Source: Candidatus Poribacteria bacterium (lineage in GTDB: Bacteria > Poribacteria > WGA-4E > WGA-3G). Taken from it: a stretch of 38,178 bases of DNA. This document shows, piece by piece, positions 1 through 38,178 of the stretch. Location: positions 1 through 38,178 of the forward strand of contig VXMD01000039.1 of NCBI GenBank assembly GCA_009841255.1, read 5' to 3'. Position 1 is the stretch's first letter. Each line of letters begins with the position of its first letter. The notes beneath the pieces are model-generated. The model was given only the letters and a program-made list of their open reading frames with translations, was not told where the DNA came from and made no database searches. The position numbers and the translations under genes are program-made.

Positions 1-92
1 TGCGGAGGAATAGCGTGCGTTTGAATTTTGAGGTGCGTTGCTCATATCCGCCTGCGCCGATGTTGCAGGCTACGTGTTTGGAACTATCGTAT
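1..92. repeat. Dispersed element, short copy at the window edge
   Basis: It begins TGCGGAGGAATAGCG, contains CGCCTGCG and ends TTGCAGGCTACGTGTTTGGA plus CTATCGTA, matching the landmarks of 19943-20099. Its left end may be cut by the window edge. It overlaps the last codons of the minus-strand M50 gene only at its right edge. Confidence 0.5.
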
Positions 93-767
93 ACCTACGA
101 TATGCGCTATCAAGTTTAGGGTTTCAAAACTAATATTGCTCAAAAATCCGAACACATAGTTGGGTATACCGAAGATACCCGGTAGAAAAATAAGGCACAT
201 CAGAATCGGCATCCCGTACGGACTCAGTTTCTCGAATTGGTGTGCGGCACCTGCGGGTAGCAAGCCTCTGACGACACTGAAACCGTCTAACGGAAAAAGT
301 GGGAGCATATTAAACGCCGCGAGAAACACGCTTATCAGTGCCATCCGAATTAATTGCCTATTAATCTCAGCATGAAGGGCAGATTCAGCTGGGCTGAAAG
401 CGGTAAATTCAAGTAATAGCCGAATCACACCCAAAATCACGAAAGTGAGAACGATATTCATGACTGGACCGGCAGCGGCAATAAGCATCAGGTCCCTTCT
501 CGGATTTCTCAGATTGAACGGGTTGACCGGCACCGGCTTTGCCCAACCGAAGAAACCGCCGCCGAAAAGCGTGCCGAGTAGTGGAAGTATCAATGTGCCG
601 ATAATGTCAATATGTACCCCCGGATTCAATGACATCCGTCCAAGATCGCGAGCTGTTGGATCTCCTAACATGTCCGCTGATTTCGCGTGTCCCCATTCAT
701 GAAAGGTTAACAGAATGATGAACTGTGTAACCACAAGGATTGCTTCATAAGGGTCGAAATTAGGCAT
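84..767 (-). CDS. Site-2 protease family (M50) membrane metalloprotease
   Basis: Probable intramembrane zinc metalloprotease of peptidase family M50, 227 aa, the short form without a PDZ domain. The HEWGH zinc-binding motif is at residues 23-27 inside the first hydrophobic segment. The third-ligand region NMLPLFPLDG is at 153-162 (metal Asp161). A conserved AAGPVMN loop is at 98-104, and four to five hydrophobic segments are visible. Family members cleave membrane-embedded substrates; the substrate here is unknown. It follows the CCA/poly(A) polymerase gene by 34 nt on the same strand, so the two are probably cotranscribed. The Shine-Dalgarno is weak, which would fit translational dependence on the upstream gene. 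The family call is firm; the physiological role is not inferred. Confidence 0.9.
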   Translation of the reverse strand: MPNFDPYEAILVVTQFIILLTFHEWGHAKSADMLGDPTARDLGRMSLNPGVHIDIIGTLILPLLGTLFGGGFFGWAKPVPVNPFNLRNPRRDLMLIAAAGPVMNIVLTFVILGVIRLLLEFTAFSPAESALHAEINRQLIRMALISVFLAAFNMLPLFPLDGFSVVRGLLPAGAAHQFEKLSPYGMPILMCLIFLPGIFGIPNYVFGFLSNISFETLNLIAHIVGIR

Positions 768-801
768 TGTTTATTTGACGCCGCTTGCAAGCCAAATCTT
801 G

Positions 802-2241
802 CTATACAGAAGTCCGCAACCGGGTATATGCCTCCTCTTTTTCGGTAATTTCCCCGTCTAATTGTGCCGCAAACAGCGTCCAAAGTCGGGTTTCAAAAGT
901 TTTGCTCGGTTTTTCACCAAGTGCTATCAAGTCGTTTCCGGTGATAAAAGGTTCTATCTTCCGTAGCACCAAAAGATAGTCTTTTATTTTTTTTCGTTTC
1001 CACTTCGGCAGAGTAGTATCCACGCAGCCGAGTGCTAAAGCCTCAATAGGATACGATTTCAGCCATTGATAAATCGAGCTCGGTTTCGCGGTCTCCTTTA
1101 CCGTCGCTAGTGTTTGTTCCAACTGCTTGTAAGCGGTGATCGGGGTTTCTACCCGATAGAGGTTCCCATCTCCACATACGTAAGTTGCCGTATTTTTTGG
1201 ATCAACAACACACCATTTTCCGCTTTGTTGATTGACAGCTGCGTCATCCGACAGCGGGATTCCAAGTTTCGCAAAGGCATCTTGCGTCACGTTTTCGAGC
1301 GAAACCCCTTTTCGTAACGCTTGTGTCCGACTTATCAACCGTTGAAGTTGATGCTCCAATGCCAACCTGAAACAGAGTGCCTCAATCTGATATATCGGCG
1401 TGTCGGTTGCCAAAAACACCATCCAACGTACCCGTTCAGGCTGAAATTCCTCGTCTGTAAGCTGGGTTGATGCCCACGTTGTTGCGTGTTCAGCTTTCTT
1501 AAAATTGCATGCAAACGTCGTTGAGATGTCCCATCCTTGGAAGATCGTTTTCCATACATCGAGTCGTGTAAGGTGCGCCACGATCTCCGGTGCCTTCTTC
1601 TCAATCAGTATCCTACCAATCTCATTCCGTATCCGTTCACTGCTGATTTGCGCTAATACTGGGAGTGCTTCCTGCATCAGTACTGTATCGGTTTCAGGAA
1701 TACAAAAACCGTAGCGTCCTGCATATCGACACGCGCGGAAAATGCGCGTCGGATCATCCGTGAAACTGTGCGTATGCAGTACCCGAATCGTCCGTGCTTT
1801 GAGATCTTCCAAGCCGCCGGTTTTATCAACGATCTCACCAAAAGCATCTGTATCCAAACGCATTGCCAAGGCGTTAATCGAGAAATCGCGTCTTCGCAGG
1901 TCGTCCGTAATGGTTCCTCGTGCTACTGAAGGTAACGTCCCGGCATCTTGATAAGTTTCACGACGAGCGGTAACGAAATCCACTTTGGGAAGGTCAACAT
2001 CGGCGGGTGTGACGGTTGCGGTACCAAATTGAGGATGTGCCTCCAGTGTCCCGTTCCAACGTTCACACATTGTGTTTGCGACTCGGAGTGCTTCTCCTTC
2101 TACAACGATGTCGATATCAAGACTCGGTCGTTTGAGCAGGAGATCGCGGACGAATCCACCGACAAGATAAGTTCCTTTTCCACCTACCTCACCGATTTCA
2201 TGTAGCAGGCTTAAGATCGGTTTAGGAATGTTGGGTATCAT
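802..2241 (-). CDS. CCA tRNA nucleotidyltransferase / poly(A) polymerase family protein
   Basis: Class II nucleotidyltransferase, 479 aa, of the kind that adds CCA to tRNA 3' ends or a poly(A) tail to RNA. The head domain has the LVGGFVRD motif (26-33), the catalytic DxD (Asp42, Asp44), a DDLRRRDFSINAL segment (113-125) and the DPTRIFRACRYAGR helix (163-176). These are the family's nucleotide-binding and neck motifs. The C-terminal half is helical and poorly conserved, and no HD domain motif is obvious. Sequence alone cannot separate a full CCA-adding enzyme from an A-adding or poly(A) enzyme. It lies between the cyclase gene (41 nt upstream) and the M50 protease gene (34 nt downstream) in what looks like a three-gene operon. 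Confidence 0.88.
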   Translation of the reverse strand: MIPNIPKPILSLLHEIGEVGGKGTYLVGGFVRDLLLKRPSLDIDIVVEGEALRVANTMCERWNGTLEAHPQFGTATVTPADVDLPKVDFVTARRETYQDAGTLPSVARGTITDDLRRRDFSINALAMRLDTDAFGEIVDKTGGLEDLKARTIRVLHTHSFTDDPTRIFRACRYAGRYGFCIPETDTVLMQEALPVLAQISSERIRNEIGRILIEKKAPEIVAHLTRLDVWKTIFQGWDISTTFACNFKKAEHATTWASTQLTDEEFQPERVRWMVFLATDTPIYQIEALCFRLALEHQLQRLISRTQALRKGVSLENVTQDAFAKLGIPLSDDAAVNQQSGKWCVVDPKNTATYVCGDGNLYRVETPITAYKQLEQTLATVKETAKPSSIYQWLKSYPIEALALGCVDTTLPKWKRKKIKDYLLVLRKIEPFITGNDLIALGEKPSKTFETRLWTLFAAQLDGEITEKEEAYTRLRTSV

Positions 2242-2282
2242 TTTTCTTCGGAAGGAGAAAGTCTCTATCTATTATAGGGTTC

Positions 2283-2963
2283 CTATACGAAGGCAAAGAC
2301 TCGCGTTGGTGCGCCAGAACTGTGTGCTAACTTTAGGGGTGCGATTACGACATAGAAATGTGTTGGCAATTGGCTTAAATTGCACAGATCTTCAACATGT
2401 GGGATACCTGCCCCCAGAAAAACGAGATGTGCAGGCGGTAAACCGTCGTGCAAGGGTGGATGCCCTGCCACTGAGTCGATACTACACGCATCTGTTCCGA
2501 TAACCTTTATGCCTTTTGCCACGAGGAATTCGGCAGCATCCTCACTAAATCCGATCCACTCCCGGTTAAAGTTGTCCTGATAGACGAATCTGTCCATTCC
2601 TGTTCGCATAAAGACGATGCTCCGTTCTGGGATCTCACCGTTTTCGGCGATCCATACCTTAACGTCCTCTGCGGTCACAGCGTCCTTCGGTTTCTTAATA
2701 GCGGAGAAGTCCATCAACACCGCGTGCCCGGTCAGTTTCTCTTTTGGGATTTCAGCGATAGTTGCGCCACCCGGATACATTAGACAGGGGGCATCCATGT
2801 GCGTAGAGTAGTGTCCGGACATGTCAACACGGCTTTCAAAGTAGCCATCTTTTTCCAGTGTCGCTTGGTCATAAATTTTGGCGGGATCAATCGGCAGTTC
2901 GCATGGACTCTTTTCATCGACGACATAAGACAGATCCAGCACGTTTTGAAAGTCAAGATGCAT
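2283..2963 (-). CDS. Cyclase-family protein (kynurenine formamidase-like metal hydrolase)
   Basis: 226-aa member of the cyclase/kynurenine formamidase superfamily. It carries the metal-binding signature HYSTHMDAP at residues 51-59, a variant of the HxGTHxDxP motif with Ser in place of Gly. A later GTDACSIDS segment and an HDGLPPAHLVFLG segment also fit the family. Known members hydrolyse N-formylkynurenine or other amides and lactones; the substrate here cannot be told. An AAGGAG-type ribosome site lies about 13 nt before the ATG. It is the first gene of the probable cyclase, CCA-enzyme, M50 operon, and a good minus-strand promoter is seen upstream at 3146-3174. Confidence 0.85.
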   Translation of the reverse strand: MHLDFQNVLDLSYVVDEKSPCELPIDPAKIYDQATLEKDGYFESRVDMSGHYSTHMDAPCLMYPGGATIAEIPKEKLTGHAVLMDFSAIKKPKDAVTAEDVKVWIAENGEIPERSIVFMRTGMDRFVYQDNFNREWIGFSEDAAEFLVAKGIKVIGTDACSIDSVAGHPPLHDGLPPAHLVFLGAGIPHVEDLCNLSQLPTHFYVVIAPLKLAHSSGAPTRVFAFV

Positions 2964-3264
2964 TTTATATTATTTCTCCTTCCTACAAACAGGTCGCCCT
3001 TACGAGGCTTGCTATGTATAGGACTTCCGCAATTTTGACGATAGGACGCTCTCGGAGAGGCGGAACTGCCAAAAAACGCACACAGTTCTTTGACACAACC
3101 TAACGGGTTATGCTACAAAAGAGTGGCCTGCGTCAGTCCTAATGTAGTATAACACATCTACACGCACAATTCAAGCAAATTGGACGTATCCGGTGCGGTT
3201 CGGTGAAAGCCTCTACCGGATTTGGGATGAAAACTGGACTGAAAGCGGATGGGTCGCAAGTCGG
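2964..3264. other. Intergenic region upstream of the cyclase operon
   Basis: About 300 bases without a credible gene. The useful content is a minus-strand promoter at 3146-3174, which would give a 5' leader of roughly 180 nt for the cyclase gene. I see no convincing riboswitch, terminator or tRNA in that leader. Confidence 0.5.
3146..3174 (-). promoter_or_regulatory. Sigma70-type promoter for the cyclase operon
   Basis: On the minus strand a TTGAAT -35 box (3169-3174) is followed by a 17-nt spacer and a TATACT -10 box (3146-3151). The -10 is preceded by TGT, an extended -10 context. The sequence GATGTGTTATACT is shared with two other promoters in the window. Confidence 0.6.
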
Positions 3265-4515
3265 TTAAAATTTCTTTAATGCACCCCAAGTTGTAATAAG
3301 TTTCGGGCGTTGTAAACTTGGAGCTGCTGGCGCAGCTGGCTTATAAAATCCGGGAGAACCCACATCCCATTGCGTTCCATAAAAATGATCTTCATCTGGT
3401 TCTTCACTTGGCAATACTTTATGTGAAACTCTATAACCCTTACTGGTATGATTGGGTAACCATGGGTTGCCCAACGTAGAATCCCAATTGCTTGAATCGT
3501 CAGCGGGATATTCTCTAAAAGCAGTGCCAATCCGGTGAACTAATCTACCCTCTGCATCAGCGAGATGCCAGCCGTTTTTTAATTGAATAGGCGTTTTATC
3601 GTTAGGTATAACATAAACATCTTTTTCTTGAATACCACCAATTCTTGAAGATCGTGAAATCTTTTTATTCGTTAGAATCGCGGCACTGGCAGGCGCGATC
3701 GTCAATTCAGTAAGAGTTATCGATTTATACTCCCACGGCGTATTCACAAACTTCCTGTATGCATAAGTAAATTCATAGCCATGCAAAGACACGGGTACTG
3801 AATTGGGATTATAAATTTCAATCCATTGCGGCTGGCCGCCGCGACCAAAACCACTCCAATCTCGTAACATATATTCTGTAATCAGAAGCGGTTCTTGAAA
3901 GACAACAACTTCAGATTGCGTCTCGACTTGAGAGGGTTGCTGAGAAATTCCAGCGTTAACAGAACTTAGCACGGTATTATCATCTGCGTCCTCGTTGACT
4001 GTAGTATCAATAATTTGGGGTATATCTGATGGGTTAGGTATATCTGGTGTATCAGGTATATTGGGTATGTCAGGTATATTTGTTGTATCTGTTGTATCTG
4101 TTGTGTCTGTTGTGTCTGTTGTGTCTGTTGTGTCTGTTGTATCTGTTGTATCTGTTGTGTCTGTTGTATCTGTTATATCTGGTGTCTTTCTCGAGTAACC
4201 GGGTCCCTCGGCATACACCCATGCTCCATGCTTGCCGCCTTCGCCAGACACCATGGGTTGGTAGCCTTCTTCCTTTGCCTTATCGAACACGTCCGACGTG
4301 CCGACTTCATAGTGCCGGTGAAGGACATCTGTTCTACCGAGACGCCCAATCTGGGTGTGGTGGATGTCCCGTGTCACATTGATAGTATTCGCCCATGTGT
4401 CATCACCCGGTGGGTGAGCATACGTAAGACCTACTATAACTAATCCTAACAGTGCTATTCCGATTCCGATTCCGATTCCGATTCTAATGGTAATGTCGAT
4501 TTTGTCGACTTTCAT
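3265..4515 (-). CDS. Secreted lamin-tail-domain (LTD) protein with Asp-Thr repeat linker
   Basis: 416-aa probable exported protein. An N-terminal hydrophobic segment (about residues 9-32) begins with an IGIGIGIGIG run. A soluble region follows (about 35-108). Next is a low-complexity linker of TDT repeats (about 113-145) continuing into NIPDIPNIPDTPDIP. The C-terminal part, from about residue 200, contains LLITEYM, QPQWIEIYNPNSVPVSLHGYE and later segments typical of lamin-tail/LTD domains, which are beta-sandwich modules in many secreted bacterial proteins. Both low-complexity stretches are coded by microsatellites whose units are multiples of three, so unit changes alter length but not frame. 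The gene stands alone with non-coding DNA on both sides. The role is unknown; surface adhesion or matrix anchoring is only a guess. Confidence 0.8.
   Translation of the reverse strand: MKVDKIDITIRIGIGIGIGIALLGLVIVGLTYAHPPGDDTWANTINVTRDIHHTQIGRLGRTDVLHRHYEVGTSDVFDKAKEEGYQPMVSGEGGKHGAWVYAEGPGYSRKTPDITDTTDTTDTTDTTDTTDTTDTTDTTDTTDTTNIPDIPNIPDTPDIPNPSDIPQIIDTTVNEDADDNTVLSSVNAGISQQPSQVETQSEVVVFQEPLLITEYMLRDWSGFGRGGQPQWIEIYNPNSVPVSLHGYEFTYAYRKFVNTPWEYKSITLTELTIAPASAAILTNKKISRSSRIGGIQEKDVYVIPNDKTPIQLKNGWHLADAEGRLVHRIGTAFREYPADDSSNWDSTLGNPWLPNHTSKGYRVSHKVLPSEEPDEDHFYGTQWDVGSPGFYKPAAPAAPSLQRPKLITTWGALKKF
4081..4179. repeat. 9-bp microsatellite coding a TDT tract
   Basis: Ten consecutive units of TGTTGTRTC (4081-4170) plus one degenerate unit, lying in frame inside the LTD-protein gene. 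On the coding strand it specifies a repeated Asp-Thr-Thr tract. Third-position A/G differences between units suggest it is not purely a very recent expansion. Confidence 0.95.
4457..4484. repeat. 6-bp microsatellite in the signal-anchor coding region
   Basis: Four perfect ATTCCG units plus a partial fifth. On the coding strand these give the alternating Ile-Gly run in the hydrophobic N-terminus of the LTD protein. Unit gain or loss would lengthen or shorten the membrane-spanning stretch by two residues at a time. Confidence 0.9.
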
Positions 4516-4924
4516 GGTTTCTCCTTTGATATATCCAGCACCACGTTGATATAAAGATTAGGTATCTCATTATTTTTTCCATCTATTGTATATTATACTA
4601 AGTTTTGGACAATTTTGAGAGACCCATTTCGCCCCAAAATCAACGGTATGAATGCCTTATAGCATTCCCCGGGGGCTGCGTTTTTTGGCACCTTCATTTT
4701 AATACTTTAATTTAACGAAAGGATTCTGCCAAACGTTTCAGTATATTTTGCAGCGACCATGAATACGGCAGCTTCCAATATAGGACTGATAGCGTCCTCG
4801 GGGGGCAGGAGCGTGCCTGGAGAAATATTCGTTTTGCCTGATTTTTCATGGGATTTGGCAATCCGTGCGGTTAGAAACCGCACCTACCAGGGAGGTGCGT
4901 AAGTCCTATAAAATTCGATAGCCG
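4516..4924. other. Intergenic region with a perfect short hairpin
   Basis: About 400 bases with no supported gene. A possible minus-strand -10 box (TATAAT, complement of 4592-4597) lies upstream of the LTD gene but lacks a good -35. At 4865-4883 there is a perfect 8-bp stem, GTGCGGTT pairing with AACCGCAC around an AGA loop. It is followed by a GGTGCG stretch of the kind seen again near 26610. Confidence 0.5.
4865..4883. repeat. Perfect GTGCGGTT hairpin
   Basis: Inverted repeat with 8-bp arms (4865-4872 and 4876-4883) and a 3-base loop. No T-run follows on either strand, so it is not an obvious intrinsic terminator. A related GGTGCGGTTTC sequence occurs near 26610, so it may be one copy of a dispersed intergenic repeat. 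Confidence 0.6.
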
Positions 4925-5692
4925 TTAGGCATCTTTAAAATAGTCCAATACAGTGTTATGTAAAGCACCATTCGTTGCTACGAGTGAATTCGTATCTGTC
5001 GTGATAGCTTGTCCGTGTATGTCCGTCACCTTTCCACCCGCTTCCCTCACGATGACGGTGATGGCGGCGATGTCCCAAATACTGATCGCCGCTTCAAGGA
5101 CGGCATCCGCTCTTGCAGAAGCGACGAGGTGATACATATAGAAATCGCCGAACCCCCTGGTGCGTGCCGCGTCATTGATAAAATTGTAGATGCCGGGGAA
5201 GGTGCCTTTTTCTACGAACCATTTCAGTCCGCCGTGGCATACCATAGCGTCTTCAGGGTGCGTCACGCTGGAAACAGTTATCGGTTCGCCATTCAAGAAT
5301 GCACCACTTCCGGCTTCGGCATAGAGCAGTTCGTTCAAAAGTGGGGCGTTGGAAACGCCGAGGATGAGTTCTTCACCTTTCATCAAGGCGATCTGTGTGC
5401 CGAAGATCGGGATTTTTCGTATGTAATTCTTTGTGGCATCAATGGGATCAATAATCCAGACGTAAGGGGAATCCCCTTCCTCGATGCCATACTCTTCACC
5501 CAAGAAACCGTGGTCGGGGAACGCCTGTTTGATGGTCTCACGGATGGCTTTTTCTGCGCCTCTATCGGCGAGCGTGACCGGCGTTTCGTCGGCTTTCATT
5601 TCAACCTTCATTGTGTCGCCTGTATAGTAAGCGATGATGATTTCTTCAGCGTTTTTCGCCGCTTCTAACGCGACGGTTAAAAATTGACTCAT
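4925..5692 (-). CDS. Inositol-monophosphatase-family phosphatase
   Basis: 255-aa member of the IMPase/FIG superfamily of Mg2+-dependent sugar-phosphate phosphatases. Metal ligands are visible: GEEYG (Glu66/Glu67 region), DPIDATKN (82-89) and WDIAA (206-210, Asp207). The usual DPIDGT has Ala in place of Gly at residue 86. Plausible substrates are inositol phosphates, histidinol phosphate or PAP; the sequence does not decide between them. The ATG is preceded by AAGGAAA with 7 nt spacing. It is the last gene of a minus-strand series, 172 nt after the DCC-LMF gene. Confidence 0.9.
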   Translation of the reverse strand: MSQFLTVALEAAKNAEEIIIAYYTGDTMKVEMKADETPVTLADRGAEKAIRETIKQAFPDHGFLGEEYGIEEGDSPYVWIIDPIDATKNYIRKIPIFGTQIALMKGEELILGVSNAPLLNELLYAEAGSGAFLNGEPITVSSVTHPEDAMVCHGGLKWFVEKGTFPGIYNFINDAARTRGFGDFYMYHLVASARADAVLEAAISIWDIAAITVIVREAGGKVTDIHGQAITTDTNSLVATNGALHNTVLDYFKDA

Positions 5693-5864
5693 TTTAATCT
5701 TTCCTTGCGGTTCGGTTAGGTAAATTTGATAACTAAAGTGTCTTTACGTAGATATGAAGAAACACCCAAGCAAAAACCCCTCCGCTACGCTTACGGGCTA
5801 CGGGTTTAGGTTTAACGCACACCTCTTTACCGATCGCTGACAACTGATTGCCGGTTGCCATATT

Positions 5865-7682
5865 CTAACGGAGTGAAATTGCTGGACAATACATTCGTTT
5901 CCATTCGCGATGCCACCACGTGCCTTCCGAACGTTTTGTTGCGAGATCCGTAAAGCGATACTCGTATAGGGTTGCACGGATATAGCGTGGAGGTTTATCC
6001 GGGAAGGGATTATCCGCCAACAATTGCAGCACCTCAGATTTATCCTGTAGCAACGCTCCCATGAAATTGAGAAACCACGGCACCCTTTGATAACTGCCTT
6101 GGAGGGCGGCAAACCACATCTGCCAATCGAGGCGCGGTTGGTGCGGCGCAACCCATTTTGGCGCAGCGGTCAGATCTCCCGGTTTCCATCGAAATTGGTA
6201 AGTTTCCCATGTAATCCGATCGTTGCTACCTTCAACGATAATTTCCGGACGCGATTCCGTCATGTCGGCAAAGAGTCCGTAGGTATTCACACTCCGAAAT
6301 GGAGCAATCCAAGCAACATCTGGAAACCGTATCTCTCTGAAGAGTTGTCCACCGAAACGGATACCGCTTATCAGAAAGAGAAGTGTTGCAAGGACCGCTA
6401 CGCCGATGCGTCTATTATTATATCGGGGGTGGGGACGTTCGACGAGGTGGATAGTAGGCATAAACCGTTTCGGGAGCAAATATTTCCACGTCACATCGTC
6501 AATCAGAAGGAGACAGAGCGCAATCGTCAACAGATTGAAAAAACAGTAGTTGCCTGTTAGGATGATTAGCACCTGCAGACCGACTAACCCGATACATCCG
6601 GCAGTCCGTAAACGTCGCGGTGCGAAAATCAGGCATGGGACGATCAATTCAACTGCGAACATACCGATCAGAGAGGCTTTCTGGAACCATTCGGGCAACT
6701 GATGTGCATACCATCCAACCCATGTCGGCAGTGGCTGTGTTTCATAATGGAAGTTGAGAGCGGTAAGGTTTCGCCATACCTCGTCACTCACGAGCTTAAC
6801 GAACCCGGAGGCAAACATCAGTCGGAACAGGAGCCACCGTAGAAGCCATAAAAACGCGACGGAGGGTTGGGACGCACATGTAAATCTTTCACGTATTTGT
6901 AGCGGTGCGAAGAAGATAGCCAAAAAACCTGCCTCTAAGAGCAGCACATCCCATTGGAAACTGAGAAAAACTTGTCCCACTGACACGAGCGACAGATAGA
7001 ACATCCACAACCCGACTAAGGTCAATGGTGGGATAAAACCTGCGATTAAAACGAGAGACAGAAGGATGCCGCCAGCGCACAAGAAATTGAGACAAGCATC
7101 CGATGGATTCAGCCAGAAGAGTGTCGGAACGAGGTAGTAGCCTTCCGTCCCGATTTGCTGACGAACAGCCGCCACATACTGTTCCGCTGGTAAAATCCCA
7201 TTGCTCCCAACGAGCCCGTGAATCTGCACCCACAAGGACAAAAAAGCGATGAGGTAGATGCAACCGAGTCCGCGTAGAAACAACCACCTCGAAAAACAGA
7301 ACGCAGTTCTCTCCGTATGCGTTCCCCACAACCCGCGCGTTATCGCGGAGAAGAATGACCGATGCTGAGCAATGAAGCGATAGATGCCTTCGGAGACACT
7401 CGCGAAACCCGGCAAATGGTAGTAGCACCAGAGAAGTGGGCCGTTGTTCAAAGCACGCAGGACGGCCTCTGTTCCGCTTAAAACCGTCCCGTTCTGAAGA
7501 ATTAATTGGACTGAGTTCTCAAACGCTGAAAGGGATATCTCTGGAAATTGCGGAGCCACCTCTTGATAGGGGGCATAGTCGACACGATCCCCGGTGACGT
7601 GTTGCCACTGCGCAATCCAGTATCGGCAAAAGTCACAGGCGTTATCGTAAACAAGGAGCGGTTTGCCGCTTTGTGAGTGCAT
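5865..7682 (-). CDS. DCC (DUF393) domain fused to a lipase maturation factor-like membrane protein
   Basis: About 605 aa. The first 110 residues are a DCC/DUF393 thiol-disulfide oxidoreductase-like domain (YDNACDFC; the CxxC pair is near residues 16-20). The rest is a multi-pass region (about 130-430) with a C-terminal soluble segment containing NTYGLFADMTESRPEI, YQFRWKPGD and YIRATLYEYRF. This matches the lipase maturation factor (LMF1-like) family, whose members help secreted enzymes fold. A thiol-redox domain joined to a folding-factor-like membrane protein suggests disulfide handling during export (inference). A TTG codon lies immediately before the ATG; I chose the ATG. It follows the DegT gene by 30 nt. 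Confidence 0.85.
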   Translation of the reverse strand: MHSQSGKPLLVYDNACDFCRYWIAQWQHVTGDRVDYAPYQEVAPQFPEISLSAFENSVQLILQNGTVLSGTEAVLRALNNGPLLWCYYHLPGFASVSEGIYRFIAQHRSFFSAITRGLWGTHTERTAFCFSRWLFLRGLGCIYLIAFLSLWVQIHGLVGSNGILPAEQYVAAVRQQIGTEGYYLVPTLFWLNPSDACLNFLCAGGILLSLVLIAGFIPPLTLVGLWMFYLSLVSVGQVFLSFQWDVLLLEAGFLAIFFAPLQIRERFTCASQPSVAFLWLLRWLLFRLMFASGFVKLVSDEVWRNLTALNFHYETQPLPTWVGWYAHQLPEWFQKASLIGMFAVELIVPCLIFAPRRLRTAGCIGLVGLQVLIILTGNYCFFNLLTIALCLLLIDDVTWKYLLPKRFMPTIHLVERPHPRYNNRRIGVAVLATLLFLISGIRFGGQLFREIRFPDVAWIAPFRSVNTYGLFADMTESRPEIIVEGSNDRITWETYQFRWKPGDLTAAPKWVAPHQPRLDWQMWFAALQGSYQRVPWFLNFMGALLQDKSEVLQLLADNPFPDKPPRYIRATLYEYRFTDLATKRSEGTWWHREWKRMYCPAISLR

Positions 7683-7712
7683 CAAAGAATTTTAATTTTT
7701 CCTTGCGGAGGA

Positions 7713-8942
7713 TTAACGCCATGCGTGGTGAATTTTGGCGATGGCTTCCGCAATCTGATCCATATCCGTTTCTGAGCTGAGGAAGAGATTCTGAAAAAGC
7801 CATACGCTCTGCTCACAGACGGATGCGGCGTTTGGGCACGGCAAAGATCGGATAAGGTGGGGGTATTTCTTGGCGACGTGTGCCATTCCGGGTTCCTGCG
7901 AAAGTGGAGAGCGGTAACCGATAGAACACGGAATGCCTTCGGCAGACAGGGCGTCGACAAATTCTTGTCGCGATTTACCGCCGAAGCCTTGGGGATCGTA
8001 CTTCAAGCAGTAGAGATGGTACCCGTGTTTAGTAACCCATGGGGCAAGTCTCGGGGGTGTGATCCCTTCAACCGTTTTCAAAGCGTTGGAGAGATAGGTT
8101 GCGTTTCGATTGCGGAGATTGGTTTGTGCCTCTAAGAGTTCCAACCGGACGAGTAATATCGCGGCGAGGTACTCTGAGGGACGGTAGTTCCATCCAAGTC
8201 TCGGATATTCCCATCTGGCACCACCCGGTGCGCGTCCGACATTCATGAAAGCACAGACCCTGTCGTGAATATCTTTGTCGTTTGTGGTAACCATACCACC
8301 TTCGCCGGACGTCAGATTCTTTGAGGCTTGGAAACTAAACGCGCCGACATCGCTGAGGGATCCAACCTTTTTCGTCTGATACTCTGCCCCGTGCGCCTGT
8401 GCGCAGTCCTCAATCATAGCGAGGTCATGGCGTTGGGCGATTTCTCGTAGTGCCCCCATATCTGCTGGGTGTCCGCCGAGGTGGACGGGTAGAATCGCTC
8501 GTGTTTCTGGACCGATAGCCGTCTCTACCGCTTTCGGATCGATCGTAAAGGTGTCGGGTGAAATATCAACAAACACCACGGTGCATCTGCGTTCCAACAC
8601 TGCGCTTGCGGTTGCCACGAAGGTATAATTGGGTACAATCACCTCGCCGCCCTCGCTAAATCCATCGAGATCGAGCGCGCCGGCTAAAGCGGCACTGATT
8701 GAATCGGTTCCATGCGGCATAAAGAGGGCGTAGTTCGTTCCAGAATACTGGGCATATTGTTCACGAAAACGCTCAATCATCGAGCCACCGGAGCCTTCAT
8801 TCGCACTCAGGTACACTTCACGGAGCAACGGCTCAACTTTCGACTCCCACTCCTCGGGGGTAGTCAATGGCCATGAGGACCACGGATTGCGTTCTGTATT
8901 TCGAACAGGTGTGCCGCCTGAAATCGCTAATAGGTTAGACAT
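7713..8942 (-). CDS. DegT/DnrJ/EryC1/StrS-family PLP aminotransferase
   Basis: 409-aa sugar aminotransferase-like protein. The PLP-binding lysine is in AFSFQASKNL (Lys208), with EDCAQAHG (178-185, ring-nitrogen Asp179) and SGEGGMVTT just after. The family transfers amino groups to keto-sugars for surface polysaccharides or secondary metabolites, or acts as a dehydratase. An in-frame ATG 39 nt further upstream exists, but it overlaps the preceding gene; MSNLL is preceded by AAGGAAAA and clears that gene's stop codon by 4 nt, so I start there. It sits between the small lipoprotein gene and the DCC-LMF gene. Confidence 0.92.
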   Translation of the reverse strand: MSNLLAISGGTPVRNTERNPWSSWPLTTPEEWESKVEPLLREVYLSANEGSGGSMIERFREQYAQYSGTNYALFMPHGTDSISAALAGALDLDGFSEGGEVIVPNYTFVATASAVLERRCTVVFVDISPDTFTIDPKAVETAIGPETRAILPVHLGGHPADMGALREIAQRHDLAMIEDCAQAHGAEYQTKKVGSLSDVGAFSFQASKNLTSGEGGMVTTNDKDIHDRVCAFMNVGRAPGGARWEYPRLGWNYRPSEYLAAILLVRLELLEAQTNLRNRNATYLSNALKTVEGITPPRLAPWVTKHGYHLYCLKYDPQGFGGKSRQEFVDALSAEGIPCSIGYRSPLSQEPGMAHVAKKYPHLIRSLPCPNAASVCEQSVWLFQNLFLSSETDMDQIAEAIAKIHHAWR

Positions 8943-8946
8943 TTTT

Positions 8947-9423
8947 TTAATTTTCCTTGCAGATAGGATTTCCATCTTCATCTACATAGACAACTTCCCA
9001 GCCCTTTGGAACCGTACCGGTATTCAAGAGGTTTAATCTCTGCCTCTCGGAAAGTTCCGATCCCTCTCCCGCCTTCGAATTCGCAACAGCACGTACCGTG
9101 TGCCAGATATTAGCGGTTGATTCCGTCTTTTGGACGTAGATTCTTCCCGGAACTTGGGGCAGCGCGTTTTCACCTATCATAATCCACTTTTCCGTTTCTG
9201 CCGACGTGAACGCAATGGGGTATATCCCGTCATAAAGTGTCTCTGCAGCAGTATTCCTCTCATGAGAACTATATCTATCATCGAACGGCTCCATAAGTGC
9301 TTCAACGGTTTGGGGACCTGTGTATCTCTCTGTCTGCATCTTGGAATCCAATTTCAAGTAACACCCAACAAAGATAATTCCGAGGATGAATAAAAGCAGG
9401 TAAATTTGCATAGTATATCTCAT
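8947..9423 (-). CDS. Small putative lipoprotein, unknown function
   Basis: 158-aa protein with a hydrophobic N-terminus and a lipobox-like IFVGC (Cys21), suggesting a lipid-anchored envelope protein. The mature part contains ALMEPFDDRYSSHERNTAAE and a region that may contact a substrate (VYVDEDGNPICKEN at the end), but I recognise no family. Its stop codon is 4 nt before the DegT start, so the two are very likely cotranscribed. Two start codons are possible (residue 1 or Met5). It is divergent from the Cache-like lipoprotein gene at 9583. Confidence 0.7.
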   Translation of the reverse strand: MRYTMQIYLLLFILGIIFVGCYLKLDSKMQTERYTGPQTVEALMEPFDDRYSSHERNTAAETLYDGIYPIAFTSAETEKWIMIGENALPQVPGRIYVQKTESTANIWHTVRAVANSKAGEGSELSERQRLNLLNTGTVPKGWEVVYVDEDGNPICKEN

Positions 9424-9510
9424 GATTTTTCTTCTCTCCGTATCGTGTTCGTCAACTTTCTACAGAATATACTTTATTTTCAAAAAAATTACAAGCAAAA
9501 AATGGTATAT

Positions 9511-9539
9511 TTGACAATCAGGTGATAAATGTATAAAAT
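9511..9539 (+). promoter_or_regulatory. Sigma70-type promoter for the Cache-like lipoprotein gene
   Basis: TTGACA (9511-9516), a 17-nt spacer, and TAAAAT (9534-9539). The predicted transcript start is about 35 nt before the TTG start codon at 9583. Confidence 0.65.
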
Positions 9540-9582
9540 TAAAAAGAATTAAATTTTTTATTCACTGAAAAGGAGTCAAAAA

Positions 9583-10524
9583 TTGAGAAATTTTTTGTTA
9601 GGACTACTTGTCGTAGGAATTGCCGTTATCGGCATTACCGGTTGTGATAGACCTATGATGAAACCGATGATGGATGCCGTTACACCGACGGATATGCCTA
9701 CAAAGGACGATCCAGTGGCGTTTGCAATGGCTTTGGTTCAAGGGGCGATCGATCTTTACAAGACAGAGGGGCACGAGGCGATAATAGCCTACCACAACAG
9801 TCCTGCGAGTATTGATGGGCAGTGGTATGTGTTTATTACAGATGAGAACAATATCTATCTCGCGCATCCAGTGAAACCTGAATTCATCGGTAGAGATATA
9901 ACACAGATTCCTGGAATTGATGGAACACTTATCGGTGCGGAGATTGCAATGGCGACAGAAGAGGGACGTTGGACGAACTACTTGTGGCCCAATCCGGACA
10001 CCAACAAGTTGGAACAGAAGCGCACGTGGTCAATCCGACACGATGGGTATCTCTTTGCTGCTGGGTATTACGAACCGTGGGGTCCAGATCCCGCAACGCT
10101 GCCAGCGGTCTCGAAAGAGGATCCAGCGGCATTTACGCACGCTATCGTCTTAGCGGCAATTGCGCGCTATGAATTTGAAGGACTCGAAGCTACAGCAACT
10201 TATTACAACGATCCAGCGAATATCGACGGTCAGTGGTATGTGTCCATCACCGATGAAAATGATCTGTTTGTCGCCCATGCCCCGAGACCAGACTTCGTCG
10301 GGACAGATCTTAAAGATGTTGTGGGGCTTGACGGATCGCCGCTCGGCGCAGAGATTGCGGAAAAAGCGACCGGAACAGGTCTCTGGATCGAATATCTGTG
10401 GCCGAATCCCGAAACGGGGATGGATGAACAGAAACGCTTGTGGGCAATCCATCATGATGGCTATCTCTTTGGGTCTGGATACTATGAACCCGCATCTGAA
10501 GGTACTACGCCAGAGACGAATTAA
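9583..10524 (+). CDS. Lipoprotein with two tandem Cache-like sensor domains
   Basis: 313-aa exported lipoprotein (lipobox ITGC, Cys21). Two homologous copies of about 120 residues follow (about 46-168 and 175-300). Each has DPxAF at its start, then DGQWYV-ITDEN, AH, GAEIA, the EYLWPNP-type block, EQKR and HDGYLF-GYYEP. This layout is typical of single Cache-type ligand-binding domains found in chemoreceptors and sensor kinases, but here there is no signalling output domain. It could act as a periplasmic binding protein for a small ligand (inference). A TTG start is used, preceded by AAGGAG with 7 nt spacing. It is a single gene convergent with the ELM1-type gene. Confidence 0.8.
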   Translation: MRNFLLGLLVVGIAVIGITGCDRPMMKPMMDAVTPTDMPTKDDPVAFAMALVQGAIDLYKTEGHEAIIAYHNSPASIDGQWYVFITDENNIYLAHPVKPEFIGRDITQIPGIDGTLIGAEIAMATEEGRWTNYLWPNPDTNKLEQKRTWSIRHDGYLFAAGYYEPWGPDPATLPAVSKEDPAAFTHAIVLAAIARYEFEGLEATATYYNDPANIDGQWYVSITDENDLFVAHAPRPDFVGTDLKDVVGLDGSPLGAEIAEKATGTGLWIEYLWPNPETGMDEQKRLWAIHHDGYLFGSGYYEPASEGTTPETN

Positions 10525-10594
10525 ATGGAGCTATCCTTGTGATAGGGTTAACAAGAAGGACGAGATCCAAGGACCGCGCCTTATATTTGCCACC

Positions 10595-11665
10595 TCAACG
10601 CACTAACGATACTAATTGGCGGATTGCCGCCACCGCTGTTTCTGTATCCCGGAGCGTTTTTTTCGATCCATTGGCAGTGAAAGCATCGGCGATGTGTGTT
10701 TCTAAGCCGTCGAGTCTGCATCGGGCCACAATGGAGTGTTCCTCCATATACCGATAGACTTCATATCGCTTCGGCAGTCTTGCCCGTTCTGGTGATAGCA
10801 TTAGAACGATAACGTTGCGTCCACTGCTCGCGGCTTCACAGACCATCGAAAAACTGTCCGCAGTAACGATAATCAGATCGCTTAAGGCGAGGATGGCTTG
10901 GTAGGGATCTTCAAGTTCGGAAGACATATCTGGGGTGATAAAGAATAGGCATCCGTCGGTGTGTTTCAGGGTGGATACCAAGTGTTCCGTTACATCAGGT
11001 GGCGTTCGGCGGGAGGTCGTTATCAATATCTGGGCGTTCATTTTTTCTGCAGTGGCTTCGCAAATTTTGCTGAGCCGTTCGGCATCCGTTATCGTGACAG
11101 TCTCATGCCGATCTGTCCCCCCGAGTAGGATACCAATCCGCGGACTGTCCGACAGGTTCAGTTCATCTTTCAAGTGTTCCCGTTTGGCATCCAAGGAGTC
11201 CGGTGAAATCGGGTTTGGGACGCCGATGGTTTGGCAAACGTTGTCCTTACGCGATGCGTTGTGCCAAGAGATCATTGGAAGGATTGCGAGGTCAAAATAT
11301 CGGGTGCCTATCGGTGAGGGTCTACGACATGTAACCGTCTTGGCACCGAGAATGCTACCGAGAAGCAGATTCACCGCCGCCACAGATGAGCCTGTTGAGA
11401 GGATAATATCAGTTGTTTGGAGTTGGACCAATGCGTGATACGACTCGGGAATAAGACTCCACCGCAGAAGCGTGTGGCTAAGGGAGATGGGAAGCGGCGC
11501 ACCTCCAAAAACAAACATAAAAACGCGCAGGAGGTTGTCACGCCATTTGTGCCGAAACTGTATCTCAAGCCATGCCGTTTGGCATTCAGGCATTTTTTCG
11601 ACAATGCCTAAGGATTGCTTGTAATGTCCCGGTTTCTTGTCGCTTAAGATAACAACGCTGATCAT
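10595..11665 (-). CDS. ELM1-type (mitochondrial fission ELM1 family) putative glycosyltransferase
   Basis: 356-aa protein resembling the bacterial ELM1/GT-B-like family. The N-terminus VVILSDKKPGHYKQSLGI matches the family's typical SDGxxGHxxQ start. Later segments are IGILLGGTDR, ILITTSRRTP, and the VTADSFSMVCEAASSGRNVIVL segment, which looks like a nucleotide-sugar-binding C-terminal half. In bacteria such genes often occur with lipid A or envelope glycan genes. Its start overlaps the stop of the upstream lipoprotein gene by 4 nt, so translation is probably coupled. Confidence 0.8.
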   Translation of the reverse strand: MISVVILSDKKPGHYKQSLGIVEKMPECQTAWLEIQFRHKWRDNLLRVFMFVFGGAPLPISLSHTLLRWSLIPESYHALVQLQTTDIILSTGSSVAAVNLLLGSILGAKTVTCRRPSPIGTRYFDLAILPMISWHNASRKDNVCQTIGVPNPISPDSLDAKREHLKDELNLSDSPRIGILLGGTDRHETVTITDAERLSKICEATAEKMNAQILITTSRRTPPDVTEHLVSTLKHTDGCLFFITPDMSSELEDPYQAILALSDLIIVTADSFSMVCEAASSGRNVIVLMLSPERARLPKRYEVYRYMEEHSIVARCRLDGLETHIADAFTANGSKKTLRDTETAVAAIRQLVSLVR

Positions 11666-12414
11666 TGTAATGTATATTCAATCAGTTCCGTTACATCGCC
11701 TGGGTTTTCGACTTTGACAATACCCACATGCGGTGCGAACCATATCGTTTGCTCCCCTTGAATCGTCTCATCTGTCGAAAAAAGCGTATGCGTGATTTCG
11801 GTGTGATATTCTATCCGATACGTTTTCTCAAAACTCCCAGCAGGCGTTTCCAAAGGAATTTCAGCAACGACTTCCGCTTTGACATGTATATGTGCTTCAA
11901 AAGGTATTTGGAGTAGGACAAGGTTTTGCAAAACGATGTTTCCGCTGACCGTTATGTTAAGCGCGTCCCACTGGAAATTGGGAACCAGCGGTATCTGGAA
12001 AAAAACGAGTTCAGGATGCGCGAATGGCTCTATTGCAACGGTCAATTCTAAACCGGCGAATTCGTCCTGCGCGGCTTTCGGGATTTCGGTTTGAACGTAG
12101 TCCGTTACCTTTTCACTCATCGTGAACATAACCTGGTTCGAGGTAACCCGATAGTATGTTGAATTCAGGAAATCAAGGTCGGCTTCCGCAATTGGCGACG
12201 TATCCTCGAAGACCTGATAGTCTTTTCCCTCAATATTCGCCTCCCCACTCACTTCTCGTGTCCATTGGGACCCGTCAGAATTTTTGTAAATCCATCGGCT
12301 TCCAACGGTATTGGGAAAATAGTCCGGCATCTGTTCCATCGGTGTCGGTGTTTCATCTGAACCACATCCGAACAGAAGAAAAATAGCACACAAAATCAGA
12401 AAAGTCGATCGCAT
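11662..12414 (-). CDS. Putative lipoprotein, unknown function
   Basis: 250-aa protein with a signal peptide and lipobox LLFGC (Cys17), followed by a GSDETPTPMEQMPDYFP linker. The mature part is rich in beta-strand patterns (SRWIYKNSDGSQWTREVSG, YRIEYHTEITHTLF) and ends with APHVGIVKVENPGDVTE. This resembles secreted beta-sandwich lipoproteins of unknown role. Stop and start overlap by 4 nt with the ELM1-type gene, forming a two-gene unit driven from a promoter near 12497. Confidence 0.75.
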   Translation of the reverse strand: MRSTFLILCAIFLLFGCGSDETPTPMEQMPDYFPNTVGSRWIYKNSDGSQWTREVSGEANIEGKDYQVFEDTSPIAEADLDFLNSTYYRVTSNQVMFTMSEKVTDYVQTEIPKAAQDEFAGLELTVAIEPFAHPELVFFQIPLVPNFQWDALNITVSGNIVLQNLVLLQIPFEAHIHVKAEVVAEIPLETPAGSFEKTYRIEYHTEITHTLFSTDETIQGEQTIWFAPHVGIVKVENPGDVTELIEYTLQ

Positions 12415-12496
12415 TTTATTTCTTGAGTGCCTCCGCTACCAGTTTTCCTAATTTTCCGCCTGTCGCATGGCACGAGATCAATCATACTTAAAAGAT

Positions 12497-12505
12497 AGTA
12501 TAACA
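12497..12505 (-). promoter_or_regulatory. Extended -10 promoter for the lipoprotein/ELM1 pair
   Basis: On the minus strand TATACT (12497-12502) is preceded by TGT, inside the motif GATGTGTTATACT that is also found at 3146-3158. There is no good -35 at the right distance, so the call rests on the extended -10. Confidence 0.45.
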
Positions 12506-12560
12506 CATCGTCAAGAAAATTGAATATTCTATTTCATTTAACCAACTGCCGACCACTCGT

Positions 12561-12585
12561 GTAGGAGGGATCTCCGAATCCCGAC
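12561..12585. repeat. Dispersed GGGAT-loop-ATCCC hairpin repeat
   Basis: GGGAT (12567-12571), loop CTCCGA, ATCCC (12578-12582), flanked by GTAGGA and GAC. It belongs to the same family as the copies at 16728 and 23654. The last stem pair differs from the 23654 copies by a compensatory change. Confidence 0.7.
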
Positions 12586-12592
12586 GTATTCC

Positions 12593-12620
12593 TTGACAAA
12601 TAGATTAGATGTGTTATGCT
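12593..12620 (+). promoter_or_regulatory. Sigma70-type promoter for the Mrr-AAA pair
   Basis: TTGACA (12593-12598), a 16-nt spacer, and TATGCT (12615-12620) with an upstream TGT. The leader to the GTG start at 12697 is about 70 nt. Confidence 0.65.
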
Positions 12621-12696
12621 TTTAACACACTATCGAAACTATTGTGGCACAGAAAAACCTTGGGAAATTCAACTGACATAGGGGACATTGTAAGAA

Positions 12697-13761
12697 GTGA
12701 ATATACCTAATTATAAATCAATTATCTTACCTTTCCTTCAGTACATTGCTGATCGGCGTGAATATCACAGAATGGAAATCACCAATGGTCTAGGTGAAGA
12801 AATATTTGAACTGACTCCCGAACAATGGTCAGTTGTTAGGAAAACTGGACAATCAGTATTTGGGCACCGTTGTGATTGGGCGAGATATTATCTTAAGGAT
12901 ACTGGTCTGATTGAGTCACCTAAGACCGGGTATTCCAAAATAACAAATCGTGGACTCGCGATGCTTGAAGCTTGGAATGAAAATCCGAAGGAGATTGAAG
13001 ATGCTGTTTTGCAGTCACCAGCCAAGTTTTTGGACTACATAAATGAAAGATGGCCCATTGAAAGTGAAGACGACAGTCATGAAACTCCTGAAGAGTCTAT
13101 TGAAAGTGAGGACGACAGTAACCAAACTCCTGAGGAATTATTTAACTATGATCAAGATAGTGATCGAGTTCCTGAAGAATCTATTGAGGAAAATATTCGG
13201 CAGATTACGACAGAAGCAGCCTATAACCATTCGCAAGATTCTATAGAAGAAAATTACCAAAGCATCAGAGGAAAGTTGGCAAAAGACCTATTAAGACGGA
13301 TTAAGGAGAATTCCCCGATCTTTTTTGAGGAATTGGTTATCGATCTCCTCGTTGAAATGGGGTATGGTGGCTCACGGGAAGATGCCCAAGCTGTAGGACG
13401 TAGCGGTGACGGTGGTATTGACGGTGTTATTAAAGAGGGCAGGCTCGGACTCGATGTGATTTACGTTCAAGCGAAACGATGGGCCAGTAATGTAGGTGAA
13501 CCACCAGTTCGAGACTTTGTGGGCGCATTGCAGGGAAAACGTGCCCGTAAAGGGATTTTCATAACGACATCGGAATTTTCTAACAGCGCGAGAAAATATA
13601 TATCAGCGATCGACTCACGAGACTCAAAGGTTATTCTTATTGATGGACACCAACTCGCGCAGTTAATGATCGATCACGATGTTGGCGTTTCTGTAGAGAA
13701 AATTTACGAAATCAAACGCGTAGATTCGGATTACTTTGCTGAAGACACCGAGAATTCCTAA
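12697..13761 (+). CDS. Mrr-like restriction endonuclease
   Basis: 354-aa protein with an N-terminal Mrr_N-type winged helix (about 1-95), a long acidic linker (about 120-185) and a C-terminal PD-(D/E)XK nuclease of the Mrr_cat type (about 205-330). The catalytic core is visible as GRSGDGGIDG (235-243 region, Asp242) and QAK (258-260), followed by FVGALQGKRA and GIFITTSEFS. Mrr enzymes cut DNA carrying modified bases made by foreign methyltransferases. The linker has a 14-aa repeat coded by two 42-bp copies, which is unusual for the family. GTG start. The AAA-nuclease gene follows after 26 nt, so they probably form one unit. Base usage looks AT-richer than the metabolic genes around it. Confidence 0.9.
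   Translation: MNIPNYKSIILPFLQYIADRREYHRMEITNGLGEEIFELTPEQWSVVRKTGQSVFGHRCDWARYYLKDTGLIESPKTGYSKITNRGLAMLEAWNENPKEIEDAVLQSPAKFLDYINERWPIESEDDSHETPEESIESEDDSNQTPEELFNYDQDSDRVPEESIEENIRQITTEAAYNHSQDSIEENYQSIRGKLAKDLLRRIKENSPIFFEELVIDLLVEMGYGGSREDAQAVGRSGDGGIDGVIKEGRLGLDVIYVQAKRWASNVGEPPVRDFVGALQGKRARKGIFITTSEFSNSARKYISAIDSRDSKVILIDGHQLAQLMIDHDVGVSVEKIYEIKRVDSDYFAEDTENS
13057..13140. repeat. In-frame 42-bp tandem repeat in the Mrr linker
   Basis: Two adjacent 42-bp copies (13057-13098 and 13099-13140) code for the 14-residue unit IESEDDSxxTPEEx. A third, degenerate copy follows (YDQDSDRVPEES). The tract is strongly acidic. Confidence 0.85.
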
Positions 13762-13787
13762 GCGTTTTCGCAGCAAGAGAAAAGAAA

Positions 13788-15389
13788 ATGAGAACATTCG
13801 GAACCCAAGGTCCTGTAACTTCTGAAGTAAACTACGTTGTGAGTCGATCTGAGGAACTTGCGGACTTTATCGACAGAGTGAAAAGAGGTAAATATATCGT
13901 CCTTTTTGCGCCACGACAGACTGGCAAGACGACCCTCTTTCGCGCCGCTATAGACTCCCTCATAACTGAGGCGTATTTTCCAATTCAACTGAATTTTGAG
14001 TTGTATGTAGATTACCCAGCTTCCAATTTTTATCCCTCTTTCTATAAAAGGCTTCGCGAGCAGATTGAGTGGATTTTTGAAAGGCGAGACACCACGCCTT
14101 CTAAAGCGTTAATTCAATTTTTGGATAACACAGCGGTAACGGATCAAGTTACGATGATGGAATTCTTTAGCCAGCTTGTTCGTTTTCTGTCCGATCCTGG
14201 TAATTTCCCAAAAGTTGTCCTTATCATCGATGAGTTTGACGCTATTCCACCCGATGCTGTTCGCGGTTTTCTACATTCACTTCGCTACATTTACCTCGAC
14301 GATTCAAAGCTCCGATGTCCTTATAGTGTCGGTATTGTTGGGGTTAAAAACATCACACAACTCAACTACGATCGGTCAATATCTCCTTTCAATATCCAAG
14401 ATGAGTTTCACTTGCCCAATTTCACACTCGCGCAAGTGCAGGAACTACTCAATCAATATACCAACGAAGTCGGGCAAGCCTTCGCTCCTGAAGTTATCAC
14501 CTCTATTCATAAACAGACGGCTGGTCAACCTTTTCTTGTCAATCGGTGTGCGCAAATCCTCACTGAAGAACTGGGCGTTCCAAAAAGTGAACCGATTACG
14601 ATGGTTCACTTTTCTAAAGCACACACGCAACTTCTTGAGGAAGGGAACACCAACATTAGTCATCTCCTGACCAATATCCGTAGAAATCGCAGGTTTGAAA
14701 GTCTCCTAATGCGGATATCTTCTTATGAGAGAGGCTTGCGTTTCAATCCAGACGATGAAATCATGACGGAACTCGCTATGTATGGGGTAATTGCGAAAAG
14801 TACTGACGGAATGTGTGAAATCGTGAATCCGATCTATCAACATCGCATTCTGCAGGCATTCAAACCGCCATTTAATGGACTGGAGAACGAGTATTTCTCC
14901 GAGGAAAACGGAGATGATTTCATTGATTATGTCAACATTGACGAAGTGATTGAGATGGGGCCGCTTCTTGATAACTTTCAGGCGTTCATCGCGCGAGTCG
15001 GTTTCCGTATCCTGCAAGTACCAGATACGCCACGAGAGTATGTCGGTCAACATCTCCTCTACGCCTATCTGGATCATTTTGTTCAGAGCGTCAGTGCCAA
15101 TATGTTCCTTGAAGTCCAAACCGGACGCGGGCGGATAGACCTTCTTATCGTTCACAATCAATGTAAATACATCGTTGAGACAAAGATATGGGAAGGCGAC
15201 AGATACTATCAGGCAGGCAAGAAGCAACTCGCTGCGTATCTCAAATCAGAAGGGGTGCAGGAAGGATATTATGTGGTCTTCGATCATCGTAACAATCCTA
15301 CGTCTCACGTCAAGACGGAGACAATAGACGGTTTGACGATTCGGAGTTACGTTATTCCTGTGATGCAAGAACAACCCTCATCAATTTAG
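13788..15389 (+). CDS. AAA ATPase with C-terminal PD-(D/E)XK nuclease domain
   Basis: 533-aa protein. The N-terminal AAA-like domain has Walker A APRQTGKTT (41-49) and Walker B VVLIIDEFD (143-151). A helical middle region follows. The C-terminal domain has Asp451 in RIDLLIV and ETK (464-466), the D...ExK pattern of PDDEXK nucleases often found at the end of this AAA-like family. Members are common in uncultured bacteria and some are found beside mobile or defence genes; most have no known function. It lies 26 nt after the Mrr-like gene and probably shares its transcript, which makes a joint defence role plausible but unproven. It is convergent with the enolase-superfamily gene (31 nt between stops). 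Confidence 0.85.
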   Translation: MRTFGTQGPVTSEVNYVVSRSEELADFIDRVKRGKYIVLFAPRQTGKTTLFRAAIDSLITEAYFPIQLNFELYVDYPASNFYPSFYKRLREQIEWIFERRDTTPSKALIQFLDNTAVTDQVTMMEFFSQLVRFLSDPGNFPKVVLIIDEFDAIPPDAVRGFLHSLRYIYLDDSKLRCPYSVGIVGVKNITQLNYDRSISPFNIQDEFHLPNFTLAQVQELLNQYTNEVGQAFAPEVITSIHKQTAGQPFLVNRCAQILTEELGVPKSEPITMVHFSKAHTQLLEEGNTNISHLLTNIRRNRRFESLLMRISSYERGLRFNPDDEIMTELAMYGVIAKSTDGMCEIVNPIYQHRILQAFKPPFNGLENEYFSEENGDDFIDYVNIDEVIEMGPLLDNFQAFIARVGFRILQVPDTPREYVGQHLLYAYLDHFVQSVSANMFLEVQTGRGRIDLLIVHNQCKYIVETKIWEGDRYYQAGKKQLAAYLKSEGVQEGYYVVFDHRNNPTSHVKTETIDGLTIRSYVIPVMQEQPSSI

Positions 15390-15420
15390 ATTGGGCATCT
15401 TCTGATTTGCTACCAGCGCA

Positions 15421-16602
15421 TCAAACCACTTCCATCCAAACCCCCGGCACGAACCCTGGATACTCACCCTCACTGAACGCTGGATAATAGACACCCTCAT
15501 CACGGAAATCATGAACCGTTTCGCCACCGCTGCTGTTCGGGATATGCACTCTACAGGTATACTCACTCTCTCGAAAAAGTTGCTGCGGTGTCGGCGTAGA
15601 CGCATCGACGCGATACGCGGACAGTGCCGCCTCATCGACCGTTATACCGAGACCCGGAGCATCCGATACCTGAATCGTCCCCTCAACGACAGGGAGTCGC
15701 GTTTCGAGCAGATCCGATTCCCACAACTCGTGACACGTAATCGCTGGCAATTCCGCTTGCGATAACACCGCACCGAGATGTACCGAATACGCCGTTGTGA
15801 TACCCGTGCCTACCATCTGGAGCCAGTAAGGTTGCGCAAAGGACGCGCAGAGCGCGTTTGTCCGTAGGAGCGAATTTACACCACCGCCGACAACGAACCC
15901 CCCGCAACAGCGCGCATGCAAACACGATTCGTTGAAATGCTCGACGATCCGATTCCGGACAGCCGCTTGCAACCGCGCTGCCCCTTCTACGTCCGTGCCG
16001 AGATAGTATGGACTCTCGTAGATAGCGACGTTCGGGTGTTCATCCAATTGTTGCAATACGGGGATGGCGTTATCCGCGGTCCGTAGAAACCCGTTGAAAT
16101 CAATATCGAGTCGATAGTCTGCTGGCACGGCATCCCCGACAGCGTTCACTTGCGCGAAGATATCCCGCCACGGACGCGCTTTCAGTTTCGCAGACGTGTA
16201 ACCCCGTTTCACGGATTCTTGGACTTCCGCCACCCAGTCCTCCGGTGGCATATCTATGTCCCACCACGAAATTGGACATCTGTCACGCACCTTCGGTCCG
16301 ATGAGTTGATAGGCTGGGAGATCCACGGATTTACCGACAGCGTCGAAAAGCGACATCTGGATGCCGAACCCGATGCTGTCATCGTTCATACAGGCAAACG
16401 CGTTCTCTCCGATGATTTGTTCGATGTTCGCCGATTCATCTGATAGATTTTCGCCGTATCCGATAACGCCGTTACTGAGTTCGACCCGGTAAACATGGAC
16501 CCGTTCGCCGTGTGTCAAGGCGCGATGCATGTGTCTGCTCACCCGTTCGTGATAGAATGGAACGTTCAACGGAATCGCTTCGAGATGTTTGATGTTGAGC
16601 AT
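15421..16602 (-). CDS. Enolase-superfamily (mandelate racemase/muconate lactonizing) enzyme
   Basis: 393-aa enzyme. The N-terminal capping domain (1-120) is followed by a barrel with the KxK pair (Lys139, Lys141), a metal Asp in LDIDFNG (Asp166/Asp168) and Glu196 in IYESP. The region where the third metal ligand and catalytic acid/base normally lie reads HFNESCLHARCCGGFVVGGG, with three nearby cysteines, so the active site is not the textbook type. It most likely acts on sugar acids or related carboxylates. An in-frame ATG lies 15 nt upstream, but GAGGAGG sits 6 nt before the ATG at 16602, so I start there. Confidence 0.88.
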   Translation of the reverse strand: MLNIKHLEAIPLNVPFYHERVSRHMHRALTHGERVHVYRVELSNGVIGYGENLSDESANIEQIIGENAFACMNDDSIGFGIQMSLFDAVGKSVDLPAYQLIGPKVRDRCPISWWDIDMPPEDWVAEVQESVKRGYTSAKLKARPWRDIFAQVNAVGDAVPADYRLDIDFNGFLRTADNAIPVLQQLDEHPNVAIYESPYYLGTDVEGAARLQAAVRNRIVEHFNESCLHARCCGGFVVGGGVNSLLRTNALCASFAQPYWLQMVGTGITTAYSVHLGAVLSQAELPAITCHELWESDLLETRLPVVEGTIQVSDAPGLGITVDEAALSAYRVDASTPTPQQLFRESEYTCRVHIPNSSGGETVHDFRDEGVYYPAFSEGEYPGFVPGVWMEVV

Positions 16603-16727
16603 GAGGTGCCTCCTCAATTGGTATACTTTCGCTCACGGAGTTGCTTCTCGCTTTTCGCTATATGTGCTTCCGAATTGTATCACATTTCTGAAATTGTGGG
16701 TAAAAATATTGGTGAGGCAGACTTCGT

Positions 16728-16755
16728 ATGGGAGGGACCCCCGAATCCCGACTTC
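16728..16755. repeat. Dispersed hairpin repeat, diverged copy
   Basis: GTATGGGAGGGACCCCCGAA followed by TCCCGACT. It matches the family at 12561 and 23654, though the last stem pair is not complementary here. Confidence 0.6.
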
Positions 16756-17032
16756 TGCAGATATGTTTCCTTGAAGAAAACAGACGCGATTTTCAACGAA
16801 ACGTGTGAAAAGAGTTAAGCGCGCTTTATCCAACGCTAACGACCAAAAACTAATACCAAATCTGAAAAATAAATTCGCATTTCAGAGATTTTGGAACTCA
16901 TAGGAGGTTTTCGCATGTAAGAGGCGCAATAATGCACGTCGCATTTGGGCGAGTACGCCGCAGAATTGCGCCACTACGAACGGGTTTTTCGTTAATGAGA
17001 AACGGTTATTCAGAAATGGTATAACAACGCAA

Positions 17033-17061
17033 TTGACACCTCCTCCTTTTGTTGGTATAAT
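17033..17061 (+). promoter_or_regulatory. Consensus sigma70 promoter for the dioxygenase gene
   Basis: TTGACA (17033-17038), exactly 17 nt, then TATAAT (17056-17061). Both boxes match the consensus fully. The start codon at 17118 is about 50 nt beyond the expected start site. It is the strongest promoter I can see in the window. Confidence 0.8.
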
Positions 17062-17117
17062 ATCTTTAACATGTCTAACATGAGAACATCGCCACATTCA
17101 CAAGCGAGGAGCAAATT

Positions 17118-17987
17118 ATGGCAAGACTCGAACCTTTTTTTGTTTCAAATGAACTCTTAGATCACCCTGAAAAACTCCGGGAACGCGCGCAACAGGACGG
17201 GTATCTCTTCTTTCGTGGCTTGATTGATACCGATGCTATCTACGAAGTGCGTCGCGATTTCTTGGAGATCTGCCATCGACACGGATGGGCAAAAGGTGGA
17301 GACGCGCTGATGGACGGTATTCGTATCGGCGGTCCTTTTATGGAAGGCGATGATGGCTATTGGCCCGTCTTAGACGAGTTCCAATGTTTGGAATCCTTTC
17401 ACGCGTTCGCGCACCATCCCGCGATCCTGGACGTGTGCGACAAACTCTTCGGCGAAAAGACGCTCGTGCATCCGCGGAATATTGGAAGAATTATGTTCCC
17501 AGAGAACACAAAATACACAACACCTGCCCATCAAGATTTCATCCATATCCGAGGGACAGAGGAAACCTACACCGGATGGATACCGCTTGGCTCCTGTCCA
17601 GAAGTGTTAGGCGGATTGTCGGTACTCTCCGGCTCACATCAAGGTGGCATATATCCCGTCAAACCAGCACTCGGTGCAGGTGGACTCGGTATTGATACTG
17701 CGCCTTTGGAAGCAGGTGGGTTCTATTGGGTAGGCGGTGATTATGAAATTGGGGATGCCCTCTTCTTTCACAGCCACGCCGTTCACAAGGCGATACCGAA
17801 TCAGACCTCGGATCGAATCCGTCTCTCGGTGGATTACCGCTATCAAGGAAACTCTACGCCCGTCACTGACGGCTCACTTCTACCGCATTTCAACCGGATG
17901 GCGTGGGACGACATTTACAAGGACTGGACTTCAACGGAATATCAGTACTATTGGAATGCGTTCGATTTGAACAGGGTTGAACGGTGA
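17118..17987 (+). CDS. Phytanoyl-CoA dioxygenase-family Fe(II)/2-oxoglutarate oxygenase
   Basis: 289-aa non-haem iron oxygenase. The iron ligands HxD are in TPAHQDF (His138, Asp140); the distal His is in AVHKA (His223); the 2-oxoglutarate-binding Arg is in RIRLSVDYRY (Arg233 or Arg235). The family hydroxylates varied small molecules; no substrate can be read from the sequence. It has a consensus promoter upstream, and its TGA overlaps the GTG start of the next gene by 4 nt, so the SUMF1-fold protein is translated with it. Confidence 0.92.
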   Translation: MARLEPFFVSNELLDHPEKLRERAQQDGYLFFRGLIDTDAIYEVRRDFLEICHRHGWAKGGDALMDGIRIGGPFMEGDDGYWPVLDEFQCLESFHAFAHHPAILDVCDKLFGEKTLVHPRNIGRIMFPENTKYTTPAHQDFIHIRGTEETYTGWIPLGSCPEVLGGLSVLSGSHQGGIYPVKPALGAGGLGIDTAPLEAGGFYWVGGDYEIGDALFFHSHAVHKAIPNQTSDRIRLSVDYRYQGNSTPVTDGSLLPHFNRMAWDDIYKDWTSTEYQYYWNAFDLNRVER

Positions 17988-18772
17988 AAAGCGTCTTGCG
18001 GATTCTATGCTACGGTACCCTCTGTTTGATCGTGAGTTTATCTGCACAAGCACCCGATATGGTGCTCATCGCAGCCGGTGAGTTCCTGATGGGGAGCGAC
18101 GATGGAGAACGCGACGAAAGACCGGTACATACCGTTTACCTTGATGCATTCTACATCGATCCATACGAAGTAACGGTTGGAGAATACAAGCGATTCCTTG
18201 AAGAGACAAACCATCGTCCTTTACCGAATTCGGTTTCTCGGACCTCACCGACCGATCAGCACCCCGTCGTAGAGGTCAACTGGCACGATGCAATGGCGTA
18301 TGCACAATGGGCGGGTAAACGGTTGCCGACGGAAGCCGAATGGGAAAAAGCGGCGCGAGGCGGTTTAATCGGACAAGACTATCCGTGGGAAGGTCGGATT
18401 GATGCGAACACAGCAAATTACGGCAATAATACGAAAGCTGGCACGCATCAGGAACGCACAACACCCGTAGGGACATATCCTGCGAATGGCTACGGTTTAT
18501 ACGATATGTCTGGAAACGTCGCCGAGTGGTGCCTTGATACATATCAACGGAAGTTTTATGAGAACGGGCAGCAGCGCAATCCCGTTGCGGGCGCTGAAAA
18601 CGTTCAACAGGCTATCGCAAATGCTGCGACTCACAAAGAACGGCGTGTTGTGCGTGGTGGATCGTGGAGTTTCAATGCGAAAAGCGTGCGCGTCGCGAAT
18701 CGCCTTGCGGAGAAACCGTCCCTGTTGAGCAGTGATGTCGGATTTCGTTGCGTGCGAGATGTGAAACCTTAA
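17984..18772 (+). CDS. SUMF1/formylglycine-generating-enzyme-fold protein, exported, non-canonical
   Basis: 262 aa. A signal peptide (about 1-23) is followed by the SUMF1 fold: MVLIAAGEFLMGSDDGERDERP, DPYEVTVGEY, PVVEVNWHDAMAYAQWAGKRLPTEAEWE, YDMSGNVAEWCLD, VVRGGSWSFN and DVGFRCVRD. True formylglycine-generating enzymes have a catalytic cysteine pair just after the GGS motif; here that region reads GGSWSFNAKSVRVANR, without cysteines. It is therefore probably a binding or other modifying member of the fold. The GTG start overlaps the dioxygenase stop by 4 nt. Confidence 0.88.
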   Translation: MKSVLRILCYGTLCLIVSLSAQAPDMVLIAAGEFLMGSDDGERDERPVHTVYLDAFYIDPYEVTVGEYKRFLEETNHRPLPNSVSRTSPTDQHPVVEVNWHDAMAYAQWAGKRLPTEAEWEKAARGGLIGQDYPWEGRIDANTANYGNNTKAGTHQERTTPVGTYPANGYGLYDMSGNVAEWCLDTYQRKFYENGQQRNPVAGAENVQQAIANAATHKERRVVRGGSWSFNAKSVRVANRLAEKPSLLSSDVGFRCVRDVKP

Positions 18773-18836
18773 AAGTAGTAGGCGCGCTTCGTGTATAGTT
18801 CACAAACCATAATCGTTCCAAGGAAAACAAAATCAA

Positions 18837-19934
18837 TTGATTAAATTGCAACAACAGAAATCTAATAAGGCAAATATTATCTGCTGTGTAGCGGTGTTAA
18901 TCGGATGCGTCGGAACAACGATTCTACCTGTCGCCGCCGAAAACTATACGGGAGATTTTTTGACAAACGGTGTTGGCGGCAGAGCCCTCGGATTGGGCGG
19001 TGCCTATGTGAGTATTGCTGATGACGTAACGGCTACCTATTGGAACCCAGCGGGCATTGCGGGTATCCCCGATAATTATCAACTTTGCCTGATGCACGCC
19101 GCACGGCGTTCTGGATTAGGTACGTTCAACTATTTCAGTGGCACCACACAAATTCTGTCGAAGCTCAACCTCGGATTGTCGTGGCTTCGCGCAGGGGTGG
19201 ATGATATTCCTATCTATCCACTCATTCCAGCATTCGATCCCAATATTACACCAGAAGCACGACGCAACCTCGCGAAGAACCGCCCCAGAGAATCCGATTT
19301 CATTCCAGCGGGTTACCTCAACGACAGCGAAAATGCCTATATTTTAACCCTTGCGACGCGTTGGGTCGTGAGTCAGTCGTGGTGGGATAATTTCGGGAAA
19401 GATTCGCTGCCACCGGAGTTTATGTGTGGTATAAACACCAAACTGATTACACAGAGTCTGGACGGCGGAGAGCTTGATGCCTATAATTATGGGAGTTGGG
19501 GATACGGCTTTGATGCCGGGTTCCTCGTCCGCTTGCCCGATTTCAATGCCCTTTTCGCTTTGGAGAACTTCGGCAGTCTTGCCTTTGGGTTTAATCTTCA
19601 GGACATTTCAAAGACGACTTTAACGTGGAACACGGTGTCGGCACCTAAAGAATCCATTCCGGCGAATTGGAATATCGGAGTCGCTTATACGAACCCTCAC
19701 GTTTTCAACCGAGAGATGATTTTTTCCTATCAGTGGCAACAGCGTTACGGTGGGCAATCGCATATCGGCATAGAGTATCGTATCAGTGAACCGTTGGCAC
19801 TCCGGGTCGGTTACCGGGACGCCCGCGTTACAAGTGGGATCGGCATCCAGGTCCGCCAATTTAGACTCGATTACGCCCTTCTCCTTGGCGACCTAATTAG
19901 CACACACTTTCTGAGTCTGTTGTGGCACTTTTAA
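18837..19934 (+). CDS. PorV/PorQ-like outer membrane beta-barrel protein
   Basis: 365 aa with an N-terminal signal peptide and the typical start of PorV/UPF0164-type barrels: GVGGRALGLGGAYVSIADDV followed by TATYWNPAGI. The rest shows alternating amphipathic strands and ends in LLWHF, an outer-membrane C-terminal signature with terminal Phe. PorV-like proteins are barrels linked to type IX secretion in Bacteroidetes; other phyla use relatives of unknown role. The start is uncertain: a TTG at 18837 is preceded by AAGGAAAA with loose spacing, and other TTG codons follow. Confidence 0.8.
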   Translation: MIKLQQQKSNKANIICCVAVLIGCVGTTILPVAAENYTGDFLTNGVGGRALGLGGAYVSIADDVTATYWNPAGIAGIPDNYQLCLMHAARRSGLGTFNYFSGTTQILSKLNLGLSWLRAGVDDIPIYPLIPAFDPNITPEARRNLAKNRPRESDFIPAGYLNDSENAYILTLATRWVVSQSWWDNFGKDSLPPEFMCGINTKLITQSLDGGELDAYNYGSWGYGFDAGFLVRLPDFNALFALENFGSLAFGFNLQDISKTTLTWNTVSAPKESIPANWNIGVAYTNPHVFNREMIFSYQWQQRYGGQSHIGIEYRISEPLALRVGYRDARVTSGIGIQVRQFRLDYALLLGDLISTHFLSLLWHF

Positions 19935-19942
19935 TCATACCT

Positions 19943-20099
19943 TGCGGATAAGTAACGCTGTTTGGATTTTAACGGTTTTCGTGTACGAGTCGCCTGCGTG
20001 TTTTTGCGAATCAACGCTGAATGCGCGTGTTGCCTCGCAGTGAGAGTCATCGGGGTATTTCTGCGTATTGTTGCAGGCTACGGTTTAGATGCTATCATA
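19943..20099. repeat. Dispersed element, long copy
   Basis: It begins TGCGGATAAGTAACGCTG, contains CGCCTGCG, and ends TTGCAGGCTACGGTTT plus CTATCATA. The same start, middle and end landmarks occur at 1-92, where the copy is about 65 bp shorter. Confidence 0.5.
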
Positions 20100-20161
20100 A
20101 GAGGTGTCCTTTGTGAAACGAACCCTCTTACTCTTAACTGATAACTGAAAACCGACACCCT

Positions 20162-21391
20162 CTAAATGTTCGGTCTCGATAAGTTCGGTTGATCGCGTAG
20201 CAGAATCAGGAGTGGTGCCAAGACCACCGGAATCATCACTAACCCATCAAGCACGATAGGTAAACCGTATTGATCTCCCAGAATACCGACGACTTTATTT
20301 AGTACCCCACCGACACCCCACGCCGCACCCATCATAAAACTCGATGCAATGTTTTCATGCCCGCGTAGGATCATTTGTGCTAAGATGATGTTAACCGTCA
20401 TTGAACTTGAGAGGACCACGTTCCCTAAAAAGAGGAGCACCAGGAAACTCGGACCCTCCGTGTGTAGTGAGGCGTAGAGAAGCGGTGGCGATCCGAGCAG
20501 CGAGACTAACAACAGGAGGTACGTGTTCACTCGAGTGATGAGCCAACCACTCGACATGATACCCATGGAACCCGCGAAGATGAAGATCGCAATCACGAGC
20601 GAACGCATCTGGTCGGAATAATTTTGGTCAGCCAGATAGATGGACAGGAAATTTTCCAAGCCGACTGCTGTGACAGTTCGCAGTGCCGCAATAATAAATA
20701 GCACATTGAGCGGTAGCAGATGTGGACGGGCGACAGTCCAAAAGGGTTCTTGCGGTCTCGGTGCCTCTTCCAACCTTCCACGCGGCGTAGCCGTGAGATC
20801 CAGCGACTTCTCGAATTTCAGCACTTTCGGCACTAACAAAGCGACAAGCACGCCTGGTATCATTTCCCAAACCAAGTATTCTAAGCCGTAACGGTAGGGA
20901 ATGAACATCAACACCAATGGACCGAGTGCCCGGCCGACGTTACCGCCTGTGAGAAAGATGGAGATCCCCATGCCTCTACCTTCTGTGGCGAGCGCGCCCG
21001 CATAGGTCGTCGCTTGTGGATGGAAGGAAGCAATGCCGAGTCCGCCTATCGTTAATAGCAGATATACGACACGCGGTGAAGGGGCCACCCACAGGAAGCT
21101 CAAACCGAGTGCGGTTAAGCCAACCCCAAACGTCAGGAAATGCACTGATCGTACCCGATCCGACAGCCATCCGAAAAGTATCTGTCCGAAGGAACTAAAA
21201 ATGCTATAAATCAAGATAAAGTTGCCGGCTAAACTGTTTCGTGTTGCGGCTGAGATCGCTAACTTTTTCAGTAAGAGCGGTTGCAGATGCGACAAGAGGG
21301 TCGCGTAGGAGTCGAGGACCGTATGGGATAACGTCAGAAAATAGAACTGTTTCCGAGAAGACGCTTTAGAAGGATTTTGAGGGTTTTCCAT
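20162..21391 (-). CDS. MFS transporter, Fsr-like
   Basis: 409-aa major facilitator with about 12 hydrophobic segments. The N-terminus LSHTVLDSYATLLSHLQPLL and the loop FGWLSDRVRS between segments 2 and 3 are typical. The overall look is closest to the fosmidomycin-resistance (Fsr)-like branch of drug exporters, though the substrate is unknown. It is a single gene, convergent with the PorV-like gene, with a possible promoter at 21439-21467. Confidence 0.88.
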   Translation of the reverse strand: MENPQNPSKASSRKQFYFLTLSHTVLDSYATLLSHLQPLLLKKLAISAATRNSLAGNFILIYSIFSSFGQILFGWLSDRVRSVHFLTFGVGLTALGLSFLWVAPSPRVVYLLLTIGGLGIASFHPQATTYAGALATEGRGMGISIFLTGGNVGRALGPLVLMFIPYRYGLEYLVWEMIPGVLVALLVPKVLKFEKSLDLTATPRGRLEEAPRPQEPFWTVARPHLLPLNVLFIIAALRTVTAVGLENFLSIYLADQNYSDQMRSLVIAIFIFAGSMGIMSSGWLITRVNTYLLLLVSLLGSPPLLYASLHTEGPSFLVLLFLGNVVLSSSMTVNIILAQMILRGHENIASSFMMGAAWGVGGVLNKVVGILGDQYGLPIVLDGLVMIPVVLAPLLILLRDQPNLSRPNI

Positions 21392-21438
21392 GAGGCGAAA
21401 TAGATACCGCTTTTCTTTAGAAGATTAAGATGGTATGT

Positions 21439-21467
21439 ATTGTAGAATACATTCATCTAAAAAGCAA
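21439..21467 (-). promoter_or_regulatory. Possible sigma70 promoter for the MFS gene
   Basis: On the minus strand TTGCTT (21462-21467), a 17-nt spacer, and TACAAT (21439-21444). Confidence 0.45.
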
Positions 21468-21521
21468 ATCTTTTTTCTCCAAACGCAATCTCTGCGCTTC
21501 TATTGTGCCTGGCGCGCTTGT

Positions 21522-21542
21522 GGGCATCCACAAGGGATGCCC
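21522..21542. repeat. GGGCATCC hairpin
   Basis: Perfect 8-bp stem GGGCATCC/GGATGCCC (21522-21529 and 21535-21542) with loop ACAAG, followed by CCTACAAG. It looks like a dispersed intergenic repeat; no T-run supports a terminator. Confidence 0.6.
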
Positions 21543-21702
21543 CTACAAGATGTAAACCTATTTCCATAATTCACCATAAATAACCCTAACCGATGCCCAT
21601 TTCTTCTTGACAATTAAATCCTCCGCATATACCATGATACGAATCCCTTAAATTTTTAAAATTAGAGTTCAATAAAAAATTCTCTTCTAAATGCTAATGT
21701 CT

Positions 21703-21805
21703 TGTGTCCTTTTAGGCAGTCTTTAGATACATAGCACTCCGCTGGAGTGCAAAATATCTATACCCTTTTTCTATAGACATATCACGCCTCTGGCGTGAGG
21801 ACACA
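21703..21805. repeat. Two-hairpin element closed by an 8-bp stem
   Basis: GCACTCC-GCT-GGAGTGC (21734-21750) and TCACGCC-TCT-GGCGTGA (21782-21798) are both perfect 7-bp stems with 3-base loops. Outer arms TGTGTCCT (21703-21710) and AGGACACA (21798-21805) can pair around both; the outer arm touches the second stem by one base. The form suggests a folded RNA or a small non-autonomous mobile element. Confidence 0.65.
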
Positions 21806-21841
21806 GATAAACAGAAAATATCCAGAATACACACAGCGAGC

Positions 21842-22834
21842 GTGCCTTTGGACAAAAAGCAAATTCAACGGGTTACCAAAATCGGCTTACCGACGGTCTT
21901 AGCAATCGTCATAGCTTACTTCCTTTTAAAAGAGATCGACATTCAAGAAATACCCAAAACCCTGAGCCGATTGTCACTAAAGGCACTCCTCATCGGGTTC
22001 GGATGCTACGGCGTGTTAGTCTTAGCGAAAGCCCTCCGATTTCGGGCACTGCTTAACCTCGATAGTGGTGTGCATAAGGTCTTCCCAATCTTGGCGATGC
22101 ACACCTTTTGGGGCAATATCCTCCCGATGCGGACAGGCGATGTCTCTTATGTCTACCTGATGCAACGCCGTCAGCAGGTAGATGCAACGCAGGGAGTCGC
22201 TTCACTGCTGGTGGCAAGTCTGATTGATTTAGTGCTACTCATGGGCTTGGTGGTCGCCACGGCGTGGCACCTGCGCGCTGCACTTCGAGACACATTATCC
22301 GGCACGGTCCTCTATCTCATACCCCTCCTGATGGGGGGAGGCTTGGTTGCCGCGATCGTTTTCGTCTACGCTGCCCCGCACGCCTGTATGAGATTCGCAG
22401 AAGGGTGCGCGGGTCCACTATTGGCACTTGAGAAGAGCCCTGTTTCGTGGACAGTCGATAAAGTCTTGGCAGTGCTTCGGGAACTCACAGCGTTCCGATC
22501 GAATCAGCGGTTTTTGGAGGTCTGGGTATATTCCGTCCTGTGTCTGGTTATCCGTTTTGGGTTTCAATGTTACCTCGTCGCCGAAATGGGTGTTGACATT
22601 CCGATGACGGAGGTGTTGTTCGCACTCGCATTTACCAATGTCTTTAACCTGTTGCCCGTTCAAACCGTCGGTAACTTCGGGACAACAGAATTCCCCTTTG
22701 TGTGGTTGCTAAACCATTTCGGCACATCTATAGAGATTGCCACGGTTACTGGCTTTAGTTTGCACATTCTAATTCTAATTTACTGTCTACCGTTAGGCGC
22801 GTCCGGATTTTTGATGAAACCGAAGGAGCAATAA
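21842..22834 (+). CDS. Lysylphosphatidylglycerol synthase TM-domain (UPF0104/AglD-type) membrane protein
   Basis: 330-aa integral membrane protein with seven to eight hydrophobic segments and family blocks such as LRFRALLNL, WGNILPMRTGDVSYVYLMQR and FNLLPVQTVGNFGTTEF. It lacks the C-terminal aminoacyl-transferase domain of MprF, so it is a flippase-like stand-alone member with unknown cargo, probably a lipid. GTG start with a weak ribosome site. The amidohydrolase gene follows after 5 nt. Confidence 0.85.
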   Translation: MPLDKKQIQRVTKIGLPTVLAIVIAYFLLKEIDIQEIPKTLSRLSLKALLIGFGCYGVLVLAKALRFRALLNLDSGVHKVFPILAMHTFWGNILPMRTGDVSYVYLMQRRQQVDATQGVASLLVASLIDLVLLMGLVVATAWHLRAALRDTLSGTVLYLIPLLMGGGLVAAIVFVYAAPHACMRFAEGCAGPLLALEKSPVSWTVDKVLAVLRELTAFRSNQRFLEVWVYSVLCLVIRFGFQCYLVAEMGVDIPMTEVLFALAFTNVFNLLPVQTVGNFGTTEFPFVWLLNHFGTSIEIATVTGFSLHILILIYCLPLGASGFLMKPKEQ

Positions 22835-22839
22835 AGCAT

Positions 22840-23655
22840 ATGAGAATTATCGATCCACATGTTCACGTTTGGAAAAACGATCCGCAGTTCCCATGGGCAC
22901 CGGAGACAACAAGTCCACCTACAGAGGATGCGACAGCAGAGACGCTACTGGCGCTGATGGCGGCGAATGGTGTCGAAAAAACCGTTCTCGTTCAAGTTAT
23001 CCATTACCGCTGGGATAATAGGTACGCTGCTGACACAATGAGAAGATACCCGGATACGTTCATGGGTGTCTGCCGAATCAACCCCGAAGATCCGGATGCC
23101 CCCGATCACCTCAGCCGCTGGACGGAGGAGGACGGTTTCCACGGGGTTCGGCTGAGTCCCTCTGTGGGTGAGGCAGGCGACTGGTTTGCTGGACCGTTGA
23201 TGCCACCTATTTTCCGTCGTGCGGAAACTCTCGGTGTTCCGATGCTGATTCTCACCGGAGCCGAGCGATTGGTGGATCTCGTGCCGCTCTTGGAACAGCA
23301 CTCGGACCTTGATGTTGTTATAGATCACATGGCAGGTTGCTCACCAGACACGCCTGAAAAACTGGACTTACTGCTGAACCTTGCCCGGTTTCCGCGAGTC
23401 TACGTCAAAATTAGCCATACGTGGTCGATATCGAAAACGGGTTATCCGTGGGCAGACACCTTTGAACAGGTTAAGAAGGTGTATCAAGCGTTCGGAGGTT
23501 CGCGACTGATGTGGGGAACGGATTGGCCCGTCTGTCTCAGTCGAGCCAGTTATTCAGAGACCTTGTCAGTTGTCCGAGATGAGATGGATTTCTTTACACC
23601 GGAAGACCGGGAGTGGGTGTTAGGAAAAACCGCGCTCCGACTTTGGCACTTTTAG
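22840..23655 (+). CDS. Amidohydrolase-family (TIM-barrel) metal-dependent hydrolase
   Basis: 271 aa. The N-terminal DPHVHVW (Asp5, His7, His9) and C-terminal GTDWPVC (Asp228) motifs mark the amidohydrolase_2/ACMSD-like branch, which contains lactonases and decarboxylases. IDHMAG in the middle supplies a further His. It shares a transcript with the LPG-synthase-TM gene; AAGGAG lies 12 nt upstream of the ATG. The first copy of a 31-bp tandem repeat begins at its stop codon. Confidence 0.9.
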   Translation: MRIIDPHVHVWKNDPQFPWAPETTSPPTEDATAETLLALMAANGVEKTVLVQVIHYRWDNRYAADTMRRYPDTFMGVCRINPEDPDAPDHLSRWTEEDGFHGVRLSPSVGEAGDWFAGPLMPPIFRRAETLGVPMLILTGAERLVDLVPLLEQHSDLDVVIDHMAGCSPDTPEKLDLLLNLARFPRVYVKISHTWSISKTGYPWADTFEQVKKVYQAFGGSRLMWGTDWPVCLSRASYSETLSVVRDEMDFFTPEDREWVLGKTALRLWHF

Positions 23656-23748
23656 GTCGGGAATCGGAGTTCCCCCTACAGAAGAGGTCGGGAATCGGAG
23701 TTCCCCCTACAGAAGAGGTCGGGAATCGGAGTTCCCTCCTACAGGAGA
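23654..23748. repeat. Three tandem 31-bp hairpin repeats
   Basis: Units start at 23654, 23685 and 23716. Each contains GGGAATCGGAGTTCCC, a GGGAA/TTCCC stem with a TCGGAG loop, then CCTACAG. The third copy has a CT-for-CC change (TTCCCTCC). The family also appears as single copies, in the opposite orientation, at 12561 and 16728. The spacing equals the unit length, so there are no spacers and this is not a CRISPR. Confidence 0.9.
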
Positions 23749-23788
23749 ATTAAATGATTCTGATGGAAAACTGAAAACTTTTTTCCCT

Positions 23789-23817
23789 TTGACAAATTTT
23801 TGGGTGTATGTTATCAT
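23789..23817 (+). promoter_or_regulatory. Sigma70-type promoter for the zinc-ribbon gene
   Basis: TTGACA (23789-23794), a 17-nt spacer, and TATCAT (23812-23817) with TGT before the -10. The leader to the ATG at 23967 is about 140 nt, and I see no recognisable riboswitch in it. Confidence 0.65.
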
Positions 23818-23966
23818 AACAGTATTAAATCGGATGTAATAACGTATCCCCGTTCCCAACCCTCTGCAAAAAAACAGCACCGTGGCAAGGCACCATGCTT
23901 TTTTACGAACCCCTACGCTTTTACGGGTCAGGTTTCAGCCTCACCCATCTATCGGGAGGAAAAACG

Positions 23967-24314
23967 ATGCCGTTCTGTCCACAATGCAACGCTGAATATA
24001 AGTCAGAAGTCTCACTGTGTTCGGACTGTCATGTGACACTCGTGCCTCAACCCATACCAACAGAGGTTACGAAATACGGGGATTGGGACGTCGTTGAATC
24101 TGTCCCAAATGAATTAGCGGGCAATATCCTCCAAAGCGTCTTGGCGGAGGACGGTATCCCTGTCTATCTCCGTTGCCATGAAGTCCCTTACTATGCGGGC
24201 GTGAAAGGCAATCTCGGACAATCCGAATGGGGCGATGTGCTTGTGCCAGCGAATCTACTTCCACAAGCACGAGCGTGCCTTAAAGTCTACTTTGATTCAC
24301 TACAGGACCGTTAA
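23967..24314 (+). CDS. Zinc-ribbon plus DUF2007-like small protein
   Basis: 115-aa cytoplasmic protein. The N-terminal zinc ribbon has C4-x2-C7 and C18-x2-C21. The C-terminal part (about 38-112) resembles DUF2007: GNILQSVLAEDGIPVYL, then GDVLVPANLLPQARACLKVY. The DUF2007 domain is thought to be a small ligand- or protein-binding signal domain; no function is proven. An in-frame ATG 72 nt upstream exists, but GGGAGG sits 7 nt before the ATG at 23967, so I start there. Confidence 0.75.
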   Translation: MPFCPQCNAEYKSEVSLCSDCHVTLVPQPIPTEVTKYGDWDVVESVPNELAGNILQSVLAEDGIPVYLRCHEVPYYAGVKGNLGQSEWGDVLVPANLLPQARACLKVYFDSLQDR

Positions 24315-24333
24315 TATCTGAAGGCAGATTGTC

Positions 24334-24558
24334 ATGAAAGCCAATCAACTCTACCTCTTTAAAGAAGCAAAATCTCATAAATCTCACAGTCGCATGGCTG
24401 ATAAAGTTCATGTAAGAGGGCATCGTCGGCGCAACGGTAGTTACGTCAGAGAGCATTGGCGGAGTCGACCGCACCGAAGGTTTAGCACTTTCAGACGAGC
24501 TGTTAATACAACCGAGGAACAACTTTCCTTCGTTGTAAACAGTAAAGCCTCAAATTGA
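24334..24558 (+). CDS. Small basic protein of unknown function
   Basis: 74 aa, rich in Arg, His and Lys, with VRGHRRRNGSYVREHWRSRPH at about residues 27-47. That VRGHxRRxGxYVxxHxR pattern is a recurrent motif in small bacterial and phage-linked proteins of unknown role. The ribosome site is weak. It lies 19 nt after the zinc-ribbon gene. Confidence 0.5.
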   Translation: MKANQLYLFKEAKSHKSHSRMADKVHVRGHRRRNGSYVREHWRSRPHRRFSTFRRAVNTTEEQLSFVVNSKASN

Positions 24559-24641
24559 TACACCTCGAAAGGGCATCTGAGGGGATATCAGTGCAATGGC
24601 ATTGATGCCCCATCCGAACCACATCTTCTCAGAAAAACGTT

Positions 24642-25811
24642 ATGATCCACTTTTTGCGAAGCTTGCACGTCTCCCGTTTTACGTTCCGACACCTGCAAGC
24701 GCACACGATTTTACTGTTCCTCATTGCGACGACTACACTCTTCAGCGATGTCTACCGTATCAGAAAAGGCGATACCCTTCTCATTGGGGTGATCGGACAG
24801 CCTGAGTATACGCACTCTGCACAGGTCCGTGAAGACGGCAGAATTAGTTACTTCAGTGGCGATCTTGAGGTTGCTGGACAGACAGTCGAGACGGTTAACC
24901 AACAGATTCGCGAGTTCCTCGTCTCAGAGAATCTTGTCAGAAATCCCGTCGTCATGGTATCACCGGTGCTACAAGAGAACGGTGTTTTTGTCGGCGGTGC
25001 GGTCAAACTTCCGGGACGTTATCCCATCTCCCCAGAAACCGACATCGGTTTATACCGTGCCATCACGCTCGCAGGCGGTATGGCAGAGAACGCCGATCAC
25101 CAAGTGGTGCAATTAATCCGCACCGATATGCCAGAAGAGATCGAAATCTATGATCTCTCACCGACCCATCCTTACCGCGATATCCGCGTCAACGTCAACG
25201 ATCTCGTGTTCGTCATGCCCCTGAGTTCTGTTGAAGTACAAGGACAGGTCCAGACTCCTGGCACACTTTTTATTCGGGGACAGATCGGTATCCGGGAGGC
25301 ACTTGCCCGCGCAGGCGGTCTCACCCAAGAGGCAGACCTGACCGCCATTGTGAGAGTTGAGAAAAACGGGAATCTGTCCGAATTCAATCTCTCCGAGCAA
25401 TTTTGGAAATCGTCACCCAACGGTGCGGCTTCACCCTCCTTATCGAACGGCGATGTATTGTTTGTCCCCAATGTTTTCAAGGTCGAGCCGATCTACGTAA
25501 CAGGCTACGTTCGCACACCGGGTGTCCAACGGGTTCGCGGACCCTTGAATCTCTCGCAAGCCGTCGCGCTCGGTGGCGGATTTGAGACATCAGCGAATCG
25601 TGAGGAGGTTATTATCCACCGCCATGACGGCACAACGCTGACAGTGCCTTTCATGTCCGATCCTGCGGATGGTGCGACGCAACAGACTTTGCTCTATCCA
25701 GGCGATATCTTAGAGGTGAAAAAGAAGTTTCAGGTGAATTGGAGTCTCGTCAGCACAGTCGCCTACATCGTCATCGCTGGCATCAGTCTCACACTCCAGT
25801 TGACGAGGTGA
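24642..25811 (+). CDS. Polysaccharide export protein with three SLBB domains
   Basis: 389 aa. A signal-like N-terminus (1-35) leads into a polysaccharide-export domain (YRIRKGDTLLIGVIGQPEYT, about 37-110). Three SLBB-type units follow (from about 113, 195 and 283; VGGAVKLPGRYPIS, VEVQGQVQTPGTLFI and YVTGYVRTPGVQRV). A C-terminal hydrophobic helix (about 368-386) follows. This resembles Wza-type outer-membrane channels or related Gfc/SLBB proteins. No other capsule genes are nearby. Its stop is 26 nt before the first gene of the candidate defence system. Confidence 0.85.
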   Translation: MIHFLRSLHVSRFTFRHLQAHTILLFLIATTTLFSDVYRIRKGDTLLIGVIGQPEYTHSAQVREDGRISYFSGDLEVAGQTVETVNQQIREFLVSENLVRNPVVMVSPVLQENGVFVGGAVKLPGRYPISPETDIGLYRAITLAGGMAENADHQVVQLIRTDMPEEIEIYDLSPTHPYRDIRVNVNDLVFVMPLSSVEVQGQVQTPGTLFIRGQIGIREALARAGGLTQEADLTAIVRVEKNGNLSEFNLSEQFWKSSPNGAASPSLSNGDVLFVPNVFKVEPIYVTGYVRTPGVQRVRGPLNLSQAVALGGGFETSANREEVIIHRHDGTTLTVPFMSDPADGATQQTLLYPGDILEVKKKFQVNWSLVSTVAYIVIAGISLTLQLTR

Positions 25812-25837
25812 AAAATAGAAAAAGGAAAATGATACAT

Positions 25838-26584
25838 ATGAATACCCCATCAAATCCATCATCAGAGTTTGCGCCAGGGCAAATTGTTTTCTTGAAAGCG
25901 GATCCGTCTGTTCGGGGTGCTGTCGTTGCGGTGTTCCCGAGCACTCCCGAAAGCCGAATTAACGTTTTTGCTGGTGGTAGAATTCAGAGTTTCCATGCTT
26001 CTCAGTTGCAGGTGAGCACGGCTTCAGATATTCTCAACCGGATTATTGATGCCCCCTCTGAGACAATTGAGCAAATTGAGGCGGTGTTACGATCCCCGAA
26101 GAAAAAGAGCAGTGATTGGGACGCTGATAGGCTCCTCAGCGAACATTTCGCACCCCCTGTCCGTTTTATCACCTATACAGGCATCAAGGATCTATCGAAA
26201 ATTGCGACGAAATCCTATCTACTCAGGGGGGTTGATGCCGACCATAAAAGGACTCAGATAGCGAAACTGCAGATATTATTTGCCTTTCCCAAAGAGAAGA
26301 TGCCGGACCTGAAACCCTATGTGAAAATCAGGGCAGCCTTGAAAGCACAGAAGCTTCAACCGCTTGAGGACCCAAACGAGCGGTTTCATGTTGATAACAA
26401 ACTGCTCCGGCAGGCGCGGAAAGACAAATCTAACGTCAACATTGTCACACGGACCGGACATGTCTTGAATGGACAGATCCAGCATTTTGATAAATATGTT
26501 CTTTATATGCGGATCGGCGGGAAGGTTGTGGTTGTGTATCGACACGGTTTGTTTGAGTTGACAATTGGGGAGCCAGAGGATTAA
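25838..26584 (+). CDS. Two-module bridging protein (helicase head domain + Hfq/Sm-like domain)
   Basis: 248 aa, no family recognised. Module A (about 10-58, FAPGQIVFLKADPS...SQLQ) looks SH3-like and is matched by the N-terminus of the SNF2 helicase two genes on (34 of 49 aligned residues identical). Module B (about 93-242) is matched by residues 3-152 of the sacsin-like ATPase. The end of module B (201-242, TGHVLNGQIQHFDKYVLYM and VVVVYRHGLFEL) resembles an Hfq/Sm fold with its VYKHA-type second motif; 24 of 41 residues are identical to the ATPase copy. I start at MNTP because the helicase gene has the equivalent start and spacing; an upstream in-frame ATG gives three more residues. Inference: a scaffold joining the two large enzymes. 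Confidence 0.8.
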   Translation: MNTPSNPSSEFAPGQIVFLKADPSVRGAVVAVFPSTPESRINVFAGGRIQSFHASQLQVSTASDILNRIIDAPSETIEQIEAVLRSPKKKSSDWDADRLLSEHFAPPVRFITYTGIKDLSKIATKSYLLRGVDADHKRTQIAKLQILFAFPKEKMPDLKPYVKIRAALKAQKLQPLEDPNERFHVDNKLLRQARKDKSNVNIVTRTGHVLNGQIQHFDKYVLYMRIGGKVVVVYRHGLFELTIGEPED

Positions 26585-27106
26585 CGTGTTGGGAACTGCA
26601 AGTAGGGTAGGTGCGGTTTCCGAACGGCACCATGGGTGTCAATTTAGGGGTCTTCCGTAGGTTGGGTTGAACGGAACTGAAAAGACAGATGTGGATGCTC
26701 AAAATACCTCTTAAATCTAACAGAGGGTCATCTACACTCAAGAGCGTAGTGAAACCCAACTTCATACCGTCAGAGTTCCCGAAACTGCAAAGGTGTTGGG
26801 TTTCACTAGGTGTCTGTTTGACGTAGGTTATAGGGAGCAAGCTTCATTTTTCGGTTACTTTTCAAGGTTTTGGTGGAGTCCGTTCAACCCAACCTACGAT
26901 ATTGAGATGCAGTTTTTGCTAAAATTGATACGCTCTGATATGGGATTAATGGTTGTTGTGTTCATTGTCTGAATCGCGGATTGACACGGATTTTACAGAT
27001 TTCGCGGATTTGGCATCTTTTGTATTCAATGGGGTCACTCCAACCTATCACAGGAGAGTTTTTTAAAATTGTCTAAAATTTAGAAGGGGAAAAAGGAAAT
27101 AGAAAT
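26585..27106. other. Intergenic region with a MITE-like inverted repeat
   Basis: About 520 bases that separate the first and second genes of the candidate system. It holds a GGTGCGGTTTC-type sequence near 26610, a 243-bp inverted-repeat element (26656-26898) and a GCGGATT-rich stretch (26972-27010). No gene or clear promoter is visible just before 27107. Confidence 0.6.
26656..26898. mobile_element. MITE-like element with nested inverted repeats
   Basis: The 20-bp ends CGTAGGTTGGGTTGAACGGA (26656-26675) and its exact reverse complement (26879-26898) bound the element. Inside is a second inverted pair, AGTGAAACCCAAC (26748-26760) and GTTGGGTTTCACT (26795-26807). There is no transposase. The sequence type resembles known interspersed GTTGGGTTTC repeats of other bacteria. 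No target duplication was identified. Confidence 0.75.
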
Positions 27107-30100
27107 ATGAGTGCAAATCCTTCTCCAGAGTTTTCACCAGGACAAATTGTTTTTTTGAAAGCCGATCCTTCTACTCGGGGTGCTGTTGTGGCAATTCTGC
27201 CCGGTATTCCTGAGAACCGAATTAATGTTTTCGTTAATGGAAACGTTCATACGTTTTATCCATCTCAGTTGCAACTTGAGGTTCAAGATGATTCTCGCGT
27301 CTTTTCATGTGATGACTTTCATGCCTATCTAACAGCACTTCAAATCCGATATCCCGGCTTATCAACCTTATACTCGCTCAATGCAGCGCGGGTTGACTTT
27401 ATCCCATATCAATACCGACCTGTTCTCAAATTTATCAAGGCAGATTTACCACGATTGCTTATCGCTGATAGTGTCGGTGTCGGAAAAACCATTGAAGCGG
27501 GATTGATTTTGCGCGAGTTACAAGCACGTAGCGATGTTCAAGCGGTTCTCATTATATGCCCCCGTCCGTTGGTAGCTGAGCAAAAGTGGCAGCGGGAGAT
27601 GAAACGATTTGACGAAAATTTTGAGCATCTGGACGGGGCTAAATTGCGATATTGCATCAATGAGATGCATCTGGATGGCGAGTGGCCCGAACAATACCAG
27701 AAGATTATTCTCCCGTATTCGTTATTGAATAACACACTCCTTTTTGGTCCTGAAGGGAACCGCAAACGAAAGCATGGCAAAGGGCTTTTAGATCTAGATC
27801 CACCACCGCACTTTGATCTGGTCATTGTTGACGAAGCACACCATATCCGAAATCAGGGGACAGCCAACCACGAAGGCGTGCGGTTTTTCTGTGAAAATGC
27901 GGAAGCAGCGGTATTTCTCACTGCAACTCCTATCCAACTCGACAGTCATGACCTATTCGTCTTGCTGAATGTTCTTCGCCCCGACTTGATTTTGGATGAG
28001 GAAAGTTTCAATCACATGGCAGAGCCGAATCCGTTCATTAATCAAGCGATTGACGCGGCGCGTGTGCAGGAAAGTGCATGGAAACAGACTGCAAAGGAAG
28101 CACTTGACCAAGCCTCTGAAACCGCTTGGGGACGATCGATTCTCAGGAACAATCCCGAATTTAAGCAGATTAGAGGTCGTCTTGCTAGCAGGCGTATCCT
28201 TCCTGAAGAACGTGTCCAGCTCATCACGGATATGGAGTCACTCTACACGTTTTCAGGGATAATCAATAGAACCCGCCGTCGCGATATCGGTGAATTTACT
28301 ATCCGCCGTCCGCGGACCGTAAAGGTTGAATTGACAACAGATCAAGAGGAACTGCATGAAGAGCTCCTTGAAACACAAAAGGAGATATTCCGCAGATTGC
28401 ATGGAGATCGGAGCGTTAACTTCATGATGACAACGCTCCGCCGACAGTTGGCAAGTTGCCTGCATGGACTCGAACCCCTACTTGAGGATATATTAACCCG
28501 CCGACTCGACGAACTTGAGTGGACAGAAGCTGATGCCATGGATGCGATGCCTTCGGAAGAAATTGCCACGCAAATTCTCGATCAGATCCTAACGCTTCTT
28601 GAAAAAGCGAAAACGCTTGATCCAGAGGATTTGAAGTTGGAGGCACTCCGAAAAGTTGTCCGCAGTCGGCAACGCCTCCGCAATAACAAAATTATGATTT
28701 TCAGCAGTTTTCGCCATACGCTTGCTTACCTTTACAAACACCTCGCAGCGGAAGGTTTTCGGGTCGGCCTCATCCACGGTGGTGTGCCGGATGAAGAACG
28801 CCTGGAACTCCGCAGTCGGTTTGAGAAGCCGAAAGCCGAGCGCGATAGTCTGGATCTCATGCTTTTTTCGGAAGTCGGGTGTGAAGGGTTGGATTACCAG
28901 TTCTGTGATTGCATCGTTAACTACGATCTGCCGTGGAACCCTATGAAGGTCGAACAACGCATTGGACGTATTGACCGCAAAGGACAAGAGAGCGAGAGTG
29001 TCAGTATCATCAACCTCATTACACCCGGAACCGTTGACGCGGACATCTATGAGCGGTGTCTCCTGCGCATCGGAGTCTTTGAGAGTGCCTTGGGTAGTAG
29101 TGAAGAAATTCTCGGTAAGATCACAACCGAGTTACGAAACATCGCGGAAAACTATGACTTGACGCAAGAGGAGCGAAGAGCCAAATTGCAACAGTTAGCT
29201 GATAATGAAATCCGATTAATACAGGAACAGGAGACACTTGAGGCAGAGCAATTGGACCTGTTCGGGCTCCATTTTTCTCATGATAGAATGGAGAAAGAGG
29301 TCGAAGAGGCTTCCAGTTTCTGGCTATCCTCGGCATCAATACAGAGGTTTGTTACGCGTTATCTTTCCCAGAAGATTGGGACAGAACAGGAGTTCATCCT
29401 CGGCGAAAAATCCCTCAAAACCCTTCGACTGTCTGAAGAAGCACGGAACGCCTTATTCGATGATTTGCAGCAATCCGATCGGGAAAAAACGCGAGTCTAC
29501 CGGGAGTGGGAAAAATGGTTAAGGGGATTAGACCCGCATTTATCTATAACCTTTGAAGCCGACTGCGCGACGCAGTATCCTGAGGCTGTGTTTATCATGC
29601 CGACACATCCATTGGTGAAACAGGCGGCAGCGGCGTTAAACACAGAACAAGAGGTCGTCACAACACTGAAGGTTAGAACCAATAAAGTTCCGCCGGGACG
29701 TTATGAATTTGCCATCTACCAATGGCGGTTTCTTGGCATTAGGGAACACTTAGTCCTTAAACCGATTGCTTTATCAGAGGTGTTGGTCCCGCATCTGAAC
29801 GATCTACTTGAAAGGGCAGAAGACGGCGATACACAGGAAAGTCAAGCATCCATCCAGAAGGATGCATTGGAAAAAACGCACCAGCACTTGTGGGCTGAAG
29901 CGCGTGACCAACATCTGGAACGGACACAGGCGTTAGCGAGTTATCGTAAAGAGAGCCTTTCGACAAGTCATCAGAAACGGGTAACACTGCTGAAAGAGAA
30001 GATTGCACAGGCAACCAATTCGAGGATTCAACGGATGCGACACAGTGAGCTTGCCAACGCTGAAGTTGATTATCGGCGGCGTATCCAAGCATTTGACGAG

Positions 30101-30184
30101 GCACTGGAGAAAGCAGACGTTACGGCGGAACCGGTGGCTTATGGGGTTCTGGAAGTATCTACCGATCCTTTACCTAGAACGTAG
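27107..30184 (+). CDS. SNF2/RapA-like helicase with an N-terminal head domain shared with the bridging protein
   Basis: 1025 aa. The head domain (about 8-60) is homologous to module A of the 25838 protein. The motor has Walker A ADSVGVGKTIEAGL (120-133; the Gly-rich loop usually reads DEVGLGKT or DEMGLGKT), DEAH (242-245), TATPIQ (272-277), HGGVPDEERL, and GRIDRKGQ (about 617-624, in helicase motif VI). A long helical C-terminal part (about 900-1010) looks coiled-coil. The order is like RapA/HepA, DrmD of DISARM and DpdE, but no other DISARM or Dpd gene is in the window. Spacing of 43 nt to the ATPase gene makes cotranscription likely. A ribosome site AAGGA lies 9 nt before the ATG. Confidence 0.9.
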   Translation: MSANPSPEFSPGQIVFLKADPSTRGAVVAILPGIPENRINVFVNGNVHTFYPSQLQLEVQDDSRVFSCDDFHAYLTALQIRYPGLSTLYSLNAARVDFIPYQYRPVLKFIKADLPRLLIADSVGVGKTIEAGLILRELQARSDVQAVLIICPRPLVAEQKWQREMKRFDENFEHLDGAKLRYCINEMHLDGEWPEQYQKIILPYSLLNNTLLFGPEGNRKRKHGKGLLDLDPPPHFDLVIVDEAHHIRNQGTANHEGVRFFCENAEAAVFLTATPIQLDSHDLFVLLNVLRPDLILDEESFNHMAEPNPFINQAIDAARVQESAWKQTAKEALDQASETAWGRSILRNNPEFKQIRGRLASRRILPEERVQLITDMESLYTFSGIINRTRRRDIGEFTIRRPRTVKVELTTDQEELHEELLETQKEIFRRLHGDRSVNFMMTTLRRQLASCLHGLEPLLEDILTRRLDELEWTEADAMDAMPSEEIATQILDQILTLLEKAKTLDPEDLKLEALRKVVRSRQRLRNNKIMIFSSFRHTLAYLYKHLAAEGFRVGLIHGGVPDEERLELRSRFEKPKAERDSLDLMLFSEVGCEGLDYQFCDCIVNYDLPWNPMKVEQRIGRIDRKGQESESVSIINLITPGTVDADIYERCLLRIGVFESALGSSEEILGKITTELRNIAENYDLTQEERRAKLQQLADNEIRLIQEQETLEAEQLDLFGLHFSHDRMEKEVEEASSFWLSSASIQRFVTRYLSQKIGTEQEFILGEKSLKTLRLSEEARNALFDDLQQSDREKTRVYREWEKWLRGLDPHLSITFEADCATQYPEAVFIMPTHPLVKQAAAALNTEQEVVTTLKVRTNKVPPGRYEFAIYQWRFLGIREHLVLKPIALSEVLVPHLNDLLERAEDGDTQESQASIQKDALEKTHQHLWAEARDQHLERTQALASYRKESLSTSHQKRVTLLKEKIAQATNSRIQRMRHSELANAEVDYRRRIQAFDEALEKADVTAEPVAYGVLEVSTDPLPRT

Positions 30185-30227
30185 TTATGTAAATAGATTT
30201 AGAAATTTAACGCAGAGGAATTTTAGA

Positions 30228-33200
30228 ATGAATCATGATTGGGATGCAGAGCAAGTGCTAACAGAGCATTTTGATGCACCTATTCGTCTTTACTTACACG
30301 AACGTAGCGTTGACTTAGAAAATATCAAAATTCATATTGATAACCGGGTACATGGTATTGATAGTGATGGGGCGCGTCACTCCTTACATAAAGATGATAT
30401 TCTTTTCGCTTTTCCGCTTGACAAAATGCCTTATGTGAGACCACATATCACAATGCTCAACCGTGTTAAGAGTCTCAGACTCAACCGCAAAAGCAATGCA
30501 CAAAATCGTTTTTGTATTGATGATAGTAAACTCACGACAGCCATCCAGAAAAATATAGTTCTTGTCACGCGTAGAGGCCACGTGATTCGTGGTGAGTTAC
30601 AAGCTTTTGATAAACTTCATTTGTTCATGCGAGTTGGTAGCAAAGTGGTACTTGTGTACCGACAGGGGTTATTCGCTTTTAAAACGAAAGTCAATGACCT
30701 CCGCAAATTACACAAAAAGCGTAAAAAATGGGTTGAAGCCAACCGCGAAAATAATTTTGAAGATGGTATTAAGCAGTTGCTCACGGAGTTGTACCCAGAC
30801 AACGCACACTTCATCTATGAACTTCTACAAAATGCTGAGGATGCAGGTGCTTCAGAAGTTAAGTTCGTTCTAAAAGAGGATAGTGCAACATTTGAGCACA
30901 ACGGGGATCGCATCTTCTCTCCAAAAGATGTAGATGCCATAACCAGCATTGGTTTTAGTACTAAAAGGGACGACCATACCAGCATAGGTAAGTTTGGTAT
31001 CGGCTTCAAAGCAGTGTTTGCTTACACGACCACGCCAGAGATTGAATCAGGCGAATTTCACTTTCGTATCCGCGACATGGTTGTGCCTGATACAGGAGGC
31101 CTGGCCCCCGGAAGTCTTGGTTGGGGGAAAACTCACTTTGTCTTCCCTTTTGGCAACCCCAAAAAACCTCCGGAAAAGGCATGTGAGGAAATAGAAACGA
31201 ATCTTCGGGAATTAAACGAGAACACTTTATTGTTTCTGAGCAACATCCGTAAAATAGAGTACCGGTTACCCGATTCAACTACGGGTTCGTTAGAGCGGAG
31301 AGAAAGCACAACTAACAGAAATCGGATTGAGATTTCTGTCATGCGCCCAGAAAACCCCTTGCCTGATTCTATTCATTATCTCCGATTTACAAAGGATGTT
31401 GACGTTCAAAACGAAGAGGGTCAACTTAAGCGTTGCCAAATCTCGGTCGCCTTTGGCACGGACAAATCCCGGAAAATTACACCCTTAAACCAAGGTCAAG
31501 TCTGCATCTATTTTCCTGCCGTAAAGGAGACTTCCAAGTTGCGGTTCCACCTGCATGCCCCTTTCGCTTCAACTGTTGCTCGCGATAGTGTGCGGGAGTG
31601 TCCAGCTAACGAAGAACTGCGGAATCATCTCGCGGAGTTAATAGCGGAGTCAATGCATACCATCCGCGATCAAGGCTTATTGGATGTAGAATTTCTTGCA
31701 ACCTTACCCAATAACAGGGATGATCTGCGTCCGTTTTACCTGCCCATCCAAGAACGGTTAATTGAGGAATTCAATACGGAAAAGTTAACGCCAGTGAAAC
31801 GGAGACGAAGTGAGCACGCAGCAGCTTCTGGCACCTATCGAGGTTCCAATGTATTGTCCGCTCTGATTAATGATGAAGATCTAGCAACACTTTTTGGCAA
31901 AGACCGTGATCAGCCTTTGTGGATTGCTAACCCACAACAACGTAACCAGCGAGAAGATAATTTCTTATCTAAGTTAGACATCACCCAATGGGAAATTGAA
32001 GACTTCATAGAGATATTAGAAACTCAGTCTGATGCAGTAAAAGAATGGCTAAAGGAAAAACCGAACGATTGGCACCAAGACCTATATGTGTTACTCGGTG
32101 ATTTCCTAAAGGTCCCAGCATCTCAATTTTATATGGAAGGTGGACGCAAAGAAAGGTTATCTAACCTTCGTATTGTCCGCTGCAACGATGGCGAATATAG
32201 AACCAGCAGCGAGTGTCACTTTCTTGATGATGTGGAATTCGAGGTTGGAAAAGAAAAAGCACAATCAGAGGAGTTCCACTACGTTGCTAAAGGGATCTAT
32301 TCATCTGGGCAAAACAAAAATCGACAGCAGAAAGCCCGTGAGTTCCTTGAAAAAATCGGTGTTTGTGAAGTTGATGAAGCTGAGCATATCAAAGTGATTT
32401 TAAGACAACGATACGAAGATCCATATACTATTATACCCTCTGAGCTGCACGAGGAAGATATGAAAAGATTCATTGCCCTTGTAGAAAAGGAGCCTGATAG
32501 AGTAGATTTATTTAAAAACTATCGCATCTTCAAAACTGTCGACTGCGGCTCTTTCGATGAGGGCTTTTACCACAATGCAAGTATAATTTTCTTGGATTCA
32601 CCGTATCTTGAGACAGGTTTGAAGGTCTATTATGAGGATGATGAGTACTGGGAGTATGTATGCACAGAAAGTCTTGATCCTTATCTCTCATTGGATCATA
32701 AAGAATACGACTTAGACTTAGAAAAACTTGGTAAATTCGCCGAGGCGTTAGGCGCAAAGACAAAATTGGAGGCTAATAAGCAAATAATTCCCGAGGATCA
32801 CCCTGAATGGAATAATCGTCTTGGATTGGGATCCGGGCATTGGCGACACACTGGAGTTGATGAAGATTATAGGATCCCTGAATTCCAAATTCTTCTTACT
32901 AATCCTTCAATTGCTAAGGCAAAACTATTCTGGCAAGCAATGTGTTCCCTACCTGAGCGTTCCCTAAAAGCAAGATTCCGTTGGAATCAATCTAATGAAC
33001 TCCATGAGGCAAATTCTACCCTTGTGCACGAATTAAGGAATGCAAAATGGGTTCCACAAAAAAATGGAAATTCTATTTCTTTTCTGCGACCCCGCGACGC
33101 TGTGAGAGACAATCTCCCCGCAGGCTTTCCTTACGATACAGGTCAAAAGTGGCTTGAAGCGATTGAGTTCGGTAAAACTGCCAAGCAACAGAGAACGGAA

Positions 33201-33857
33201 AATATTATCAGAGAGATTGAGCAAAACTCACGAAATCAACACGCGAAAGAGTTCGGATTTGACTCTGCAGATGAAGCTAATACAATGGCAAAAATCGCAA
33301 ACGAATTGAAGGAGGAGGGCAAAACACCTGACGAATTACTTAAGCAGCGTCTTGCCCAAAAACGACGTAAGGAATTGCTGATTATAGAACTTAGCGATGC
33401 CGAAGAAAAAGAATATGAAATTCGGGCAAGAAGTATTAGATCGACCGGTAACACAATTGACCCAAGTACTACTCTTAGAGCACTATATACGACAGATGAA
33501 GATAGAATGCATTGTCAGATGTGTTCAAAGGGTATGCCGTTCAAAAAGCGAAATAGCGATGAAGATTACTTTGAGGCAGTGGAAGCATTGGGAAAGGGAT
33601 ACTTTTTCAAAGAGCATGAAGCACAGTATCTGGCGTTGTGTCCAGAGTGCGCAGCAGAGTACAAAGAATATGTGAAGCGAGATCCGAAAGCACGAAAAAC
33701 TTTCCATGACGCTCTGAAAAATTCGGATAACCCTCAAATTCACTTGGTATCGAACGGGCGAAACATACGCATTTGGTTTGAAACCAAGCATTGGTGGGAT
33801 CTGAAAGCGGTTCTATACTATTACGAAAACATATATGACCCTGATGATGCTGATTAA
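30228..33857 (+). CDS. Sacsin-like GHKL ATPase with Hfq/Sm-like head and C4 zinc tail
   Basis: 1209 aa. Residues 3-152 are homologous to module B of the 25838 protein, with the Sm-like segment at about 111-152 (TRRGHVIRGELQAFDK, VVLVYRQGLF). A basic linker (155-172) leads into a GHKL ATPase of the sacsin type: YELLQNAEDAGA (197-208, Asn202 the Mg ligand) and GKFGIGFKAVF (254-264). The middle is long and unclassified. A zinc site near the C-terminus has C1096-x2-C1099 and C1138-x2-C1141. A longer frame runs back into the helicase gene, but the ATG at 30228 has AGAGGAA 7 nt upstream and lines up with module B. Base use looks AT-rich. Confidence 0.85.
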   Translation: MNHDWDAEQVLTEHFDAPIRLYLHERSVDLENIKIHIDNRVHGIDSDGARHSLHKDDILFAFPLDKMPYVRPHITMLNRVKSLRLNRKSNAQNRFCIDDSKLTTAIQKNIVLVTRRGHVIRGELQAFDKLHLFMRVGSKVVLVYRQGLFAFKTKVNDLRKLHKKRKKWVEANRENNFEDGIKQLLTELYPDNAHFIYELLQNAEDAGASEVKFVLKEDSATFEHNGDRIFSPKDVDAITSIGFSTKRDDHTSIGKFGIGFKAVFAYTTTPEIESGEFHFRIRDMVVPDTGGLAPGSLGWGKTHFVFPFGNPKKPPEKACEEIETNLRELNENTLLFLSNIRKIEYRLPDSTTGSLERRESTTNRNRIEISVMRPENPLPDSIHYLRFTKDVDVQNEEGQLKRCQISVAFGTDKSRKITPLNQGQVCIYFPAVKETSKLRFHLHAPFASTVARDSVRECPANEELRNHLAELIAESMHTIRDQGLLDVEFLATLPNNRDDLRPFYLPIQERLIEEFNTEKLTPVKRRRSEHAAASGTYRGSNVLSALINDEDLATLFGKDRDQPLWIANPQQRNQREDNFLSKLDITQWEIEDFIEILETQSDAVKEWLKEKPNDWHQDLYVLLGDFLKVPASQFYMEGGRKERLSNLRIVRCNDGEYRTSSECHFLDDVEFEVGKEKAQSEEFHYVAKGIYSSGQNKNRQQKAREFLEKIGVCEVDEAEHIKVILRQRYEDPYTIIPSELHEEDMKRFIALVEKEPDRVDLFKNYRIFKTVDCGSFDEGFYHNASIIFLDSPYLETGLKVYYEDDEYWEYVCTESLDPYLSLDHKEYDLDLEKLGKFAEALGAKTKLEANKQIIPEDHPEWNNRLGLGSGHWRHTGVDEDYRIPEFQILLTNPSIAKAKLFWQAMCSLPERSLKARFRWNQSNELHEANSTLVHELRNAKWVPQKNGNSISFLRPRDAVRDNLPAGFPYDTGQKWLEAIEFGKTAKQQRTENIIREIEQNSRNQHAKEFGFDSADEANTMAKIANELKEEGKTPDELLKQRLAQKRRKELLIIELSDAEEKEYEIRARSIRSTGNTIDPSTTLRALYTTDEDRMHCQMCSKGMPFKKRNSDEDYFEAVEALGKGYFFKEHEAQYLALCPECAAEYKEYVKRDPKARKTFHDALKNSDNPQIHLVSNGRNIRIWFETKHWWDLKAVLYYYENIYDPDDAD

Positions 33858-34181
33858 GCGTTGCCAAAAACATTAGCCAATAACTTGTGATATTGACTCA
33901 TTAACGTCAGTTTGATAAAAGTGGGATGTCGGGTTTCGCTACCGCTATTTAGGCGAAAAGCACTTTGAAAAATAGCATATTTGTCCAACGTGTCCAGTTT
34001 TGAGTGTGTATCTACCGCTCTACCTGGGGGAAACACCCAAGTAAAAACACCTACAAATTTATTTTCAAGCTCACCTTAATAATGTTTTTTCCTTTGTCGC
34101 AGAGAGATTAGGGCATCCCCTCATTTTCTCATTGATATCGAGAAAGAAATATGCTTTACTGTAGACGAAAGGAGATATCCA
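33858..34181. other. Intergenic region between the ATPase gene and the broken coiled-coil gene
   Basis: About 320 bases. It holds a GAAACACCCAAGTAAAAACA sequence also seen, slightly changed, near 5759, and a plausible plus-strand promoter at 34132-34160. No RNA gene is seen. Confidence 0.5.
34132..34160 (+). promoter_or_regulatory. Possible promoter for the broken coiled-coil gene
   Basis: TTGATA (34132-34137), a 17-nt spacer, and TTTACT (34155-34160). The ATG at 34182 has AAAGGAG upstream. Confidence 0.4.
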
Positions 34182-34602
34182 ATGAAAACTCTCATTTTTG
34201 CTCAATATTCTTTTGTGCGATAGCACTGCCGGCTTTTAGTGAATTGACAGATGCTGACCTCGATAAAATTCGTTTGATTGTCAAAGAAGAAATCAAGCCG
34301 CTCAAGGCTGATATTGAGACGCTAAAAATTACCGTTGCGCGTTTTGCAGGACGTATCACCGGCATTGAAGGGCGCATGACCGGTATGGAAGAGCGTTCAC
34401 CAGCGTTGAAGGGCGCTTCACCGGTGTTGAAAAACAAATTTCGCATGCAACAAACGTCACTTATGGGCTCATCGCTCTCATTGTAGTCGCCATCGGCATC
34501 CCTGCGTGGCGAGGTAAGAGAAACCGGGAACACGAACGTAAAATTGACGAACTCACACGAGAGATAGAAACGTTAAAGGAAAATTATGGTAAGAGGCACT
34601 AA
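34182..34602 (+). pseudogene. Exported coiled-coil membrane protein, split by two frameshifts
   Basis: Three consecutive frames together read as one protein: MKTLIFA, then IFFCAIALPAFSELTDAD through MTGMEER, then VEKQISHATNVTYGLIALIV through ENYGKRH. A signal peptide, a coiled coil with a 7-residue repeat (RITGIEG, RMTGMEE), a membrane segment and a charged tail are all recognisable. Each frame change is cured by restoring one base, near 34203-34206 and near 34393-34397. The third frame runs to TAA at 34600-34602. The gene has a good Shine-Dalgarno. It is either a recent pseudogene or carries two assembly errors. Confidence 0.75.
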
Positions 34603-34716
34603 TCCCCGAATTAAAGCGAATCTTAAGAGCCGAGTCAGGGTCAGGTCCTATAGAAACCACTTACATTCCAAAGAACCCTACTTTCAAACCGAGACTGCGA
34701 AAAAACGGAGGAATCA

Positions 34717-34971
34717 ATGATGGAACATCCAAATTGGACAGAAGCTGATTCGCGGAAATCCAATCAAATTTGGGCGGAATACCAAGATCAACATGACATC
34801 TCCGATCAAATTGGACAAACAGCCGGCATCGATCCAAAAAGCGGTAAGATTTGGTTCGGCGATTCCATTTCAGCGATCGTAGAAAATCGACGCGCTGAAG
34901 GAATGACTTCTCCCCTTTTCTTTCAACTCGTCGGCTTTAAAGCCTATTTTCGGAAGGGTGGGCATCAATGA
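34717..34971 (+). CDS. Small acidic/polar protein of unknown function beside the RM gene
   Basis: 84 aa. It reads WAEYQDQHDISDQIGQTAGI, then PKSGKIWFGDS, then TSPLFFQLVGFKAYFRKGG. The pattern loosely recalls DUF5678-type small proteins, but I am not certain. GGAGG lies 5 nt before the first of two adjacent ATG codons, so the gene is well supported. It ends 18 nt before the nuclease-methyltransferase, so cotranscription is likely; a regulatory or antitoxin role is only a guess. Confidence 0.7.
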   Translation: MMEHPNWTEADSRKSNQIWAEYQDQHDISDQIGQTAGIDPKSGKIWFGDSISAIVENRRAEGMTSPLFFQLVGFKAYFRKGGHQ

Positions 34972-34989
34972 GATGGATGCTTAGAAACC

Positions 34990-37900
34990 ATGTCGAACCC
35001 CAACATCAAACCTACACACAAACCGATCAAAACCTATTACGCTGAGTTAGAAGAATACGAACGTCTCGGCGAGCGGAACGAAGGGACCGTCCGCGCCGCA
35101 TTCCAAGGTCTGCTCCAGCACTATTGCCACCAATCCAATCTCACGCTTCTCTGCGAAAAAACACACTATACACCCGAGAAAAGACGAGTAACGCCCGACG
35201 GCGAAATCGTCGACACCTTCAAATTGCCTTACGGCTACTGGGAGGCTAAGGACACACAGGACGACCTCCACGTTGAAGCCTCCAAAAAGTTTGCCGCAGG
35301 CTACCCATCAGAAAACATCGTTATCCAATCCCCCACGCACGCGCTCCTCTATCAACACGGGGAGTTGCAGCTGGACTTAGACATTACGGATCCGAGAAAC
35401 CTCGTCCGCGTGCTTCAGGGATTTTTTGCGTATCAGGAGGCGAACATCGCCGCATGGCATACCGCTGTCACCGAATTTAGGGAGACAGTGCCAGAACTCG
35501 GCGAAGAATTGGCAACCCTCATCGAAACGGAACGCCAAAACAACACGCGATTTCAGGAGGCGTTCACGAATTTCCACAAACAGTGCCAAGTTTCCATTAA
35601 TCCGAACCTCTCCATTGCCGCTGTAGAGGAGATGCTGATCCAGCATCTGTTGACCGAGCGTATCTTCCGCACTGTCTTCAACAACCGTGACTTCACACGC
35701 CGCAATATCATCGCACGCGAGATCGAGAACGTCATCGACGCGCTTACCTCACAGACGTTCGATAGGAACCAGTTCCTCCAAAGTTTAGACCCGTTCTACG
35801 TTGCCATCGAGCAGGCTGCGGCAACTATCAGGGATTTCTCACAGAAACAAGGATTCCTCAACACCGTCTACGAGCAGTTTTTTCAAGGCTTCTCGGTCAA
35901 GGTCGCAGACACGCACGGTATCGTCTACACACCGCAACCGATCGTCGATTTTATGGTGAAAAGCGTTGAACATATCCTCAATACCGAGTTTAACCGTTCC
36001 CTTTCGGACAGCGGTGTGAACATTATCGACCCGTTCGTTGGGACCGGTAACTTCATCGTCCGCATCATGCAAGCACTCGACCCTATCTCACTGGAACGCA
36101 AATACACCGCCGATCCGCCGGAACTCCAGTGCAACGAGGTGATGCTCCTACCCTATTATATCGCTAACCTCAACATAGAACATGAGTTCTATACGGCAAC
36201 AAACCGGTATATCCCCTACGAAGGTTTGTGCCTCGTGGATACCTTTGAGCTGGCAGAGGACCGGGAGCAGTTACAGCTGTTCACGCCTGACAATACCGCA
36301 CGCGTCGAGAAGCAGAAGGAATCCGAGATGTTCGTCGTTATCGGCAATCCGCCCTATAATGTCGGGCAAATTAACGAGAACGACAATAACAAAAACCGAG
36401 AGCATACGGCGATGGATAAGTCGATTAAGGACACGTATGCCAAAGATTCCAAAGCTACAAACAGAAACAAACTTTATGATCCTTACGTCAAGGCGATTCG
36501 ATGGGCGTTGGAGCGGATTGGCGAGGAAGGCGTTGTCGCTTTTGTAACGAACAACAGTTTTATTGAAGGTTTGGCGTTTGACGGCATGCGGAAACACCTC
36601 GCCACCGATTGCGATGCGATCTATATGTTGGATTTGGGTGGAAATGCACGGAAAGGGTTAAAGGTTTCCAATGCGAATGTGTTCGGAATTCGGGTAGGGG
36701 TGAGCATCAATCTGTTTGTAAAAAAGAAGGATAACACGTCTGAATCCGCGCGTATCTTTTACTACCGCACTGATGACCTGTGGAACAGGGAACAGAAATT
36801 CGACTTTTTGAATGAACGTGAACATGCAGGCGGTATTGTGTGGGAATCCATTCAGCCAGACGATCGACATACATGGCTTACAAAAGGACTCCACACCGAG
36901 TTTGATGACCTTATTCCCATGGGAACCAAAGCCGCAAAAGCACAAAAAGGTGAAGTAAGAGATGTAATTTTCAAAACCTATAGCAACGGTGTGAAAACGA
37001 ATCGGGATGCATGGACTTACAACTTCAATCGAAACGCACTGACTGAAAACATAAGCAGAATGATTCAAACTTATAACACCGAAGTTGCTCGCTGGGAACA
37101 GAGAATAGATCGAGAGGCTGCCCTTGACGATTTTGTGTTATCTGATGACACGAAAATTAAGTGGAGTAGAAATTTAAAGCGCGAATTAAGACGAAACAAA
37201 ATCGCTGAGTATGCTGAACACAAAGTTAGACCTTCCCTTTATCGTCCTTTCACAAAATCGTACTTATTTTTTGATACCATTATGAATAATGATGTCTCTC
37301 ACTTCCCTTCGATCTTTCCTATACCAGAGACAGAAACAGAAAATCGAGTGATATGGCTTAAGGTCGGAAGTGAGTGGTCAATGTTTGGATTGATGGTTAA
37401 CCAAATTCCTGATTTACTACCCCAAGGTGGTTCCCAATGTTTCCCCTTCTACATCTACAATGAGGACGGCACGAATCGCAGCGAAAACATCACCGATTGG
37501 GCATTAACAGCGTTTCAATCCCACTATCAAGACGACACCATCACCAAGTGGGACATTTTCCACTACACCTACGGACTCCTGCACCACCCTGATTATCGTG
37601 AGACATACGAGGCGAACCTTAAGCGTGATTTGCCACACATCCCGTTTGTCGAAGATTTCTGGGGATTTGCGAAGGCAGGGGCACGACTCGCAGAAATCCA
37701 CGTCAACTACGAATCGCAACCCGAATACGATGGACTCCAGTTTATCCAAAACCCAGACGCCCACCTCGATTGGCGTGTGGAGAAGATGAGACTCTCCAGA
37801 GACAAAACCTCGCTTATCTATAACGAATTCTTGACGCTATCGGAGATTCCATCGAGGACCTATGATTATCGACTCGGCACGCGCTCTGCATTGGAGTGGG

Positions 37901-38091
37901 TCGTGGACCAGTATCGTGTGAAAACGGACAAACGGAGCGGCATCGTCAATGACCCGAACCGTGCCGATGATCCGCAGTACATCGTCAAACTAATCGGTCA
38001 GGTCATCACCGTCAGTTTAGAGACATTGGACCTTGTTGAAAACTTGCCTGCCTTCGGGGTTAAAAACCCCTCCCACAAAAATAGTTTGTGA
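34990..38091 (+). CDS. Single-chain nuclease-methyltransferase, type ISP-like without a helicase motor
   Basis: 1033 aa. An N-terminal PD-(D/E)XK-like nuclease has Asp70/Asp75 and WEAK (Glu85, Lys87). A helical coupler follows (about 110-320). An N6-adenine methyltransferase has motif I DPFVGTGN (347-354) and motif IV NPPYN (453-457). The C-terminal third (FYIYNEDGT, TYGLLHHPDYRETYE, LPHIPFV) matches type ISP target-recognition domains. Type ISP enzymes carry a superfamily 2 helicase between nuclease and methylase; I find no Walker A here, so it resembles a type IIG form. One chain would both cut and protect host DNA. The ribosome site is weak. It lies downstream of the helicase-ATPase genes. 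Confidence 0.88.
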   Translation: MSNPNIKPTHKPIKTYYAELEEYERLGERNEGTVRAAFQGLLQHYCHQSNLTLLCEKTHYTPEKRRVTPDGEIVDTFKLPYGYWEAKDTQDDLHVEASKKFAAGYPSENIVIQSPTHALLYQHGELQLDLDITDPRNLVRVLQGFFAYQEANIAAWHTAVTEFRETVPELGEELATLIETERQNNTRFQEAFTNFHKQCQVSINPNLSIAAVEEMLIQHLLTERIFRTVFNNRDFTRRNIIAREIENVIDALTSQTFDRNQFLQSLDPFYVAIEQAAATIRDFSQKQGFLNTVYEQFFQGFSVKVADTHGIVYTPQPIVDFMVKSVEHILNTEFNRSLSDSGVNIIDPFVGTGNFIVRIMQALDPISLERKYTADPPELQCNEVMLLPYYIANLNIEHEFYTATNRYIPYEGLCLVDTFELAEDREQLQLFTPDNTARVEKQKESEMFVVIGNPPYNVGQINENDNNKNREHTAMDKSIKDTYAKDSKATNRNKLYDPYVKAIRWALERIGEEGVVAFVTNNSFIEGLAFDGMRKHLATDCDAIYMLDLGGNARKGLKVSNANVFGIRVGVSINLFVKKKDNTSESARIFYYRTDDLWNREQKFDFLNEREHAGGIVWESIQPDDRHTWLTKGLHTEFDDLIPMGTKAAKAQKGEVRDVIFKTYSNGVKTNRDAWTYNFNRNALTENISRMIQTYNTEVARWEQRIDREAALDDFVLSDDTKIKWSRNLKRELRRNKIAEYAEHKVRPSLYRPFTKSYLFFDTIMNNDVSHFPSIFPIPETETENRVIWLKVGSEWSMFGLMVNQIPDLLPQGGSQCFPFYIYNEDGTNRSENITDWALTAFQSHYQDDTITKWDIFHYTYGLLHHPDYRETYEANLKRDLPHIPFVEDFWGFAKAGARLAEIHVNYESQPEYDGLQFIQNPDAHLDWRVEKMRLSRDKTSLIYNEFLTLSEIPSRTYDYRLGTRSALEWVVDQYRVKTDKRSGIVNDPNRADDPQYIVKLIGQVITVSLETLDLVENLPAFGVKNPSHKNSL

Positions 38092-38178
38092 CAATTGAAT
38101 GGTTCTGGCATAAACACAAGGTCATTCAGTTTTCCGGTAGGAGAGAACTCCGAAAATGTTACACTTTCCGCCAAATTA
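38092..38178. other. Window end, intergenic
   Basis: 87 bases after the last gene. They hold GGTAGGAGAGAACTCCGAAA (38137-38156), a diverged copy of the GGGAA hairpin family. The right side is cut by the window. Confidence 0.4.

Follow-up and report, generated by a model that had tools for sequence, protein, structure and literature searches.

An SNF2 helicase and a sacsin-type GHKL ATPase encoded next to each other in a genome of Candidatus Poribacteria form a conserved pair that recurs in distant taxa, and the 248-aa protein encoded ahead of them (P0001), which joins a homologue of the helicase head to a tandem Hfq/Sm module, is not tied to that pair. The window, by which we mean the whole analyzed stretch of 38,178 nucleotides, is probably a mosaic hot spot of defence genes built around a two-gene, restriction-like core, to which P0001 has been added as a separate and optional accessory. 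The host Poribacteria are sponge associated. The features of the window are as follows.

24642 to 25811, plus strand: SLBB polysaccharide-export protein (Pfam Poly_export/SLBB), left anchor of the hot spot
25838 to 26584, plus strand: P0001, 248 aa, predicted Tudor-like barrel and tandem Hfq/Sm module; start 27 bp past the SLBB stop
25865 to 26011, plus strand: P0001 module A (residues 10 to 58), SNF2-head homologue, predicted Tudor/KOW-like SH3 barrel
26123 to 26290, plus strand: module B of P0001, first Sm/Hfq-like fold (residues 96 to 151), alpha plus five strands in the predicted model
26396 to 26566, plus strand: module B of P0001, second Sm/Hfq-like fold (residues 187 to 243), by Pfam Hfq and Foldseek to Hfq
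26656 to 26898, no strand assigned: MITE-like element bounded by perfect 20-bp inverted repeats, between the P0001 and helicase genes
27107 to 30184, plus strand: SNF2 helicase, DrmD/RapA-like, 1,025 aa, motifs GVGKT, DEAH, TATP, and QRIGR intact
27128 to 27274, plus strand: helicase head, module-A homologue, matching P0001 module A
30228 to 33857, plus strand: sacsin-type GHKL ATPase, 1,209 aa, beginning 43 bp past the helicase stop
30237 to 30674, plus strand: N-terminal module-B homologue of the ATPase (residues 4 to 149), by BLASTP to P0001
33513 to 33650, plus strand: C-terminal CQxC...CPxC finger of the ATPase, McrA-like HNH fold without the HH motif
34990 to 38091, plus strand: type ISP restriction-modification enzyme (Pfam Type_ISP_C, 1e-98)

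The open reading frames of P0001, the helicase, and the ATPase lie where a sequence-only reading of this DNA had placed them, and its description of P0001 as a fusion of modules that occur apart in the two large neighboring genes was confirmed. Module A is identical to helicase residues 8 to 56 at 34 of 49 aligned positions, exactly the figure claimed, and BLASTP returned 38 identities over 60 residues (E = 3e-23). Module B, taken as P0001 residues 93 to 239, is homologous to ATPase residues 4 to 149 (60 of 148 identical; E = 3e-33 by BLASTP), in agreement with the first 150 residues named earlier. Compared with 1,000 shuffles each, module A scored 206 (shuffled mean, 24; maximum, 55) and module B 289 (mean, 31; maximum, 53); both scores are far beyond the shuffled ones, and the similarities to the heads are therefore real rather than due to chance. 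At the DNA level, module A alone matches the neighboring genes (74% over 160 bp), and no match was obtained between module B of P0001 and the ATPase head.

AlphaFold predicted module A to be a five-strand beta barrel (pLDDT of about 72 to 87), for which Foldseek gave matches with weak E values to the UvrD-CTD Tudor domain, NusG, and the 53BP1 Tudor domain. Module B was modelled with low confidence in the full 248-aa protein and better when run by itself, where one of five models converged (pLDDT of 81.5 in that model). In model ma4e00e26bcbe, module B consists of two Sm/Hfq folds in tandem, the first mostly at a pLDDT of 82 to 90, and each copy has the alpha helix and five strands by which the Sm/Hfq superfamily fold is recognized. 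Its best Foldseek matches were Hfq structures, with TM scores of up to 0.92 by target. The C-terminal half exceeds the Pfam Hfq cutoff (38.6 versus 27 bits) and matches Bacillus subtilis Hfq by phmmer (E = 9e-5). The label Sm-like is thus appropriate for P0001, as are SNF2/RapA-like for the helicase and GHKL, of sacsin-like type, for the ATPase. Although the second half of module B scores and folds as Hfq, P0001 differs from the Hfq/Sm RNA chaperones in that it has tandem Sm folds within a fused protein, and module B is far below the NCBIfam Hfq equivalog cutoff (TIGR02383; 33.5 versus 61.7 bits). We infer that P0001 most likely uses its Hfq folds to bind RNA or single-stranded nucleic acid and its barrel to dock on a partner, which could be the helicase, RNA polymerase, or nucleic acid.

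When 85 poribacterial genomes were searched with Pfam Hfq, almost all matches fell in frames of 150 aa or more. Matches in the genome of the window (G000) lie at C39:26396-26557, C83:31129-31254, and C32:306026-306196. Apart from a 117-aa frame at a contig edge and, in G005, an 84-aa frame that is broken, a near-canonical Hfq length was seen only in G002 (96 and 135 aa). In Poribacteria, Hfq may be replaced by tandem Hfq-like proteins.

The head of the helicase is common to its rhizobial orthologues as well, and the best PADLOC profile, DrmD, covers helicase residues 10 to 891 with the head included, which indicates that module A is an old component of the helicase rather than a peculiarity of this locus. 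While DrmD of DISARM is the nearest PADLOC family (2e-111), the helicase is below the NCBIfam DrmD cutoff (306.6 versus 610 bits). No candidate for the DISARM core proteins DrmA and DrmB was present among the large open reading frames scanned around the helicase, and a genome search for MZB (PF09369) yielded one match, below the cutoff and on another contig.

The ATPase matches Pfam SACS (4e-20) and has intact GHKL motifs, with ELLQNAEDA and GKFGIGFKAVF at the ATP site. The ATPase of G073 has an N-terminal module B too; related ATPases in G082 and G047 have none. The invariant positions of the C-terminal finger are CQxC, YF, E, LCPxC, and H, and a profile of nine such sequences matched the McrA HNH domain (6ghc_A; E = 8e-8). 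The finger does not have the HH motif of McrA; it is a degenerate and apparently dead HNH, which probably binds DNA. Within PADLOC, the best family of the ATPase is TmtA of Tiamat (PDLC03972; 6e-64; residues 157 to 948). Tiamat is a single-gene system, whereas the ATPase of the window is paired with a helicase, and its HNH-like finger falls outside the TmtA-aligned part. The helicase is near DrmD and the ATPase near TmtA, neither of them as a full member, and the earlier impression that the combination corresponds to no described system has held up in PADLOC.

A helicase orthologue is encoded in 17 of the 85 poribacterial genomes surveyed. Two of these loci reach contig edges; in all of the 15 that could be evaluated, a sacsin-type ATPase follows the helicase, either directly (12 loci) or with one intervening gene (3 loci). 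The two genes are also adjacent on plasmids of Rhizobium, Ensifer, and R. bangladeshense (identity of 46% for the helicase and 29% for the ATPase) and on one of Methanomethylovorans (27% for the helicase), as well as on an IMG/VR contig whose helicase has an additional Swt1-like HEPN domain. ATPases of the distant pairs are as divergent as 22%. For DrmD-like helicases that are more distant, encoded on plasmids of Sphingobium and Leptolyngbya, no adjoining gene was annotated as such an ATPase. These data support the helicase and the ATPase as one conserved unit, distant taxa included. Adjacency in distant taxa, which had been proposed as a check on all three genes, was found for the pair; in the rhizobia and the archaeon, no module-B protein accompanies it.

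Several further features were observed around these pairs. On the IMG/VR contig, the HEPN domain lies ahead of the SNF2 head (L097:7482-11075), and the neighboring genes appear restriction-like by eye. An unnamed gene of about 180 aa overlaps the helicase start on three of three rhizobial plasmids (L091:13309-13839, L092:11280-11834, and L094:11303-11833), and the single copy scanned had no Pfam or PADLOC match. In one locus, a 619-aa protein is encoded between the helicase and the sacsin gene (L086:5871-7727), with 48% identity to the sacsin finger and a Ribosomal_L12_N match.

Restriction operons that combine a GHKL ATPase with an SNF2 helicase are a known kind. Iyer, Abhiman and Aravind described GHKL ATPases beside superfamily II helicases in mobile neighborhoods resembling restriction-modification (R-M) systems, and their MORC/paraMORC operons include a SWI2/SNF2 group with HNH nucleases (2008; PMC2292703). 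The window likewise places a GHKL ATPase next to an SNF2 helicase; unlike in the MORC/paraMORC operons, its GHKL protein is of the sacsin type and fused to an apparently dead HNH finger, and that paper makes no mention of sacsin (PMC2292703). With regard to the MORC and paraMORC 1 to 5 sequence families, the comparison covered the best Pfam match of the ATPase, which is SACS. For the pair as such, neither PADLOC nor NCBIfam gave a full match to a named defence system, and the literature searched (sacsin, SNF2, GHKL, and Tiamat) contained no account of it. As far as that literature goes, the sacsin-helicase pairing and the repeated Hfq-like folds in poribacterial defence enzymes are novel forms of kinds already known.

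By analogy with the GHKL-plus-helicase R-M operons (PMC2292703), the helicase and the ATPase would work jointly on invading DNA, with the helicase as a motor translocating on it and the ATPase serving as clamp or switch, and the pair may have an anti-phage role. Since no intact nuclease motif was recognized in the pair, this model leaves the restriction step unexplained. In Poribacteria, the Tudor/KOW-like barrel, a typical head of the helicase family, was joined once to a tandem Hfq/Sm module, and the resulting P0001 would tune whatever defence enzyme sits in the hot spot. We tentatively propose, with more doubt than confidence, that in bacteria and archaea the SNF2-sacsin pair constitutes a mobile anti-phage system not described before, and that in Poribacteria it and other defence enzymes have acquired Hfq-like modules through which they respond to RNA such as phage transcripts, with P0001 as a free-standing RNA-sensing adaptor.

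The A-B fusion was found in 5 of the 85 genomes (G000, G067, G075, G079, and G081), and the other four proteins are 67 to 72% identical to P0001 over module B. In the trees, module A of the five fused proteins forms one clade (support, 95/93) within the SNF2 heads that is not sister to the head of the window's own helicase. Module B of P0001 clusters with stand-alone proteins of G053, G066, and G074 (100/99), and that of the ATPase is set apart on a long branch of its own. The fusion has a single origin, in an SNF2 lineage other than that of the neighboring helicase. At least one stand-alone protein (G074, locus L009) retains the linker motif PSETIEQLEALL, and a loss of module A in this protein is therefore likely. 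Between P0001 and the four other fused genes, dN/dS was mostly 0.14 to 0.33 for modules A and B and the linker, although one closely related pair was uninformative for module A due to few silent changes. These values indicate purifying selection on the linker as well as on both modules. A recent local duplication of the neighboring heads was rejected on the basis of the trees and the lack of DNA similarity in module B, and a pseudogene or relic was rejected on the basis of dN/dS.

The trees also bear on a deletion scar, in which an array of helicase, sacsin, and module B collapsed to a functionless head and tail. The fused module A does fall among SNF2 heads and module B near those behind sacsin C termini, and one deletion in a gene order like that of locus L011 (helicase, sacsin, module B) would suffice to produce the fusion. 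However, dN/dS is well below 1 for modules A and B and the linker in nearly all pairs, and the frames are intact in five species. As a claim of no function, the scar is largely refuted, and we regard this explanation as very improbable; a deletion may account for the origin of the fusion but not for its persistence. Purifying selection, together with the high identity of both modules to the heads, speaks for a decoy that mimics both heads and fills their docking sites, inhibiting the pair or serving as its rheostat. Against it, the P0001 type is conserved where the helicase is missing, and its module B is far nearer to the stand-alone proteins than to the ATPase head, which makes such a competitor quite improbable.

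P0001 had been predicted to hold the three proteins together as one complex, bridging helicase and ATPase. The identity that both heads share with P0001, the gene neighborhood, and the several ways in which module B is attached to sacsin all favor a scaffold of this kind. Nevertheless, no helicase orthologue is present anywhere in G067, G075, G079, and G081, i.e., in four of the five fusion genomes, an outcome that the sequence-only reading had itself named as speaking against the complex. Conversely, the pair occurs without any module-B protein in G082, G083, G043, and G047, in the rhizobia, and in the archaeon. At the genus level (38 genomes), module-B proteins of the P0001 lineage are found together with the helicase in seven, and this co-occurrence is not significant (7 of 11 versus 11 of 27; P = 0.18, one-sided Fisher test). 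Within the window, the MITE-like element separates the P0001 and helicase genes. A scaffold is therefore unlikely; what survives of the predicted complex is the helicase-ATPase unit and a link between module B and sacsin, not P0001 as an obligate component.

Module B has many other fusion partners across the phylum, among them GmrSD type IV restriction enzymes, many of which also carry a cold-shock domain, and UvrD helicases with GIY-YIG and in some cases S1 domains; S1 and cold-shock domains, an RNase H-like exonuclease and, as judged by eye, an N-terminal HTH-like region were also found joined to it. Rosetta-stone inference is weakest for promiscuous domains, and given the promiscuity of module B, the A-B fusion alone predicts little. 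A true link between module B and sacsin is possible all the same, because fusions to sacsin recur: module B is at the N terminus in the window and G073, at the C terminus in G048 and G042, and in frame behind sacsin, after a TAA stop, in G057 and G052. The in-frame TAA lies between sacsin and module B in L011 (9965-9967) and L012, MAG loci that are nearly identical to each other; in L019 and L079, sacsin and module B form one unbroken frame. Individual examples of the other architectures are the GmrSD and UvrD-GIY-YIG proteins of loci L055 to L064, with module B at the C terminus and several with S1 or cold-shock domains, and the proteins at L024:8166-9194, L023:8530-9342, and L069:44-1342, with cold-shock, HTH-like, or S1 domains. 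Most poribacterial genomes contain frames of about 320 aa that resemble the cold-shock/module-B type. No relatives of module B were found on viral contigs or phages, and on plasmids, helicases aside, there was one weak Hfq-like match only.

The surroundings of the pair are shared among related loci. In almost every one of them, an SLBB gene comes shortly before either the module-B gene or the helicase, and the P0001-type gene nearly always follows it. The type ISP enzyme, a frequent right-hand resident, is present in most related loci; it is fragmented or a mere remnant in L074, L077, and L071, which represent several species. Ahead of its gene, the window contains an unnamed 84-aa open reading frame (34717 to 34971) that is 88% identical in the loci of G066 and G083 and 70% identical in one other locus. 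The genome contains three further long copies of the MITE-like element (74 to 81%).

P0001 illustrates how Rosetta-stone predictions can go astray when a domain is promiscuous. Within a single phylum, Hfq-like folds have repeatedly been attached to restriction enzymes and helicases, a testable instance of RNA-binding parts being taken up into DNA-directed defence. Should the pair prove to be a defence unit, the GHKL-plus-helicase restriction systems would gain a sacsin-type branch, and the sacsin ATPases, whose human member carries mutations in an ataxia, could be approached through bacteria.
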